A stretch of DNA of 64,000 bases. Source: Paenibacillus aestuarii. Its GTDB lineage: Bacteria; Bacillota; Bacilli; Paenibacillales; NBRC-103111. This document shows, in pieces, positions 1 to 64,000 of this stretch; the stretch's first letter is position 1, and the number at the start of each line of letters is the position of its first letter. The stretch is taken from positions 62,001-126,000 of the forward strand of contig NZ_JAQFVF010000089.1 in the NCBI RefSeq assembly GCF_027789125.1, in the 5' to 3' direction. The position numbers and the translations under genes are program-made. The notes beneath the pieces were generated by a model. It had not been told where the DNA came from. It did no database searches and was given only the letters and a program-made list of their open reading frames with translations.

Positions 1-2411
1 AGCTCAGCAAGCATCGGAGCGACCTTCGCCTCCAGCTTCACCTTCAGCCAAACCTCGTAAGGCGCGATCGGCGCCTGGTCATACAAATATTCCAAATTGG
101 TAATGAAAAATGGCGTTTGATCCGGATATTGACTCGGCCAATACGGCAGGATGCCGACGATCACGAATTCTAACGGCTGCTGCTGGATAGAGATGGAGAG
201 CAGATCGCCTTCCTTCAAGGCGTATTTCTTGGCAAAGCCTGCAGGGATGATGACCGCTTGCTCATAGGAGCCGAGCAAATTCAGGTATTGGTTCGGATGC
301 GCCGGGAACAAGTCCGGGCGAAACCACGCGACTTTGGCAAAGTCCACGTTGTCAATCCCCATAACCAAGCCTTGGCCGGTCGATTTGCCGGAGACGACGA
401 CATTGCCTTTCGTCTGCAGCACGCGTGCTGCAGCTTCGACACCATCGAGGTCGCGGAAAATTTGGAACGGCGGTTCGACGTAGCGGATCTTCGACGGCGG
501 CAATTCGACTTGGCCGCCACCGGCGCCAGCACCAGCACCGCCTCCGCCTGACCCTTGAGCCCCGCCGGCGCTGCTGCCCTGCCCAGCGCCTTGACCTTGA
601 CCGCCGCCGTTCTGGCCGGCGTTCGGGTCTGTCGGCACGTCGTCGGAAAAGCCTTCCCATACCGCTTGCATCACAACGTCCGTGCCGTATTGATACAAAG
701 TCCGCTCTGTGGAGTTCAGATCGATCGTGCGGGCGGCCGAGGCATTGTAGATGCCGAGACCGAGCGTGAGCACGAGCAGCAGCATGAGCGGATAATACGA
801 TTTGGCGGATCGGGTCAGCTGCGCAAGCGTCAGGTACAAAGGCACGGGCAGGAAACGCCGCCCGAGCCAACCGAACAGACGCAGCAGCCACGGGAAGATC
901 CGCAGGAAGAACAAGCCGAGCGCAAAAATCGAGAGCGCCGGCACGAAAAACAGCAGCGGGTGCACCTGCAGCTGATCTGTCGTTAGCCCTGTTTGCAGCG
1001 ATAGCAGCTGGCGCTGGTCAAACAGGTAGTAGCCGTAGCCCGCTATGCCGAGCAGCGCCAAATCGAGGAACCAGCGCTGCCAGACGGGCGCGCGGTCCGA
1101 TCTGGCGAGCTGCTGCTTATAGCCGACGATCGAGGATCTGGCGAAGACGACCGCCGGAATGACGCTCGACATGATCGCGATCAGCACGGCGAGGCCGCCG
1201 TACACCATCGCTTCCGCCGTAAAGCCGACCGGTATCGATTTGCGGTCTACGAAAGTGAGAAAACCGCTGGAAGAGCCGATGCTCTTGGCCATGAACCAGC
1301 CGATGCAAGGGCCTGCCAGGAGGGCGATCGCCCCCAGCACGAGTCCTTCCAGCAAATAGATGCCAATGATCTGCCTTGTGCTGCCTCCTCTACTGCGCAG
1401 CACGGCAATGACGCTGCGCTGCCGGTCCAGCGATTGTCTGGCATTCATCACGATGTAATAGAACACCATCGCGATCATCGGCGCCGCAAGTGTAAACAGC
1501 AAAATTTGCATTTGCACACTTTGCACGCGGAACTCCTGCAGCATCGGCTGGAACGATACGTCCACTTTGGTGTTTTTCAAAATCTGGAACAGATTGATGT
1601 CCAGCCGCTCCAGCCGGTTCTGCAAAGGCGTCAGCTGACTTGTCTGAATGTCTTTTAAATCGAAGGCATAATACCAATTGGCCAGCTGCAGCGGAATCTT
1701 TTTATCCGTAAGCAACGTGTCTACCATCATCGCTTCATCCACAAATAAAGCATTTATCAAGCCTTCCTGGCCTTGAAACCAGTAAGCATCGTTCTCATTG
1801 TTCGGCTTGAATGCGCCGACGATCTTCACCTTCAGCAGCTGGCTGCCGCTTGCGCCGGAGATCGGATAGTTAAACATATCCCCGACATGCAGATCGTTCC
1901 GGTACATGGCTTCCTCCAGAACGGCGGCTTCCAGCGTGTTGCTATCCAGCTTGCCCGAAGGCATCTGGCCCATCGTCCATTCCACTTGATGAGGGAGATC
2001 GTTTAAAGCAGTGATCGTCATCTGCCGCCTTTTGCTCGGATCGACCTTGCTGGGATCAACCGGTGTGAGCTGCGCGCCTTTCACCGTGTAGCTTCTGGCA
2101 TAGGCAGATATGGGAAATCCGATATCATGAGGAATCGTTTCCCGAATATATTGATTGACGTCATGCAGCTCGTTCAGCCCTGCACGATCCGCTCCGACCG
2201 CCTGATAGCGGATGAGCAGGGAGCCCGCAGGCAGGCCATCGCTTTTGTCCGCTAACGATTTGGCGACGACGCGCTTCAACGCGCCATCGGCATACATCGG
2301 GATACTCGTCGTAAAAGCAACCGCCATAACCAGTCCGAGCAGTGTGCTTAAGGTGAGCCAGCGGGTATTCCACATTTTCCGCATTAAAAAGCGCAGTATA
2401 GGTATGGACAT
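1..2411 (-). CDS. FtsX-type ABC transporter permease (partial, C-terminus off window)
   Basis: The frame is open from an ATG at 2411 to the window edge, about 803 codons, so the C-terminal end is missing. It reads as the membrane subunit of a MacB/YknZ-like ABC system, whose permeases pass ATPase movement to outer domains. A membrane segment lies near residues 14-35, followed by a long extracytoplasmic domain. Further hydrophobic segments lie near 300-325, 344-372, 400-424, 445-462, 484-510 and 540-562, suggesting a duplicated FtsX core with a second outer domain. That second domain begins with a strongly glycine-rich stretch at about residues 597-635 (bases 510-624). The start overlaps the stop of the adaptor gene by one base (TAATG), which points to translational coupling. 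The substrate cannot be told from the sequence. Confidence 0.85.
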   Translation of the reverse strand, partial: MSIPILRFLMRKMWNTRWLTLSTLLGLVMAVAFTTSIPMYADGALKRVVAKSLADKSDGLPAGSLLIRYQAVGADRAGLNELHDVNQYIRETIPHDIGFPISAYARSYTVKGAQLTPVDPSKVDPSKRRQMTITALNDLPHQVEWTMGQMPSGKLDSNTLEAAVLEEAMYRNDLHVGDMFNYPISGASGSQLLKVKIVGAFKPNNENDAYWFQGQEGLINALFVDEAMMVDTLLTDKKIPLQLANWYYAFDLKDIQTSQLTPLQNRLERLDINLFQILKNTKVDVSFQPMLQEFRVQSVQMQILLFTLAAPMIAMVFYYIVMNARQSLDRQRSVIAVLRSRGGSTRQIIGIYLLEGLVLGAIALLAGPCIGWFMAKSIGSSSGFLTFVDRKSIPVGFTAEAMVYGGLAVLIAIMSSVIPAVVFARSSIVGYKQQLARSDRAPVWQRWFLDLALLGIAGYGYYLFDQRQLLSLQTGLTTDQLQVHPLLFFVPALSIFALGLFFLRIFPWLLRLFGWLGRRFLPVPLYLTLAQLTRSAKSYYPLMLLLVLTLGLGIYNASAARTIDLNSTERTLYQYGTDVVMQAVWEGFSDDVPTDPNAGQNGGGQGQGAGQGSSAGGAQGSGGGGAGAGAGGGQVELPPSKIRYVEPPFQIFRDLDGVEAAARVLQTKGNVVVSGKSTGQGLVMGIDNVDFAKVAWFRPDLFPAHPNQYLNLLGSYEQAVIIPAGFAKKYALKEGDLLSISIQQQPLEFVIVGILPYWPSQYPDQTPFFITNLEYLYDQAPIAPYEVWLKVKLEAKVAPMLAE

Positions 2412-3469
2412 TATCGACCCACTACTTTCTGTCCCGGTGTAAGTCCTTTAACAATCTCGACGTCTGTCGCCGTCTGCTGGCCGATCTCCACGTCCACTTC
2501 CTTCTTGTTGCCCTGTTCATCGACAACTTGCACATAGTTGCGCCCGGCATAGGAGCGCAGCGCCCCAAGCGGAATGACCGTGGCATTCTCTTTGCGCTGG
2601 GTAATAATGGTTACGCTGAGCGGAGTCCCACGATTCATTCCTGCGGGGAAATCGTCCAGTTCGACAACCAGGTAGTTGTCGATGGAATCCTGCTCGCTGC
2701 CAGAGCCATTGCCAGGAAAACCACCGCTACCGCCGCCGTTATCCGCTTTCGGATTCGGCAGCTGCTTCACTTTGCCTTTGTGCTGACCGGCAGAATTGAT
2801 GTCGACCAGCGCCTCCATGCCGACAGCAACTTTCTTCGCATCATCTGCCGTAATGCTGGCTGCCACCGTCAGCTCACTTAGATCGGCAATCGTCGCCACG
2901 GAAGCTCCCGAGGTCACAGTGTCCCCCTTCTTGGCCTCGACACTGACGATCGTGCCGCTAAAGGGTGCCAGCAGCTTGGCTTTGCCGATGCCGGTTTCCA
3001 GCTTAGCCAAATCTTCTCGTTTGAGTTCGAAATCGATTTTGGCCTGCTCCACTTGCTCAGGCGTCATCTCGTCCGCTTTGCGCAGCGTTTCGATCATGGT
3101 CAGCTCATCTTTGCGCGTTTCCAGACGCTTGCGCTTTAAGTCGCTTTCCATATCGGAGACATCCAGCTCGGCGATCGACTGGCCTCCCGTGACAGCGTCT
3201 CCGCTTTTCACCAGCACCGAGCTGATGCGCTTGCTGCTCATGTCCTCGGAGAAAAACAGCTTCTCCTCTTTTAACGCCATCAGGCGCCCGCTCCCCCTAA
3301 CTTTCGTTTCCAGCGTATCGGTCTTCACCACATATTCGGGCTTCTTGGAAAGCTTAGGCGGATTAATGGTCGGAAGCACCTCTTCCTCCTGCTCCTTGGG
3401 CAGCAGAGAGCAACCGGATGCAAAAATTAAGCTGGAACATACAAGCAAGACCGTTAAAGGCTTCATCAT
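2411..3469 (-). CDS. HlyD/YknX-type adaptor lipoprotein of ABC system
   Basis: This 352-residue protein resembles the membrane fusion (periplasmic adaptor) subunits that pair with MacB-like transporters. In Gram-positive cells such proteins sit on the outer face of the membrane. The chosen start, ATG at 3469, gives a short hydrophobic signal ending in a lipobox (FASGC, residues 17-21), so it should be lipid-anchored. A longer frame reaches 3541 but runs into the ATPase gene and spoils the signal peptide. A lipoyl-like half (DTLETKVRGSG), a helical hairpin rich in charged residues near 80-150, and a second lipoyl half (LLAPFSGTIVSVEAKKGD) are visible. A glycine-rich insertion lies at bases 2694-2757. 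The gene starts 4 nt after the ATPase stop and overlaps the permease start. Confidence 0.87.
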   Translation of the reverse strand: MMKPLTVLLVCSSLIFASGCSLLPKEQEEEVLPTINPPKLSKKPEYVVKTDTLETKVRGSGRLMALKEEKLFFSEDMSSKRISSVLVKSGDAVTGGQSIAELDVSDMESDLKRKRLETRKDELTMIETLRKADEMTPEQVEQAKIDFELKREDLAKLETGIGKAKLLAPFSGTIVSVEAKKGDTVTSGASVATIADLSELTVAASITADDAKKVAVGMEALVDINSAGQHKGKVKQLPNPKADNGGGSGGFPGNGSGSEQDSIDNYLVVELDDFPAGMNRGTPLSVTIITQRKENATVIPLGALRSYAGRNYVQVVDEQGNKKEVDVEIGQQTATDVEIVKGLTPGQKVVGR

Positions 3470-3473
3470 CCGG

Positions 3474-4253
3474 CTAGGAGACGAATCTTCCGTCCACCAT
3501 TTCGTAAACATGATTGGCAACCTCCAAAATCGTAGGGTCATGTGTGGTCATACAAATTGTCACGTATTCAGTTGCAATAATATTTTGAAAAACATTCATG
3601 ATCTGCGCGCCCATCTGCGAATCCAATTCGGCTGTCGGCTCATCCGCCAAGATCAGTGCTGGCCTATGGGCGATTGCTTTGGCGATGGCGACCCGCTGCT
3701 GCTCACCGCCGGACAGCTCGAACGGCCGGTGGTGCATCCTTTTGCCTAAGCCGACGAGCTCTAGGCAGTGCGTCACACGTGCCTGCCACTGGGCTCTCGG
3801 CGTACCGGCCATGCGCAAAGCCAGCTCGACGTTCTCCCAGGCGCTTAGCAAGGGCATTAAAGCGAATGATTGAAAAATAAAGCCGATTTCCTTGCGCCTA
3901 ATCAGGGTCCGCTCGTCATCGCCGCACTGGTGAAACGGCCGGCCGTGAAACCAAATCTCCCCTTCATCCGGCTGATCAAGGCCGCCGATCAGGTTCAGCA
4001 GCGTTGTTTTTCCTGAACCTGATCGCCCCCGCAGCATCACGAGCTGCCTCGGCCGCAGTTCCATCTCGATCCCTTTGAGCACGTCCAGCTTGTGCCCCCC
4101 GACATGAAAGGAGCGCTGCACACCGCTGACCGTCAGCAACGGTTCGGAAGTGTGCGGTATAGCAGAGGCCGGCGGATCAGGCGGGGAAAAGATTTCGGAA
4201 GCGGGCGGCGCTCCCGGCGGGCTCATCTGTTTGTTGCGAAACCAGCTTGCCAT
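3474..4253 (-). CDS. ABC transporter ATP-binding protein (MacB/LolD/YknY-like)
   Basis: This is a single nucleotide-binding domain that would power the neighbouring FtsX-type permease. Visible motifs are Walker A (GRSGSGKT), a Q-loop (FIFQSF), the ABC signature (LSGGEQQR), Walker B (LILADEPT), and an H-loop histidine in TTHD. About 38 residues before the domain are rich in proline and serine and look disordered. ATG at 4253 is preferred over ATG at 4268 because GGGAGG lies 7 nt upstream of it; the two differ by five residues. It is first in a three-gene operon ATPase-adaptor-permease. The MacB-like grouping is family knowledge; the transported compound is unknown. Confidence 0.92.
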
Positions 4254-4327
4254 GCATGATCCTCCCATTGATTTCCAAGTTTGTATGCTAAAATAGACGT
4301 GGCATCTTTCACAAAAGTTCCATCTTC

Positions 4328-4366
4328 CTGAAAAAAAGCTTAAAGAAAGCTGAAAATTTGCTGAAA
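4328..4366 (-). promoter_or_regulatory. Phased TTTCAG repeats upstream of ABC operon
   Basis: On the minus strand three TTTCAG repeats (plus strand CTGAAA at 4329, 4350 and 4361) lie upstream of the ATPase gene, spaced 21 and 11 bp apart. Spacing by whole helical turns is typical of direct repeats bound by OmpR-family response regulators. No such regulator is in the window, so the role is inference. Confidence 0.35.
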
Positions 4367-4431
4367 GACTTTGAACATTTCGTTACATTCGTTCATGGAG
4401 GATGGTAGATTTTAAAATTTATTTCATACAA

Positions 4432-4493
4432 AAAGACCCCAGCGTACGAACTCTTGACAATCGCTTGTCAACAGTTCGTTAGCTAGGGTCTTT
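4432..4493 (-). terminator. Rho-independent terminator after GNAT gene
   Basis: A long inverted repeat has outer arms AAAGACCC and GGGTCTTT and inner arms with CGAACT/AGTTCG and TTGACAA/TTGTCAA. It lies just after the stop of the acetyltransferase gene, with a T-run on the minus strand. Confidence 0.85.
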
Positions 4494-4506
4494 ATATATC
4501 TGGGTT

Positions 4507-5052
4507 CTACTCCATAGCCTCATTTCTCAGCACCATATGGATGTGGTCTTCCCAGACGCCATGGATTTTCAAATATTTGAGCGCCAGGCCCTCATCATAG
4601 AAGCCCAGCTTCTTCACAACTTGTAAGGAAGCAATGTTGCGCGGCATAATGTTCGCCTCAATGCGATGCAGCTTCAACTTTTCGAAGGCATACGCCACCA
4701 AGGCGCTGAGCGCTTCCGTCATCAGTCCCTTGTTCAGCTGCTCATGATCCATCTTGTAGCCCAAGTGGCAAGATTGAAACGCGCCCCTGACCATGTTGCT
4801 GAGCGCAGCCGAGCCGATGACACGCCCTTCCTGCAGCATCCACACTTTGAACATGTGACCGTCTTTCATCTTCTCCATCTCCTGCTGGAGCAGCGCTTCC
4901 TGATGGGCTAACGTATAAAATTCCTCATTGCGCTCCGGCTCCCACGGCGCCAAAAATTGGCGGTTGCGAACGACATAATCCAGAACTAAATCTGCTGAAG
5001 AGGTGTCCAATTGCACTAAGTCCATCCGTTCCGTACGGCAAATGATGTTCAT
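4507..5052 (-). CDS. GNAT acetyltransferase, RimJ/RimL-like
   Basis: This 181-residue protein has the length and pattern of the RimJ/RimL branch of GNAT acetyltransferases, which transfer an acetyl group from acetyl-CoA to protein N-termini or small amines. The N-terminal ERMDL strand, the central GYKMDHEQLNKGLMTEA segment (the acetyl-CoA binding loop region) and the ending NIASLQVVKKLGFYDEG are all characteristic. AAGGAG lies upstream of the ATG, supporting the start. It is transcribed alone, ends in a strong terminator, and is separated from the divergent dipeptidase gene by about 190 bp. The true substrate cannot be assigned; ribosomal protein acetylation is only one family possibility. 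Confidence 0.88.
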   Translation of the reverse strand: MNIICRTERMDLVQLDTSSADLVLDYVVRNRQFLAPWEPERNEEFYTLAHQEALLQQEMEKMKDGHMFKVWMLQEGRVIGSAALSNMVRGAFQSCHLGYKMDHEQLNKGLMTEALSALVAYAFEKLKLHRIEANIMPRNIASLQVVKKLGFYDEGLALKYLKIHGVWEDHIHMVLRNEAME

Positions 5053-5239
5053 ATGAATTCTCCTTACACGATCATTGAATCTTTATCATACCCAAAACTT
5101 TCCATTGTCTGCAAGATCAAGTCACTCCTTCGTCACATTTGCCCGGTTTGAAGGGTTAAAAATGGAAGGATTTTTCCCTCCTTTAGGGAACTTTATAAAG
5201 TATACAAGCAATCTAGGCTAACCAGAAGGAGAATTAACG

Positions 5240-6616
5240 ATGATTGAAACGTTAAAAACGTATTTTGCTCAGCAGCGCGACCAACATATAGAGGAATTGA
5301 AAGATTTGCTGCGGATTCCCAGCGTTAGCGCTGTCGCTGAGCATCAGCCGGACATGATCCGCTGCGCGGAGTGGGTCGCTGCTGCGCTCAACCAAGCCGG
5401 CCTGGAGCACGTGGAAATTATGCCAACTGCCGGACATCCGGTCGTTTACGCCGATTGGCTGCACGCGCCAGGCAAACCGACCGTCCTCGTCTACGGTCAC
5501 TACGACGTGCAGCCGGCAGAGCCGCTTGAGCTCTGGTCGACGCCGCCTTTTGAGCCGGTCATCCAGGACAATAAATTGTTTGCCCGCGGCAGTACGGACG
5601 ATAAAGGGCAAGTGATGCTCTATGTCAAAGCGGTGGAAGCATTCCTCCGCACGCAAGGCAGCCTGCCGGTCAATCTCAAGTTTTGCCTCGAAGGCGAAGA
5701 AGAGATCGCCAGCAAAAACTTGCCGCCATTTGTGGAAGCGCAAGCCGAGAAGTTGCAGGCCGATGTCATCGTCCTGTCGGATACGCAAATGCAAGCGCTG
5801 GGCAAGCCTGCTCTCATGTACGGGCTGCGCGGACTGGCAGCCTTTGAAATTACGGTGGAAGGCGCGAACAGCGACTTGCATTCCGGACTGTTTGGCGGCG
5901 CCGTACAAAATCCGATTCATGCGCTTACCAAGCTGCTGAGCTCGTTCCATGACGAAAACGGTCATGTCGCGGTGGAGGGCTTCTACGACCGGGTCATCGA
6001 GCTTTCCGAGAAGGAACGGGAATCGTTCAAACAAGTCGCGCCGGACCCTGACAAAATCAAGAAAGACCTGCAAGTTGACAGCTTGTACGGGGAGAAAGGC
6101 TTCACCTTCTACGAGCAGACGACGTCCAGACCGACACTGGAGATCACCTCTGTCAGCGGCGGCTTTCAAGGCGAAGGCATCAAGCCGATTATCCCGAACC
6201 GTGCCTCGGCCAAAATCGCTTGTCGGCTCGTCGCCGCCCAGGTGCCGGACGAAATTATGGACGCGGTTGAAGCCCATATCCATGCCAACACCCCTCCGGG
6301 CGTAACGATTCAGCTGGATCGCCAGCTTCGCGGCAATCCGTTCATTACGCCGATCGATGAGCCGGTCATGGTCGCGGCGGCTTCCGCTTATGAAGAAACG
6401 TTCGGCGTATTCCCGGTTTATACGCGCAGCGGCGGATCCGTGCCGATCATTGAAGTGTTCGGCCGTGTCCTCGATGCGCCGGTCGTGCTGCTCGGCTTTG
6501 GCGTGCCTGGTGAAAACTTGCACGCCCCGAATGAACATTTCCACTTGGAGAACTGGGATAACGGGTTGGAGACGATCAGCCGCTTCTGGTTAAAATTAGG
6601 TGCGACAGACAAATAA
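5240..6616 (+). CDS. M20-family metallodipeptidase
   Basis: A 458-residue zinc peptidase of the M20/DapE/carnosinase-like group, expected to cleave dipeptides or similar short substrates in the cytoplasm. The metal-binding landmarks are clear: HYDVQP near residue 92, GSTDDKGQ near 120, and EGEEEIAS near 152 with the catalytic and ligand glutamates. A dimerisation-type insert follows the HSGLFGG motif, and a late His lies in the LHAPNE segment. AGAAGGAG is well placed before the ATG at 5240. The next gene, an acetyltransferase, follows 47 nt later on the same strand, so the two may be cotranscribed. The specific peptide substrate is not evident. Confidence 0.92.
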   Translation: MIETLKTYFAQQRDQHIEELKDLLRIPSVSAVAEHQPDMIRCAEWVAAALNQAGLEHVEIMPTAGHPVVYADWLHAPGKPTVLVYGHYDVQPAEPLELWSTPPFEPVIQDNKLFARGSTDDKGQVMLYVKAVEAFLRTQGSLPVNLKFCLEGEEEIASKNLPPFVEAQAEKLQADVIVLSDTQMQALGKPALMYGLRGLAAFEITVEGANSDLHSGLFGGAVQNPIHALTKLLSSFHDENGHVAVEGFYDRVIELSEKERESFKQVAPDPDKIKKDLQVDSLYGEKGFTFYEQTTSRPTLEITSVSGGFQGEGIKPIIPNRASAKIACRLVAAQVPDEIMDAVEAHIHANTPPGVTIQLDRQLRGNPFITPIDEPVMVAAASAYEETFGVFPVYTRSGGSVPIIEVFGRVLDAPVVLLGFGVPGENLHAPNEHFHLENWDNGLETISRFWLKLGATDK

Positions 6617-6663
6617 TTAAAGCTACTTTTACTCACGCATGGGGAAAGGAATTTTGAACGATT

Positions 6664-7164
6664 ATGAACGAATTTAACTTGCGAGACGCCAGCTTGGAAG
6701 ATCTGTCCGAGATTGTGCGCATTTATAACACAACGGTTGCCGGACGCATGGTGACAGCCGATACCGAACCGGTCACGACGGAAAGCCGTGAACCATGGTT
6801 TCACGAGCACTCCCCCGAATTCCGCCCGCTATGGGTGCTGGAAGACGGTTCCCGCATCTGCGGCTGGCTTAGCTTTCAGTCGTTTTATGGCCGTCCGGCT
6901 TACAATGCAACAGCTGAGCTGAGCATTTATATCGACGAAGCGTACCGTGGGCGGGGCATCGGCCGCTACTTACTGCAGCAGGCGATTGACGCCGCTCCGC
7001 GCTTGCAGGTAAAGACGCTGCTCGGCTTTATTTTCGGGCACAACGAGCCCAGCTTGCAGCTGTTTTACAAGTTCGGCTTCGAGAATTGGGCCCACTTGCC
7101 GGGAATCGCCGAGCTTGACGGCATTGAGCGCGATCTCATTATCGTAGGGAAGCGCGTCGGATAA
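6664..7164 (+). CDS. GNAT acetyltransferase, phosphinothricin acetyltransferase-like
   Basis: This 166-residue protein matches the Pat/YwnH-type GNAT group. It begins with the family opening ([16 protein letters not shown]), carries [12 protein letters not shown], and has the acetyl-CoA loop [11 protein letters not shown] near residues 96-106. The ending FKFGFENW-like region ([13 protein letters not shown]) also fits. Enzymes of this type acetylate amino groups of small amino-acid-like molecules; many chromosomal members act on methionine sulfone or sulfoximine and do not give herbicide resistance. It lies 47 nt after the dipeptidase gene and ends in a strong terminator shared with ridA. The substrate is not known. 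Confidence 0.88.
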
Positions 7165-7166
7165 TA

Positions 7167-7235
7167 AAAACGCTTATCCGCCAAGCGTAAGTGACGTCAT
7201 CTTGACGCCGCTTACGCCGGGGATAAGCGTTTTTT
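7167..7235. terminator. Bidirectional terminator between GNAT gene and ridA
   Basis: A long inverted repeat with outer arms AAAACGCTTATCC and GGATAAGCGTTTT and inner arms based on AAGCGTAAG/CTTACGC is flanked by A- and T-runs, so it can serve the converging genes on both sides. Confidence 0.88.
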
Positions 7236-7624
7236 TACTGATCGCCGACAACAGCCTCCGCCTCAATCTCCACCAGCAGTTGTGGATCGATCAGCGCTTT
7301 GACTTCGACCATCGTCGCCACCGGCTGCACATCACGGAAAAACTCGCCGTGCGCGCGACCGATTTCCTCCCATTTGGAAATATCCGTCACATACATCCTC
7401 GTCCGAATCACATCGGACATCTGTCCGCCAAGCGCTTGCAGCGCCGACTCAATCGTCTGCAAAATGAACTTTGCTTGTTCATACGGATTGCCCGCGCCCA
7501 CGACCACGCCGTCTTTTACCGCCGTCGTTCCCGCCACTTCAATGCGGCTTCCTACCCGCAAAGCGCGGCAGTAGCCGACTTCAGGTTCCCAAGGCGAACC
7601 GGTGAATACTTTTTTTCGCTCCAT
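7235..7624 (-). CDS. RidA-family enamine/imine deaminase
   Basis: The product is 129 residues, the usual size of the YjgF/YER057c/UK114 (RidA) family, which hydrolyses reactive enamine/imine intermediates formed by PLP enzymes. Visible family features are GSPWEPEVGYCRALRVGS near the start, ILQTIESALQALGG in the middle, and the conserved arginine in VIRTRMYVTDI. The start at 7624 (MERKKVF) gives the family length; the longer frame to 7726 enters the upstream gene. It lies 25 nt after the DapA-family gene and is probably cotranscribed with it. A link between imine chemistry and an aldolase that works by Schiff base is suggestive but unproven. Confidence 0.88.
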   Translation of the reverse strand: MERKKVFTGSPWEPEVGYCRALRVGSRIEVAGTTAVKDGVVVGAGNPYEQAKFILQTIESALQALGGQMSDVIRTRMYVTDISKWEEIGRAHGEFFRDVQPVATMVEVKALIDPQLLVEIEAEAVVGDQ

Positions 7625-7649
7625 TGCGTTTGTGCATCCCCTTTCTGAA

Positions 7650-8525
7650 TTACAAGTAAACCGCCAGCTTTTGCTGCAAATCTTCCGATATCGGCAGCAG
7701 CGGCAGACGCAAAGTTGGTGTCGCAATAATCTCTTGCTGTGCTAAAAGCCATTTGAGCGGGGCTGGGTTGGGCTCTTGGAACAGCAGGCGAACGAGTGGC
7801 AGCAGCTCGGCAAATTGCTGTGCGCTCGCTTCGCGCAAGCCTTGAGCAAAGCTTTGGTAACAGGCGACAAAGCGCTCTGTTTCCACATTGGCCGAGGCGC
7901 TCATCACGCCTTTGGCACCGGCGCATAAGGCAGCGTGGAACAGCGTATCCTCCCCGCAAAGCACCGGCTTGGAGCCAACTCGGGTAAGCTCTGTGACGAG
8001 CTGTACGCTTGGTGTGCTGTCTTTCATCCCGATGACCCCATCAATGTCAAGGATGGCACGAACGGTATCCAGCTGCAGCGTAACGCCAGTGCGATGCGGA
8101 ACCTCATACAAAATAACCGGAACACCCACGCTCGCTACGCGCTTAAAATGCTCAATAATCCCCTGCTGGCTCGGCTTGTTATAATAAGGCACTACGACCA
8201 GCACGGCATCTGCGCCTAAATGGCCTGCCGCTTCCGTATATTTCACTGCGGCCCTCGTATCATTGGACCCCGCTCCCACGACGAGCGGCACCTCAACACC
8301 TGCCGCCTCACGCGCATCTTGCGCTGTGTGAAACAAAAGGGTAAGCTCCTCCGGCGAAATCGTCGGCGACTCGCCAGTCGTTCCGTTGACGACCAAGCCA
8401 TCGACTTCATCTTGAAACAAATTGTAAGCCAAGTTGTAAAAGGAGGCGATTTCCAACTCCCCCTCTTCATCAAACGGGGTTACGATCGGCACATAGACGC
8501 CCTGAAGCTCACTCTCTTTTAGCAT
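7650..8525 (-). CDS. DapA-family Schiff-base aldolase/synthase
   Basis: A 291-residue TIM-barrel protein of the dihydrodipicolinate synthase / N-acetylneuraminate lyase family. Family marks are GTTGES near residue 45, YYNKP near 108, the tyrosine segment YEVPHRTG near 134 and the Schiff-base lysine in IGMKDST near 162. In classical DapA the tyrosine is followed by asparagine (YNVP); here it is glutamate, so the enzyme may not be the lysine-pathway DapA. ATG at 8525 with AAGGAG upstream is preferred over a TTG at 8546. It forms an apparent operon with ridA and is divergent from a LysR regulator, a layout usual for small catabolic units rather than lysine synthesis. Confidence 0.86.
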   Translation of the reverse strand: MLKESELQGVYVPIVTPFDEEGELEIASFYNLAYNLFQDEVDGLVVNGTTGESPTISPEELTLLFHTAQDAREAAGVEVPLVVGAGSNDTRAAVKYTEAAGHLGADAVLVVVPYYNKPSQQGIIEHFKRVASVGVPVILYEVPHRTGVTLQLDTVRAILDIDGVIGMKDSTPSVQLVTELTRVGSKPVLCGEDTLFHAALCAGAKGVMSASANVETERFVACYQSFAQGLREASAQQFAELLPLVRLLFQEPNPAPLKWLLAQQEIIATPTLRLPLLPISEDLQQKLAVYL

Positions 8526-8605
8526 GTTCGACCCACTCCTTGTCAAATTAAGATTGTACCTTCACTTTAACATGGAAGTTAGCATCACTGTTAGCTATAA
8601 TAAAT

Positions 8606-8630
8606 GATAGGTGCTATCAAAAATTTTGAT
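8606..8630. promoter_or_regulatory. Overlapping palindromes, likely LysR-type operator
   Basis: Two palindromes overlap in the divergent intergenic region: GATAGGTGCTATC at 8606-8618 and ATCAAAAATTTTGAT at 8616-8630. LysR regulators typically bind dyads in such a position between their own gene and the target operon. The assignment is inferred from location and symmetry. Confidence 0.5.
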
Positions 8631-8650
8631 GATACAAGCGAGGATCACTT

Positions 8651-9532
8651 ATGGATCTCACCTATTTTCGAACGTTTCGCGAAGTCGCCCGCAGAAAAAG
8701 CTTCACCCGCGCTGCGGAAGAACTGGGCTATGCCCAATCCAGTGTGACGATGCAAATCCAGAAGCTGGAGCGCGAATACGGCGTTCCTCTGTTTGAACGA
8801 TTCGGCAGACAGCTGCGGCTGACCCCGCCTGGCGAAGGATTACTGAAGCTGGCTGTGCAGATGCTGGAGCTGTACGATCAATCCAAAGAGCGGATCGCCC
8901 AGCAAGTGAGCGGCACTTTGACCATTGGCACAATCGACTCCCTCGCGGCTTATTACTTGCCGCCTTTTTTGCAGCAGCTCAAATTGCTGTATCCCGGCTT
9001 AAACATTCAATTAATCGCTGACAATGAGTCTTCTTTGCTGGCAAAAGTCCAGGAAGGCGACTATGACATCGGCCTCCTGCTTGACCGTTACCCGGCGGAT
9101 ACATACCTGAACTGCATCCAGGTTCGAGATGAGCCGCTTGTGATCGTGGCGCCGGTTCACCATCCGCTCACCCAACTAGGCAGCGTGCAACTGGAGGATT
9201 TGCAACATAGCGAATTTATAGTGACTGAAGGCAGCTGTCTATACCGCAATATGTTTGAAAAAGTGTTAAAAGACCACGGCATCGTCTTCCGCATCGGCTT
9301 TGAGCTCGGCAACCTCGAGACCATCAAGCACTGCGTCATGACTGGGCTGGGTATCGCCCTTCTGCCCCGCATTGCCGTAGAAACCGAGCTTGCGCTAGGC
9401 AAGCTGGCCGTCATCCCGTTCAGCCATCCAGAGCTGCGGTTCGATTTGCAGCTGCTCCTCCATCCCAAAAAATGGATGTCGCAGCCTTTGGACGCTTTTA
9501 TCAGCATGCTGACCGATGGTAAGACCAGCTGA
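8651..9532 (+). CDS. LysR-family transcriptional regulator
   Basis: This 293-residue protein has the standard LysR layout: an N-terminal winged helix-turn-helix (helices near residues 17-36, with FTRAAEELGYAQSSVT) and a C-terminal periplasmic-binding-like effector domain beginning near residue 90 (GTLTIGTIDSLAAYYLPPFL). It is transcribed away from the DapA-family/ridA pair across a 125-bp region holding two palindromes, so it most likely controls that operon and itself. AGGATC precedes the ATG. The co-inducer cannot be predicted. Confidence 0.92.
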   Translation: MDLTYFRTFREVARRKSFTRAAEELGYAQSSVTMQIQKLEREYGVPLFERFGRQLRLTPPGEGLLKLAVQMLELYDQSKERIAQQVSGTLTIGTIDSLAAYYLPPFLQQLKLLYPGLNIQLIADNESSLLAKVQEGDYDIGLLLDRYPADTYLNCIQVRDEPLVIVAPVHHPLTQLGSVQLEDLQHSEFIVTEGSCLYRNMFEKVLKDHGIVFRIGFELGNLETIKHCVMTGLGIALLPRIAVETELALGKLAVIPFSHPELRFDLQLLLHPKKWMSQPLDAFISMLTDGKTS

Positions 9533-9622
9533 CTTCCCGCGCATGTAACGTGTGTATTTCGTTCTAGATTGACAGTACAATGTCTATGCTACCACTGCGT
9601 TTAAATTCTAATCAACAAACAA

Positions 9623-9652
9623 AAAAGCCCACTTATCAGCAAGTGGGCTTCT
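9623..9652 (-). terminator. Terminator of the pyr operon
   Basis: On the minus strand AAGCCCACTT and AAGTGGGCTT pair around a six-base loop and are followed by a T-run. It lies directly after the pyrE stop. Confidence 0.9.
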
Positions 9653-9658
9653 TCTATG

Positions 9659-10300
9659 TTACAAACCGTAAGCAGCAGGGTTTCCTCTCCAAGAGCGGAG
9701 CAGATCCAAGTCTTCGGACTTGATCGCTCCTTTTTCCAAGGCCACTTCCAGCAGTGTCGAATAATTGGACAGCGTGTGCAGCGGCATATTCTCCGCTTCG
9801 AACGCCTGCGCAGCTTTATCCAGCTGGTAGGAGAAAATGGCGAGCACGCCAAGCGGCGTCGCGCCGGCATCTTTCACAGCCAAGGCTGCCTTAAGCGAGC
9901 TTCCCCCCGTCGAAATCAGGTCCTCGATCACGATGACCTTCTGCCCTGGCTTCACAGAACCTTCGATCAAGTTCTCTTTGCCATGGCCTTTGGCCTTATC
10001 GCGGATATAAATCATCGGCAGACCCAGCTTCTGCGCGACCCAAGCCGCATGCGGAATGCCTGCTGTCGCCGTTCCCGCGACCACTTCGGTGTCCGGGAAC
10101 TTCTCCTTGATGAGAGCGGCAAAGCCGTCCGCAATCGCTTCGCGAATCGCCGGATGCGACATCGTCAGGCGGTTATCGCAATAAATCGGCGATTTCAAGC
10201 CGGATGTCCAGGTGAAAGGCTGATGCGGGCGCAGCGCTACCGCTTCAATATCTAATAAAGATGCAGCAATCTGCTGCGCAATCGTTTCGAGTTGGCTCAT
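9659..10300 (-). CDS. pyrE: Orotate phosphoribosyltransferase
   Basis: PyrE joins orotate to PRPP to give orotidine 5'-phosphate, the fifth step of UMP synthesis. The 213-residue length is normal for Bacillales. The PRPP-binding loop is clear (VIVIEDLISTGGSS, near residues 121-134), and the N-terminal half contains the orotate-side pattern TSGLKSPIYCDNR. A catalytic-loop lysine/histidine segment (KAKGHGKEN) is present near residue 105. It is the last gene of the operon, 30 nt after pyrF, and is followed at once by a strong terminator. Confidence 0.96.
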   Translation of the reverse strand: MSQLETIAQQIAASLLDIEAVALRPHQPFTWTSGLKSPIYCDNRLTMSHPAIREAIADGFAALIKEKFPDTEVVAGTATAGIPHAAWVAQKLGLPMIYIRDKAKGHGKENLIEGSVKPGQKVIVIEDLISTGGSSLKAALAVKDAGATPLGVLAIFSYQLDKAAQAFEAENMPLHTLSNYSTLLEVALEKGAIKSEDLDLLRSWRGNPAAYGL

Positions 10301-10330
10301 CTGAAGTTGCTCCGTTCTTCCTCTTGATTT

Positions 10331-11071
10331 CTATACAATCGAATCAATAATCGATTCAATCGCCGCGCGAGGGTCAGCGGCTCCCGTGATCGGACGCCCG
10401 ATGACGACGTAGTCCGTCTTCTGGGCGAACGCTTCAGCCGGCGTCATGACGCGCGTCTGGTCCCCGACATCCGCACCTGCAGGGCGGATGCCCGGCGTGA
10501 CGGTGACGAAGGCGTCACCGCACGCCGCTTTGATCTGCGTCACTTCCAGCGGTGACGCGACAACACCCTGCAGCCCGGCGTCAAGCGCCAAGCGGGCATA
10601 GCGGATCACGGCCTGCTCGACCGAGCCTGGCAGGCCGATCTCTGCATTCAGCACCTGCTGCGAGGTGCTGGTCAGCTGCGTAACGCCGATCACGATCGGG
10701 CGTTGCGCGCCTGGCGCCATGGCCTTGTCGACACCTTCCATGGCCGCCGACATCATGTGCTTGCCGCCAGCGGCGTGCACATTGAACACATCAACCCCAA
10801 GGCGGGTAACGCTCTCCGCTCCGCCTTTGACAGTGTTCGGGATGTCGTGCATCTTGACATCCAGGAACACTTTGTAGCCGCGGTCTTTCAGACTGGCTAC
10901 GAAGCCCGGGCCTGCCGCATAGAACAGCTGCATGCCCACTTTCATATAGCACGGAATGCCTTCGAGCTGCTTGAGCAGCCCTTCAGCTTGTTCCGCATTC
11001 GCATAATCCAGGGCGACCATAATCCGCCCGGCGATATCATTTCGCGTTAACACTGCCACGTCCGTCACCAT
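10331..11071 (-). CDS. pyrF: Orotidine 5'-phosphate decarboxylase
   Basis: PyrF decarboxylates OMP to UMP, the last step of de novo pyrimidine synthesis. The 246-residue barrel shows the charged catalytic network: lysine in YMKVGMQLF (near 44) and the DVKMHDIP motif (near 71-78). The late GDQTRVMTP and VIGRPITGA segments form the phosphate-binding end. The first ATG is only 3 nt after the carB stop (TAAGGGATG), so translation is probably coupled; a GTG four codons on is an alternative start. In the classical Bacillus operon pyrK and pyrD stand between carB and pyrF, but there is no room for them here. Confidence 0.95.
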   Translation of the reverse strand: MVTDVAVLTRNDIAGRIMVALDYANAEQAEGLLKQLEGIPCYMKVGMQLFYAAGPGFVASLKDRGYKVFLDVKMHDIPNTVKGGAESVTRLGVDVFNVHAAGGKHMMSAAMEGVDKAMAPGAQRPIVIGVTQLTSTSQQVLNAEIGLPGSVEQAVIRYARLALDAGLQGVVASPLEVTQIKAACGDAFVTVTPGIRPAGADVGDQTRVMTPAEAFAQKTDYVVIGRPITGAADPRAAIESIIDSIV

Positions 11072-11074
11072 CCC

Positions 11075-14000
11075 TTACGCGTAAACCGGCATCGAACGGG
11101 AGGAGAAGTTGATGGATTCGAGCATGTTGACCAAAGCTCTGACCGTATCCAGCGATGTCATACAAACGACACCGTTCTCTACCGCTTCACGGCGGATGCG
11201 GAACCCGTCGCGCTCAGGCGTTTTGCCTTTGGTCAGTGTATTGACGACGAATTGCGCTTCTCCACCGCGAATCAGATCCAGGATATTCGGAGAGCCTTCG
11301 CTCAGCTTGTTCACGGTTTTCACAGGCAAGCCCGCTTCTTCCAGTGCCGTCGCTGTTCCGCCAGTAGCAATGATTTTATAGCCTAAGCGGTAGAAACCTT
11401 TCATGATTTCGATCGCTTCTTCTTTATCTTTATCGGAAACTGTCACGACAACCGAGCCAGCCGGTGGAATTTTCATTCCAGCGCCGATGAGACCTTTGTA
11501 CAGCGCTTTGGCAAAGTTCGTATCGCGGCCCATCACTTCACCCGTCGATTTCATTTCCGGACCGAGTGTTGTATCGACGCGGCGCAGTTTAGCGAAGGAG
11601 AATACCGGAACTTTTACCGATACATACTTATCTTCCGGCCACAATCCGCTTTGATAGCCCATGTCAGCCAATTTTTGTCCCATAATGACGCGGGTAGCGA
11701 CATTCGCCATCGGAATGTTCGTGACTTTGCTCAAGAACGGCACTGTTCTGGAGGAACGAGGGTTAACCTCGATGACATACACTTGATCGTTGTGAATAAC
11801 GAACTGGATGTTGACCAGACCGACTACGTTCAGTTCCAGACCGATTTTCGTCGTAATCTCAATAATTTGCTGTTTGATTGCATCGGACAGCGTTTGCGGC
11901 GGGTAGACGGCAATCGAGTCACCGGAGTGTACCCCTGCGCGTTCTACGTGCTCCATGATCCCTGGGATCAGCACCGTTTCCTTATCGCAGATCGCATCGA
12001 CTTCCACTTCTTTACCAAGCATGTAACGGTCAATCAGGACCGGATGCTCAGGGTTGATTTTCACTGCATACTCCATGTAGCTCAGCAATTCAGCATCGGA
12101 GTAGACGATTTCCATCGCGCGTCCGCCAAGGACATAAGATGGACGAACCAGTACCGGATAGCCGAATTGTGCAGCTGTTCCAACCGCTTGATCGACTGAA
12201 GTTACGGTGCCGCCTGGTGGTTGAGCAATGTTCAGCTTGCGCAGCAGCGCTTCGAATTTTTTCCGGTCTTCCGCTGCATCAATGCTCTCCAGATCGGAAC
12301 CGAGAATGCGTACGCCTGCTTTGGACAACGGAGCTGCCAGATTGATGGCGGTTTGACCACCGAACTGTACGATAACGCCGATCGGCTTCTCGCGTTCAAT
12401 CACGTTCATGACATCTTCGAAGAACAGCGGTTCGAAGTACAAACGATCGGATGTGTTAAAGTCGGTCGAAACCGTCTCCGGGTTATTGTTGATAATAACT
12501 GCTTCATAGCCTGCCGCTTGGATCGCCCATACAGCATGCACCGTGGAGTAGTCGAACTCGATACCTTGACCGATACGAATTGGACCGGAGCCAAGTACAA
12601 CGACTTTTTCTTTGCTCGTTTCTGTTACTTCATCTTCTTGCTCGTATGTGGAGTAGTAATATGGCGTCGAAGCTTCGAACTCCGCTGCACATGTATCTAC
12701 CATTTTATAAACAGGCTTGATGTTTTGCTCCAAACGCAAGGCGCGAACTTCAGCTTCTTTGGTGTAAGAAGCGGTGCCGGCCAATGTGCGGATCTCGGCA
12801 ATTGCCCGGTCCGTGAACCCTTTGCGCTTCGTTTCAAGCAGCAATTCCGGGGACAAGTCGCTGGCAGCAATAGTTTGCTCGAACTTGATCATGCCTTCCA
12901 ATTTGTTTAGGAACCACCAGTCGATCTTCGTCAAGCTCTGCAGCTGCTCTACCGTGTAGCCTCTGCGGTAAGCTTCAGCCAGCAGGAACAGGCGCTCATC
13001 GTCAGGCTTTTGCAAACGAAGCTCAAGCGTTTCTTGATCGAGCAGGTCCGTTTCTTTCAGGAAAAGGCGGTGTACACCGATCTCCAAGGAGCGGATCGCT
13101 TTATGAATCGACTCTTCGAACGTCCGGCCGATCGCCATGACTTCGCCTGTCGCTTTCATTTGTGTACCGAGCTTGCGGTTAGCCGCTGTAAATTTATCGA
13201 ACGGCCAACGTGGAATTTTGGAAACGATGTAGTCCAGCGTCGGCTCGAAGCAAGCATAAGTTTGTCCCGTAACTGGGTTGACGAGCTCATCAAGTGTATA
13301 ACCGATGGCGATTTTCGCCGCCATTTTGGCAATCGGATAGCCCGTTGCTTTGGAAGCGAGCGCTGAGGAACGGCTCACCCGCGGATTTACTTCAATGACA
13401 TAGTATTGGAAGCTGTGCGGATCGAGCGCGAACTGTACGTTACAGCCGCCTTCGATGTTCAGCGCGCGGATAATTTTCAGCGATGCCGAACGCAGCATTT
13501 GGTACTCGCGGTCCGACAACGTTTGGCTTGGCGCCACGACGATACTGTCGCCCGTATGCACGCCTACTGGGTCGAAGTTTTCCATGTTACATACAACGAT
13601 ACAGTTATCGTTGGCGTCGCGCATCACTTCATACTCGACTTCTTTCATGCCGGCGATGCTGCGCTCTACAAGACATTGGCCGATCGGGCTGTAACGCAGA
13701 CCGGATGCGACGATGTCCGTCAATTCTTCCATCGTGTTACAAATACCGCCGCCTGTGCCACCCAATGTGTAAGCAGGACGAACGATGATCGGGAAGCCGA
13801 TTTCCTGCGCGAATTCAATCGCTTGCGCAACCGTTGTAACGATCACGCTATCCGGAACTGGCTGCTCAAGCTCTCTCATCAGATCGCGGAACAAGTCGCG
13901 GTCTTCCGCTTTTTCGATCGCAGTCAATTGCGTACCGAGCAGCTTGACGTTCTCGCTTTCCAGTACGCCTGCGCGAGCCAATTCTACCGCCATGTTCAGG

Positions 14001-14284
14001 CCGGTTTGGCCGCCGAGCGTCGGCAGCAACCCGTCAGGGCGTTCCTGACGGATGATTTGTGTAACAAAGTCGAGTGTGATCGGCTCGATGTATACTTTGT
14101 CAGCCATGTTCGTGTCTGTCATAATCGTGGCTGGGTTGCTGTTGATCAATATAACTTCCATGCCCTCTTCTTTGAGCGCTTGGCAAGCTTGTGTACCTGC
14201 GTAGTCGAACTCCGCCGCTTGACCGATAACGATCGGGCCGGAGCCAATTACGAGAATCTTTTTGAGTGTATTATTTTTTGGCAT
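11075..14284 (-). CDS. carB: Carbamoyl-phosphate synthase large subunit
   Basis: The large subunit uses two ATP molecules, bicarbonate and ammonia from CarA to make carbamoyl phosphate for pyrimidines and arginine. The 1069 residues hold two homologous ATP-grasp halves, each beginning with a similar nucleotide-fold motif ([11 protein letters not shown] at 12-22 and [11 protein letters not shown] near 560) and containing GGQT elements. The MGS-like allosteric domain forms the C-terminal part from about residue 930. Its ATG lies inside the end of carA (14-bp overlap) after an internal AAGGAGG, a typical coupled arrangement for the two subunits. Confidence 0.97.
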
Positions 14285-15446
14285 ACTGCAGTTCCTCCTT
14301 CACAGATGTCGGCGCCGGGTTAGCCGCTTTCCATTGGGCCAGCATTTGCGCCTGACGCGGCTGTTGCGGGTTGTCTAGCTTATGTTTACGGATCATGGCA
14401 ATGAAGTCATCGAACAAGTAGCTGGAGTCAAAAGGCCCCGGAGCTGCTTCCGGATGGTATTGCACCGAAAATGCATCATATTTCTTATGTTTCAAACCTT
14501 CGATCGTACGGTCGTTGTTATTAATGTGCGTCACTTCAAGCTCGGTTCCGGCAACGGAATCTTCATTCACCGTGTAGCCATGGTTTTGCGAAGTGATGTA
14601 GCAGCGGCCGGAAATCAAGTCTTTCACCGGATGGTTGCCGCCGCGGTGGCCGAACTTCAGCTTCTCGGTATCTGCGCCGCAAGCGAGGGCAAACAGCTGG
14701 TGACCCAAGCAAATGCCGAAAATCGGGAATTCGCCGAGCAGCTCTTTCACCATTTGCACAGCGTGCGGAACATCTTTCGGATCCCCAGGGCCGTTGGACA
14801 GCAGCACGCCGTCTGGAGCCAGTCTGCGGATTTGCTCAGCCGTCGTATCCTGCGGGACAACGACAACGTCGCAGTCGCGTTTGCTCAGGTCGCGGATGAT
14901 ACCGCTTTTTGCACCGAAGTCGACGAGAACGATGCGCTCTTTATGGCCTGGCGCTCCGAATACGCTCTTCGTGGACACACGTGCAACTTGATCCGTCATC
15001 AGTGTGGAACCACCGAGCATTTCAGTCAGTTCAGCTATCGATTTATTGGAAGTTGTCAAAAGACCTTTCATCACGCCGTGGTGGCGGATTTTACGAGTCA
15101 ACATACGGGTGTCGATGCCGCTGATCCCGATGATGCCGTATTCCTTCAACAGGCTGCCCAGCGTGTATTGCGCTCTCCAGTTACTTGGAATTTCTTCGTG
15201 CTCGCGCACAACGAAACCGTGAATGAAAGGACGCACGGATTCGAAATCGTCGCGGATGACCCCATAGTTCCCGATCAGCGGATAAGTCATCGTTACGATT
15301 TGGCCGCAGTAAGAAGGATCGGAGAGCACCTCCTGATATCCTGTAATTCCTGTATTGAATACAACCTCACCGACGGAATCACCCTCACTCCCGAACGATT
15401 TGCCTGTGAATAGAGTGCCGTCTTCCAGCAACAATCTTGCCTGCAT
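14271..15446 (-). CDS. carA: Carbamoyl-phosphate synthase small (glutaminase) subunit
   Basis: CarA releases ammonia from glutamine and passes it to CarB. The 391-residue protein has the CPSase N-terminal domain ([17 protein letters not shown] at the start) and a class I glutamine amidotransferase domain with the nucleophile cysteine in FGICLGHQL (near 244) and the histidine and glutamate in QYHPEAAPG (near 331). AAGGAG is 10 nt from the ATG. Unlike other pyr genes it is preceded by a 149-bp gap holding ARG-box-like sites, so carAB may be controlled by arginine as well as by the pyr leader. Confidence 0.96.
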
Positions 15447-15512
15447 GTTCTTTCAACTCCTTCGCTATTGTCAAACGATTCGCATCCGAATCGATCATTC
15501 ATGCATAAGACA

Positions 15513-15546
15513 TGTATAATTAAATATCTTTCTGTATAAATATACA
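15513..15546 (-). promoter_or_regulatory. Tandem ARG-box-like operators upstream of carA
   Basis: The minus strand has TGTATATTTATACA (15533-15546), a full match to the arginine-repressor core TGNATWWWWATNCA as I recall it. A weaker copy, TATTTAATTATACA, lies at 15513-15526, with centres 20 bp apart as in paired ARG boxes. A third weaker dyad (CGAATTTTCATTCG) adjoins at 15547-15560. The site lies in the pyrC-carA gap. ArgR/AhrC binding is inference. Confidence 0.55.
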
Positions 15547-15595
15547 CGAATTTTCATTCGCCGTATAGATGTTTTCTTCTCGTTTTATGGCGTTA

Positions 15596-16879
15596 TTATG
15601 ACCAAACGACTTTGCCGGAGGCCATCGTCACCACGGGCCACCCTTGCAGCTTCCAACCGATGAACGGTGTATTCTTGCTGCGGGATACGATCTCTTCCTT
15701 CAGCACTTCGCGCTCTGTATCCAGATCGACAATCGTCAGATCCGCCGCGCTGCCTTCAGCCAATGTTCCGTATGGCAGTCCGAATACTTCAGCCGGCTTC
15801 TGCGTCATGCGGTTGATCAGGAAGCCGAGCGTCCACTTGCCGGTTTTTACGAATTTCGTATACAGCAGCGGGAACGCTGTCTCAAAACCGAGAATGCCGA
15901 ATGGCGCCAAGTGCATCCCCTTCTCCTTCTCTTCTTCGCTGTGCGGTGCATGATCCGTCACGATGATGTCGATGGTGCCGTCTTCCAGTGCCTCGATCAC
16001 GGCTTCCACATCGCGCGGCGTACGCAGCGGCGGGTTCATCTTCCAGTTTGCATCCATGCCTGGAATATCTTCATCCGAGAGGACGAGGTGATGCGGGCAA
16101 ACCTCTGCAGTTACTTTTATGCCGAACTGTTTCGCATGGCGGATCAGGCGAACCGATTGCTCGGTGCTGACGTGGCAGACGTGGTAGTGCACGCCAGTCG
16201 CTTCGGCCAGCAGCACATCGCGGCCGACGTGAATCGCTTCAGACTCGTTCGGGATACCCTTGAGTCCGTGCTTCTTGGCGAATGCGCCATCCGTCACCGG
16301 CGCGCCTTCAACGAGCGTGTTATCCTCGCAGTGCGCGATGATCGGCATGCCCATCGACGCGGCCAAGGCCATCGCATCTTTCATCATTTGCGCGCTTTGC
16401 ACGCCGACGCCGTCATCGGTGTAGCCGATAACGCCCGCTTCCTTCAGCGCGGCAAAATCCGTCAACTCGCGGCCCAGCTCGTTCTTCGTGATGCAGCCGT
16501 ACGGCAGCACGCGCACGACGCCTTCTGTTGCGGCTTTGTCCAATATGTAGTTGACCGTATCGACGGTGTCAATGACAGGTCTTGTATTCGGCATGCAGGC
16601 GATGGTCGTGAAGCCGCCTCTTGCTGCAGAGCGCGTGCCCGTTGCGATATTCTCTTTGTGCTCAAAGCCCGGCTCGCGCAGATGCACGTGCATATCGATG
16701 AAGCCCGGTGCCACGAGCTTGCCTGCTGCGTCAATCACTTCATGTCCGCTCGTATCTGGCAGGCTGCCGTCTACGGCATCAACAACTTGGGCAATCTTAT
16801 CATTCTCTATATAGAAGTGTTTTTTCGTTACTGTATTGTCGGCTGCAACCGTTTGTCCGTTTAAAATCCAGATTCCCAT
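15596..16879 (-). CDS. pyrC: Dihydroorotase
   Basis: PyrC closes carbamoyl aspartate to dihydroorotate, step three of UMP synthesis. The 427-residue zinc amidohydrolase has the metal-binding HVHLREP motif near residues 64-70, a further histidine region GMPIIAHCEDN near 180, and the catalytic aspartate in VTDHAPHS near 305. This is the class I dihydroorotase type usual in Bacillales. AGGGGG lies 9 nt before the ATG, and the gene starts 18 nt after pyrB. After it comes a gap of 149 bp before carA, the only large break inside the operon. Confidence 0.96.
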   Translation of the reverse strand: MGIWILNGQTVAADNTVTKKHFYIENDKIAQVVDAVDGSLPDTSGHEVIDAAGKLVAPGFIDMHVHLREPGFEHKENIATGTRSAARGGFTTIACMPNTRPVIDTVDTVNYILDKAATEGVVRVLPYGCITKNELGRELTDFAALKEAGVIGYTDDGVGVQSAQMMKDAMALAASMGMPIIAHCEDNTLVEGAPVTDGAFAKKHGLKGIPNESEAIHVGRDVLLAEATGVHYHVCHVSTEQSVRLIRHAKQFGIKVTAEVCPHHLVLSDEDIPGMDANWKMNPPLRTPRDVEAVIEALEDGTIDIIVTDHAPHSEEEKEKGMHLAPFGILGFETAFPLLYTKFVKTGKWTLGFLINRMTQKPAEVFGLPYGTLAEGSAADLTIVDLDTEREVLKEEIVSRSKNTPFIGWKLQGWPVVTMASGKVVWS

Positions 16880-16897
16880 CGTTCAAGTCCCCCTGTT

Positions 16898-17797
16898 TTA
16901 TGTTAAAGCTCTCTCGATGACCGCCATACGGACCGGTACACCATGAGCAATTTGTGTGAAAATTTTTGACTTTTCATGTTCAACCAACTCATCGTCCAGC
17001 TCGACATTGCGGTTAACCGGAGCCGGATGCATGATAATCGCGTGAGGGGCCATGCGGCTCGCCCGCTCCACTGTTAATCCATACTGCTCGCGATACTCCT
17101 CGGCAGAGCGGATAATACCTTTGTCGTGACGCTCCAACTGTACGCGCAGCATCATAACGACATCGGCCTTCAGAGCCTCATCGAAGGAGACATAAGGCGC
17201 ATATGCAGCCAACTCCGGAGCTTTCATGCTATCCGGTGCGCAGAACTGCACCTTCGCGCCGAGCGCCAGCAGCCCCCACAGGTTCGAGCGCGCCACTCGG
17301 CTGTGCAGAATGTCGCCGATGATGGAGACGGTCAAACCTTTGATTTCGCCGAACTGTTTGCGCATCGTGTAGAAGTCCAGCAGCGCCTGCGTCGGATGCT
17401 CGTTATTGCCGTCTCCAGCATTGATGAGCGGCACCTTGATTTTTTCCGCCAGCTCGGCCAGCACGCCGACCGGCTTCAAGCGGATGACACCTGCGTCGAT
17501 GCCCATCGATTCCAGCGTTCTGACCGTATCGTAGATCGACTCCCCTTTTTGCACGCTGGACTCTGCTGCGGAGAAATTAAGCACATCAGCGCCCAGACGC
17601 TTTTGCGCCAGCTCGAAGGAGAATCTTGTTCTTGTGCTGTTTTCAAAAAAGAGGTTGGAAACGAACTTGCCTTGCAGCTGATTCGTCACTTTGGCCGGGG
17701 ATTGCTCCCAGTAAGCGGCGCGGTCCAGGATGCTCATGATCTCCCCGCTGCTCAGTCCTTTCAGTCCCAAAAAGTGTTTCGTTGATGTATGCTCCAT
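16898..17797 (-). CDS. pyrB: Aspartate carbamoyltransferase catalytic subunit
   Basis: PyrB condenses carbamoyl phosphate and aspartate, the committed step. The 299-residue protein carries the carbamoyl-phosphate loop STRTR at 54-58, the HPTQALLD motif near 134, and the MHPAPVNR segment near the C-terminus. No pyrI regulatory subunit is present, as usual for Bacillales. ATG at 17797 is chosen because AGGAG from the end of pyrR lies 11 nt upstream; a GTG at 17809 overlapping the pyrR stop is an alternative. It follows pyrR directly, with no pyrP permease or second attenuator between them. Confidence 0.96.
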   Translation of the reverse strand: MEHTSTKHFLGLKGLSSGEIMSILDRAAYWEQSPAKVTNQLQGKFVSNLFFENSTRTRFSFELAQKRLGADVLNFSAAESSVQKGESIYDTVRTLESMGIDAGVIRLKPVGVLAELAEKIKVPLINAGDGNNEHPTQALLDFYTMRKQFGEIKGLTVSIIGDILHSRVARSNLWGLLALGAKVQFCAPDSMKAPELAAYAPYVSFDEALKADVVMMLRVQLERHDKGIIRSAEEYREQYGLTVERASRMAPHAIIMHPAPVNRNVELDDELVEHEKSKIFTQIAHGVPVRMAVIERALT

Positions 17798-17805
17798 CGT
17801 GCTCT

Positions 17806-18384
<579 letters not shown>

Positions 18385-18429
18385 TTAACTCATGCGCTGC
18401 ATGGTCGTCCGTAGCCTATAGCAACGACA

Positions 18430-18462
18430 AAAAACTCCTTGCCGGATTGTTGGCAAGGAGTT
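18430..18462 (-). terminator. pyr leader attenuator terminator
   Basis: On the minus strand ACTCCTTGCC pairs with GGCAAGGAGT across an eight-base loop, followed by a T-run. It lies between the PyrR-binding loop and pyrR and acts as the conditional terminator of the operon. Confidence 0.92.
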
Positions 18463-18602
18463 GTGTATGCATAAGGATAGAAAGCGGGCAGTCAGGATGC
18501 GCACATCCCTACAGCGTCATGTTCCAAAAGCTCGTTTCGGAACATCCCGTTTCATTCATCGGCTACCTTGCCAGCCTCTCTGGACTGTTTTTAAAGGTAC
18601 AT
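18463..18602 (-). promoter_or_regulatory. PyrR-binding loop and antiterminator of pyr leader
   Basis: The minus-strand leader contains the PyrR-recognition core CAGTCCAGAGAGGCTGGCAA (about 18568-18588). Its 3' arm GCTGGCAAGG can pair with CCTTGCCAAC of the terminator, matching 9 of 10 bases, so binding-loop folding and antitermination exclude each other. Two further hairpins (ATGTTCC/GGAACAT and GGATG/CATCC) lie between. Low UMP should favour antitermination; PyrR-UMP should favour termination. Confidence 0.93.
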
Positions 18603-18617
18603 ATTCAATTGTTTAGT

Positions 18618-18646
18618 ATTATGCCACTTTCGACAGGACATGTCAA
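18618..18646 (-). promoter_or_regulatory. Sigma-A promoter of pyr operon with 0A-like box
   Basis: TTGACA, a 17-nt spacer and CATAAT are read on the minus strand just upstream of the PyrR leader. The spacer contains TGTCGAA (18629-18635), exactly five bases from each hexamer, which matches the Spo0A-box consensus. Confidence 0.8.
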
Positions 18647-18656
18647 TACGTGATAG

Positions 18657-19178
18657 CTAATCTTTCTGTACATTTTTTTCATCCGGCTTGCTCTCTTCCC
18701 GATGTGCGACACACCACCCTTGCTCAAAGTCGCCGATTTGGGCAAGAATATCCAATAGCTGCCGCCTCATCTGCGGTGTCACACGCTCTAGCATCTTCTC
18801 GGACACTTGTCTGGAAGCTTCGCGTGCACGTATCAACAGTTCCGGGGCGTTCTCGGTCAGCTGCAGCAGTGTGGCGCGCCTGTCCGTCGGATCGGGAAGA
18901 CGCATGAGCAAATTCTCTTTCTCTAAAGCATCTACAAATTGTGTGACCGTGATGGCCCTGATCCCCATTTTTGCAGCCAAATCATTCATACGTATCGGAC
19001 CATGGTCGGATACAATTCCTAGTACCCTTAAGCGGGGCCCTGTTACATAGGAGGGAACCCCCATAGCCGTGGAACCCGTCTCATGGACGTGGCGTACAAA
19101 ATGCGCGGTCCGGATGATCGCTTGGATGACCTCACCTGATGTGGGCACGCGCTCTCCGGTTGGCATTTGCGAATCCAT
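18657..19178 (-). CDS. MarR-family transcriptional regulator
   Basis: The 173-residue protein has a winged helix-turn-helix of the MarR type (IRMNDLAAKMGIRAITVTQ as recognition region near 63-80, wing with DPTDRRATLLQLTE near 96-109), flanked by helices for dimerisation. AAGGAGGAG precedes the ATG. It is divergent from a two-gene ABC exporter, the usual setting in which a MarR protein represses a drug or toxin exporter until a ligand binds. The inverted repeat TACTTACTATAAGTA between the genes is a fitting operator. The ligand is unknown. Confidence 0.92.
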   Translation of the reverse strand: MDSQMPTGERVPTSGEVIQAIIRTAHFVRHVHETGSTAMGVPSYVTGPRLRVLGIVSDHGPIRMNDLAAKMGIRAITVTQFVDALEKENLLMRLPDPTDRRATLLQLTENAPELLIRAREASRQVSEKMLERVTPQMRRQLLDILAQIGDFEQGWCVAHREESKPDEKNVQKD

Positions 19179-19192
19179 ATTGCAGCTCCTCC

Positions 19193-19255
19193 TTGACGAT
19201 TGAAAAATGATTCTGTAAACTGAAAATAAAATACTAAGGTTACTTACTATAAGTA
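19193..19255 (+). promoter_or_regulatory. Promoter and MarR-type operator of ABC exporter
   Basis: A candidate promoter TTGACG-17-TAAACT (19193-19221) is followed by the inverted repeat TACTTA-CTA-TAAGTA (19241-19255), placed just after the expected start point where a repressor would block transcription. The assignment is inferred from position and symmetry. Confidence 0.5.
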
Positions 19256-19330
19256 TACTTCCATTTAATTATGTTACCGTATTTTTTATCATTTGCAAAG
19301 TGCAACTCCCTACATTCGAAGGAGGAAATC

Positions 19331-21052
19331 ATGTTTAAACTGTTTCGGCTTCTGAAACCTTACAGGCTGCAGCTCACCGGCGTCGTTGTCTTCATGCTCA
19401 TGCAATCGCTGGCGCAGCTGTACCTGCCGACGCTGCTGTCCGATATCGTCGATAACGGCGTCGTCAACGGAGACATCCCTTATATTCTGAAGTTCGGCGC
19501 CTATATGCTCGGCGTTGCGCTCAGCGCCACCGTCTGCGTCGTGATCGCCAGTTACCTGCTGGCCAGATCAGCCACCGGCTTTAGCCGGGATTTGCGCCGC
19601 AAAGTGTTCTCGCATGTCGAGAGCTTCTCGCTCGGCGAATTCGACAAGTTGAGCACGGCATCGCTCATCACGAGAACGACGAACGACATTCAGCAAGTGT
19701 CGCAAGTGCTCGTCATGATGCGGATGTTCATCGGCGCGCCAACGATGCTGGTCGGCGGCGTCATCATGGCGACGCTCAAAGATGCGAAGCTGGCTTTGGT
19801 CCTCATCTGCATTATTCCGATTCTTGCGATCGCCATTGTGGCGATTATGCGCAAAGGCATTCCACTGTTCAAAGCGCTGCAAGTCAAAATCGATCAGATC
19901 AACCTTGTGCTGCGCGAAAATTTGACCGGGATCCGGGTGATCCGGGCTTTCAACCGTTCTGCGCACGAGCAGCGTAAGTTCGAGAAGGCGAACACCGATT
20001 ACACGCAAACTGCAATCAAAGTGAACATTATTATGTCCACTATGATGCCGCTGATGATGCTGGTGTTCAACCTGGGCGTTGTCGTTATTTTATGGTACGG
20101 CGGCATTCGCATCGATCATAATGATTTGCAAATCGGCGACCTGATGGCTTTCATCCAATATGCGATGCAAATTATGATGTCCATGTTTATGATGACGATG
20201 ATCTTCGTCATGATTCCACGGGCATCGGCGTCTGGTGTGCGCATTAATGAAGTGCTGGATACGCAGTCGGCGATTCGCAATAGCGCATCGAGCGAAGCGC
20301 TGGCAGACGATGGCGCCGTCGAGTTCAGCGACGTGACGTTCAGCTACCCTGGCGCTGAGCAGCCGGCCGTCCGCGGGATCAGCTTCCGCGCAGAGCCCGG
20401 CCAAGTGACGGCGGTCATCGGCGGCACCGGCTCCGGCAAAACGACGCTGATGAATTTGCTGCTCCGCTTCTACGACGTCAGCAGCGGGCGAATCGAAATC
20501 GGCGGCAAGCCGATCCAAGCATTGGATCTGGAGGGCTTGCGCAGCCGCATCGGCTATGTGCCGCAGAAGGCCGTCCTCTTCTCCGGCACGGTTGCGGACA
20601 ATATCCGATATGGGCAGGAAGAGGCAGCGGATGACGAGGTGCAGCGGGCTGCAAATATTGCTCAAGCCGCTGAATTTATCGCCGAGATGAAAGACGGCTA
20701 CGATTCCGTCCTGGCGCAAGGCGGCAAAAACTTGTCCGGCGGGCAGAAGCAACGGCTGTCCATCGCCCGCGCCTTAGTGCGCAAACCTGACATCTACGTG
20801 TTCGATGACAGCTTCTCGGCGCTCGATTTCAAAACGGATGCCAAGCTCCGCGCAGCTTTGAAGGCTGAAGTTCAAGATGCGGCGTTCATTATCGTCGCCC
20901 AGCGGGTCAGTACAATCATGGATGCAGACCGCATCCTCGTCCTGGAGGACGGCGCGATGGCCGGGATCGGCACACATGCCGAGCTGATGCAATCCTGCAA
21001 GGTGTATCAGGAGATTGTCGCTTCCCAGCTGTCAGAGGAGGAAATCGCATGA
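19331..21052 (+). CDS. Heterodimeric ABC exporter half-transporter (degenerate-site subunit)
   Basis: A 573-residue fused membrane and ATPase half-transporter. Six membrane segments occupy roughly residues 15-300; Walker A (GGTGSGKT) lies near 365, the signature LSGGQ near 467. Walker B reads YVFDDS, with aspartate in place of the catalytic glutamate, and the H-loop has glutamine (VAQRVST) in place of histidine. These changes mark the non-catalytic partner in exporters like BmrCD, LmrCD or TM287/288, while its intact signature serves the other subunit's active site. ATG at 19331 has GGAGG upstream; a longer frame begins at 19271. It overlaps the next gene by ATGA. Confidence 0.93.
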   Translation: MFKLFRLLKPYRLQLTGVVVFMLMQSLAQLYLPTLLSDIVDNGVVNGDIPYILKFGAYMLGVALSATVCVVIASYLLARSATGFSRDLRRKVFSHVESFSLGEFDKLSTASLITRTTNDIQQVSQVLVMMRMFIGAPTMLVGGVIMATLKDAKLALVLICIIPILAIAIVAIMRKGIPLFKALQVKIDQINLVLRENLTGIRVIRAFNRSAHEQRKFEKANTDYTQTAIKVNIIMSTMMPLMMLVFNLGVVVILWYGGIRIDHNDLQIGDLMAFIQYAMQIMMSMFMMTMIFVMIPRASASGVRINEVLDTQSAIRNSASSEALADDGAVEFSDVTFSYPGAEQPAVRGISFRAEPGQVTAVIGGTGSGKTTLMNLLLRFYDVSSGRIEIGGKPIQALDLEGLRSRIGYVPQKAVLFSGTVADNIRYGQEEAADDEVQRAANIAQAAEFIAEMKDGYDSVLAQGGKNLSGGQKQRLSIARALVRKPDIYVFDDSFSALDFKTDAKLRAALKAEVQDAAFIIVAQRVSTIMDADRILVLEDGAMAGIGTHAELMQSCKVYQEIVASQLSEEEIA

Positions 21053-22941
21053 GTGATAAACCGAACCAAAACCGCTCTGCTGGCATCAGCCCGGCGCATT
21101 TCGGCCGAGGCGGAATGGGCGCAATGGGGATGCCTGTGCAGAAGGCGAAAAACTTCAAAGCAACATTGAAACGGTTGCTAACCTACATGCTGCCATTTCG
21201 CAGACAGCTGGCTCTCGTTTTGTTAACGGCCGTACTAAGCACCTTGTTTAGCATCGTCGCCCCTAAACTGATGGGTCAAGCGACGACCACCTTATTTGAA
21301 GGCTCTATGGCGAAGATCAAAGGTGTTGCTGGCGCGAAGATTGACTTCGATACCATTATTCATATTGTTATTACGCTTGCCGTGCTGTACATTTTAAGCT
21401 CGCTCATGACATTCATACAGCAGCGGATCATGGTCGGCGTTACGCAGAAAATTGTATATAACCTGCGGGAGCAAATCAGCGCTAAGCTCTCTCGCGTGCC
21501 GCTCTCTTTCTTCGATTCGCGGAGTCAGGGCGATACGATGAGCCGGGCAACCAACGATGTCGATACGATCAGCTCCACCATGCAGCAAAGCTTGACGCAG
21601 CTGATCACCTCCCTCGTCACCCTGCTCGGGATCATCATTATGATGCTGACGATCAGCCCGCTTCTCACCTTGGTGACGCTTATTACATTACCGCTCAGCA
21701 TCATGGGGACGAAGATGATCGCCTCCCGCTCGCAGCAATTTTTCAAAGGGCAGCAGCGGACGCTCGGCGAGTTGAACGGCCATGTGGAAGAAATGTATAC
21801 AGGGCATACGATCGTCAAGGCGTTCGGCCATGAGCGCAAGTCGGTGGAGCGCTTTAATGAGATTAACGACCGCTTGTATCACAGCGGCTGGAAAGCGCAG
21901 TTTATTTCCGGGCTTATTTTCCCGCTAATGAGCTTTATCGGCAATATTGGCTACGTCTTCGTCAGTGTCATCGGCGGCGTGCTGGTGACCAATGGAGCGA
22001 TTAAGATCGGGGATATTTTAGCCTTCATCCAATATTCCGGACAGTTCGGGATGCCGATCACCCAAGTCGCGAATATTGCCAACGTCATTCAATCGACCAT
22101 TGCGGCGGCGGAGCGGATTTTTGAATTGTTGGATGAGCCGGAGGAAGTACAGGAGCGAACGGATGTTTCGATTACTAAACCGGTGCGCGGACATGTCACA
22201 TTTGAGCACGTTGCTTTTTCCTACAAAGAAGATGCTCCGCTCATTACCGATATGAACATTGATGTGCAGCCAGGGCAAACTGTCGCGATCGTCGGGCCAA
22301 CAGGCGCCGGCAAAACGACGATTGTCAACCTGCTGATGCGGTTCTATGAGCTGCGTGGCGGCCAGATCCGGATCGACGGCGTCGACACGCGGGACATGGC
22401 GCGCAGTGATCTGCGCGAATTGTTCGGCATGGTGCTGCAGGACACCTGGCTTTTCAACGGCACGATTCGCGATAACATTGCCTACGGCCGCGATCAGGCA
22501 TCGGAAGATGACATCATCGCCGCAGCCAAAGCCGCTTATGCCGATCACTTTATTCGGACATTACCCGACGGCTATGACACGGTGCTGAATGAAGAAGCAT
22601 CCAACCTGTCGCACGGGCAAAAGCAGCTGTTGACCATCGCGCGCGCAATCCTCGCCGATCCGGCGATCCTTATCCTCGATGAAGCGACGAGCAGCGTCGA
22701 TACGCGAACCGAGGTTTCGATTCAAAAAGCGATGAACCATCTGATGGAAGGCCGCACCAGCTTCGTCATTGCGCACAGACTGTCGACCATTCGCGACGCC
22801 GACCTCATCCTGGTCATGAATCATGGTGCGGTGATCGAACAAGGGACGCACGAGCAGCTGCTGGAACAAAAAGGATTTTATGCAGACCTGTACAACAGCC
22901 AGTTTGCGCAGTCCGCAGCCATCACCCGCAACGTGGGGTAG
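21049..22941 (+). CDS. Heterodimeric ABC exporter half-transporter (catalytic subunit)
   Basis: A 630-residue half-transporter with about 45 extra N-terminal residues rich in glycine and methionine before the membrane domain. Walker A (GPTGAGKT) lies near 416-423, Walker B reads LILDEATSS with the catalytic glutamate, and the H-loop histidine is present (IAHRLST). Its signature is LSHGQ instead of LSGGQ. Together with the aspartate and glutamine changes in its partner this gives one competent and one degenerate ATP site. Start and stop overlap with the first subunit (ATGA), which favours equal synthesis. Exported compound unknown; multidrug or peptide export is plausible for a MarR-linked pair. 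Confidence 0.93.
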   Translation: MSDKPNQNRSAGISPAHFGRGGMGAMGMPVQKAKNFKATLKRLLTYMLPFRRQLALVLLTAVLSTLFSIVAPKLMGQATTTLFEGSMAKIKGVAGAKIDFDTIIHIVITLAVLYILSSLMTFIQQRIMVGVTQKIVYNLREQISAKLSRVPLSFFDSRSQGDTMSRATNDVDTISSTMQQSLTQLITSLVTLLGIIIMMLTISPLLTLVTLITLPLSIMGTKMIASRSQQFFKGQQRTLGELNGHVEEMYTGHTIVKAFGHERKSVERFNEINDRLYHSGWKAQFISGLIFPLMSFIGNIGYVFVSVIGGVLVTNGAIKIGDILAFIQYSGQFGMPITQVANIANVIQSTIAAAERIFELLDEPEEVQERTDVSITKPVRGHVTFEHVAFSYKEDAPLITDMNIDVQPGQTVAIVGPTGAGKTTIVNLLMRFYELRGGQIRIDGVDTRDMARSDLRELFGMVLQDTWLFNGTIRDNIAYGRDQASEDDIIAAAKAAYADHFIRTLPDGYDTVLNEEASNLSHGQKQLLTIARAILADPAILILDEATSSVDTRTEVSIQKAMNHLMEGRTSFVIAHRLSTIRDADLILVMNHGAVIEQGTHEQLLEQKGFYADLYNSQFAQSAAITRNVG

Positions 22942-22977
22942 CTCTCGCAGAATAACGTATCGCTGAGATATAGGATA

Positions 22978-23004
22978 AGAAAAGCGCTGTAAGGCGCTTT
23001 TTCT
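22978..23004 (+). terminator. Terminator after ABC exporter
   Basis: AAAAGCGC and GCGCTTTTT pair around a six-base loop shortly after the stop of the second ABC gene. Confidence 0.8.
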
Positions 23005-23056
23005 TGTTCATTAGCCTTCTTTTTCGACAAAAAAGGCAGCTTTTTGCTGAAACGGA

Positions 23057-23086
23057 TTGGCTCAAGTGCTTGCTTTCTGCTAAGAT
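23057..23086 (+). promoter_or_regulatory. Promoter of dapH-dapL
   Basis: TTGGCT and TAAGAT are separated by 18 bases, and the dapH ATG lies 46 nt further on. A TGTCGAA heptamer (minus strand, 23023-23029) lies about 28 nt upstream of the -35 element. Confidence 0.55.
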
Positions 23087-23131
23087 AGGAGAGTTAGGAG
23101 ACCATTTAAACCATTGAAGGAGAATGTAACC

Positions 23132-23842
23132 ATGAGTGAAATGAATACCCTGGAAATTATTCAGTTTATCAAAGAAAGTAAAAAGAAAACCCCTGTTAAA
23201 GTTTACGTAAAAGGAAACCTCGAAGGCGTTAACTTCGGCGAAGGCAGCCAAAGCTTTATTTCGGGCGGCAGCGGCGTCGTATTTGGCGAATGGAGCGTGA
23301 TCCAGCCTGTTCTGGAAGCGAACAAAGCGCAGATCGAGGATTTCGTCGTTGAAGCGGACCGCCGCAACTCGGCTATCCCGATGCTGGATCTGAAGCCAAT
23401 CAATGCCCGCATCGAGCCAGGCGCAGTTATCCGCGACAAAGTACATATTGGCGATAACGCTGTAATTATGATGGGCGCCTTGATCAACATCGGCGCATCC
23501 GTAGGCGAAGGCACAATGATTGACATGAACGCTGTGCTTGGCGGCCGCGCGCAAGTCGGCAAAATGTGCCATATTGGCGCAGGCGCAGTAGTTGCAGGCG
23601 TCATCGAGCCACCTTCAGCGCAACCATGCGTGATCGAGGATGACGTTCTCGTAGGCGCGAACGCGGTAATCCTTGAAGGCGTACGCATCGGTAAAGGCTC
23701 CGTTGTCGCTGCCGGCGCAATCGTAACGCAAGACGTTGAAGAATACACCGTCGTTGCAGGCGCACCAGCCCGCGTCATTAAAAAAGTGGATGACAAAACA
23801 AAATCCAAAACGGAGATTTTAGCAGATCTTCGCACCCTGTAA
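23132..23842 (+). CDS. dapH: Tetrahydrodipicolinate N-acetyltransferase
   Basis: DapH acetylates tetrahydrodipicolinate with acetyl-CoA, opening the acetylase branch to meso-diaminopimelate and lysine. The 236 residues match the usual Bacillales length. The middle and C-terminal part is a left-handed beta-helix of hexapeptide repeats (for example [32 protein letters not shown]), and it ends with [22 protein letters not shown] lies before the ATG at 23132; an earlier in-frame ATG at 23114 lacks such a site. dapL follows 18 nt later, and patA, the matching aminotransferase, faces the pair. Confidence 0.96.
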
Positions 23843-23860
23843 GTTCTGGGAGGGACAAGC

Positions 23861-24994
23861 ATGCTTAGCCCATTCGTCGAGCTGCGCCGCCAGCTTCACC
23901 AAATCCCTGAGCCCGGGTTCCAAGAATTCAAGACGCAGCAATTGCTCATGAATGTTCTTGCCGGGCTGCCGCAAGAGCGGCTGACGATACGCACATGGCG
24001 GACAGGCATTCTTGTGCATATCGCCGGTACGAATCCGACGAAGCGGTTCGGCTATCGCGCGGACATGGACGGGCTGCCGATCACGGAAGAGACCTCTCTT
24101 CCGTTCCCTTCGCAGCATCCCGGCTTCATGCATGCTTGCGGCCATGACCTGCACATGTCGATCGGCATGGGGATCGTCTCTCATTTTGCTCACGAGCCGA
24201 TGAAGGATGATCTCGTTGTGCTGTTTCAACCTGCCGAAGAAGGTCCCGGCGGAGCATTACCAATGCTGGCTGCCGAAGAACTGCAGGATTGGAAGCCTAA
24301 CCAGATCGTCGGGCTGCATATCGCCCCGGAGTATCCGGTCGGCACGATTGCTACGAAGCCGGAGATTTTGTTCGCCAATACGTCCGAGCTGTTCATTGAT
24401 TTGCTTGGCAAAGGCGGGCATGCCGCCTACCCGCATCAAGCGAACGATATGATCATCGCGAGTACGCAAATGGTCGGTCAATTGCAGACGATCGTATCGC
24501 GCAACGTAAATCCGCTGGATTCCGCCGTCGTGACGATCGGAAAGATGGAAGCCGGCACGAAGCAGAACATCATCGCCGAGAAGGCGCGGCTGGAAGGTAC
24601 GATCCGTACGCTATCCGCCGACTCCATGGGCAAAGTCAAAAAGCGCATCGAAGCGATTGCCGCCGGCATCGAAGCCTCATTCGAGTGCCAGGTTTCCATC
24701 GATTACGGTTCGAATTACCGCCAGGTCTATAATGATCCGGCGTTGACGAATGAGTTCATGGATTGGCTCCGCAGCAGCACCATCAGCGAAAGCGTACAGC
24801 TTATCGAGTGTACCGAAGCGATGACTGGTGAAGATTTCGGCTACTTCCTCGCGGAAATTCCCGGCTTCATGTTCTGGCTGGGTGTGGAGACGCCGCATGG
24901 TCTTCATCATGCCAAGCTGGAACCCGATGAGCGCGCCATCGAGCTTGCCATTGATACCGTGACCCGTTATTTGCTCTTCAAGTCAGGTGTATAA
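23861..24994 (+). CDS. dapL: N-acetyldiaminopimelate deacetylase
   Basis: An M20D-family metallohydrolase of 377 residues that fits YkuR/DapL, the enzyme removing the acetyl group from N-acetyl-LL-diaminopimelate. Metal-binding landmarks are [10 protein letters not shown] near 90, [10 protein letters not shown] near 127 and the late [10 protein letters not shown] near 350. Similar amidohydrolases act on other N-acyl amino acids, but the direct neighbourhood of dapH and the facing patA make the DAP role the best call. GGGAGGG precedes the ATG. The name dapL is also used for an unrelated aminotransferase; here the deacetylase is meant. Confidence 0.93.
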
Positions 24995-25000
24995 ACAAAT

Positions 25001-25046
25001 AAAAGCCTCCAATTCCCATCGTTTTCATGGGTGTTGGAGGCTTTTT
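25001..25046. terminator. Bidirectional terminator between dapL and patA
   Basis: AAAAGCCTCCAA and TTGGAGGCTTTTT form the outer stem, and CCCAT/ATGGG the inner one. With A- and T-runs on both sides it can end both converging transcripts. Confidence 0.9.
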
Positions 25047-25074
25047 GCTATGATTGCTTGCTATGATTGCTTTC

Positions 25075-26232
25075 CTATACCAGCTTGCTTACAAACCGTT
25101 CCACGCGGTCCAAGGCTTGCTCTAAAACTTCCTGCGAATACGCGTAAGAAATGCGCATATAGCCTTCTCCGTAAGCGGTAAAAGCATCCCCAGGCACAAC
25201 GGCCACATGCTCTTCCTGAAGCAGCCTCATGGCAAATTCCTGCGACGAGAGCCCGAAACGGGCAATCGACGGGAATAAGTAAAAGGCGCCGTTCGGTTTA
25301 TCCAACTCGAAGCCCATCGATTTCAGGCGCTCGTACACATAATCGCGGCGTGATACATAAGCTTCGCGCATCGGCAGCGCATCATCGATTCCATTCGTCA
25401 GTGCTTCCAACGCCGCGTATTGGCTGACGGAGCTGGCGCACGTGACGTTGTACTGGTGCACTTTGACCATGTGCTGGGTCAAGTAGGCTGGAGCGAATGT
25501 GAAGCCGATTCGCCATCCTGTCATCGCATGGGATTTGGATAGCCCATTGATGACAATCGTTTTCTCACGCAGCTTGCCGATTGTAGCAATCGAGCGATGC
25601 TGGTCTTCATAAACGAGTTCGCTATAGATCTCATCAGAGAGCACAAACAAGTCTTTATCCTCGAGCAAGCGGGCAAGATCCGCTAGTTCTTGCTCAGACA
25701 GCACCTGTCCTGTCGGGTTGGACGGGTAACAGAGTATGACGCAGCGCGTTTTGTCTGTCAGATGCGGCTCCAGCAGATCTGCGGTCAGCTTCAAGCCATT
25801 CTCTCTCGTGTCAACGTAGACAGGCACACCGCCGGCTAAGCGGATGAGCGGCTCATAGCCCGGATAGATCGGTGCAGGCAAAATAACTTCAGCGCCAGGC
25901 GTCAAAATCGTGCGCAGTGTAATATCCACCGCTTCACTCGCCCCCACCGTGACGATGATCTCATCAGCAGCACGATATTGTTGTCCGTATTTATGCAGAA
26001 CGAATTGCGAAGCGGCTTCACGCAGTTCCAACAGACCCGGATTCGGCGTATAAACGGTTTTATTTTGCTCCAGCGCCCGTTGTCCGGCTTCAATTATGTG
26101 CCGCGGCGTCGGAAAATCCGGCTGGCCAATCGTCAACGTCAACGCACCGGGAATCGTGCTGACAAGGTTGGAAATTTTACGGATACCTGAAATTTGAATT
26201 TCTTTCACTTGCGGATTGATCAAATGTTCCAT
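25075..26232 (-). CDS. patA: N-acetyl-LL-diaminopimelate aminotransferase (PatA)
   Basis: A 385-residue class I/II PLP aminotransferase closely resembling Bacillus PatA, which makes N-acetyl-LL-DAP from the keto product of DapH. The opening MEHLINPQVKEIQISGIRK, the substrate pattern LTIGQPDFPTP, YPSNPTG near 185, the PLP lysine in INGLSKSHAMTGWRIGF near 240 and the late MRISYA are all of that type. ATG at 26232 is preferred (GGAGG 10 nt upstream); the frame extends to 26316 without a ribosome site. With dapH and dapL opposite, all three steps particular to the acetylase pathway lie within 3.1 kb. Upstream is a repeat-rich leader. Confidence 0.94.
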   Translation of the reverse strand: MEHLINPQVKEIQISGIRKISNLVSTIPGALTLTIGQPDFPTPRHIIEAGQRALEQNKTVYTPNPGLLELREAASQFVLHKYGQQYRAADEIIVTVGASEAVDITLRTILTPGAEVILPAPIYPGYEPLIRLAGGVPVYVDTRENGLKLTADLLEPHLTDKTRCVILCYPSNPTGQVLSEQELADLARLLEDKDLFVLSDEIYSELVYEDQHRSIATIGKLREKTIVINGLSKSHAMTGWRIGFTFAPAYLTQHMVKVHQYNVTCASSVSQYAALEALTNGIDDALPMREAYVSRRDYVYERLKSMGFELDKPNGAFYLFPSIARFGLSSQEFAMRLLQEEHVAVVPGDAFTAYGEGYMRISYAYSQEVLEQALDRVERFVSKLV

Positions 26233-26312
26233 CAATTTCATTCCTCCCCCATGGATGAACGGTTCATTGACAATTCCAACTGGCTTTGCCATCCAACCGC
26301 GCAGATGAATTC

Positions 26313-26402
26313 GCAACTCGTTGACAATTCCATCTAGATTTTAAGTTGAAATTGCAACCTGTTGACAATTCCATCCAGATTTTTGAGCTGAAATTGCAAC
26401 TA
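26313..26402. repeat. Tandem 41-42 bp hairpin repeat upstream of patA
   Basis: Two near-identical units start at GCAAC (26313 and 26354) and a third begins at 26396. On the minus strand each reads GTTGCAATTTC...GGAATTGTCAAC, whose ends can pair with one bulged base. A degenerate third copy with GGAATTGTCAA continues toward patA near 26266-26280. The repeat fills the rluD-patA gap and begins at the rluD stop. Confidence 0.8.
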
Positions 26403-27362
26403 GGTTGTTCTCAACATGTGCAGCAAGTGCTCCATGTCCGCAGGCAGCGGCGCTTCAAATTGCAGCGTCTCGCCTGTTCTCGGGTGCACGAAGCCCAGTG
26501 CCGCGGCGTGAAGCGCTTGTCCGCTCGTCTCCATGGTGATCCCTTTGCCTCTCGCGCGCCCGTACATCGGGTCACCGACCAAGGGATGACCGATGAATTT
26601 CATATGCACGCGGATTTGGTGCGTCCGCCCCGTCTCCAGCTTCAACTCCACCAGCGTATTATCGGCGAACCGCTCCAGCACGACAAAATGCGTGACCGCA
26701 TGCTTACTGTTCCGCTCCGTAACGGTGTACATCTTGCGGTCCTGCGTATCTCGGCCGATCGGCGCATCAATCGTTCCGTTCTCATGCTGAATGACGCCGT
26801 GGACGACAGCGATATATTTCCGGTGCACGGTATGCGCCTTGAGCTGCTCCGCCAAGCTCGCATGTGCTTTATCATTTTTGGCAGCCATAATGAGGCCTGA
26901 AGTGTCTTTGTCGATGCGGTGTACGATACCTGGGCGCAGCTCTCCGTTGATCCCTGACAAGTCCTTGCAATGGTGCATCAAGGCATTGACCAGTGTGCCT
27001 GAATAGTGGCCAGGCGCCGGGTGCACAACGAGCCCTCTTTGCTTATTCACCACAATAACATCTGAATCCTCATAAACGACATCCAAAGGGATATCCTCTG
27101 CCGCGAGTTCAACGCTGGACGGTTCGGGAATATCGAGCGCAATCACGTCATTCACCGAAAGTTTGTAGTTCGGTTTAATGAGCTTTCCATTCACTTGCAC
27201 GTGCCCGTCTTTAACCCATTGCTGCACTTGCGTGCGGGATACTTCAATTTCAAGAGATTCTGTAATAAATTTATCGATTCGTTCACTCGCATATTGCGGA
27301 TCAACCGTCCATTCCACTGTCTCGTTAGACACGGAATCAGGAGAGGTCTGGTTTGTGTTCAT
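26400..27362 (-). CDS. RluD-family 23S rRNA pseudouridine synthase
   Basis: A 320-residue pseudouridine synthase of the RluA/RluD family (YlyB in Bacillus), which isomerises uridines in large-subunit rRNA. It has an N-terminal S4 RNA-binding domain (ASERIDKFITE onward, near 26-90) and the catalytic motif GIVHRIDKDTSGL near 145 with the active-site aspartate. ATG at 27362 with AAGGAG upstream is preferred to 27395. Its start lies inside the end of lspA (26-bp overlap), so lspA and rluD form a coupled pair, as in the classical Bacillus order. Confidence 0.93.
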   Translation of the reverse strand: MNTNQTSPDSVSNETVEWTVDPQYASERIDKFITESLEIEVSRTQVQQWVKDGHVQVNGKLIKPNYKLSVNDVIALDIPEPSSVELAAEDIPLDVVYEDSDVIVVNKQRGLVVHPAPGHYSGTLVNALMHHCKDLSGINGELRPGIVHRIDKDTSGLIMAAKNDKAHASLAEQLKAHTVHRKYIAVVHGVIQHENGTIDAPIGRDTQDRKMYTVTERNSKHAVTHFVVLERFADNTLVELKLETGRTHQIRVHMKFIGHPLVGDPMYGRARGKGITMETSGQALHAAALGFVHPRTGETLQFEAPLPADMEHLLHMLRTT

Positions 27363-27864
27363 GTGTTGCTCCTTTTTTCTCTTTTCTCCATACAAGCAGC
27401 GACTCCAGGAAGATCAGAATCACGCCGATGACAATCGCCGAATCCGCCAGGTTGAAGATCGGATAGATGTAATAGATGGATTTGCCGAAAATATCAAAAT
27501 CAAATGTCACCTGGATGAAATCCACCACTTCCCCGAACAAAGCTCGATCCAGGAAGTTACCTAACGCGCCGCCTAGCAGCAAACTAAGTGCAAAGGACAG
27601 CAGCACTTTTCCTTCGCGAATCGTCTTGCGTAAATACCAGAGAATCCCAATGACGACGATAACCGTAATAATGATGAAAAACCATCTTTGATTTTGTAAA
27701 ATGCCGAAGGCAGCCCCGCGGTTGCGGTGCGAAGTGATCACAAGGAAATCTCCTAGAACCGGACGCTCTTCCCCGATCGGAATGCGCTTAACAATCACCC
27801 ATTTAGCCGCTTGGTCCAGCAAAAATACGATTAACGCGTACAAATAATACTTTAAATACTTCAC
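27337..27864 (-). CDS. lspA: Lipoprotein signal peptidase (signal peptidase II)
   Basis: LspA is the membrane aspartic protease that removes the signal peptide from lipidated prolipoproteins. The 175-residue protein has four hydrophobic segments and the two catalytic aspartates in LGNFLDRALFG and IFNLADSAIV; DQAAKW near the start is also conserved. It is somewhat longer than average because of a basic C-terminal tail (WRKEKKGATHEHK). AAGGAGGAT precedes the ATG. Likely substrates in this window include the ABC adaptor and the DUF4349 lipoprotein. Confidence 0.96.
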   Translation of the reverse strand: MKYLKYYLYALIVFLLDQAAKWVIVKRIPIGEERPVLGDFLVITSHRNRGAAFGILQNQRWFFIIITVIVVIGILWYLRKTIREGKVLLSFALSLLLGGALGNFLDRALFGEVVDFIQVTFDFDIFGKSIYYIYPIFNLADSAIVIGVILIFLESLLVWRKEKKGATHEHKPDLS

Positions 27865-28036
27865 AAATGATCCTCCTTAAGGAGACCTCTTCTTAGAAGA
27901 GCAGTCTCGTTAGCTGAAGCTGATTTTGACCTTCACAAACTGTCCCTGTTATTCAAGGATTTACCTCACTAAAAAAAGCTTCCACTCGGCACTATAACGG
28001 TATGGATCATTCTGCAGGAAGGGAGCTGTGCCGACC

Positions 28037-28768
28037 ATGAACCATTTAACCGAGCAGCAAATTAGAGAATTAAATCTGCAGCTACTGGAGGAAAAGCTAG
28101 ATCTCGAACGGCATTTTGATTCGAATGATAACTTTGGCTTGTCCAACTCATTTATAGACAGTACCGGCGAGTTATCCATGTATGACAATCATCCCGGCGA
28201 TGTGGCTTCAGAAATTTATGAGCGTGAAAAAGATATTTCCCTGCAAGAACATGCCTCATTTCATTTGACGCAAGTGAATGAAGCCTTAAAGCATATCGAG
28301 CAAGGCGATTATGGTACCTGCATATTCTGTCAAGCCCCGATCAGCTTTGAACGTCTCCAAGCGATACCGACGACGCTGTATTGTGTAGAACATGTCCCTG
28401 ATCCGGAGCGTTCAGAACGCAGACCGATTGAAGAATCGTTCCTTCATCCGCCATTCGGCCGCACCAGCATGGACGAGCATGATAATGAGACCGAATTTGA
28501 CGGTGAGGATGCTTGGCAAATCGTCGAAAGCTGGGGAACCTCCAACACGCCAGCATTTGCGGAGGACCCGAATGTTGAGAACTACAATGAAATGTACATC
28601 GAAGCAGATGAGCATGAAGGTTATGTCGAATCGTTCGAAAGCTTCGTGGCCACCGATTTGTACGGCGAACATGTGACCATCGTGCGCAGCAAAGCATACC
28701 GCGATTATATGCATAATGGTGAAGGAGATCCACTCTTGGAACCTGACACCAATGATGATCTCAACTAG
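28037..28768 (+). CDS. YteA/DksA-type zinc finger protein
   Basis: A 243-residue protein of the TraR/DksA-like YteA family found in spore formers. The N-terminal third is an acidic coiled coil (LNLQLLEEKLDLERHFD), followed by a zinc-finger region near residues 95-125 with CIFC and a later C-x-x-H pair (YCVEH), and a long acidic C-terminal tail (DEHDNETEFDGEDAW). DksA relatives bind RNA polymerase, but function in this branch is not settled. ATG at 28037 is chosen; a GTG at 28028 is too close to the GGGAG site. It is divergent from lspA and faces ileS across a shared terminator. Confidence 0.85.
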   Translation: MNHLTEQQIRELNLQLLEEKLDLERHFDSNDNFGLSNSFIDSTGELSMYDNHPGDVASEIYEREKDISLQEHASFHLTQVNEALKHIEQGDYGTCIFCQAPISFERLQAIPTTLYCVEHVPDPERSERRPIEESFLHPPFGRTSMDEHDNETEFDGEDAWQIVESWGTSNTPAFAEDPNVENYNEMYIEADEHEGYVESFESFVATDLYGEHVTIVRSKAYRDYMHNGEGDPLLEPDTNDDLN

Positions 28769-28803
28769 CTGATCCTGCCCCGTCGCCCTATAGCTTCATG
28801 AAT

Positions 28804-28842
28804 TACAAACGAGCTTCGCTATATAACGAGAGCTCGTTTGTT
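28804..28842. terminator. Bidirectional terminator between yteA-like gene and ileS
   Basis: ACAAACGAGCT and AGCTCGTTTGT form a long stem with a TCGCTATATAACGAG loop region between the converging genes. Confidence 0.85.
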
Positions 28843-28853
28843 TATATTCACTT

Positions 28854-31622
28854 TTACTCGTGATAATGCGCCGTAACGACGTCATTGCATCGTACGCAGA
28901 GCGTTGGATGTTCCTTACTCTGCCCAACCTCAGGCGTCACTATCCAGCAGCGTTCGCACTTCTCCCCTTCGGCTACGGCAACCACAATCGCCGCTTCCTT
29001 CGATTGGAACGCGCCATCCGGCACTTGTGTTCCCGGCTGGTGCACTTCTACGGCAGAGACGATGAACAATTGATCCAATTGTTCGAATTGGCCGAGCAAG
29101 CTGTACAACCTCTCCGACGGATACAAATGAACGGCTGCGCTAAGCGAATTGCCAATCACTTTATCCTTGCGCGCTTCTTCCAGCGCCTTCAGCACTTCAT
29201 CCCTGACATCAAGGAAGCTGTCCCACTTCTGTTCGAGCTCTTCGTTGTACAGGTGAGCCGCGGCTTCCGGCAGCTCAGCGATTTGCACCGTGCTCAACCC
29301 CACTCCTGGAATATACCTCCAAACCTCATCGGCCGTATGTGGCAAAATCGGTGAAATCAGCTTTGTGATGGCGATAAGCGCATCGTACAGCACCGTTTGT
29401 GAAGCTTTACGAGCGGCATCATGCGGTGCACCGGCATAGAGGCGGTCTTTGATGACATCCAAATAGAACGAGCTCATCTCTACCGCACAGAAATGGTGAA
29501 TCGATTGGTACACGACATGGAATTCATAGTTGTCATACGCTTTAATGACTTTTTCCACCATGCGGTTCAGGCGAATCCATGCGTAACGGTCAAGCTCAGA
29601 CAAGTTCTCCACAGCCACACGGTCAGTTGCCGGGTTGAAATGGCTCAAGTTCCCGAGCAAGAAACGCAGCGTATTGCGGATTTTCCGGTAAACCTCTGTC
29701 GTTTGGTTCAAAATATTATCCGAAATCCGGTGGTCCGATTGGTAGTCCACGGAAGATACCCATAAGCGCAAAATATCGGCGCCTAATTTACCAGCCACTT
29801 GCGTCGGATCGATGGTGTTCCCGATTGATTTAGACATTTTGCGACCTTCACCGTCAAGCGTAAAGCCGTGACTCAAAATGCCTTTGTACGGCGCTTGACC
29901 TTTCGTCGCAACCCCGGTGATCAACGAGGAGTTGAACCAGCCGCGATATTGGTCGGAACCTTCCAGATACAGGTCAGCAGGCCACTGCAGATCTGAGCGG
30001 GCTTCCAACACGCCTGCGTGCGAAGAACCGGAATCGAACCATACGTCCATGATGTCCGTTTCTTTACGGAAGTCGCCATGACCGCATTTTGCGCAAGTCG
30101 TGCCATGCGGCAGAAGCTCCTTCTCATCTTTAATAAACCATGCGTTCGATCCTTCTTGCGCGAACAGCTGTGCTACATGTTCAATCGTTTGCTCATTGAC
30201 CAACGGTTCGTTACAGCTGCGGCAGTAGAAAATCGGAATCGGTACGCCCCATGCACGCTGACGGGAAATACACCAGTCACCGCGCTCGGCGATCATGTTG
30301 TGCAGGCGAACTTCACCCCATGTTGGCGTCCAGTTCACTTTTTTGATCTCTTCCAACATTTCATTTCGGAATTTATCAATGGAAGCAAACCATTGCTCAG
30401 TCGCGCGGTAAATGACCGGCTTCTTCGTGCGCCAGTCATGCGCGTATTGGTGCTTGATCTCGCCGGCATGCAGCAGCAAGCCAATTTCCTGCAGCTTCTC
30501 CATAACGAGCTTGCCGCCTTTTTCATAGAACAGGCCTTCAAAGCCAGGCGCCTCCGCCGTAAAATGACCTTGATCATCCACTGGGCACAGCACGCCGATA
30601 TGATAACGCTGGCCGATGATGAAGTCGTCTTCCCCGTGGCCAGGCGCTGTATGGACGCAGCCCGTACCGGCTTCCAGCGTCACGTGTTCGCCAGTCATGA
30701 CGAGCGACTCGCGGTCGTAGAACGGATGCTGGCAAGTCACATACTCCAGCTCGCTGCCTTTGATGGTGGACAGTACTTCAAAGTCCGTCCAGCCCATTTC
30801 TTTCGCCGCCGTCTCGAGCAAGCCTTGCGCCAAAACGTATTTCTTGCCGTTCACTTGCACTACCGCATAATCGAATTCAGGGTGTACGGAAATACCTAAG
30901 TTCGCTGGCAATGTCCAAGGCGTTGTCGTCCAAATGACGATAGCAGCGTCTTGCGGCAGCTTGCCTTTGCCGTCTTTAACTGGAAACGCGACATAAATCG
31001 AAGAGGAAGTCTTCTCCTTATATTCAATCTCAGCCTCTGCAAGCGCACTCTCGGAAGAAGGAGACCAGTATACAGGCTTCAATCCTTTGTAAATGTAGCC
31101 TTTTTGCACCATTTTTCCGAACACGCGAATTTGTTGGGCTTCATACTGAGGCTGCAAAGTGATGTACGGATTGTTCCAATCCCCGCGAATACCGAGGCGT
31201 TTGAACTGGCCTTTTTGCTTTTCCACCCACTGCAGCGCATACTCTTCGCAGTATTTGCGGAATTCGGACACGGACATTTTTTTGCGGTCCACTTTGCCGC
31301 TGTTCGTGATCGCTTGCTCGATCGGCAAACCGTGCGTATCCCATCCCGGAACATACGGCGCATCGTAGCCTTGCAGCGTTTTGAAACGGACGATAATGTC
31401 CTTCAGCACTTTATTCAAGGCATGTCCGATATGAATATCACCATTGGCGTAAGGAGGCCCATCATGCAAAACAAACTTGTTGCGGCCTTTACGGCTCTCC
31501 TCCACTTGTGCGTAGATGTCATCGGCTTCCCAACGCTCTTGAATTTTGGGCTCCGCCTGAGGCAGATTGCCTCTCATCGGGAATTCCGTTTGCAATAGAT
31601 TTAATGTTTTACCATAATCCAC
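28854..31622 (-). CDS. ileS: Isoleucyl-tRNA synthetase
   Basis: IleS charges tRNA-Ile and edits mischarged valine. The 922-residue class I enzyme has the HIGH-type motif [12 protein letters not shown] near 62, the editing domain with WTTTPWTLP near 240, KMSKS near 595, and a C-terminal zinc-binding region with CERC and CVRC cysteine pairs. These are marks of the bacterial, mupirocin-sensitive type. GTG at 31622 has GGAG 8 nt upstream; GTG at 31631 is the longer alternative. A T-box leader with an isoleucine specifier precedes it. In Bacillus it also lies between divIVA and lspA. Confidence 0.97.
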
Positions 31623-31689
31623 TTCAATCACTCCATTCCTGCCCGCTAAGCATCAATGCTTCTTATGTGACAGTTTATTTGAAAATAAA

Positions 31690-31966
31690 AAAAGCCCTCA
31701 TCCCCATAAGGGACGAGAAGCTTATCTCGCGGTACCACCCTCGTTAAAAAGTGCAGGATCATCCATCTAAGATGCCCCACTGCAACTCTTTCACTCGATC
31801 ATGGATAACGGCATGACCCGATACTCTCTACTTGATTCAAGAGACGCTCCTGGGGGATATTCGGCTCGCTGCAGTCATTAGGCTCACACCATTACCCTAA
31901 TTCGCTGACACTGCGGTTACGACCTACTTGTTCCAGTCATCGCTTTACTATCGATACATTTAACTG
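31690..31966 (-). promoter_or_regulatory. T-box leader of ileS (isoleucine)
   Basis: The minus strand carries the T-box sequence AGGGTGGTACCGCG (about 31728-31741), followed by a terminator (CTCGTCCC/GGGGATGAG with a T-run, 31690-31718). In stem I the segment GAATATCC contains ATC (31856-31858), a fitting isoleucine specifier codon. Uncharged tRNA-Ile should stabilise the antiterminator and allow ileS transcription. Together with its promoter it fills most of the 400-bp gap between ileS and divIVA. Confidence 0.94.
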
Positions 31967-31967
31967 G

Positions 31968-31996
31968 AGTATACCGAATTCGACAGGCATAGTCAA
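31968..31996 (-). promoter_or_regulatory. Sigma-A promoter of ileS with 0A-like box
   Basis: TTGACT, a 17-nt spacer and TATACT are read on the minus strand. The spacer contains TGTCGAA (31979-31985), five bases from each hexamer, the same placement as in the pyr promoter. Confidence 0.82.
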
Positions 31997-32032
31997 TATA
32001 ACGTCTCTCCAAGAGGCATCAGCGGCGACATA

Positions 32033-32515
32033 CTACGCTTCTTGTTGATCAATTTGCATTTGCATGCTCTGCCAACCTTCGTTGTTCAGCAGCTCCAACT
32101 GAGCCTCCAATAGCGTCCGGAAACGTGTGCGGTAAATGGAAGCTTGCTTCTTCAACTCTTCGATTTCCAGCGCTACCTTACGGGAGCGGCCTAACGATTC
32201 GTTAATGATCCGGTCTGCATTCTTCTCCGCTTCTTTCAGAATGAGCTGCGCTTCCTTCTTCGAGTTATTCTTCACTTCATCGGCGGCTTCCTGAGCGATG
32301 ATAATCGTTTTGCTCAATGTTTCCTCAATATTGGAAAAATGATCCAAACGTTCTTGCAACGTTAAGGCTTGATTCTGCAATTCTTTATTCTCACGAATGA
32401 GCGCCTCATAGTCCTTAATAACTTGATCGAGAAATTCATTCACCTGATCTTCGTCATAACCACGGAACGAGCGGGAAAACTCCTTGTTATGTATGTCAAG
32501 CGGTGTCAATGGCAT
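32033..32515 (-). CDS. divIVA: Cell division/polarity protein DivIVA
   Basis: DivIVA binds curved membrane at poles and division sites and recruits partners for Min control and, in sporulation, chromosome anchoring. The 160 residues are close to the usual length. The N-terminal lipid-binding domain reads PLDIHNKEFSRSFRGYDEDQVNEFLDQV, broken here as PLDIHNKEFS and GYDEDQVNEFLD (residues 5-31), followed by long coiled coil to the C-terminus. AAGGAGG lies before the ATG. It has its own promoter and is not overlapped by ylmH, but it is in the classical sepF-ylmG-ylmH-divIVA-ileS order. Confidence 0.96.
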   Translation of the reverse strand: MPLTPLDIHNKEFSRSFRGYDEDQVNEFLDQVIKDYEALIRENKELQNQALTLQERLDHFSNIEETLSKTIIIAQEAADEVKNNSKKEAQLILKEAEKNADRIINESLGRSRKVALEIEELKKQASIYRTRFRTLLEAQLELLNNEGWQSMQMQIDQQEA

Positions 32516-32571
32516 GCGGTGCCCCTCCTTAGAGTATTCGTAGAAACTTGCCTTCGCAGCATGATTTCTTA

Positions 32572-32599
32572 GTTATAAGATCAGTTCGACAGAAACCAA
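32572..32599 (-). promoter_or_regulatory. Promoter of divIVA with 0A-like box
   Basis: TTGGTT, a 16-nt spacer and TATAAC are read on the minus strand. TGTCGAA (32585-32591) lies in the spacer, seven bases before the -10 element. Confidence 0.65.
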
Positions 32600-32636
32600 T
32601 TAATTCCTGCAACGTTCGAGGAATTTTCGTCTAATA

Positions 32637-33419
32637 TTATGCATATCTGCCGATCTTCACACGAATTCGCCCTTTCTTGGTGACACCTTCGACTTCAAGT
32701 ACCTTAAATCTTCCAAATCCTTGCAGCGACACGATATCGCCTTCTTTCAGCGGCTTGCTCGGGTCTTCCTCCACTTTCCAGTTGACTCGGCAGCGGCCAG
32801 CTTGAATCGGAATGAGCACTTTCGCCCTGCTCAAGCGGAAAACGTCGCTGACGATCCCGTCCATCCGCAGCGATGCCACCGACAGTTGGAGCTCATCCAA
32901 CTGCACCTTGGCCGTCTGCAGCCGGTCCAGGGGGAGCAGCTCTGTCTGCACATGAACTCTGTGCACTTGCGACAGGTTCATGTGGAGGTAATCCGCCGAT
33001 TCGCTCGTCACGAGAAAATGGCAGCCCCCTTCTAAAACATGAATATCGCCAACCTTGTCCCGCTTCATGCCAAGACCAAGAATGGCGCCCATGTAATCCC
33101 CATGTTCCAATGTCAAAAACTTTGCGTCGGCTGACGTTACGGACAGCACGAGGATGCCCATGTCCTCCCCGTCAAGCGTCCGGTAGTCCGGCGCAATGAG
33201 TGCCCGCTTCCGTTCCGCTTCCGGATACCCGCCGTCCAGGCGGCAGTGGACATCCGGATGCCTGTTCACAAGCGTCGATAAAATGAAAGCTTGCCTCGGA
33301 TCCAGAAAGTCGGTCAGCTTGACGGCATGCTGGTTGGCGGCGCGTTCTAACCAATCGAGTGCCTTATCAACGAAATGATGCTCATCTGGATGAAAATGAT
33401 GATAGATTTCTTTGTTCAA
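32637..33419 (-). CDS. ylmH: S4-domain RNA-binding protein YlmH
   Basis: A 260-residue protein matching YlmH, which carries a C-terminal S4 RNA-binding domain (residues about 185-245, with SRAKVLIPIQAGRCRVNWK and GDIVSLQGFGRF) and is linked to ribosome function; homologues have been tied to rescue of stalled large subunits. The N-terminal part contains the YlmH domain with FLDPRQAFILSTL. The start is a TTG at 33419, 9 nt after a GGAG that lies at the very end of ylmG; a TTG at 33446 inside ylmG is less likely. It is coupled to ylmG and part of the ylm cluster. Confidence 0.92.
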   Translation of the reverse strand: MNKEIYHHFHPDEHHFVDKALDWLERAANQHAVKLTDFLDPRQAFILSTLVNRHPDVHCRLDGGYPEAERKRALIAPDYRTLDGEDMGILVLSVTSADAKFLTLEHGDYMGAILGLGMKRDKVGDIHVLEGGCHFLVTSESADYLHMNLSQVHRVHVQTELLPLDRLQTAKVQLDELQLSVASLRMDGIVSDVFRLSRAKVLIPIQAGRCRVNWKVEEDPSKPLKEGDIVSLQGFGRFKVLEVEGVTKKGRIRVKIGRYA

Positions 33420-33420
33420 G

Positions 33421-33705
33421 TTAGAACACTCCAAGAATAAAACCAATCACAGCTTCGATGCCCTGCACGACAAAGTTGAGCGCAATCAGCGCAACGATCG
33501 GCGAAAGATCGATAAAACCGATGCTTGGTATGATTTTGCGGAACGGGCGTAAATAAGGCTCAACCAGTTTCCCCAGCAACCCGCCGATAAAGCTGTCGCG
33601 CGCATTGGGAAACCATGACAAAATTAAATATCCAATAATCATGAAATAATAAATTTCTTCTAAAACGCCAAGATAATAGTGAACGTAGATCACGTATGCA
33701 TTCAC
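33421..33705 (-). CDS. ylmG: YggT-family membrane protein YlmG
   Basis: A 94-residue membrane protein of the YggT family, with two hydrophobic segments (near residues 10-30 and 68-90) flanking a basic loop containing GLLGKLVEPYLRPFRKIIP. The family is found beside sepF in many Gram-positives and in chloroplasts and is connected with membrane and division-site organisation, but its exact action is unsettled. The start is GTG at 33705; a GTG four codons later is possible. It ends 1 nt before ylmH and follows sepF by 27 nt. Confidence 0.9.
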   Translation of the reverse strand: MNAYVIYVHYYLGVLEEIYYFMIIGYLILSWFPNARDSFIGGLLGKLVEPYLRPFRKIIPSIGFIDLSPIVALIALNFVVQGIEAVIGFILGVF

Positions 33706-33732
33706 CTCTATGTCTATATCAGGATATGGCGT

Positions 33733-34158
33733 CTATTCCTCGCTAATATAATCGGATATGTGACCGTGAATATCGACCGAATCCGGTGTGCACAGGAAAA
33801 TATTCGGTCCAAGCTTGGAAATTGACCCATTTAAAGCATATACGGTCCCGCTTAAGAAATCCACAATACGGACAGCCTGATCCCCGCGAACGCGCTGCAG
33901 GTTCACAACGACGGCTCTGCGGGAGCGAAGGTGGTCGGCGATGTCCTGCGTTTCTTCATAAGTGCGGGGCTCGCTGAGCACAACGCGCGCATTTTTCTGC
34001 GAATGAATGCTGACAACATTGTTAGCCTTACTTTTATTACGCAGCTCGTAAGGATTGGTTTCAGGCTCTTCAGGCGTCTCGACGATCCGCTCGCGCTCGA
34101 CGATCTCCTCTTCTTCCTGCAGCCCTAAAAAGTTCATAAACTTGTTCATGACACCCAT
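33733..34158 (-). CDS. sepF: Cell division protein SepF
   Basis: SepF polymerises into rings and bundles FtsZ filaments at the membrane. The 141 residues begin with an amphipathic membrane-binding helix ([14 protein letters not shown]), followed by an acidic linker ([17 protein letters not shown]) and the conserved core domain from about residue 60 ([23 protein letters not shown]...[12 protein letters not shown]). AAGGAGGG precedes the ATG. Its place between ylmE and ylmG is the standard one in Firmicutes. Confidence 0.96.
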
Positions 34159-34197
34159 GATAATCCCTCCTTGTCCATAACAGCCTATATGACAACG

Positions 34198-34884
34198 TTA
34201 TAACTCTTTGCCCACTAGAACGGTGCCCAGCCGAATCCATGTAGCGCCTTCTTCGATCGCTACTTCAAAGTCCCCGGACATGCCCATGGACAATTCTGTG
34301 ATTGCATAGGGGAATATGTGTTGCTTGTTCAAACGGTCCCGCAGCTCCCGCAATCCGCGAAATACCGGACGCGTCTGCTCGGCTTCCGCTTCATAAGGTG
34401 CCATGGTCATGAGCCCAGCGATATGTATGTGTTTCAGTTGGCTTACTTCCGCCGCAAATTCCATGACTTGCTCAGGCTGCAAGCCGTATTTGGATTCCTC
34501 GCCGGATATGTTCACTTGCAGCAGACAGTTGGTCTGAATGCCGAGAGCGGCCGCCTGCTTGTCTATTTCTTTGGCGAGCGACATTCGGTCAAGCGAATGG
34601 ATGTAAGCAAATTTCCCGATCACATCCTTCACTTTGTTCGTCTGCAAATGGCCGATGAAATGCCATGTCCCCCGATCGTGCAAAGCTTCCCATTTCGGCT
34701 TCACATCCTGCCAACGGTTCTCGCCGATGTGGAGCAATCCCTCATCCAGCACCGCCCTTGTCGTCTCCAGTGAGACATATTTGGTTACGGCGATGGTCTT
34801 GACTTCATCTGTTTGTCTTCCTGCACGCTCGCAAGCTGCTGCGATGCGTGTCTTCACTTCCTCTATGCGTGCTTGTAAACTCAT
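34198..34884 (-). CDS. ylmE: PLP homeostasis protein YlmE (YggS/PROSC family)
   Basis: A 228-residue single-domain PLP-binding protein of the YggS/PLPBP family, which keeps pyridoxal phosphate levels in balance and has no known catalytic reaction. The PLP lysine is in AVTKYVS near residue 35; GENRWQDVKPK near 62, HFIGHLQTNK near 85 and the late LSMGMSGDFEVAI are family marks. ATG at 34884 with GAGGTGG upstream is preferred; an in-frame ATG at 34968 would overlap pgeF and lacks homology at that end. It is within the ylm cluster downstream of sigG. Confidence 0.94.
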   Translation of the reverse strand: MSLQARIEEVKTRIAAACERAGRQTDEVKTIAVTKYVSLETTRAVLDEGLLHIGENRWQDVKPKWEALHDRGTWHFIGHLQTNKVKDVIGKFAYIHSLDRMSLAKEIDKQAAALGIQTNCLLQVNISGEESKYGLQPEQVMEFAAEVSQLKHIHIAGLMTMAPYEAEAEQTRPVFRGLRELRDRLNKQHIFPYAITELSMGMSGDFEVAIEEGATWIRLGTVLVGKEL

Positions 34885-34949
34885 CTGGTAATGCCACCTC
34901 AATTCCACACCAGCCGGAAGGACTTCTCTGACTAAGCTAAGCATCTTAA

Positions 34950-35792
34950 TCAAGTAAGTCCAATCCAAGCCACCATTCTTCCGGTCGATCCGCCTTCTTT
35001 TCGATGTGAAAAGAACTTATCGGTTCTACAGCTCGTACATAACTGAGTTACTTCGATATGGGACGACAAAATTCCTGCTTGACGAATCAATATTCGGTTC
35101 AATTCTTGCAGATTCAGCATATACTTCCCGTCGCCTTTGGCATTCAGAACGCCTTCGACTTCTAACTCCGGCATTTCGTTCAGCACTTCCCGCACTCGCG
35201 AAGCGACGGTTTCATCGACCTCATAGCAGCAAACACCGATCGACGGTCCAATCGCTGCGCGAATATGCTCCGGCCGACTACCAAAAGTATGCGTCATTGA
35301 GGATATTGTAGCCATGGAAATTTTTAGCACCGTGCCTTTCCAACCGGCATGCGCGAGCCCAATCACACCTTCGACAGGGTCATAGAAGTAAAGCGGCACG
35401 CAATCAGCGAACTGTGCGCATAGCATAATCCCCTTCTCGTTCGTGATGAAGCCGTCCTTCGCTTGAATCGCCGATTCCCTGGACAGCCGGCCCTTCCCTT
35501 TGTCCTGCTCGCCGACAACGATAATTTCATGGCTATGCACTTGCTCTGCATAAGTGAAAGCCTCAAACGGCTGACCAAGCGCGTCTGCGAGGCGCTCTCT
35601 ATTCCTCACAACATCCTCCGGCAGATCGTTCACATGCAGCCCGCAATTCAGTGAGCTGTAAGGCGCACGGCTTACACCGCCGAGCCGCGATGTAAAACCG
35701 GCTGTCAAACCAGGGTATTCGTCCATCCATTTCTTTATCGTAAACAGCTCAGGCTGATCTTCTTCTTTCTTATATTCCACAAATGGTTCCAT
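34950..35792 (-). CDS. pgeF: Peptidoglycan editing factor / laccase-domain protein (YlmD)
   Basis: A 280-residue YfiH/YlmD-family protein. Members were called polyphenol oxidases (laccase domain) and later linked to keeping L-serine out of the peptidoglycan peptide and to nucleoside cleavage. The metal-binding pattern is visible: QVHSHE near 84, CAQFADCVPLY near 125-135 and GLAHAGWKGT near 148, then a late CTSC...FSHR segment. GAGGAG precedes the ATG. It is followed by ylmE 65 nt later, as in the usual ylm order. Confidence 0.92.
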   Translation of the reverse strand: MEPFVEYKKEEDQPELFTIKKWMDEYPGLTAGFTSRLGGVSRAPYSSLNCGLHVNDLPEDVVRNRERLADALGQPFEAFTYAEQVHSHEIIVVGEQDKGKGRLSRESAIQAKDGFITNEKGIMLCAQFADCVPLYFYDPVEGVIGLAHAGWKGTVLKISMATISSMTHTFGSRPEHIRAAIGPSIGVCCYEVDETVASRVREVLNEMPELEVEGVLNAKGDGKYMLNLQELNRILIRQAGILSSHIEVTQLCTSCRTDKFFSHRKEGGSTGRMVAWIGLT

Positions 35793-35905
35793 GCCTGTCG
35801 CTCCTCATCCCCTCATTCTATCTCTTACTTTACCATAAAATGAAAAGACACACGATAGATGCTTGGATCTGCCGATATGCAGCAGCCCAGCACGTGTGTC
35901 TGGCA

Positions 35906-36208
35906 TTAATTGCGAAATTGCCGGTTGTACTCATACACCTGCTCATTATTTTCTTCCGTTTGGCGGTAGGGCCTTGCGTCTTCGATCTTGACGAGCACGA
36001 CATCCGCCCCGATTTTCACAATATGCTTCCATGGAATGATGACATCTGTCCCGGAACCGAACAATCCGAAGAAACGGCTTTGATTCGGAACCACAATCGA
36101 CTCGATGCGGCCCTGTCGCAGGTCCAGCTCCAAGTCACTAATTTGGCCGAGTTTCTTGCCGTCTACAATGTTGATGACATCCTTTGTCTGGAAATCGGAT
36201 ATTTTCAT
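35906..36208 (-). CDS. YlmC/YmxH-family PRC-barrel protein
   Basis: A 100-residue protein with a PRC-barrel fold (MKISDFQTKDVINIVDGKKLG..., then IVVPNQSRFFGLFG and IPWKHIVKIGADVVLVK). This is the YlmC/YmxH family seen in spore formers, often listed as a sporulation protein; no biochemical role is established. The start ATG at 36208 matches the family opening and has GGTGAT upstream; ATGs at 36217 and 36223 (GTG) are alternatives. It lies just after sigG and its terminator, as ylmC does in Bacillus, which fits forespore or late sporulation expression. Confidence 0.88.
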   Translation of the reverse strand: MKISDFQTKDVINIVDGKKLGQISDLELDLRQGRIESIVVPNQSRFFGLFGSGTDVIIPWKHIVKIGADVVLVKIEDARPYRQTEENNEQVYEYNRQFRN

Positions 36209-36293
36209 GAGGCTCATCACCACGAATCTTCAAAGGATTTGGTCTTGCTTAGTACTAGTATATGTCTGTCAGGGGCAAAATGTCCTGCCCCAT

Positions 36294-36335
36294 AAAAAAA
36301 GACCTTCACAGCTTGTCCAGCCGTTGAAGGTCTTT
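36294..36335 (-). terminator. Terminator of sigG
   Basis: AAAGACCTTCA and TGAAGGTCTTT form the stem with a 16-base loop and an A-run on the plus strand (T-run in the RNA), immediately after the sigG stop. Confidence 0.88.
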
Positions 36336-36340
36336 GGCAT

Positions 36341-37123
36341 TTATGACTTTACGTGTTTCTGCATTTGCGAGATGGCTGATTTCTCCAGCCTGGACACTTG
36401 GGCTTGCGAGATACCGATCTCATCCGCCACTTCCATTTGCGTCTTGCCTTCGAAAAAGCGCATGGATAAGATCATTTTCTCCCTGGCATTCAGTTTGCGC
36501 ATCGCCTCTCTGAGGGCAATCCCCTCAATCCAGGACATATCTTTGTTGCGTTCGTCGCTGATTTGATCCATGACATAGATCGGATCTCCGCCGTCATGGT
36601 AGATCGGCTCGAAGAGCGAGACAGGATCCTGGATCGCATCCAGCGCAAAGACCACATCTTCTTTGGGCACATTCAGCGCTTCCGAGATTTCATAAATTGT
36701 CGGTTCGCGTGAATTCTGATTGGTCAGACTATCTCTGACCTGAAGCGCCTTGTAAGCAATATCTCTTAAGGATCGAGAGACGCGAATCGGGTTGTTGTCG
36801 CGCAAGTAGCGGCGAATCTCTCCGATAATCATCGGTACAGCATACGTAGAAAATTTTACATTTTGTCCCAAATCGAAGTTATCAATGGCTTTCATTAACC
36901 CAATACATCCAACCTGGAAGAGATCGTCCACATATTCTCCGCGGTTATTGAACCGTTGGATGACACTGAGCACCAATCTCAAATTGCCATTTACTAATTT
37001 CTCTCTTGCAGCTCGCTCCTGTTTGGTCTGCAGCTCAGCAAATAATTCGCGCATTTCGGCATTGGTCAGAACAGGCAGTTTGGCGGTATCAACACCACAT
37101 ATCTCGACTTTATTTCGGGTCAC
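36341..37123 (-). CDS. sigG: Sporulation sigma factor SigG
   Basis: Sigma-G directs late forespore transcription. The 260-residue protein is of the same length as the Bacillus protein and opens with the diagnostic TRNKVEICGVDTAKLPVL. Region 2 (YVDDLFQVGCIGLMKAIDNFD and VKFSTYAVPMIIGEIRRYL, here split near 65-105), region 3 and the region 4 helix-turn-helix (TQMEVADEIGISQAQVSRLEK near 232-250) are intact. The start is GTG at 37123 with GGGAGG upstream. It follows sigE, with a terminator between, and has its own sigma-F/G-like promoter. Confidence 0.97.
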   Translation of the reverse strand: MTRNKVEICGVDTAKLPVLTNAEMRELFAELQTKQERAAREKLVNGNLRLVLSVIQRFNNRGEYVDDLFQVGCIGLMKAIDNFDLGQNVKFSTYAVPMIIGEIRRYLRDNNPIRVSRSLRDIAYKALQVRDSLTNQNSREPTIYEISEALNVPKEDVVFALDAIQDPVSLFEPIYHDGGDPIYVMDQISDERNKDMSWIEGIALREAMRKLNAREKMILSMRFFEGKTQMEVADEIGISQAQVSRLEKSAISQMQKHVKS

Positions 37124-37156
37124 CGTGATTACCTCCCAAGGAGAAACATTAATGTT

Positions 37157-37186
37157 AATTATCCCCCTGAGTCATTGATTTATTCG
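37157..37186 (-). promoter_or_regulatory. Sigma-F/sigma-G-type promoter of sigG
   Basis: On the minus strand CGAATA and GATAATT are separated by 17 bases. Compared with the sigma-G consensus TGAATA-N17/18-CATACTA as I know it, the fit is good, and GGGGATAATT fits the sigma-F form GGNNANAMTN fully. It lies 33 nt before the sigG start. Confidence 0.7.
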
Positions 37187-37290
37187 TCCCCTAACCCCCG
37201 CGAAGCCACTTGACAAAAGGGCTGGAAGTTGCTCCCTCCCGTGACTGCTGAACAAAATCGATGTCGACTGGAGAAAAAAAAATTTTGCAT

Positions 37291-37317
37291 AAAAAAAGAG
37301 AGGTTCTCCCCTCTTTT
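37291..37317 (-). terminator. Terminator after sigE
   Basis: AGAGGGGAGAACCTCT forms a short stem followed by seven T residues on the minus strand. It overlaps the sigE stop codon and separates sigE from sigG transcription. Confidence 0.75.
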
Positions 37318-38038
37318 ACACCATTTTATTAAACTCCTTGCGCAGCCTTTTGATGATGCGCTTTTCCAATCTGGAGATGTAGGACTGCGAGATGCCCAAC
37401 AGATCAGCGACATCTTTTTGCGTCTTCTCTTCGCCGTCCTGCAGACCGAAGCGAAGCTCCATAATGATGCGTTCACGATCCGTCAGCTTATCCAGCGCTT
37501 TATGCAGCAGCTTGCGGTCCACTTGTTCCTCAATATTCCGGTAAATCGTATCATTCTCCGTTCCGAGCACATCGGACAGGAGCAGCTCATTGCCGTCCCA
37601 GTCAATATTCAGCGGCTCATCGAAGGAGACTTCCGTCCTGATCTTACTATTCCGTCGCAAATACATGAGAATCTCGTTCTCAATGCATCGGGAGGCGTAG
37701 GTGGCCAGCTTGATTTTTTTCTCCGGGTCAAACGTGTTTACCGCTTTAATTAAGCCGATAGCGCCGATCGAGACCAAATCCTCAATATTAATGCCAGTAT
37801 TCTCGAATTTCCTAGCTATATAGACAACCAACCGCAGATTGCGCTCTATCAGCATAGCGCGGATCGCCGCATCACCGGAAGGTAACTTTTCCAGTAAATA
37901 TTCTTCTTCTTCTCTCGTTAAAGGCGGCGGGAGCGCTTCGCTTCCACCGATATAGTAGATTTCCTCGCCTTTGAGCCCGAAAAACATCAAGATGCGGTAA
38001 TAAGTAAGTTGCAACAGCAATTTCCACTTCAAGAGCAT
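37316..38038 (-). CDS. sigE: Sporulation sigma factor SigE (as pro-sigma-E)
   Basis: Sigma-E is the early mother-cell sigma factor, made as an inactive precursor and cut by SpoIIGA. The 240-residue form begins with the hydrophobic and basic pro-sequence ([20 protein letters not shown], residues 1-20) followed by the processing region near [20 protein letters not shown]. Regions 2 ([18 protein letters not shown]) and 4 ([21 protein letters not shown]) are intact. AGGAGG lies 7 nt before the ATG at 38038; the frame to 38104 is not supported. It follows spoIIGA, its protease, by 97 nt. Confidence 0.97.
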
Positions 38039-38135
38039 GAGCGTTCCTCCTAAGAGCTTTTCGTCGAAAAGCTTATGTCGTAAGCGTTGCCGAGCTTTCT
38101 GCATGGAAAGCTGCTTGATTCATCTGTTCCTTCGT

Positions 38136-39056
38136 TCAACCAACTGCAATCAGGGTCGGATGGATAATCGCTTGGTACGTGCCGTCGCTGCAAAGCTTTC
38201 CTCCATCAAGTCCAATGAGCACTTTCGTCACTTCGATCTGTCTGTCATTGTGATGAATCACCACCTTATCCGGTTTGATGGCGAGCATAAACTGCGTATT
38301 ACGGTTCACCCCCCGGTAGGGTACAAGTCGCAACCGATCCTGCCAGGCAAAGTCATCTGAGCCCATGCCGCTAATAATTTGATCCACGTCCGCTGAACGA
38401 ATCTTTTGAAGCCATGCATCGGGAAGCACTTCCCTCCACTCTGACACCTCCATCACCATGACCGGTGTTCTCGTCAACGGATCATAGAGCTGATTCCCGG
38501 TATCGATGAGCCCCTTGCAGGTGGCTGTAAATTGTTCGATCTGGATCGTGACTTCCGCGACGAAAGATGTCAGCTGTTCGCGCTGCTTGGCGCCAAGGAA
38601 CACCGTCCGCAGCCACCAGATGAGCGGAAACAACAGCACAAGCACGTACACGATACCGACTTGAATCTTATAAACCGGAGCTCCCGACTGCGTAAAGACT
38701 ATGCCTTGCATGACCGCGGAAGATGAAGCCAATACATAATGGATGCCAAACATGCCACCGGCAACAGCAAAATTAACAAGAAGAAACGCGCCGAGCGTTC
38801 TTAAAAAATTTTGTAAACTGCCGAAACCAAAAGCTGTCATAATCATGCCAATGCAAAATATACATTTCACAGAAAATGTAAATAACAGTGCAGGCACGGG
38901 AAGGAACATCATGACGACATAAGTTGCGCCTAAACATGCGGCTAGAGCGATTCGCCACCATTTGAACGACAGCTTACGCGTTTTGGCCGTCACGATCAGC
39001 ATGGCCGCGTCCATCAGAAAATTGATCAGGAAAATGAGATCTGCATAGACGACCAC
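38136..39056 (-). CDS. spoIIGA: Pro-sigma-E protease SpoIIGA
   Basis: SpoIIGA is the septum-located aspartic protease that activates pro-sigma-E after a signal from the forespore. The 306 residues have five or so membrane segments in the first 160 and a soluble protease half with the aspartic motif GLIDTGNQLYDP near 182. The C-terminal part has GLDGGKLCSDG. GGAGG lies before a start read as GTG or ATG at 39056. It is in the conserved spoIIGA-sigE-sigG block and its upstream region has a long-spaced promoter that fits Spo0A control. Confidence 0.95.
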   Translation of the reverse strand: MVVYADLIFLINFLMDAAMLIVTAKTRKLSFKWWRIALAACLGATYVVMMFLPVPALLFTFSVKCIFCIGMIMTAFGFGSLQNFLRTLGAFLLVNFAVAGGMFGIHYVLASSSAVMQGIVFTQSGAPVYKIQVGIVYVLVLLFPLIWWLRTVFLGAKQREQLTSFVAEVTIQIEQFTATCKGLIDTGNQLYDPLTRTPVMVMEVSEWREVLPDAWLQKIRSADVDQIISGMGSDDFAWQDRLRLVPYRGVNRNTQFMLAIKPDKVVIHHNDRQIEVTKVLIGLDGGKLCSDGTYQAIIHPTLIAVG

Positions 39057-39091
39057 AATTCCTCCACCTCTAATCTCTTTGGTTCAAGATC

Positions 39092-39156
39092 AGTATATAA
39101 GAATGATATTTCAAAGTCTGTCTAAACTTGCTAGGGCTTTGGATCTTTTTTTGTCA
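39092..39156 (-). promoter_or_regulatory. Candidate long-spaced, Spo0A-type promoter of spoIIGA
   Basis: TAGACA (39119-39124) and TATACT (39092-39097) on the minus strand are 21 bases apart. The Bacillus spoIIG promoter is known for an unusually long spacer (22) and Spo0A dependence. TGACAAA, one mismatch from the 0A box, lies upstream at 39150-39156. Confidence 0.45.
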
Positions 39157-39235
39157 GTTGGCGCGGGACCGCTCTACGCCTCGATGGGTGTGGTTCTTGC
39201 CGGAGAGGTGACGAAGAGGAAAGATAAGTAAGCAG

Positions 39236-39270
39236 AAAAAAAGAAGCCTCTATTCCAAAGAGGCTTCTTG
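39236..39270 (-). terminator. Terminator of the division cluster after ftsZ
   Basis: AAGAAGCCTCT and AGAGGCTTCTT pair around a seven-base loop, followed by a T-run on the minus strand, directly after the ftsZ stop. Confidence 0.92.
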
Positions 39271-39280
39271 GCATTTGTAT

Positions 39281-40411
39281 TTATTTGTCGTTATTCCGTC
39301 CGCGGTTACGCAGGAATGTCGGAATATCCAATTGATCGCTTGATGTCTGGCTGCCAAAAGGGCGCAAATTGTTCAAACGGTTGTCAGCAACAGGTTCTTG
39401 CTGTTGCGGCTGCCCAGGAGCAGCTGGACGTTTGACCTGCTGTGGAATCGGCTGGGATCTGTGTTCGAATCCTGTCGCGATCACCGTGACGAGAATCTCA
39501 TCTTTCAATCTGTCATCGATGACGGCACCGAAGATCATGTTGACTTCGATGTCGGAAGCAGAGGCTACGATGTCCGCCGCTTCATTGACTTCGTACAAGC
39601 TCAGGTTCATACCGCCAGTGATATTCATCAGCACGCCGCGCGCGCCTTCGATCGAAGTTTCCAGCAATGGGCTGGAAATCGCTTTTTTCGCAGCTTCGGC
39701 CGCACGGTTCTCACCTGTGGCAACGCCGATCCCCATCAGGGCTGAGCCGCGTTCTGTCATAATGGTCTTCACATCGGCGAAGTCCAAGTTAATCAGACCC
39801 GGAACCGCAATCAAGTCGGAGATCCCCTGTACACCTTGACGCAGAACGTTATCCGCTTCACGGAACGCTTCGAGCATCGGCGTCTTCTTGTCGACGATCT
39901 CGAGGAGACGGTCGTTAGGGATGATGATCAACGTATCTACTTTCTCTTTCAATGCGGCAATCCCTTGCTCCGCTTGAAGGGAACGCTTACGTCCTTCGAA
40001 TGTAAACGGGCGTGTAACCACACCTACTGTCAAAGCGCCTACTTCTTTGGCGATCTCCGCGATAACAGGCGCTGCGCCGGTTCCGGTGCCGCCTCCCATA
40101 CCCGCTGTGACGAAGACCATGTCAGCGCCGCGCAGCGTGTTCAGAATCAATTCTCTGGATTCTTCCGCCGCTTTCTTACCAACCTCCGGGTTCGCACCCG
40201 CGCCAAGACCGCGCGTAAGCTTGTCCCCGATTTGCAGTTTGTGTTCCGACTTTGCCAGGTGCAGGGCTTGAGCATCCGTATTCACCGTAATGAACTCGAC
40301 ACCTTTAACACCGTTCTCGATCATTCGGTTTACCGCATTACTGCCGCCGCCACCAACACCGATGACTTTTATTTGAGCCAATTGGTCCATATCCAAATCA
40401 AATTCAAACAT
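39281..40411 (-). CDS. ftsZ: Cell division GTPase FtsZ
   Basis: FtsZ is the tubulin-like GTPase that forms the division ring. The 376-residue protein has the N-terminal [17 protein letters not shown] segment near residues 13-29, the tubulin signature [10 protein letters not shown] near 108, and a C-terminal conserved peptide [11 protein letters not shown] after a flexible proline/glutamine linker. ATG at 40411 (MFEFDLDM) is preferred because AGGGGG is 11 nt upstream; an ATG three codons earlier overlaps the ribosome site. It is the last gene of the cluster, 75 nt after ftsA, and is followed by a strong terminator. Confidence 0.98.
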
Positions 40412-40486
40412 ACGAGCCATATCCCCCTAACTATTCGTTCACATACAAATTATTCTTGTTCATCATCGCCGATCCTTTGCGTCGGT

Positions 40487-41743
40487 TTATATGAATTCAC
40501 TAAAGAAGCTCTTTACCCGTTCCATCAATCCGGGTTTACTTATGTCGGAGGATTTCTTACTACTTGGAGCCTTCACTACGTTTTTCTTGGCGAACCCGCC
40601 GTTGGTTGTGCGGTTTCTCATATACTTATATACGAATTGGATAATGCCTACACCACTCGTGTAAGAGGGATCACGCACGCCGATGTAATCAGGTACCGCG
40701 ATGCGCACGGAAGTCGCAAGCTCCTCCTGTGCGACGGCAAGAACGCCTGGCATACTAACCGTACCACCTGTAAGCACGTATCCGCCGGCTAAATGGTCAT
40801 AACCGAGACGATGCACTTCAGCGAGGATCAACTGAAAAATTTCGCCCACTCGCGGTTCGATGATATTGGCGAGATCGACTTGCGAAAATTCTTTTTCCAC
40901 GTTGCTTCCCATTCTCGTTACTTTAAACACTTGGTCATTCGCAGAGTCGTTCAACGAAGCACAGCCGTACTTCAATTTAATCTTCTCAGCAATGTCAAAT
41001 TGCGTGCGCAACCCGATCGCGATATCGTTGGTTACGTATTCGCCGCCGATGGGAATCGTCGACGTCGCGGCGAGATTGCCTTGATCGAAAATGGCAATTG
41101 TGGTAGCTCCGGCACCTACATCCACGAGCACCGTACCCACGGACTTCTCATCTTTGGAGAGTGCAAGCTGACCTGATGCCAGTGACATCAGGATAAGACC
41201 GGCAACCTTCAGTTCGGATTTTTCCACAACCCGGATTAAATTATGTATTCCTGTTTTCGCGCCGGTAATGATCGTTGCTTCCACTTCCAAGCGGACGCCG
41301 ATCATCCCGCGAGGATCGTTAATACCTTCTTGTCCATCAACTAAATATTGCTTTGGAACGACTCCAATGATTTCACGCTCTGGAGGTAGGGCAATGACTC
41401 TCGCTGCCTGAATGACTCGGTCGATATCCTCTTCTCCGATTTCTCGATCCTCATTTGATACCGCAACAACACCGTGACTGGATTGAAGCGCGATATGATT
41501 CCCGGAAATACCTACATAAACCTCGGAAATTTGAATGCCCACCATTCGCTCAGCATGATCTACCGCACTGCGGATCGAATTTACCGTTTGATCAATGTCG
41601 ACGATGGCTCCTTTGCGAATACCTTCTGACTCGGCAGATCCCACACCTATTATATTAATGGATCCGTTGACAACTTCTCCAATAATAGCACGAACCTTGG
41701 ATGTACCGATGTCCAAACTAACAATGATATCATTGTTGCTCAA
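40487..41743 (-). CDS. ftsA: Cell division protein FtsA
   Basis: FtsA is the actin-like ATPase tethering FtsZ to the membrane. The 418 residues show the phosphate-1 loop IIVSLDIGTSKVRAIIGE near the start (split at residues 5-21), the SHS2 1C domain near 85-165, phosphate-2 VLVDVGAGATTIAIF near 205 and GGYVLTGGTVSMPG near 335. The C-terminus ends in the amphipathic membrane helix ERVKSFFSEFI. The start is TTG at 41743 with AGGAGG 10 nt upstream. The 288-bp AT-rich gap before it probably holds its promoter, but I found no convincing one. Confidence 0.97.
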   Translation of the reverse strand: MSNNDIIVSLDIGTSKVRAIIGEVVNGSINIIGVGSAESEGIRKGAIVDIDQTVNSIRSAVDHAERMVGIQISEVYVGISGNHIALQSSHGVVAVSNEDREIGEEDIDRVIQAARVIALPPEREIIGVVPKQYLVDGQEGINDPRGMIGVRLEVEATIITGAKTGIHNLIRVVEKSELKVAGLILMSLASGQLALSKDEKSVGTVLVDVGAGATTIAIFDQGNLAATSTIPIGGEYVTNDIAIGLRTQFDIAEKIKLKYGCASLNDSANDQVFKVTRMGSNVEKEFSQVDLANIIEPRVGEIFQLILAEVHRLGYDHLAGGYVLTGGTVSMPGVLAVAQEELATSVRIAVPDYIGVRDPSYTSGVGIIQFVYKYMRNRTTNGGFAKKNVVKAPSSKKSSDISKPGLMERVKSFFSEFI

Positions 41744-42031
41744 GCCCCTGGCACCTCCTGTAACTTGGTAAAAAAGATAATTGCTCGCAAATTCCTATGT
41801 ACTTATTCAACACAACAGCCATATTCCCTCTTTTTTCTACAAAATTTTGCCTAATTGAGAGCGGGTTTTCACAATTGCACTTTTGATTGCTGGTAGTGGT
41901 TACATTATTAGAGAATATATGGAAATAGGGTACTGATTTACTATATTCCTATTTGACCATAAAACTAATTTTAACATTATTTCAAGCGATTGAGTAGTCC
42001 ATTCCTCGTTTTTTTGTCAATGTGCCTTCGC

Positions 42032-42916
42032 TTATTCCTTCGCCGTCTGTTTGGTTGATGACTTCGGCGTTGACGTTGGCTTTCCGGACGGCTTGCCTGC
42101 ATCCTTATTCGGCGTAGGTGATGGAGCGCTGCCTTTTGCACTTTGGCTATTGGCATCATTCTTCGCATCAGCGTTTGGTTCAAACGGAGCATGGTTGTCC
42201 ACTTCCAGCATTTTGATGACGCCGTTGTTAATGTGATCCTCCTGCAGACTGGCAATATAAGCAGGCAAATTATCAATTTTATCGGGTAAATACGCGATTG
42301 TCGTATAGACCTCAAATTGCGAGCGGGTATATAGCTTAATCTTGTCCGGATAAGATTCAGACGGGTCCGGCTTAATCTCGGATATATCTGCAAGGCTGCT
42401 GGCCGGAATCTCGCCGAGCGCTTGGCAAAGTGCTAGCTTATTCGGATCCGAATCTGCCCAGCCGGATAGAATCGGTTTATCGAGCGGCACATTGTTCGCC
42501 GTCATTTTTACTACAGCGCCGTCCGCCAGTACAGCCTCTTGCGAGCCGTCCGCCCCCATCTGAAACGCCACCTTAGGGTGCTCTTGAATGGTAATATGAA
42601 TAACCCCTGGAAAGCGCTTCGTGACTTGCACTGCCTTCACGATAGGAAGAGCGGCCAGGCGGCTCTCCACGGCGGCGGAGCTTATCATAAAGAAGCGGTC
42701 CCCGGGCGCAACCTGAGCAGCTTGTCCAATCGTCTCCGAGGCTAGCATTTCATTGCCTACGACTTCGATCTTGCTTACACGGCTGAGCGGGGATTGAAAG
42801 AATAGAATGACAAGAACGGTTATGAAAAAGAAAAATAAGAAAGCAAGCAACTTCCGGTTGGTACGCGCGCGTGGCTTGGGATTCGGCAGGGCGGGTACTT
42901 TGCGGTCTTCTGACAA
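42032..42916 (-). CDS. divIB: Cell division protein DivIB/FtsQ
   Basis: A single-pass divisome protein that with FtsL and DivIC/FtsB regulates septal peptidoglycan synthesis. It has a short basic cytoplasmic start, a membrane segment near residues 25-43, a POTRA domain (VSKIEVVGNEMLASETI onward, near 48-118), and the FtsQ beta domain to about 240. The last 45 residues are a disordered tail rich in P, S, T and K. The start is uncertain: TTG at 42916 has AGGTGG at good distance, while GTG at 42925 or 42928 overlaps that site. Compared with Bacillus, no ylxW/ylxX/sbp genes follow. Confidence 0.9.
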   Translation of the reverse strand: MSEDRKVPALPNPKPRARTNRKLLAFLFFFFITVLVILFFQSPLSRVSKIEVVGNEMLASETIGQAAQVAPGDRFFMISSAAVESRLAALPIVKAVQVTKRFPGVIHITIQEHPKVAFQMGADGSQEAVLADGAVVKMTANNVPLDKPILSGWADSDPNKLALCQALGEIPASSLADISEIKPDPSESYPDKIKLYTRSQFEVYTTIAYLPDKIDNLPAYIASLQEDHINNGVIKMLEVDNHAPFEPNADAKNDANSQSAKGSAPSPTPNKDAGKPSGKPTSTPKSSTKQTAKE

Positions 42917-43116
42917 AATAGGCACCACCTATGCGTTATACTTGTGTGTTCACTACATGAATAAAAAAAAACAAACCATGCACATCATACTGCAATATTG
43001 TACTTATGTTTGACTCGTGATGAATCTATCAAAAGTACTATCATGGAGCAATCCGCCATTAAACTGAAAACCGTATATCCCCTCCTGCGGACAGGAAGGG
43101 ATCACGAAAAAATGAT

Positions 43117-44385
43117 TCACTCACTTGGAACAGGTGATTGACGGTGGACAGAGGCTCCCAAACGGGAAAGCATAAGTTCAATTCTATCATAGCCTCTATC
43201 AATATGATGAATCTGTTCAACGATCGTCGTGCCATGCGCAGCCAGACCGGCGATGACAAGCGCAGCTCCAGCGCGCAAATCGGTAGCCTCCACGGTTGCC
43301 CCATACAATCTCGGCACCCCGCGAATGAAAGCTGAGCTTAAATCAACGCGGATATCGGCACCCATGCGGGACAATTCATCGACATGTTTGAATCTGCCTT
43401 CGAAGATCGTTTCTTTCATTACGCTTAGTCCGTCTGCAAGAGACAGCAGCACCATCACCTGGGATTGCAGATCCGTCGGAAACGCCGGATGTGGCGAGGT
43501 GACGATACGCTCCACGGCTTTCGGTCTTGTCGGGCAGCTTACATGTATTATATCACCGCTAGCAGTGATTTGAACACCTATGCGCTTCAAGACATGAATG
43601 ACCGAAGTCAGATGGGCGGGATTGACATTCTCCAGCGTAATGTTGCCTCTAGTCGCCGCTGCCGCCACCATAAAGGTACCGGCCACAATGCGATCCGGAA
43701 TGATGCGGTACGCGCACGGTGTCAAGGTTTGAACACCATGGATGGTGATCGTATCCGTGCCTGCGCCGATAATATCGGCGCCCATGGCATTCAGAAAGTT
43801 TTGCAGATCCTGAATTTCAGGCTCACGGGCGGCATTATAAATCGTAGTAATACCTGAAGCTTTGACGGCAGCCATCATAATGTTTTCTGTAGCTCCGACA
43901 CTTGGAAAATCGAGAATGATCTCGCATCCTTGCAAGGATTCAGCGGTGCAGACGATTTTATTCGTCGATTCTTCAATCTGTGCGCCAAGCGCCTGCAGGC
44001 CTTTCAGATGAAGATCGATTTTGCGTTCACCGATCGCGCAGCCGCCCGGTTGATACACCGTGACGCTGCCGAATCGGGCGAGCAACGGACCCATAAGGAA
44101 GATGGAGGAACGCATCTGCCCCATCAACTCTTCAGGGATATGAGAGGAATGAGCTGTGGATGTTGTTACGGTTGCGGTATCGCCTTGTTGCTCTGCCCAG
44201 CATCCCAATGAGCGGAGAATCCGCAGCATGGTGTCGATATCGAGCAGATTGGGGACATTGTGCAAAGTGTGAGTGCCGTCTGCCAAAAGACAGGCTGCTA
44301 AGATTGGTAATGCGGCGTTTTTAGCGCCGTGTATCTGGATGGCTCCCGAGAGAGGTCTTCCACCTTCGATAACGAGCTTCTCCAA
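43117..44385 (-). CDS. murA: UDP-N-acetylglucosamine 1-carboxyvinyltransferase
   Basis: MurA transfers enolpyruvate from PEP to UDP-GlcNAc, the first committed step of peptidoglycan synthesis. The 422 residues form two inside-out barrels. The PEP-reactive cysteine is in PGGCAIGERKIDLHL near 117, so the enzyme should be fosfomycin-sensitive, and KNAALPIL near 22 is the conserved lysine/asparagine pair. The start is TTG at 44385 with GGAGG upstream. It stands between murB and divIB, 15 nt after murB; in Bacillus subtilis the murA genes lie elsewhere. Confidence 0.96.
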   Translation of the reverse strand: MEKLVIEGGRPLSGAIQIHGAKNAALPILAACLLADGTHTLHNVPNLLDIDTMLRILRSLGCWAEQQGDTATVTTSTAHSSHIPEELMGQMRSSIFLMGPLLARFGSVTVYQPGGCAIGERKIDLHLKGLQALGAQIEESTNKIVCTAESLQGCEIILDFPSVGATENIMMAAVKASGITTIYNAAREPEIQDLQNFLNAMGADIIGAGTDTITIHGVQTLTPCAYRIIPDRIVAGTFMVAAAATRGNITLENVNPAHLTSVIHVLKRIGVQITASGDIIHVSCPTRPKAVERIVTSPHPAFPTDLQSQVMVLLSLADGLSVMKETIFEGRFKHVDELSRMGADIRVDLSSAFIRGVPRLYGATVEATDLRAGAALVIAGLAAHGTTIVEQIHHIDRGYDRIELMLSRLGASVHRQSPVPSE

Positions 44386-44400
44386 AATTCCACCTCCGAT

Positions 44401-45306
44401 TTACATCTCACCCAGCACCAGTACCTCAGGCTTAAGCGCAATGCCGTGCTTATCAAGCACGATTTGCTGCACCTCTTGGATTAGAGTGAGAACGTCCACG
44501 GCTGTAGCATTCCCAGTGTTAACAATGAAATTGGCGTGCAGCGGGGAGACTTCTGCTCCACCGACTCGTTTGCCTTTCAGACCGGATTCTTCGATAAGCT
44601 TCGCCGCAAAATTCCCCGTCGGGTTGCGGAATACGCTGCCGGCACATGCCAATTGCAGAGGCTGTGTACGAAGACGGCGATCGCGATAAGCTGCCATCGC
44701 GCCGGCGATTTCCTTACGGTCTCCGACCTGCAGTTCAAATATCGCCTCTGTGACGATGCCAGGCAACGTATGCAGAATCGAATGACGATAAGCATACTGT
44801 AAATCTTCCGCCTGCATGGTGACCAATTCCCCTGTGTCCAGGATGACTTCAGCCTGCTTGAGTATGCGTGACACATCGGACCCATGAGCCCCTGCATTCA
44901 TGTAGACGGCGCCCCCCACTGTACCGGGAATTCCAGAAGCAAACTCGAGTCCGGTCAATCCTTCTTTGGCTGCTAGTACGGACAACTTAATGAACGAATA
45001 GGAACCGCCTGCATATACGGTCGCGCCTTCGAAGCGCAGCGTTTCTAATGCACTGCCCAGCTTGATGACGACGCCTCTTATGCCTTTATCGCTGATGAGC
45101 AAGTTGGAACCTCGGCCGATAATCGTCCATGGCACCCCCCGCTCATGCAGCATTTGAATGACAGCCACGACCTGCTCTTTGGTGTGCGGAATGATCAGAA
45201 TGTCGGCAGGACCGCCGATTTTCCACGTCGTGTACGGAGCTAATCGCTCATTCGTTCGGATGTCTCCTATATTTGCTGCCTGTAAGTCGGATAATAACTG
45301 TTGCAT
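44401..45306 (-). CDS. murB: UDP-N-acetylenolpyruvoylglucosamine reductase
   Basis: MurB reduces the MurA product to UDP-MurNAc with FAD and NADPH. The 301-residue protein is of type II (short), lacking the extra region of the E. coli form. FAD-binding marks are YTTWKIGGPADI near 24-35 and WTIIGRGSNLLISDKGIRG near 75-92; the proton-donor serine is in GSVFRNP near 225, and the late glutamate in the C-terminal part is present. AAGGAGG lies 7 nt before the ATG at 45306. murA follows closely; the 209-bp gap before it toward murG shows no clear feature. Confidence 0.96.
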   Translation of the reverse strand: MQQLLSDLQAANIGDIRTNERLAPYTTWKIGGPADILIIPHTKEQVVAVIQMLHERGVPWTIIGRGSNLLISDKGIRGVVIKLGSALETLRFEGATVYAGGSYSFIKLSVLAAKEGLTGLEFASGIPGTVGGAVYMNAGAHGSDVSRILKQAEVILDTGELVTMQAEDLQYAYRHSILHTLPGIVTEAIFELQVGDRKEIAGAMAAYRDRRLRTQPLQLACAGSVFRNPTGNFAAKLIEESGLKGKRVGGAEVSPLHANFIVNTGNATAVDVLTLIQEVQQIVLDKHGIALKPEVLVLGEM

Positions 45307-45515
45307 GGGAAAACCTCCTTCACAGAACTTCGGGTGGAATGACAAATCGCGATGATCGCTGTCTCTTTTGTCCGTCCATCTATACGAGCTGGTCGAATTC
45401 GGCCGGGATTCGATAGCCAGGCGCCGTATATCGCCCTTAGGTGTCTGTCACGGTTATAGTGTAGTTTATGTAAAATCGGAAAGAGTGTGACAATCGCCCA
45501 TCGCTTTCAGATGGG

Positions 45516-46586
45516 TCATTTCGTTTGGCTATACGTTTCTATTAACTTGATAATGGCGGAAACCGCATTCGTTTCGTTTCTGGAAGCCATCGCTTGCTTA
45601 TAGGTCTCGCGGTTCGCATTCAGTGCTTCCAGACGCCCTATGAGGACGTCAGAGGTGAGTTCTTCCACCGGCAGCACATCCGCGTAGCCGGCTTTCTGGA
45701 ACGATTTGGCGTTCAATATTTGGTCGCCACGGCTTGCTTGCAAAGATAGCGGAATGAGCAGCATCGGCTTCTCCAAGGCGAGAAACTCATAGATGGAGGT
45801 TGCGCCGGCACGGGAAATGACCAGATCAGCCATCGCCAACATATCGGGAAGCTCATCAGCAATATACTCAAATTGCTTGTAGCCCCGCTTGTTCAGCAGC
45901 TCTTGGTCAATATTCCCTTTTCCGCAGATGTGAATAATTTGAAACTGGTTCAACAAGCGGCCCAACTGTTCCCGAACGGCTTGGTTAATCACTTGTGAGC
46001 CCAAGCTCCCGCCCATGACCATCACGACCGGCTTTTGCGAATGAAAATCACAAATTTGATAGCCTTTCATCGCCTTGCCGCTAAATATCCCTTCACGGAT
46101 CGGCAGGCCGGTCAGCACCGCTTTATCTTCCTGCACATGGCGCAAAGACTCCGGGAACGTCACGCAAACTTTCGTAGCCATCGGAATGGAGATTTTGTTA
46201 GCCAGTCCTGGCGTCATATCGGATTCATGGATGATAACGGGAATGTGGTTCAACCGGCTGCCGAGGACGACCGGGACGGAAACGAACCCGCCTTTCGAAA
46301 ATACGATGGCGGGCTTCAGTCGGCGAAGCAATCTATAGGACTCGTAAACGCCTTTCAAAACTTTAAAGGGATCTTTGAAATTTTTGAGATCGAAGTATCT
46401 GCGCAGTTTTCCGGAAGAAATGGGATAAAATGGAACACCTTCGCGCTCAATGATATCTTTCTCAATGCCGGTGGCGGATCCGATGTAGCGAATATCCCAG
46501 CCTTGCTGCCGAAGCTTGTTCATCAACGCAATGTTGGGCGTAACGTGTCCAGCGGAGCCTCCTCCGGTAAAAACGATGGTTTTCAT
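45516..46586 (-). CDS. murG: UDP-GlcNAc:undecaprenyl-pyrophosphoryl-MurNAc-pentapeptide transferase
   Basis: MurG adds GlcNAc to lipid I, giving lipid II, on the inner membrane face. The 356-residue GT-B enzyme has the N-terminal glycine loop [12 protein letters not shown] near 6-17, a second glycine-rich motif VMGGSLGSQ near 188, and the UDP-sugar pocket [17 protein letters not shown] near 260. ATG at 46586 with GAGGTG upstream is preferred over 46595. It starts 5 nt after the spoVE/ftsW stop, so the flippase-type SEDS protein and MurG are coupled. Confidence 0.97.
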
Positions 46587-46591
46587 GCATG

Positions 46592-47689
46592 TCACCTCGA
46601 ATAACGGGATATGTTGAGCAGGATGCCAATAGCTGTCAGCATCAAGGTCAAGGATGAACCCCCTGCACTAATTAGCGGTAATGTGATGCCTGTTACCGGG
46701 AACATCCCGATGACGACGCCGATATTAATGATGACCTGAACGGCAATCATGCCGATAATGCCCACGGCGATGAGACTCGCAAACGTATCCGGCGCTGTGA
46801 TCGCCGTTCGCATACCGCGCCAGACCAAGATCGAGAAAAGCAGCAGAACCAGTGTGCCTCCGATAAAGCCTAACTCCTCGGCAATGATCGAAAAGATGAA
46901 GTCCGTTTGCGGCTCTGGCAAATAGCTGTACTTTTGCCGGCTCATCCCCAAGCCCAGCCCGACGAGTCCTCCGGGGCCGATGGCATACAGCGACTGAATC
47001 GCCTGATAGCCAGCGCCGAGCGGATCTTGCCACGGGTCCAGGAACGCTGTAATTCGCTTGAGCCGATACGGGGCGGCAATGATCAAGCCGACAAAGCCGG
47101 CGATCCCGACCATGCCCAGATACGAGAGATGGAGCAAGCGCGCGCCGGACGTGTATATGATGAGCAGCGACGCCCCGACGAGCACGGCGCCGGTCCCCAG
47201 ATCCGGCTGCAGCATAATGAGCCCGAAAGCAAGGCCCATAAGGCCAAGCGGAGGCAGCAGCCCTTTGGTGAATTGGGTAATCTTGGACTGCTGCTCAGAG
47301 AGCAGTTTGGCCAGAAACAGGATCATGCCCATCTTCATAAACTCAGACGGCTGAATCCCGAAAGCGCCGATGCCCAGCCAGCTTCGCGCCCCTCCGCGCA
47401 CGACGCCGATGCCAGGAATCAGCACGATGACGAGCAGGAAGAAACAAAGAATGAGAGCAAATTTGGCATACTTTTTCCAGAGAATGTAATCGACATTCAT
47501 CGTAAAAAACATCGCGACAACGCCTAAAGCCGCAAATAACAGCTGCCGCTTCAAATAATAAAACGAGTCGCCGAAATCATGAAATGCAAGCACCGCACTG
47601 GCACTGTACACCATAATAACGCCAATTGTCAAAAGCAGCAAAGTCGGAACAATGATCCAAATGTCCGGAGCGGACCGTGCTTTACCCAT
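46592..47689 (-). CDS. spoVE: SEDS-family glycosyltransferase SpoVE/FtsW
   Basis: A 365-residue polytopic membrane protein with about ten membrane segments, of the SEDS family that polymerises peptidoglycan with a partner class B PBP. SEDS marks are [21 protein letters not shown] (near 100-120, split) with the conserved arginine and acidic residues, [10 protein letters not shown]-like ([13 protein letters not shown]) and the late [25 protein letters not shown]. Its place between murD and murG is that of spoVE in Bacillus, where it pairs with SpoVD for spore cortex; without a second SEDS gene in view it could also be the vegetative FtsW. ATG at 47689 has AGAGGTG upstream. Confidence 0.93.
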
Positions 47690-47747
47690 AACCGACACCT
47701 CTTAGCCGTGTGTTGTGGGCTTATCCAAGAAGTGGGATAGGCCCTAC

Positions 47748-49142
47748 TTAAAGGTTATGCACGGACTGCTTAAACATGCGTCCCCTGTCCTCATAGGATG
47801 GGAACATATCCCAACTCGCGCAAGCCGGGGAAAGAAGCACGATATCTCCGGCTTCACTCATCTTCCAGGCCAGCTCGACCGCTTGTGAGACTGCGTCCGC
47901 TGCATCTTTAGCAGTATCGACGGTTTCACGGCGGCTAATCCCTGCCAGCTCGGCAATGCGGTTGATTTTTTCCCGTGTTTCTCCGAGCGTCACAACGCCT
48001 TTGATGCGCTCGCGGAAAGTCGAAAGCAGCTCCATGTAATCGGAGCCCCGATCCAAGCCGCCGGCAATGAGCACGACACGCTGCTCAAAAGCTTCAATCG
48101 ACTTGATCGATGCCGCAGGATTCGTTGCTTTGGAATTATTATAAAAGGTGACGCCACCTAGCTCTCTGACGAACTCCAGACGATGTTCCACGCCCTGGAA
48201 CGTCTTGAGCACATCGGCAATCTTCATTGGCGTAACACCGGCAGTAAGAGCCGCTGCAGAAGCTGCGAGCGCATTTTCCACATTAAAGCTGCCAGGGATG
48301 CCCATCTCTTTTGCTGGGAGGATCGAGTGGACAGCGCCTTGCCCATCCGCATAGACGATCGTGTCCGTCCTTGACTCCAAGTAAACGCCAAACGGCAATG
48401 CCTCTTTCATCGAGAAAGGCATGACTTTGGCTCGCAAACTCGGAATGATCGACCGGCACACCGCGTCATCCCAGTTCAAGATAGCTGTATCTTCTTCGGT
48501 TTGATTAGCAAACAGCTTCGCTTTGGAAGCGATATAATCTTCCATGGTACCATGGTAGTCAAGATGCGTTTCGTACAAATTCAGCAGCAATGCGATCCGC
48601 GGACGGAACGCTGTCGTTCCTTTCAACTGGAAGCTGCTCAGCTCGACAACCATCCAGTTCTCTTCGGTGACTTCAGGTGCGGCTTCCGTCAGCGCACGGC
48701 CGATATTGCCTGCGACCACCGGAGCAAGACCGCCGGCATCCAGCATTAAACCGATCAACGTTGTGGTTGTTGTTTTCCCATTGGAACCTGTGATGCCGAT
48801 GATCGGCGCTTTACAGAACTGATAAGCGACTTCAACTTCCGTGACGACCTCGATGCCCAGCGCCTCGGCATGACGGATCGGCTCACCGGAATAAGGGATC
48901 CCCGGGTTCTTCACGACGAGCGCGACGCCTTCATGGACGATGGACTCCGGATGATAGCCGCAAACAACAGAAATACCCAGAGCCTCCAACTCGTCGGCTT
49001 CAGGGCATGCACTGCGCTCTTTCTTGTCGTTGACGGTGACGATCGCTCCTTTTTGATGAAAAAGCTTAGCCGCAGCAACGCCGCTGCGAGCCAAGCCCAA
49101 AATTACGACTTCAAGTCCACGATATTCACGCGGATGCTTCAT
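47748..49142 (-). CDS. murD: UDP-N-acetylmuramoylalanine-D-glutamate ligase
   Basis: MurD adds D-glutamate to UDP-MurNAc-L-alanine. The 464 residues show the N-terminal Rossmann region (VVILGLARSGVAAAKLFHQ), the P-loop ITGSNGKTTTTTLIG near 118-130, the central ligase domain with LNLYETHLDYHGTMEDY near 195, and the C-terminal domain with LIAGGLDRGSDY. GAGGTG precedes the ATG. It lies 3 nt after mraY and 58 nt before spoVE, in standard cluster order. Confidence 0.97.
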   Translation of the reverse strand: MKHPREYRGLEVVILGLARSGVAAAKLFHQKGAIVTVNDKKERSACPEADELEALGISVVCGYHPESIVHEGVALVVKNPGIPYSGEPIRHAEALGIEVVTEVEVAYQFCKAPIIGITGSNGKTTTTTLIGLMLDAGGLAPVVAGNIGRALTEAAPEVTEENWMVVELSSFQLKGTTAFRPRIALLLNLYETHLDYHGTMEDYIASKAKLFANQTEEDTAILNWDDAVCRSIIPSLRAKVMPFSMKEALPFGVYLESRTDTIVYADGQGAVHSILPAKEMGIPGSFNVENALAASAAALTAGVTPMKIADVLKTFQGVEHRLEFVRELGGVTFYNNSKATNPAASIKSIEAFEQRVVLIAGGLDRGSDYMELLSTFRERIKGVVTLGETREKINRIAELAGISRRETVDTAKDAADAVSQAVELAWKMSEAGDIVLLSPACASWDMFPSYEDRGRMFKQSVHNL

Positions 49143-49145
49143 CCT

Positions 49146-50105
49146 CTACAACACCTCATTCATATATAATCCGATGACGGCAAGCACCAGGCCAACTGCC
49201 CAGAACGTAATTACGACGCGCCATTCCGACCATCCAACCAGTTCAAAGTGATGATGGATCGGGCTCATTTTGAAGACGCGCTTGCCTCGGGTTTTAAACG
49301 ATACTACCTGAATGACAACGGACAAAATTTCGACCAGGAACACACCGCCGATGATCGCCAGCAGCAGCTCGGCTTTGGTCAAGATGGCCACAGCGACAAG
49401 ACCGCCGCCAATTCCCAGGGAACCGGTGTCCCCCATGAACACTTTGGCCGGGTGCGCGTTAAACACCAGGAAGCCGAGCACAGCTCCCACCATAGCCGCC
49501 GAGAATACAGCAGCTTCCGGCTGCGTACTGTTCATCGCGATCACGGTGTAGGCGCCGAACGCAATCGCACTCGTTCCCGCTAACAGACCATCCAGTCCGT
49601 CGGTAAAATTAACCGCATTGGAAGCACCGAGCATCAACACGGCCATTAGCGGGAAATACAGCCAGCCGGGGTTGAAGTGGAAGTCAACAAAAGGAATGTA
49701 TAAGTCCGTGCTATGACCTTCTCGAATCAACAAGTAGCAAACAATCGCTGAAATCAACAGCTGGCCGAATAACTTTTGCTTGGCCGTGAGTCCTAATGAG
49801 CGTTTGAAAATGATTTTAATATAATCATCAAGGAAGCCAACTAGTCCATAACCTAAGGAGGCAATCAATAGAATTAAGAGATCTGTCGTTTTGTCGGCAA
49901 AACGCAGTGTAGCGAGCGCCAGCGCCAGCAGGATAATCGTGCCGCCCATGGTAGGCGTCCCCTGCTTCTTCAAATGTCCTTGCGGACCATCAGTCCGGAT
50001 TTGCTGACCGAATTTCATGCGGCGCAAAATTGGAATGAAGAGCGGTCCCATAATTAGCGCAAGCACAAAGGCTACACCCATCGTTAATAATATGACGTTT
50101 TCCAC
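49146..50105 (-). CDS. mraY: Phospho-MurNAc-pentapeptide transferase
   Basis: MraY moves phospho-MurNAc-pentapeptide to undecaprenyl phosphate, giving lipid I. The 319-residue protein has ten membrane segments and the conserved acidic loops [12 protein letters not shown] near 87-98, [15 protein letters not shown] near 165 and [12 protein letters not shown] near 225, plus the histidine-rich [13 protein letters not shown] near 280. The start is GTG at 50105, 7 nt after AGGAGG. murF precedes it by 102 nt and murD follows 3 nt later. Confidence 0.97.
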
Positions 50106-50207
50106 TGTATTTCCTCCTGTCGCTCCCTCATAACAAGGAAGCGATTCGCTAAAATTAGTTTATGGCTTGCAGGATCTTAAATAGACTGCTGCATAGCGCT
50201 TGCAGTT

Positions 50208-51608
50208 CTATGCAAGCAAGGCGTGTACGACCTGCTCCAGACGCATGCCGCGCGAGCCTTTGACGAGCACAAGATCGTCCTTGCCCGCGAGCTCCGCCAG
50301 CGCCTCGGCGAGCTGCATCTTGTCGTCGAAGGCGCGCACATGCTCCGCCTGCGCGAACGATTTGGCCGCTTCCTCCGCGATGAAGCGCCCGAGCTTGCCG
50401 AACGTGAAGACGTAGTCCACACGTTCACAGGACAGCATCGCGCCGATCTCGCGATGGTACTGCTCTTCGTGCTCGCCCAGCTCCAGCATATCGCCGAGCA
50501 CGACGAACTTGCGACCGTAGCCTTGCAGCTGCTCGGTCAACTGAATGGCCGCCCGCATCGAAGCCGGGCTGGCATTATACGCATCGTTGAGCACCGTCAG
50601 CCCCGAGGCTGCCGTCAACTTCTCGATGCGCATGCTTGTCATCTGCAGCGAGCAAAGCCCCGCTGCAATGTCAGCCGGCGATACGCCGAAGGCTTCGCCG
50701 ATCGCGATGGCGGCAAGCGCATTGATGACGTTGTGCGTGCCGAGCAAAGGAATGTATAATTCCGGGTATTCCGGTGAATTTATAGAGAAATAAGCCCCGT
50801 CCGCATCCATGCGAATCCCGGTCGGGTGAATGTCATTGCCAGCGCCGCTGCCGAAGCGAATCCGGCGCAACCCCTCCGGCAGGCTCCGCTCGCTGATCGC
50901 CTGCTCAATCAACGGTTCGTCACCATTATAGACGAACAGCCCCCCGCTCGGCATGCCGCTCAAGATCTCGGCCTTCGCCCGAGCGATCTCTTCGCGCGAG
51001 CCGAGCTGCAGCATATGCGATTCGCCGATCATCGTAATGATCGCTGTCTCCGGCTCCGCCAGCTCGGATAGCAATTCAATCTCGCCGCGTCCGCTCATGC
51101 CCATCTCGACGACGGCAAATTGCGTCGTCTCGGTCAATTGCAGCAGCGTGAGCGGCAAGCCGATATGATTGTTCAAGTTGCCTTTGGTTTTATGAACTTG
51201 GTACGTGCTGCCGAGCACAGAAGCGACCAAATCCTTGGTCGTAGTCTTGCCGTTGCTGCCGGTAATCCCGACGATCCGCACGGGCAGCTGCTTCCGGTAA
51301 GCTTTAGCCAGCTGCTGCAGCGCCACCAGCGTATCCTTCACATAAACGACCGGCATGCCTTCCGGCGGATTCGGCTTGTCATCTTGCCAAAGCGCAGCCG
51401 CCGCACCTTTGCTGTACGCTTCCGCCGCATAGGCATGGCCGTCGAAGTGCTCGCCAATCAGCGGCACGAATAGACTGCCGCCAGGTATCGTCCGCGTATC
51501 CGTCGATACGCCCGTTATTTGCACATCCGCTGCTTCGCTCGAAGAAGCAACCAATGTCGCTTCGCCGCCGAGCATCGTTGTAATTTCCTTTAATGTTCGT
51601 GTAATCAT
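50208..51608 (-). CDS. murF: UDP-MurNAc-tripeptide-D-alanyl-D-alanine ligase
   Basis: MurF adds D-Ala-D-Ala to the UDP-MurNAc-tripeptide. The 466-residue Mur ligase has the P-loop ITGSNGKTTTKDLVA near 114-127, the NNHIGLPLTLL segment near 148, the AVVEMGMSGRGEI carbamate/metal region near 170, and NDAYNASPASM near 350. The murF ATG overlaps the murE stop by 4 bases (ATGA), which couples the two. Bacillus subtilis keeps murF outside the division cluster; its placement here is like many other bacteria. Local G+C appears higher at the C-terminal end than in neighbouring genes. Confidence 0.96.
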   Translation of the reverse strand: MITRTLKEITTMLGGEATLVASSSEAADVQITGVSTDTRTIPGGSLFVPLIGEHFDGHAYAAEAYSKGAAAALWQDDKPNPPEGMPVVYVKDTLVALQQLAKAYRKQLPVRIVGITGSNGKTTTKDLVASVLGSTYQVHKTKGNLNNHIGLPLTLLQLTETTQFAVVEMGMSGRGEIELLSELAEPETAIITMIGESHMLQLGSREEIARAKAEILSGMPSGGLFVYNGDEPLIEQAISERSLPEGLRRIRFGSGAGNDIHPTGIRMDADGAYFSINSPEYPELYIPLLGTHNVINALAAIAIGEAFGVSPADIAAGLCSLQMTSMRIEKLTAASGLTVLNDAYNASPASMRAAIQLTEQLQGYGRKFVVLGDMLELGEHEEQYHREIGAMLSCERVDYVFTFGKLGRFIAEEAAKSFAQAEHVRAFDDKMQLAEALAELAGKDDLVLVKGSRGMRLEQVVHALLA

Positions 51609-53095
51609 CCGATTCTTCCCCTTATCGCAGCTTTCGCCACTAACCGATCATCAAAATCATGCTTGACCCCCATGATATCCTGATAGGTTTCGTGACCTTT
51701 CCCCGCAATCAATACTACATCTTTGGGGCCCGCTCCTTCAATAGCCTTTTGAATGGCGAGCCTTCGATCTGCGATGAGTTCATACTTATCGCTTGGGAAC
51801 CCGGCTCCCACGATACCGGGAACGATATCTTCAAGAATCGCTTCGGGCTTCTCCGTCCGCGGGTTATCGGATGTCACATACAGATAATCGCTGTATTTAG
51901 CTGTGACTTCGCCCATCAGCGGCCGCTTTCTCCGGTCCCGATCGCCTCCGCAGCCGAAGACGGTGTAGACGTTGCCTTCCGCGAACTCGCGAATCGTCGA
52001 CAGCGCATTGTCCAAGCCATCCGGCGTATGCGCGTAGTCCACCAAGACGAGGAAGTCCTGTCCTTCGCTCACGACCTCCATGCGCCCATCCACAACCGCC
52101 ACTCTTTCTAAACTATTCCGGATTTGTTCCAGCGGAACCCCTTCCGCCAAAGTTGAGGCAATTGCCCCAAGCGCGTTATACACGTTGAACTTTCCGACCA
52201 GTTTCATACGGAAAAGAGCTTCCCCCGCAAAGGAAACGAGGCGAAACTCCGTACCTTGAGCCGTTATTCGAATATCCGTCGCGCGCACATCGCACTCGGA
52301 GTCAATTCCATAGGTGATGACCTGCGCAGCAGTCAGCTTGCTGTACGCCTCGGAAGCCGGATCGTCAGCGTTCAGGACCGCGTACTGGCGCTCCGCATCG
52401 ACCGCCGAGAAACCGTTGCCTAGACGGGAAAATAGCAAACCTTTGGCCGCCTGATAGGCATCCATCGTCTTATGATAATCGAGATGATCCTGTGTTAAGT
52501 TGGTAAAAATACCCGTACGAAATTGAACGCCTTTGACCCTGCCCATGTCCAAACCGTGCGAAGAAACTTCCATAATGCAATAGTCGGTCTGCACATCTGC
52601 CATTTTCCGGAAAATACGCTGCAGTTCCAGCGCTTCCTGCGTATTCGTGACTTTGTTTTCCTCATAGTCCGAACCGATTTTGATATGAATATTGCCCATC
52701 AAACCTGTCTTAAAGCCTTGATCGCTCAAAATTCGCTCAATTAAGTATGTCGTTGTCGTTTTACCATTCGTCCCTGTAACCCCGATCACTTTCATTTCCT
52801 TGCTGGCATAGCCATAAAAATGAGCGGAGAGCGCAGCCATCGCGTATCTGGCATCCTTGACCACCAATTGCGGTACGGACACGTCAAGGACGCGCTCCGT
52901 TACTAAGGCGGCAGCCCCTAACTCAATTGCTCTAGGGGCGTAATCGTGACCATCTACCGTCAACCCAGGCACGCACAAAAACAAATCTCCCGGCTTTACC
53001 TTACGGGAATCCGCTTCAATGCCTGTAATTTCGGTATTCACTTCACCGTGTATATGGGTAATGAGCAAAGCAGAAGCAAGCTCGTTCAACTTCAT
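51605..53095 (-). CDS. murE: UDP-MurNAc-tripeptide synthetase (meso-diaminopimelate adding)
   Basis: MurE adds the third residue of the stem peptide. The 496 residues include the P-loop VTGTNGKTTTTYLIE near 108-120, the lysine/metal region NLTQDHLDYHKTMDAY near 185, and the substrate motif DNPRTE near 411. DNPR is the signature for meso-diaminopimelate, in agreement with patA/dapH/dapL elsewhere in the window. AGAGGG lies before the ATG. A 157-bp AT-rich gap separates it from spoVD, so an extra promoter there is possible; none was certain. Confidence 0.97.
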   Translation of the reverse strand: MKLNELASALLITHIHGEVNTEITGIEADSRKVKPGDLFLCVPGLTVDGHDYAPRAIELGAAALVTERVLDVSVPQLVVKDARYAMAALSAHFYGYASKEMKVIGVTGTNGKTTTTYLIERILSDQGFKTGLMGNIHIKIGSDYEENKVTNTQEALELQRIFRKMADVQTDYCIMEVSSHGLDMGRVKGVQFRTGIFTNLTQDHLDYHKTMDAYQAAKGLLFSRLGNGFSAVDAERQYAVLNADDPASEAYSKLTAAQVITYGIDSECDVRATDIRITAQGTEFRLVSFAGEALFRMKLVGKFNVYNALGAIASTLAEGVPLEQIRNSLERVAVVDGRMEVVSEGQDFLVLVDYAHTPDGLDNALSTIREFAEGNVYTVFGCGGDRDRRKRPLMGEVTAKYSDYLYVTSDNPRTEKPEAILEDIVPGIVGAGFPSDKYELIADRRLAIQKAIEGAGPKDVVLIAGKGHETYQDIMGVKHDFDDRLVAKAAIRGRIG

Positions 53096-53252
53096 GGTTA
53101 ACCCTCTTCCTTTAACAATTTCAATGAAAATCTGGCTTCAGGCGCATCAAAGCGTAACCTTCCGAGGCTTCCAATTCACCTTATCTATTATGTACAATTT
53201 TATGCATATGGAAAAGCAAAACATGTTTCCAATCAGCAATTTTTTTGAAAAA

Positions 53253-55184
53253 TTACTGAGGAGGCTCGCTATTCGATAAGAAAATCCGGATCGTCGAGCC
53301 TTGATCAACCCGGGTTCCCGGTTTCGGTGCCTGACTGATAACATACTTGCCGCTGCCGGACTTCGCCAAACGGAAATTCATGTTCAGATCTTCTAATATA
53401 TCATCAACCGAAGCTCCAACCAAGTTCGGCACTTCCACGATCGGCGTTTCACCATAGCGGTAATCTTTATTCAGCTGCTGTTTGTTCGGTTCAACCTTCA
53501 TATATCGCAAAGCGTCAGCCATAATGTTCTTAACCAGCGGAGCGGCAATGAGCCCTCCGAATTGAATGCCTTGCGGATCATCGACAGCTGCATAGACGAC
53601 AACTTTCGGGTTATCCGCAGGGGCAAAACCGATAAAGGATACGATGTGCTCATCCGGTGAATAGCGCCCATTAATTACTTTCTGCGCTGTTCCCGTCTTG
53701 CCTCCTACGCGATAGCCGTCGATAAATGCATTGCGCCCCGTTCCTTTGGCCACAACGCTTTCCAGCGTTTCGCGCACCTGCTGAGAAGTGTTCTCCGATA
53801 TGACATTTCTCACCAATTCCGGCTCAACCACGTTCACGACCTCGCCGGATTCCGGATTCGTGAAAGATTTGGCGACGTGCGGCTTAAACAGCTTGCCGCC
53901 GTTGATTGCAGCCGATACGGCTGTTATTTGTTGAATCGGCGTTACGGAAACGCCTTGGCCGAACGCGGTCGTAGCCAGCTCGACAGGCCCTACTTGCGAC
54001 GGTTTGAACATAATCCCGTTCTCTTCGCCGCCGAGGTCGATGCCGGTCTTTTTCCCGAAACCAAATCGGGAAATATAATCAAACAGCTTCTCTTTGCCAA
54101 GCCGCTGTCCCATGACCACGAAACCGGGGTTGCAAGAGTTTTCCACGACTTGCAGCATCGTTTCGCTGCCATGTCCGCCCCGCTTCCAGCAGCGGAGTCT
54201 TGCACCGCCAACTTCAATGAAGCCGGGGTCAAAAAACTGCTCGTTCTTTAAATCAACCTTTTTCTCCTCTAATGCGGCTGCCAGGGTAATAATCTTGAAC
54301 GTGGAACCCGGCTCGTACGTTTTCCAGATCGGCAAGTTGCGATTGTACGTCTCTGCCGAGTAATTGTTATAATTGCCCGGCTCATAAGTAGGCCTGCTGC
54401 CCATCGCCAGAATCTCGCCGTTGTTCGGGTCCATCATAATCGCCAATACGTTCTGCGCTTGTGTCTGGACCATCGTTTGATCCAGCTCGCGCTCCAAGAC
54501 AGATTGCAGATGACTGTCGATGGTCAACTGCAGGTTCAGACCATCTTTGGGCTTCACGTACTCGTCTGTGGTCCCCTTCAACGTTCTGCCCGCCGCATCC
54601 GCCATATAGGAAATGCTGCCTGGCACGCCACGCAAATATTTGTCATATTTGGCTTCCACACCTGTCAAGCCTTCATTGTAGGCGCTGGTAAAACCCAGCA
54701 CGTGTGCGGCAAGCGTATCGAACGGATAGAAACGCTTATTGTCCTCCGTTACGACAATGCCTGGAAGTTTCAGATTGCGAATCTCCTGGGCTTTTTCCAC
54801 CGTAATTTTACGGCCTGACGGTTTAATATAGTTTTTCGACGTTTTTTTCGTCATCTGCTTATAAATTTCGTCTTCGTTTCCCTGCAGCACTTCAGCCAGC
54901 TTAGCAGCTGTCGCCCGGGCGTCCTCCAATTGCACAGGGATGGCCATGACCGAAGGTGTGCTGACGTTATAAGTAAGCGGGACGCCGTTGCGATCCTGAA
55001 TCTCGCCCCGTTTGGGTGCAAACGGCAAATCGCGACGCCAGCTGTCTTCGGCTTTATTCGCCAGCTCCTGTCCAATCCACAGTTGGACATAAGCCAGGCG
55101 CAGGATGAGCGCAGTAAATATAACAGTGCCTATAATGAGCGCAGTAAATAATCTTCGACGAACGGTAACGTTAGATGCACGCAT
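53253..55184 (-). CDS. spoVD: Stage V sporulation penicillin-binding protein SpoVD
   Basis: A class B penicillin-binding protein (transpeptidase) of 643 residues, nearly the length of Bacillus SpoVD, which is needed for spore cortex. An N-terminal membrane anchor lies near 12-32, the dimerisation domain near 55-220, and the transpeptidase motifs are EPGSTFKI near 293, NSCN near 350 and GKTGTAQK near 495. One PASTA domain forms the C-terminus (VPNLVGASVDDILEDL onward), ending without extra tail. It stands between pbpB and murE and probably works with the SEDS protein encoded at 46.6-47.7 kb. Confidence 0.94.
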   Translation of the reverse strand: MRASNVTVRRRLFTALIIGTVIFTALILRLAYVQLWIGQELANKAEDSWRRDLPFAPKRGEIQDRNGVPLTYNVSTPSVMAIPVQLEDARATAAKLAEVLQGNEDEIYKQMTKKTSKNYIKPSGRKITVEKAQEIRNLKLPGIVVTEDNKRFYPFDTLAAHVLGFTSAYNEGLTGVEAKYDKYLRGVPGSISYMADAAGRTLKGTTDEYVKPKDGLNLQLTIDSHLQSVLERELDQTMVQTQAQNVLAIMMDPNNGEILAMGSRPTYEPGNYNNYSAETYNRNLPIWKTYEPGSTFKIITLAAALEEKKVDLKNEQFFDPGFIEVGGARLRCWKRGGHGSETMLQVVENSCNPGFVVMGQRLGKEKLFDYISRFGFGKKTGIDLGGEENGIMFKPSQVGPVELATTAFGQGVSVTPIQQITAVSAAINGGKLFKPHVAKSFTNPESGEVVNVVEPELVRNVISENTSQQVRETLESVVAKGTGRNAFIDGYRVGGKTGTAQKVINGRYSPDEHIVSFIGFAPADNPKVVVYAAVDDPQGIQFGGLIAAPLVKNIMADALRYMKVEPNKQQLNKDYRYGETPIVEVPNLVGASVDDILEDLNMNFRLAKSGSGKYVISQAPKPGTRVDQGSTIRIFLSNSEPPQ

Positions 55185-55278
55185 GGACGTTCGCTCCCCC
55201 TTCCTATCCAGTCAAGATCGTTCATATCATGACTATTCGGGACAAACAGGGGTTAGAACAAGCTCTCTCCGACTCGTA

Positions 55279-57639
55279 CTATGGCGTCTTATCGTTCGTC
55301 GTACGCTCTTTATTGCCGGACGATGGTGACGGTGTTGGCGCTATGTTTGAAGACGGCGTCGGCGTAGGTGTTGGCGATGGTGACGACGCAGCTTCTGATG
55401 TTGAAGTCGTTGATGAAGACGCTGATGATGAAGATGCAGCAGACGGCGACGCGGAAGATGAAGTTTTTCCGCTTAATGGCTTCAGCTCCAGTGTTGCTGT
55501 TCGGCTGTCAGCATCTGCCGTCTGCGAGGTGACGTAGCCTTCGCCATTGGTTTGGCAGTTCACCTTGAGGAAGGAACAAACCTCCATCGCATCGCGCAGC
55601 GAGGTGCCGGTTAAAGTCGGCAGCAGCATCTCTTCTATCGGCTGCATGGCTACATAAATTCGTTGCGTCCCCAATATTTCTGTACCGGCTTTCGGAAATT
55701 GGTCAACTACCTTTGATCCTTTACCGAAAAATTCCAAATTCAAGCCATTTTCTTTTGCCTTTTCCTTCGCAGCATCTGTTGTTGCATCGCTAAAGTCTGG
55801 AACTTTCAGCTTGTTGGTTTGAACAGGCTCAAGCTTCATTTGTTTACTGGAAGCGACGCCCATATAATGCAACGATTCTGTGACAATGTCTTTGAAAGCA
55901 GGGGCCAGCACTTGCCCCCCTAAGTGATAATTGCCTCCGAGATCCGGCTGATCGGCGATCAAAGTAACCAGAATGCGCGGGTCTTCAACCGGCGCATAGC
56001 CGATGAAGGAGATTACCCATGTATTGGGGGAATACGTCTTCTCGCCAGGCAATACGATGTTCGCCGTACCGGTTTTACCTGCGACGCGGTAGCCGTCGAT
56101 GTAAGCGAGCTTGCCCGTACCGATTTCTTGGTCAGATACGACCTGCTCCAAGTAGTTGCTGACTTGGCTTGCCGTCTGTTCGCTGACGATTTGACGCACC
56201 TCTTGCGGTGCAAAATGCTTAGTCTCGCCGGTCTTCGGATCGATAATGTCTTTCACCACATGCGGCCACATCAACTTGCCGCCATTAGCCATAGCGGCAT
56301 ATGCTGCCGTTTGCTGAATGGCCGTCACAACAACTTTCCCTTGACCGTAAGTCGCCGTGGCATACTCGGACGGATATTTCATATCAATGAGGCCCGAAAC
56401 TTCACCGGCCAAATCGATATTCGTCTTTTGATCAAAACCGAATTGACGGATGTAATTCTCAAGCTTGGTCGTGCCCAGCTTCTCATACCCGAGTTTCACG
56501 AACGCGACGTTACTGGAGCGCTTCAGTCCGTCCAGGTAGGAGATTTTCCCCCAGCCTACACGGTTATGGTCATGAAGCTCACGGTCCTGAACGCGGATCA
56601 TCCCGGATTGGTACATCTCGTTCGGGTTAAACAGACCTTCCTGCACCGTGCCGGCCAACGTGACGATCTTGAACGTGGAACCTGGCTCATAGCGGGAGGC
56701 TATGGCATTATTTTTGAAATCGCTCTGGTCTTGAATCATCCAGTACTTGTTCGGATTGAACGTCGGGAGATTGGCCATGCCCAGCACTTCCATCGTTTTC
56801 GGATCGACAGCGATCGCGGTCAAGCTTTTGGGGTGCCACTGCTCGTTCACTTTGGCCAGCGCGCTTTCCATATAGAATTGAATGTTCTTATCAATGGTCA
56901 GTCTGACATTTTTGCCATCGGCCGCAGGCTTGAATTGGATTTTGGAGTCCGGCAGCTCTACGCCTTTGCCGTCAGTTTCGTAGTTCATCATCCCGGGAAC
57001 GCCTTTCAGCACATCATCCATACTCAGCTCCAAGCCAAGAGAAGGAACCCCCTCTTTATTCATGTAGCCGAGCACTTGGGAAGCTAGCGATTCACCGGGA
57101 TAATAGCGTTTCTTGTCCTCCAGCATATTGACGCCGATGTCTGTTTTTTCTTTCTTTTTCAGCTTCACACGCAAATTTTTGACAAGCTCCGTGACGGCAT
57201 CCGCCTTATCCTTCTCTATTTTCCACCCTTCGTTGTGAATCTCAACGTTCAATGCGAAGTCCGTGCCGTCCGGCTTTTTCTTCGTCGCCTTGTCACGGAT
57301 TTTGTTGACCAGCTCCGCTTTTGCAGCGTCCGAATCCTTCAATATCTCAGCCAAACCCTGGGCAACATCTTCCGCAATTCCGTACTCATTGATCAACTTG
57401 GGATTCAATACGAGGGTATACGAAGTTGCATCCACAGCCAGCACCTTATCATTGCGATCCAGAATAGATCCGCGGACAGGCTGCAGCACTTTATCGGTCT
57501 CCCATATCTTTTGCGCTTGTCCTACCAACCATGAAGCTTCTACCACTTGAATCCAATAGACTTTCGTGATGAGGACAACAAAAAGAAGGGTAAATACCCC
57601 TCCGATAATTAACGAACGAATTTTAATTTTTTTCGTCAT
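55279..57639 (-). CDS. pbpB: Division penicillin-binding protein 2B (FtsI-type)
   Basis: A 786-residue class B PBP, the septal transpeptidase of vegetative division. It has a membrane anchor near 10-30, transpeptidase motifs EPGSTFKIVTL near 320, SSN (RSSNVAF) near 375 and GKTGTANI near 520, and two PASTA domains near 600-718. A disordered tail of about 63 residues follows, first almost only serine and alanine, then proline/threonine repeats (SPSPTPTPTPSS). Bacillus PBP2B lacks so long a tail. GCAGGT lies before the ATG. It is placed directly after ftsL, as expected for an FtsI. Confidence 0.95.
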   Translation of the reverse strand: MTKKIKIRSLIIGGVFTLLFVVLITKVYWIQVVEASWLVGQAQKIWETDKVLQPVRGSILDRNDKVLAVDATSYTLVLNPKLINEYGIAEDVAQGLAEILKDSDAAKAELVNKIRDKATKKKPDGTDFALNVEIHNEGWKIEKDKADAVTELVKNLRVKLKKKEKTDIGVNMLEDKKRYYPGESLASQVLGYMNKEGVPSLGLELSMDDVLKGVPGMMNYETDGKGVELPDSKIQFKPAADGKNVRLTIDKNIQFYMESALAKVNEQWHPKSLTAIAVDPKTMEVLGMANLPTFNPNKYWMIQDQSDFKNNAIASRYEPGSTFKIVTLAGTVQEGLFNPNEMYQSGMIRVQDRELHDHNRVGWGKISYLDGLKRSSNVAFVKLGYEKLGTTKLENYIRQFGFDQKTNIDLAGEVSGLIDMKYPSEYATATYGQGKVVVTAIQQTAAYAAMANGGKLMWPHVVKDIIDPKTGETKHFAPQEVRQIVSEQTASQVSNYLEQVVSDQEIGTGKLAYIDGYRVAGKTGTANIVLPGEKTYSPNTWVISFIGYAPVEDPRILVTLIADQPDLGGNYHLGGQVLAPAFKDIVTESLHYMGVASSKQMKLEPVQTNKLKVPDFSDATTDAAKEKAKENGLNLEFFGKGSKVVDQFPKAGTEILGTQRIYVAMQPIEEMLLPTLTGTSLRDAMEVCSFLKVNCQTNGEGYVTSQTADADSRTATLELKPLSGKTSSSASPSAASSSSASSSTTSTSEAASSPSPTPTPTPSSNIAPTPSPSSGNKERTTNDKTP

Positions 57640-57656
57640 ATGGATTACCTGCCTGT

Positions 57657-58094
57657 TTACGGATTATAGGCTACTTTCGCGTTTTTGTCGACTGTTGAGG
57701 CCGCCTTTCCTTTGGGCGGCGGCGTCACAAGGCCTACTTGCTTATCATCTTGAGGTTTCAAGCCGAGACGCTTGGCTTCCTCCTTTAAACGATCCGGACT
57801 TTGCAGTTTCTCCACTTCTTGCTTCAGCGCACTGTTCTCCGCTTGAACCTGGCGGATCTTTCTCTGTAAGTCGAGAATGTCCGTGTTCATTTGATAGATG
57901 GCTGTCACCCGGTAAACAATGATACCGGCAAGGAAAACAACCAGCAGCACCGTGAACAAGTAAAGCAGCTTCTCGCGAACAGGCAAAGACTTGGCGCGGT
58001 AAACAACCTTGGTTGTTTCTTTATATTTAACTTTTGGCGGCTGCTTACGGGACTTCTTTGGATCAAGTGCTAAATTCCCTTGAATATAAGCCAT
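57657..58094 (-). CDS. ftsL: Cell division protein FtsL
   Basis: FtsL is a small bitopic divisome protein that forms a coiled coil with DivIC and regulates PBP2B. The 145 residues have a basic cytoplasmic start of about 42 residues, one membrane segment near 43-65 (LYLFTVLLVVFLAGIIVY), and a coiled coil with heptads (DLQRKIRQVQAENSALKQEVEKL). A lysine/proline-rich end follows. Sequence similarity in this family is low, so the call rests on topology and on the position between rsmH and pbpB. GAGGGGGG lies upstream of the ATG. Confidence 0.93.
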   Translation of the reverse strand: MAYIQGNLALDPKKSRKQPPKVKYKETTKVVYRAKSLPVREKLLYLFTVLLVVFLAGIIVYRVTAIYQMNTDILDLQRKIRQVQAENSALKQEVEKLQSPDRLKEEAKRLGLKPQDDKQVGLVTPPPKGKAASTVDKNAKVAYNP

Positions 58095-58120
58095 TCCCTT
58101 CCCCCCTCACCATAGTCATA

Positions 58121-59071
58121 TTAAAGTTTCTCGGCAATCCGCAGCTTCGCTGATCTTGCCCGTTGATTGACTTCCAGTTCCTGTTCGCCAGGAATAATAG
58201 GTTTGCGTGTCACCAGTTTCAAGGTACCTTCGCGCTTGCAGACACAAATTGGAAAATCGGAAGGACACGTGCACTTCTCGACGTTATTCACCATGATCTG
58301 CTTGCAGATCCGGTCTTCCAGTGAATGGAACGTAATGACAGCCACTCTGCCCTGTGGAGCCAGGCAGCGTATCGATTGCTCCAGCGCTTCCTCAAAGGCC
58401 CCCAGCTCGTCATTCACAGCGATTCTCAGCGCTTGGAAGCTGCGTTTCGCCGGATGCCCGCCGGTTCTTCTGGCTGCGGCCGGGATGCCTTCCTTGATCA
58501 GCTCGACCAGCTCGCCGGTCGTTTCAATCGGCTGCTTCGCCCGCGCTTCGGCGATGACCGCCGCAATGCGGCGCGAGAACTTTTCCTCGCCGTATTCATA
58601 CAAGATCTTGGCGATGCGCTCCGCCGGCCATTCGTTGACAATGATTTTCGCTGTCAGCTCCGTTGTGCGGTCCATCCGCATATCGAGCTCAGCGTCTTGA
58701 TGATAGCTGAAGCCGCGTTCCGCTTCGTCCAGCTGCGGCGATGAGACGCCCAAGTCGAACAGGATGCCGTCGACTTGCGGTTTGCCGTCTTTCATCGCTC
58801 TGGGCACGCTATGCAGCACATGCTCCAAATCGCGGAAGTTGCTTTTCACAATCTTCACGCGATCGATATAGGGAGCCAGCACCTTCTCCGCATTGGCCAG
58901 AGCGACATCATCCTGATCCAAAGCGATGAGCAAGCCGTCCTTGCCCAATTTGGAGGCGATTAAGGAACTGTGCCCTGCTCCCCCCATTGTACAATCGACA
59001 TAAACGCCATCCGGTTTTATATGTAAACCTTCTACAGACTCTTCTTTCAGTACCGTTACATGATGAAACAC
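58121..59071 (-). CDS. rsmH: 16S rRNA (cytosine-1402-N4)-methyltransferase
   Basis: RsmH (MraW) methylates C1402 of 16S rRNA with S-adenosylmethionine. The 316-residue protein begins with [15 protein letters not shown] and has the SAM-binding loop [15 protein letters not shown] near 25-39, [17 protein letters not shown] near 105 and the late [21 protein letters not shown]. The start is GTG at 59071, 7 nt after GGAGG. It is the second gene of the division cluster, 18 nt after mraZ. Confidence 0.96.
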
Positions 59072-59089
59072 GTGTTGTCCTCCTACAAA

Positions 59090-59527
59090 TTACAAATCAA
59101 AATTGAAATCGACGAGCTTCTCCGCAATTTCGTTAAAGGATTGCTCAGACTCATTGGCATAGTTTTCCCACATTTGCTTACTCCAAATCTCAACGCGGTT
59201 GGAAACACCGATCACAACGCAATCTTTTTCAAGCTTGGCGTGCTCCATCAGATTGCCTGGAATGTTAGCGCGTCCTTGCTTGTCCAAATCGCATTCCGTG
59301 GCCCCGGAGAAAAAAAACCGGGTAAACGCGCGAGCATCGGACTTCATAAGCGGCAGCGCTTTGAGCTTCTGCTCGAGGATCGTCCACTCCGATCGGGGAT
59401 AGACGAACAAGCATTGATCCAAACCGCGTGTGATGACAAAAGATTCACCGAGGGCTTCACGAAATTTAGCCGGTATAATGATACGGCCTTTTTCGTCGAT
59501 GCTATGTTGGTATTCCCCCATGAACAT
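59090..59527 (-). CDS. mraZ: Transcriptional regulator MraZ
   Basis: MraZ is the DNA-binding regulator at the head of division clusters and usually represses its own operon. The 145 residues hold two AbrB-like halves, each with a DxxGR element ([15 protein letters not shown] near 11-25 and [15 protein letters not shown] near 85-99). ATG at 59527 gives the family opening MFMGEYQHS and has AAGGGGG 9 nt upstream; a frame reaching 59593 only reads through the operator. Three AAAGTGG repeats just upstream are its expected binding sites. Confidence 0.96.
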
Positions 59528-59548
59528 AGCATGGCGCCCCCTTTCCCT

Positions 59549-59575
59549 CCACTTTGTACCACTTTCCACCACTTT
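59549..59575 (-). promoter_or_regulatory. MraZ-type operator: three AAAGTGG direct repeats
   Basis: On the minus strand AAAGTGG occurs three times at exact 10-bp steps (59569-59575, 59559-59565, 59549-59555), ending 21 bp before the mraZ start. MraZ is known to bind short GTGG/TGGG-type direct repeats with about 10-bp period. Confidence 0.8.
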
Positions 59576-59590
59576 TAAATCCCTATTCGC

Positions 59591-59639
59591 CAAAAACGCA
59601 GCAAAATCCTGCTACGTAAGCAGGATTTGCTGCGTTTTC
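59591..59639 (-). terminator. Terminator between DUF4349 gene and mraZ
   Basis: GCAGCAAATCCTGCTTACG pairs with its complement in a stem of near 20 bases with a T-run on the minus strand. It isolates the division cluster from the upstream lipoprotein gene. Confidence 0.9.
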
Positions 59640-59652
59640 ATGAAAAATAGGT

Positions 59653-60768
59653 CTAAAGTCCGTCTTTTGTCCCTTGATTTTCAACTTCAAGAGTTTGTAA
59701 GTCGGCATTTTGCATTTTCAAATGTTCTCGCATGCTTAGCAGTTGTTGGTGCTTTTTCCGCCTATACACCCATATGGGTATCGCTATTATAGCAAGTACA
59801 GCTAGGACTGGTAAAGCCGCGGCAAAAAATACCAATATGCCTTGAAGTACTGCTGTGAGTACGTTTAAGCTGGAGTACCACGCCCTCTCGATCCGTTCCT
59901 GAAGCGAAAGTACATTCGGATCCGCCAGCAATGGCTTATTCGCGGTCTGCTGATACATGCGTAGTTCGATAGTCGAGTACGCCACATTCTGATCGAGATA
60001 GCGCATCCGCCCTTTGATCTGCTCGATGTTCTCCTGAACCTTGGACAATTCATTCGAAAAGGCAAGCAAATCATCGGTTTTCGCAGCTTTTTCCATAAAA
60101 CTGAGGAGCCTGGATTCCACAAGCTGCTTGGCCTTCAGACGTGACTCGAGATCTACGTACTCTTCCGTGACATCCTGACCTTGGACGTTTCGCTGCAGCG
60201 TTGGACTGATCTTTTCCAGCCCGTCGAGCAGGGAAACGAAGCCGCTTGCCGCCACTTTGATCGTATAAGTGCCCCCTCGCTCGCCTGTGCTGGCATTCTC
60301 AGAGAACTGCAAGATGTACCCCCCGCTAAGCGCCACAAGGTCTCTAAGCTGGGTCTGAGCCTTGCTGTAGTCCTCCACAGGCATCACGAGGTTGGCGCGA
60401 TAGATCAGCTTGCGGTTAAAGCCTGCGGCTGCGTCGTTGCCGGTGGCGGGCATGACCGTGATCGGCGCTGGAGCCGCATCTATCTTTGCCTGCGCGCTGT
60501 CATTAGCCACACGACTGGAGCCCGCTGCGGTACCGGTTGCGGCTGTGCCAGGCGCTACTGCTGCTTGGTCCTGCGCCGCATTTGCCATAGACGCCGGCTG
60601 GCTGGCCGCCTGAGCTTCTGGAGCCGCGGATTTGGCTGACGACTCCGATTTGGCAGAGCTGCAGCCGGCAAGCGCCGACAGCAGCAACAAAGACAGCATA
60701 ATCATGTGAAGCAGCTTGCTTGTGTTACACATGCGACGGCTTGCCCTAAATCGTGTGACTCCCCTCAT
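59653..60768 (-). CDS. DUF4349-type lipoprotein with C-terminal membrane segment
   Basis: A 371-residue protein with a signal peptide ending in a lipobox (LSALAGC, near residues 30-36), a low-complexity stretch rich in A, S, Q and T to about 110, and a core resembling DUF4349 (FNRKLIYRANLVMPVEDYSKAQTQL onward, near 125-300), with coiled coil in AKTDDLLAFSNELSKVQENIEQIKGRM. A membrane segment (ILVFFAAALPVLAVLAIIAI, near 320-340) and a basic cytoplasmic end follow. So it may be anchored at both ends. Function is unknown. ATG at 60768 with GAGGGG is chosen over 60873. It is transcribed alone with terminators on both sides. Confidence 0.85.
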   Translation of the reverse strand: MRGVTRFRASRRMCNTSKLLHMIMLSLLLLSALAGCSSAKSESSAKSAAPEAQAASQPASMANAAQDQAAVAPGTAATGTAAGSSRVANDSAQAKIDAAPAPITVMPATGNDAAAGFNRKLIYRANLVMPVEDYSKAQTQLRDLVALSGGYILQFSENASTGERGGTYTIKVAASGFVSLLDGLEKISPTLQRNVQGQDVTEEYVDLESRLKAKQLVESRLLSFMEKAAKTDDLLAFSNELSKVQENIEQIKGRMRYLDQNVAYSTIELRMYQQTANKPLLADPNVLSLQERIERAWYSSLNVLTAVLQGILVFFAAALPVLAVLAIIAIPIWVYRRKKHQQLLSMREHLKMQNADLQTLEVENQGTKDGL

Positions 60769-60980
60769 TTTTACCCAACCCCTCTTCCATTTATAGGTAA
60801 TACACCCTATTAACGGCGGTAGCAACATGAATGTTGCACGGAGTGGCCTCGTTGGAGTTAAAAATTTCTTCAACTAAAACTTTCATAACCTTCAGCCGAG
60901 TCACTAACTAATGGTTTGACAGCTATACAGGTCTGAAACCTAGCCAGGATTTGCCTCGTGAATGAGCAACTTTCATAATA

Positions 60981-61014
60981 AAAGGCCTAAGAAGCAATTC
61001 GCTCCTTAAGCCTT
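60981..61014 (-). terminator. Terminator of bshC-ahcY
   Basis: AAGGCTTAAGGAGC and GCTTCTTAGGCCTT pair with a few mismatches and a T-tract on the minus strand, soon after the ahcY stop. Confidence 0.7.
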
Positions 61015-61019
61015 CGATA

Positions 61020-62282
<1,263 letters not shown>

Positions 62283-62294
62283 ATAGATAACCTC

Positions 62295-63932
62295 CTATAA
62301 ATAATAAACGCGGTGCAAACCGTCAACGGGAATCGGCGTTGTCAATAAGGTATGAAGCCAATCAGATCCGTACCGATTTATGTAAGCACACCCATTATAC
62401 ACTCTTTCCTGAGGCTTGGCTAACGGGAGAATCGTCAAGCGAATGCGCTCCAGCTGCCTTAAAGCGGAGTCAAACTGCATGCGATAAGCATCTGTCGCCT
62501 TATGCTCAAGAAACTCAATTTGCTCGATGATCTTCGCCAAATTGGTCTCCCCGAGCTTTTTCACACCTGGGTTAATGGCATTTAACGATTCGACTAATGG
62601 TGTGTAGCCGGCGCGGAATTCGGCCTTCACCGCGGCAAATCGTTCATTCAGCTGCAGCGTATCCTGCGCATCCAAAAAGTGCTGCTTCTTCTGTTCGTAG
62701 CGCTGCTCAATTACATCGGCGAGCGTGATATTATATTTATTCATATACTTCAGAACCGTGCCTTCAAGCAGCGTAAATTCAAGGCGCGGCGCAATAATCG
62801 GCATTCTCATTCCATATAGCTCAAAAGCTTGCTTCGTTAAAGCCCAGTAGGCGATTTCCCCAGGGCCAAGTACCGCAGCCAGCACAGGGAACAAAAAGTC
62901 CTGCATTAACGGACGGGTCATCACATTATTGCTAAGCTGCTCCGGCGTTGTCAACGCTAGATCATGCAGCTGTTTCCGGGTATACGTAAAATCTTTCTTC
63001 TTATCGGTAAACTGATCCCCTTCCCGATGAAGGAGCAGCCTCTGTCCGCCGGCATAGATGAATAAATTCGCCCCATCTTCGGCTACATCGGCTTGCGCCT
63101 GGTAACCTGCGGCCTGAACGTGGGAGCGGCTTTGCAGCAGAGACTCAGTCAAGTTCTCATTCTTCATCACAAGCTGCTCAAACATTGGCGCTTCCAGTTG
63201 GCGCAGGGCAGGCTCATCGGAATCGATCAGCACGAGGCCATAATCGCCGAACAGCTCTGCCATGAAGGCGGCAAACGCGTCCGAAAGCGTCGTCGGGCCT
63301 TCCATGGTCCGGTTTATCTTAGCCATCAGGTCCGCTTTGAATTCCGTGTCCATGAGCGTCCTGTCCAGTCCCTCAAGCGCTTCTTTCCAAGCTTCCGGCT
63401 TAAGCGGCAGCTTGCTAACGGACGTACGATGACCAGTTGGATGATCGACTTTGAGTTTCTCGACCTGCTGCGCACTCGTTAATGTATAAAGATGATTGAC
63501 CTCATCGAAGTCGTGGTCTTCCCCGGCAATCCAGAATACAGGCACCACAGGGCGCTGCAGCTTCTCACTCCATTGCTTTGCTAATTGCACAATGGTAATG
63601 GCTTTATAAAGCACAAGCAGAGGCCCGCCAAAAAGACCAGCCTGTTGGCCGCCTACAATTGTTAACGCGTCTGCTTGATTCAAGGCGGCGATTTGCTCCA
63701 TCGCTGCAGGTTTATTTCCGACTCGGCGGTTATAGCCCGTCAGCACATCGACTAGACGCGCACGATCCGCTCTTGGCGCCGCATTCTCTTCTGTCAACCA
63801 GGCAGCCCGCTGCTGCCAATCACGCTCGTTCTGATAATGATAGGAGAACAGACCGTTGGTCCGTTCCGGATCGCTAATATAATCTTCAGCAAGCGTCTGG
63901 CTTTTCTTCCAATGAAAAGGTTCCATATGCAT
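62295..63932 (-). CDS. bshC: Bacillithiol biosynthesis cysteine-adding enzyme
   Basis: BshC is the putative cysteine ligase completing bacillithiol, the main low-molecular-weight thiol of Bacillales, from GlcN-malate and cysteine. The 545-residue protein has the Rossmann-like core with IVGGQQAGLFGGPLLVLYKA near 85-104 and PVFWIAGEDHDFDEVNHLY near 125-143, the family's most conserved parts, followed by a coiled coil and C-terminal helical region (ERIRLTILPLAKPQERVYNG). ATG at 63932 with GAGGAG upstream is the best start; the frame reaches 63989. In Bacillus it lies directly upstream of mraZ; here ahcY and the DUF4349 gene come between. Confidence 0.95.
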   Translation of the reverse strand: MHMEPFHWKKSQTLAEDYISDPERTNGLFSYHYQNERDWQQRAAWLTEENAAPRADRARLVDVLTGYNRRVGNKPAAMEQIAALNQADALTIVGGQQAGLFGGPLLVLYKAITIVQLAKQWSEKLQRPVVPVFWIAGEDHDFDEVNHLYTLTSAQQVEKLKVDHPTGHRTSVSKLPLKPEAWKEALEGLDRTLMDTEFKADLMAKINRTMEGPTTLSDAFAAFMAELFGDYGLVLIDSDEPALRQLEAPMFEQLVMKNENLTESLLQSRSHVQAAGYQAQADVAEDGANLFIYAGGQRLLLHREGDQFTDKKKDFTYTRKQLHDLALTTPEQLSNNVMTRPLMQDFLFPVLAAVLGPGEIAYWALTKQAFELYGMRMPIIAPRLEFTLLEGTVLKYMNKYNITLADVIEQRYEQKKQHFLDAQDTLQLNERFAAVKAEFRAGYTPLVESLNAINPGVKKLGETNLAKIIEQIEFLEHKATDAYRMQFDSALRQLERIRLTILPLAKPQERVYNGCAYINRYGSDWLHTLLTTPIPVDGLHRVYYL

Positions 63933-64000
63933 AGATGACACTGTCTCCTCTATAATCCAAATAAAGACGTTCCTTTCTTGATTGTACACGTATGATCGGC

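Follow-up and report, generated by a model that had tools for sequence, protein, structure and literature searches.

What fills the gap between a pseudouridine synthase gene and patA in Paenibacillus aestuarii, where an earlier note, made from the DNA letters alone, had described a tandem hairpin repeat? The stretch that we analysed (64,000 nucleotides of contig NZ_JAQFVF010000089.1; hereafter the window, and its source the window genome) carries minus-strand units of the form GTTGCAATTTC...GGAATTGTCAAC in the gap between a gene for an RluA-family pseudouridine synthase (26400..27395, minus strand) and patA (25075..26232, minus strand, start ATG at 26232-26230). The upstream gene had been called rluD; the family holds, with the product scoring above the RluA-subfamily cut-off, but the RluD equivalog cut-off was not reached (267 vs 351 bits), and rluD is used below as a locus label. 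The downstream gene had been named correctly, its product passing as aminotransferase A.

The tandem repeat proved to be real, with Tandem Repeats Finder placing the array as the top-scoring of 23 rows in the window (score 137; runner-up 56) and with two clean units that fold. Hairpin unit 1 (26361..26400, minus strand) is 40 bp long and hairpin unit 2 (26320..26358, minus strand) 39 bp, the separators between the window units being AG and GA; the two units were earlier given as 41-42 bp, and their start-to-start spacing is 42 bp. Only one of the supposed further degenerate copies was recovered, unit 3 (26266..26317, minus strand; 52 bp), at 23.4 bits vs 55.4-58.8 bits for the four model-building copies and with a fold at shuffle level (z -0.5). 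As RNA, each clean unit forms the expected stem, in which a single T is bulged (unit 1 at -12.3 kcal/mol and z -2.9, unit 2 at -12.6 kcal/mol and z -5.0), and the fold of the whole 170-nt stretch (z -4.5) was matched by 0 of 200 shuffles. Upstream of its start, the patA frame meets no stop across the degenerate unit 3 as far back as a TTG at 26316 (window 26316-26233), so that on paper a longer PatA could be made.

The array starts at the rluD stop, as had been observed, where the G of TAG (26402-26400) doubles as the first base of unit 1. It also reaches toward the patA ribosome site in the manner described, ending before CGTTCATCC (26261-26253), a stretch common to congeners, and before the Shine-Dalgarno-like GGGGGAGG (26243..26250, minus strand), which lies outside the insert and in whose place congeners carry a similar GGGAGAGG/GGAGAGG-type motif. 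Relative to the congener G017 (gap 30 nt), the inserted stretch covers 26262..26399 (minus strand; net 137 nt). An intrinsic terminator was rejected, as no GC-rich stem with a T run was found in 26150-26500, and so was an Rfam structured RNA or riboswitch, for which the best score over 26100-26500 was 17.6 bits vs the 60 needed.

Copies elsewhere in the genome and in other collections

The window genome (7,084,080 bases, or 7.08 Mb, in 92 contigs) was searched for further copies by BLAST, which found one at C20 (E 7e-6) and one at C30 (E 0.30), and with a covariance model trained on four copies. The model gave five clean copies at 37.4-58.8 bits, the training copies at E 5.7e-10 to 1.2e-9 and an untrained copy at C61:150068-150106 (37.4 bits, E 4.8e-5). 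The model searches scored 110 and 150 first-look candidates, and with 150 of 2,948 candidates scored the family comprises five clean copies, spread over four loci that each lie on a contig of their own, together with one degenerate copy; the three loci beyond the window array hold one copy each, on other contigs of the same genome. Within 485 kb of this genome (~7%), the best model match apart from the known copies reached only E 3.7.

The C20 copy lies in the fapR-plsX gap with FapR and PlsX as its neighbours, the C30 copy between genes for an AraC-type response regulator and an extracellular solute-binding protein, and the C61 copy just after cheX, with CheX and a short-chain dehydrogenase on its two sides. 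The genes beside the four loci have no common function or pathway, and the element is in gene-sense orientation at three of the four and antisense at C20. Clean copies are 38-41 bp long, and in all five the inverted arms (15 and 16 nt) are conserved as GTTGCAATTTCATCT ... AGATGGAATTGTCAAC with one bulged T and a spacing of 7 to 9 nt between them; the arms are near-identical and the loops unlike from locus to locus.

A second and far more abundant repeat was seen in the ~7% of the genome sampled, having a 19-bp core, CACTATCCC-N-TT-NN-CTCAG, that occurs in both orientations. Its tandem arrays lie outside the window (L167:12796-13980; L171:9404-9680, 9802-10350 and 15778-16010; L174:3983-4490; L180:11430-11650) and keep the core while their period varies by array (~169, 51, 88, 36 and 162 bp).

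BLAST of 59 related genomes gave matches in none at E<=0.01, and the exact arm pattern was found in none of 29 congeners. The covariance model gave weak matches in five relatives at E 0.014-0.54 per genome, of which the best (E 0.014) falls inside a LysR-family gene, that in G025 belongs to a different palindrome array and not to this family, and the others were taken as chance after their sequences were inspected. Of the loci taken from relatives, 41 were scanned (29 window-locus, 5 fapR, 3 cheX and 4 AraC). The G025 array (L019:1443-1601) is itself an intergenic tandem array of three different palindromes (CAATTCCATTGGAAA...) with a period of 51-52, similar in style to the window array and of another sequence family. 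Over a collection of 84,980 species, from which the window genome itself and its very close kin may have been left out, the arm pattern gave four matches, one in a Clostridium and three in MAGs from other phyla; beyond the letters fixed by the pattern these have nothing in common with the family, and their folds reach -2.9 to -4.8 kcal/mol (family copies here, -12.3 to -16 kcal/mol), and we estimate that about one such match is expected by chance. A phage or viral origin was rejected, with no viral-contig match to the exact pattern and no phage match at E<=1, and a plasmid origin likewise, the single weak match being a 34-nt stretch of a Nostoc plasmid (E 0.5). Among the matches listed from open-licence PMC papers, no description of the element was found, and those listed for the two arm sequences in the same literature were two unrelated papers. 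Within the genomes sampled, the element is restricted to this species. The earlier statement that it belongs to no recognised family was a fair one, given the Rfam, phage, viral-contig and plasmid results. The earlier note had also held that a repeat occurring nowhere else and absent from close relatives would speak against it; the absence from relatives is borne out, and the repeat does occur elsewhere in its own genome.

Corresponding places in congeners

In every one of the 28 congeners that keep this gene order (G020, the 29th, does not share it here), the rluD-patA gap measures 30-70 nt, vs 167 nt in the window genome, and none of the 28 has the element upstream of patA, the two longer gaps among them (70 nt in G021 and 52 nt in G022) having other sequence inside. 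The gap of G021 (L042), the closest congener, is ~40 nt above the usual length and includes a small AAGTTTTCCAAAAGGAAACCT palindrome that folds no better than shuffles (z -0.6).

At fapR-plsX, the distance from a conserved fapR point to the plsX start is 69 nt in the window genome, 40 nt above the commonest congener length (29 nt in 23 of 29 congeners, 26 in four, 32 in one and 108 in G029). In 28 of the 29 congeners the FapR frame extends over the first 17 nt of plsX, whereas in the window genome it meets its stop within the hairpin, leaving 41 nt before plsX. Here the insert provides fapR with its stop codon and parts two otherwise overlapping reading frames. In G029 (L100), an unrelated insert of ~80 nt lies at nearly the same place (fold z -2.2).

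The C30 locus could be compared in 23 of 25 matching congeners, two with only 40%-identity paralogues being left out together with the paralogue rows; four more congeners, including the closest, G021, gave no match to the regulator at threshold. G017 has GTAACTAGAGATGAGGAGG with the same flanks and no insert (net difference 44 bp), and it alone is informative for an empty site, because the gaps of the other 22 congeners compared hold other sequence, mostly of similar length. The distance from the cheX stop to the terminator is 98 nt at C61 vs 56 and 60 nt in the closest congeners (G021 and G017) and 37-77 nt across all 29, and the sequence directly after the cheX stop differs between the window genome and the congeners. 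At the cheX and AraC loci, the length of the gap by itself does not tell this insert from other sequence, and at cheX it is no proof of insertion.

Empty sites, the mark by which a MITE insertion is judged, were found at the window locus in all 28 congeners of the same gene order, in G017 at C30 and in 28 of 29 congeners at fapR-plsX, where the 29th carries another insert; we read the copies as insertions because congeners are without the element at the corresponding places. Of the three suggestions made earlier, an interspersed non-autonomous element fits best, with three further loci and congeners that have no insert. A riboregulatory leader for patA is not supported, given the absence from all 28 syntenic congeners, the unrelated neighbours in both orientations and the lack of a matching Rfam family. 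A transcript stabiliser, the third suggestion, is conceivable.

Fold, insertion ends and rival explanations

Over the five copies, 73 of the 75 pair cells (97.3%) are standard, the two exceptions being pair 13 in w1 and w2. The complement strand folds worse because eight cells are G-U on the element strand, as in the C61 copy (RNA fold -13.5 kcal/mol in sense vs -2.8 in complement). This copy has four arm substitutions, every one pairing-compatible as sense-strand RNA, while as DNA its hairpin is weak (-2.1 kcal/mol); simulations put the chance of its keeping all 15 pairs at 0.6%, 3.0% or 12%, by the share of transitions, and we take its pairing as a weak hint of RNA-level constraint on one strand. 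The C20 complement folds at -11.8 kcal/mol, and that copy, if transcribed at all with fapR-plsX, would be read as the complement. A check of structure with covariation had been proposed; the structural half stands in the folding of the clean units, and covariation was absent, with 0 of 15 pairs changed on both sides and shuffles reaching the same pairing values.

In the C30 copy the flanks read TA-element-A-TA, and in the C20 copy, in element orientation and shifted by one base, TG-element-T-TG, a reading that presupposes a one-base deletion ahead of the insertion, since the net gain is 40, not 41. The C61 and window copies have no flanking 2-bp repeat, and a two-base target duplication at C30 and C20 is suggestive only. 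The 5' flanks in element orientation are CCTA, TCTG, ACTA and CTTA; a CT dinucleotide lies within 5 nt upstream of the element at all four loci, and a GTAG or CGTC tag is absent from the element ends at all four. Y1 transposase, the transposase family profiled, gave no match to PF01797 at E<=0.01 in the assembly, in a search whose control was positive in 6 of 14 genomes. Nor did any longer element bounded by these ends emerge from a scan of the assembly with the exact end pattern, which misses the diverged C61 copy and does not reach diverged ends or short or missing contigs; of its 10 matches, six belong to known copies and four are solitary, with no hairpin.

We consider it probable that the array derives from a species-restricted, non-autonomous mobile hairpin of MITE/REP type (38-41 bp) that was inserted at this locus. 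On this reading a single copy inserted at the TAG stop and was then duplicated in tandem, one duplicate decaying afterwards. The mover would have been a transposase acting in trans, since lost, missing from the assembly or unrecognised, and the hairpins, once inserted, may now be passive structured spacers in the transcript. Against this reading stand the failure to find a mover (neither PF01797 nor a longer element with both ends), the want of a clean target duplication at all loci, the small number of clean copies (five) and the locus-specific loops, which are unexpected from simple recent copy-paste; with near-identical arms beside them, neither fresh copy-paste nor neutral decay alone explains these loops. 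Conserved arms and variable loops would also be expected of a cis-acting RNA hairpin kept for its function, stabilising or processing the mRNA between genes, with selection on the arms and the loop ignored. The sense orientation at three of four loci and the C61 copy, whose substitutions all keep sense RNA pairs where the DNA fold is weak, agree with such a hairpin, but its pairs show no compensatory change and are no more numerous than in shuffles, chance retention in C61 reaches 12% under one mutation model, pair 13 is broken in two copies, C20 is antisense, the adjoining genes have no common function and the same operons lack the hairpin in congeners, all of which make this explanation unlikely.

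Movement as single-stranded DNA by a formerly resident Y1 tyrosine transposase, as for a REP/RAYT element, would account for several features that resemble REPs as these are described in PMC3733652 and PMC8266576, namely size, an imperfect palindrome with a bulge, the asymmetry of the two strands, clustering in tandem and a position beside stop codons. The CT at all four loci agrees only weakly with it, CT being the TnpA-REP cleavage site in the accounts of the same two papers. REP membership fails on tag, copy number and resident transposase, with five copies, not hundreds, and we judge this origin improbable. A protein-binding palindrome, whether an operator or a chromosome-organisation site, could explain near-identical inverted arms at four loci and is very unlikely: the arm spacing varies (and with it the element length), for which an operator was dropped, the arms hold a strand-specific bulge, no pathway is common to the loci and the unit was inserted as a whole, congeners being without it. 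Chance similarity or an assembly artefact, in favour of which speak only the small family size and a genome in 92 contigs, is scarcely credible beside four loci on four contigs, the E values of the trained and untrained copies and the poor next-best match in the 485 kb. An integron attC site was dropped, since the ends of attC are arranged in the opposite way to those of the present element. A bolder form of the mobile hairpin is conceivable, although we hold it doubtful: a minimal unit of ~40 bp that spread without a recognisable Y1 transposase, conserved in its two arms alone and with a different loop at every locus, as though selection or the copying mechanism acted on the folded RNA of one strand, and that can rewire operons through stop codons and broken fapR-plsX translational coupling.

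Comparison with known repeat families

The best-described short palindromic repeats are those of gamma-proteobacteria and streptococci. The present family provides four datable insertions with empty places in congeners, and it has a visible effect at fapR-plsX, where fapR is ended early and the 17-nt overlap with plsX is removed. Were its mover found, the element would rank with the smallest mobile units so far reported; failing that, the family is an ordinary one of small repeats.

Like the REPs described in PMC3733652, PMC8266576 and PMC2817692, the element falls within 20-50 nt in size and is a bulged imperfect palindrome and extragenic, and, as those accounts report of REPs, such units can cluster, form species-restricted families and have loops able to vary. 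Unlike REP/RAYT systems as these papers present them, it has no GTAG/CGTC tag, only five clean copies and no Y1 transposase found; more than 100 copies per genome are given as usual for REPs in PMC2817692, and 20-100 copies or fewer for other REP families in PMC3733652. It is like the pneumococcal RUP, BOX and SPRITE elements, in the description of PMC3049150, in being a small interspersed Bacillota repeat with a folded transcript. According to the same source, RUP is ~107 bp long with ends like those of IS630-Spn1, whereas the present element is without a known IS partner, and SPRITE, which is present in 30 copies, carries a terminator-like U tract, whereas the present element is without one. 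With bacterial MITEs, as reviewed in PMC10969869, it shares shortness, terminal inverted arms (here 15 and 16 nt, in a short non-coding element), a transcript hairpin, intergenic position and empty sites, and it differs from the MITEs covered there in that the whole element is 38-41 bp, that the exact end pattern revealed no partner element sharing its ends and that target duplication is suggestive only; the review describes QMITE1 pieces down to 39 bp with ends better conserved than the remainder. We class the element as a small family, new within a known kind, the MITE-like intergenic hairpin repeats.
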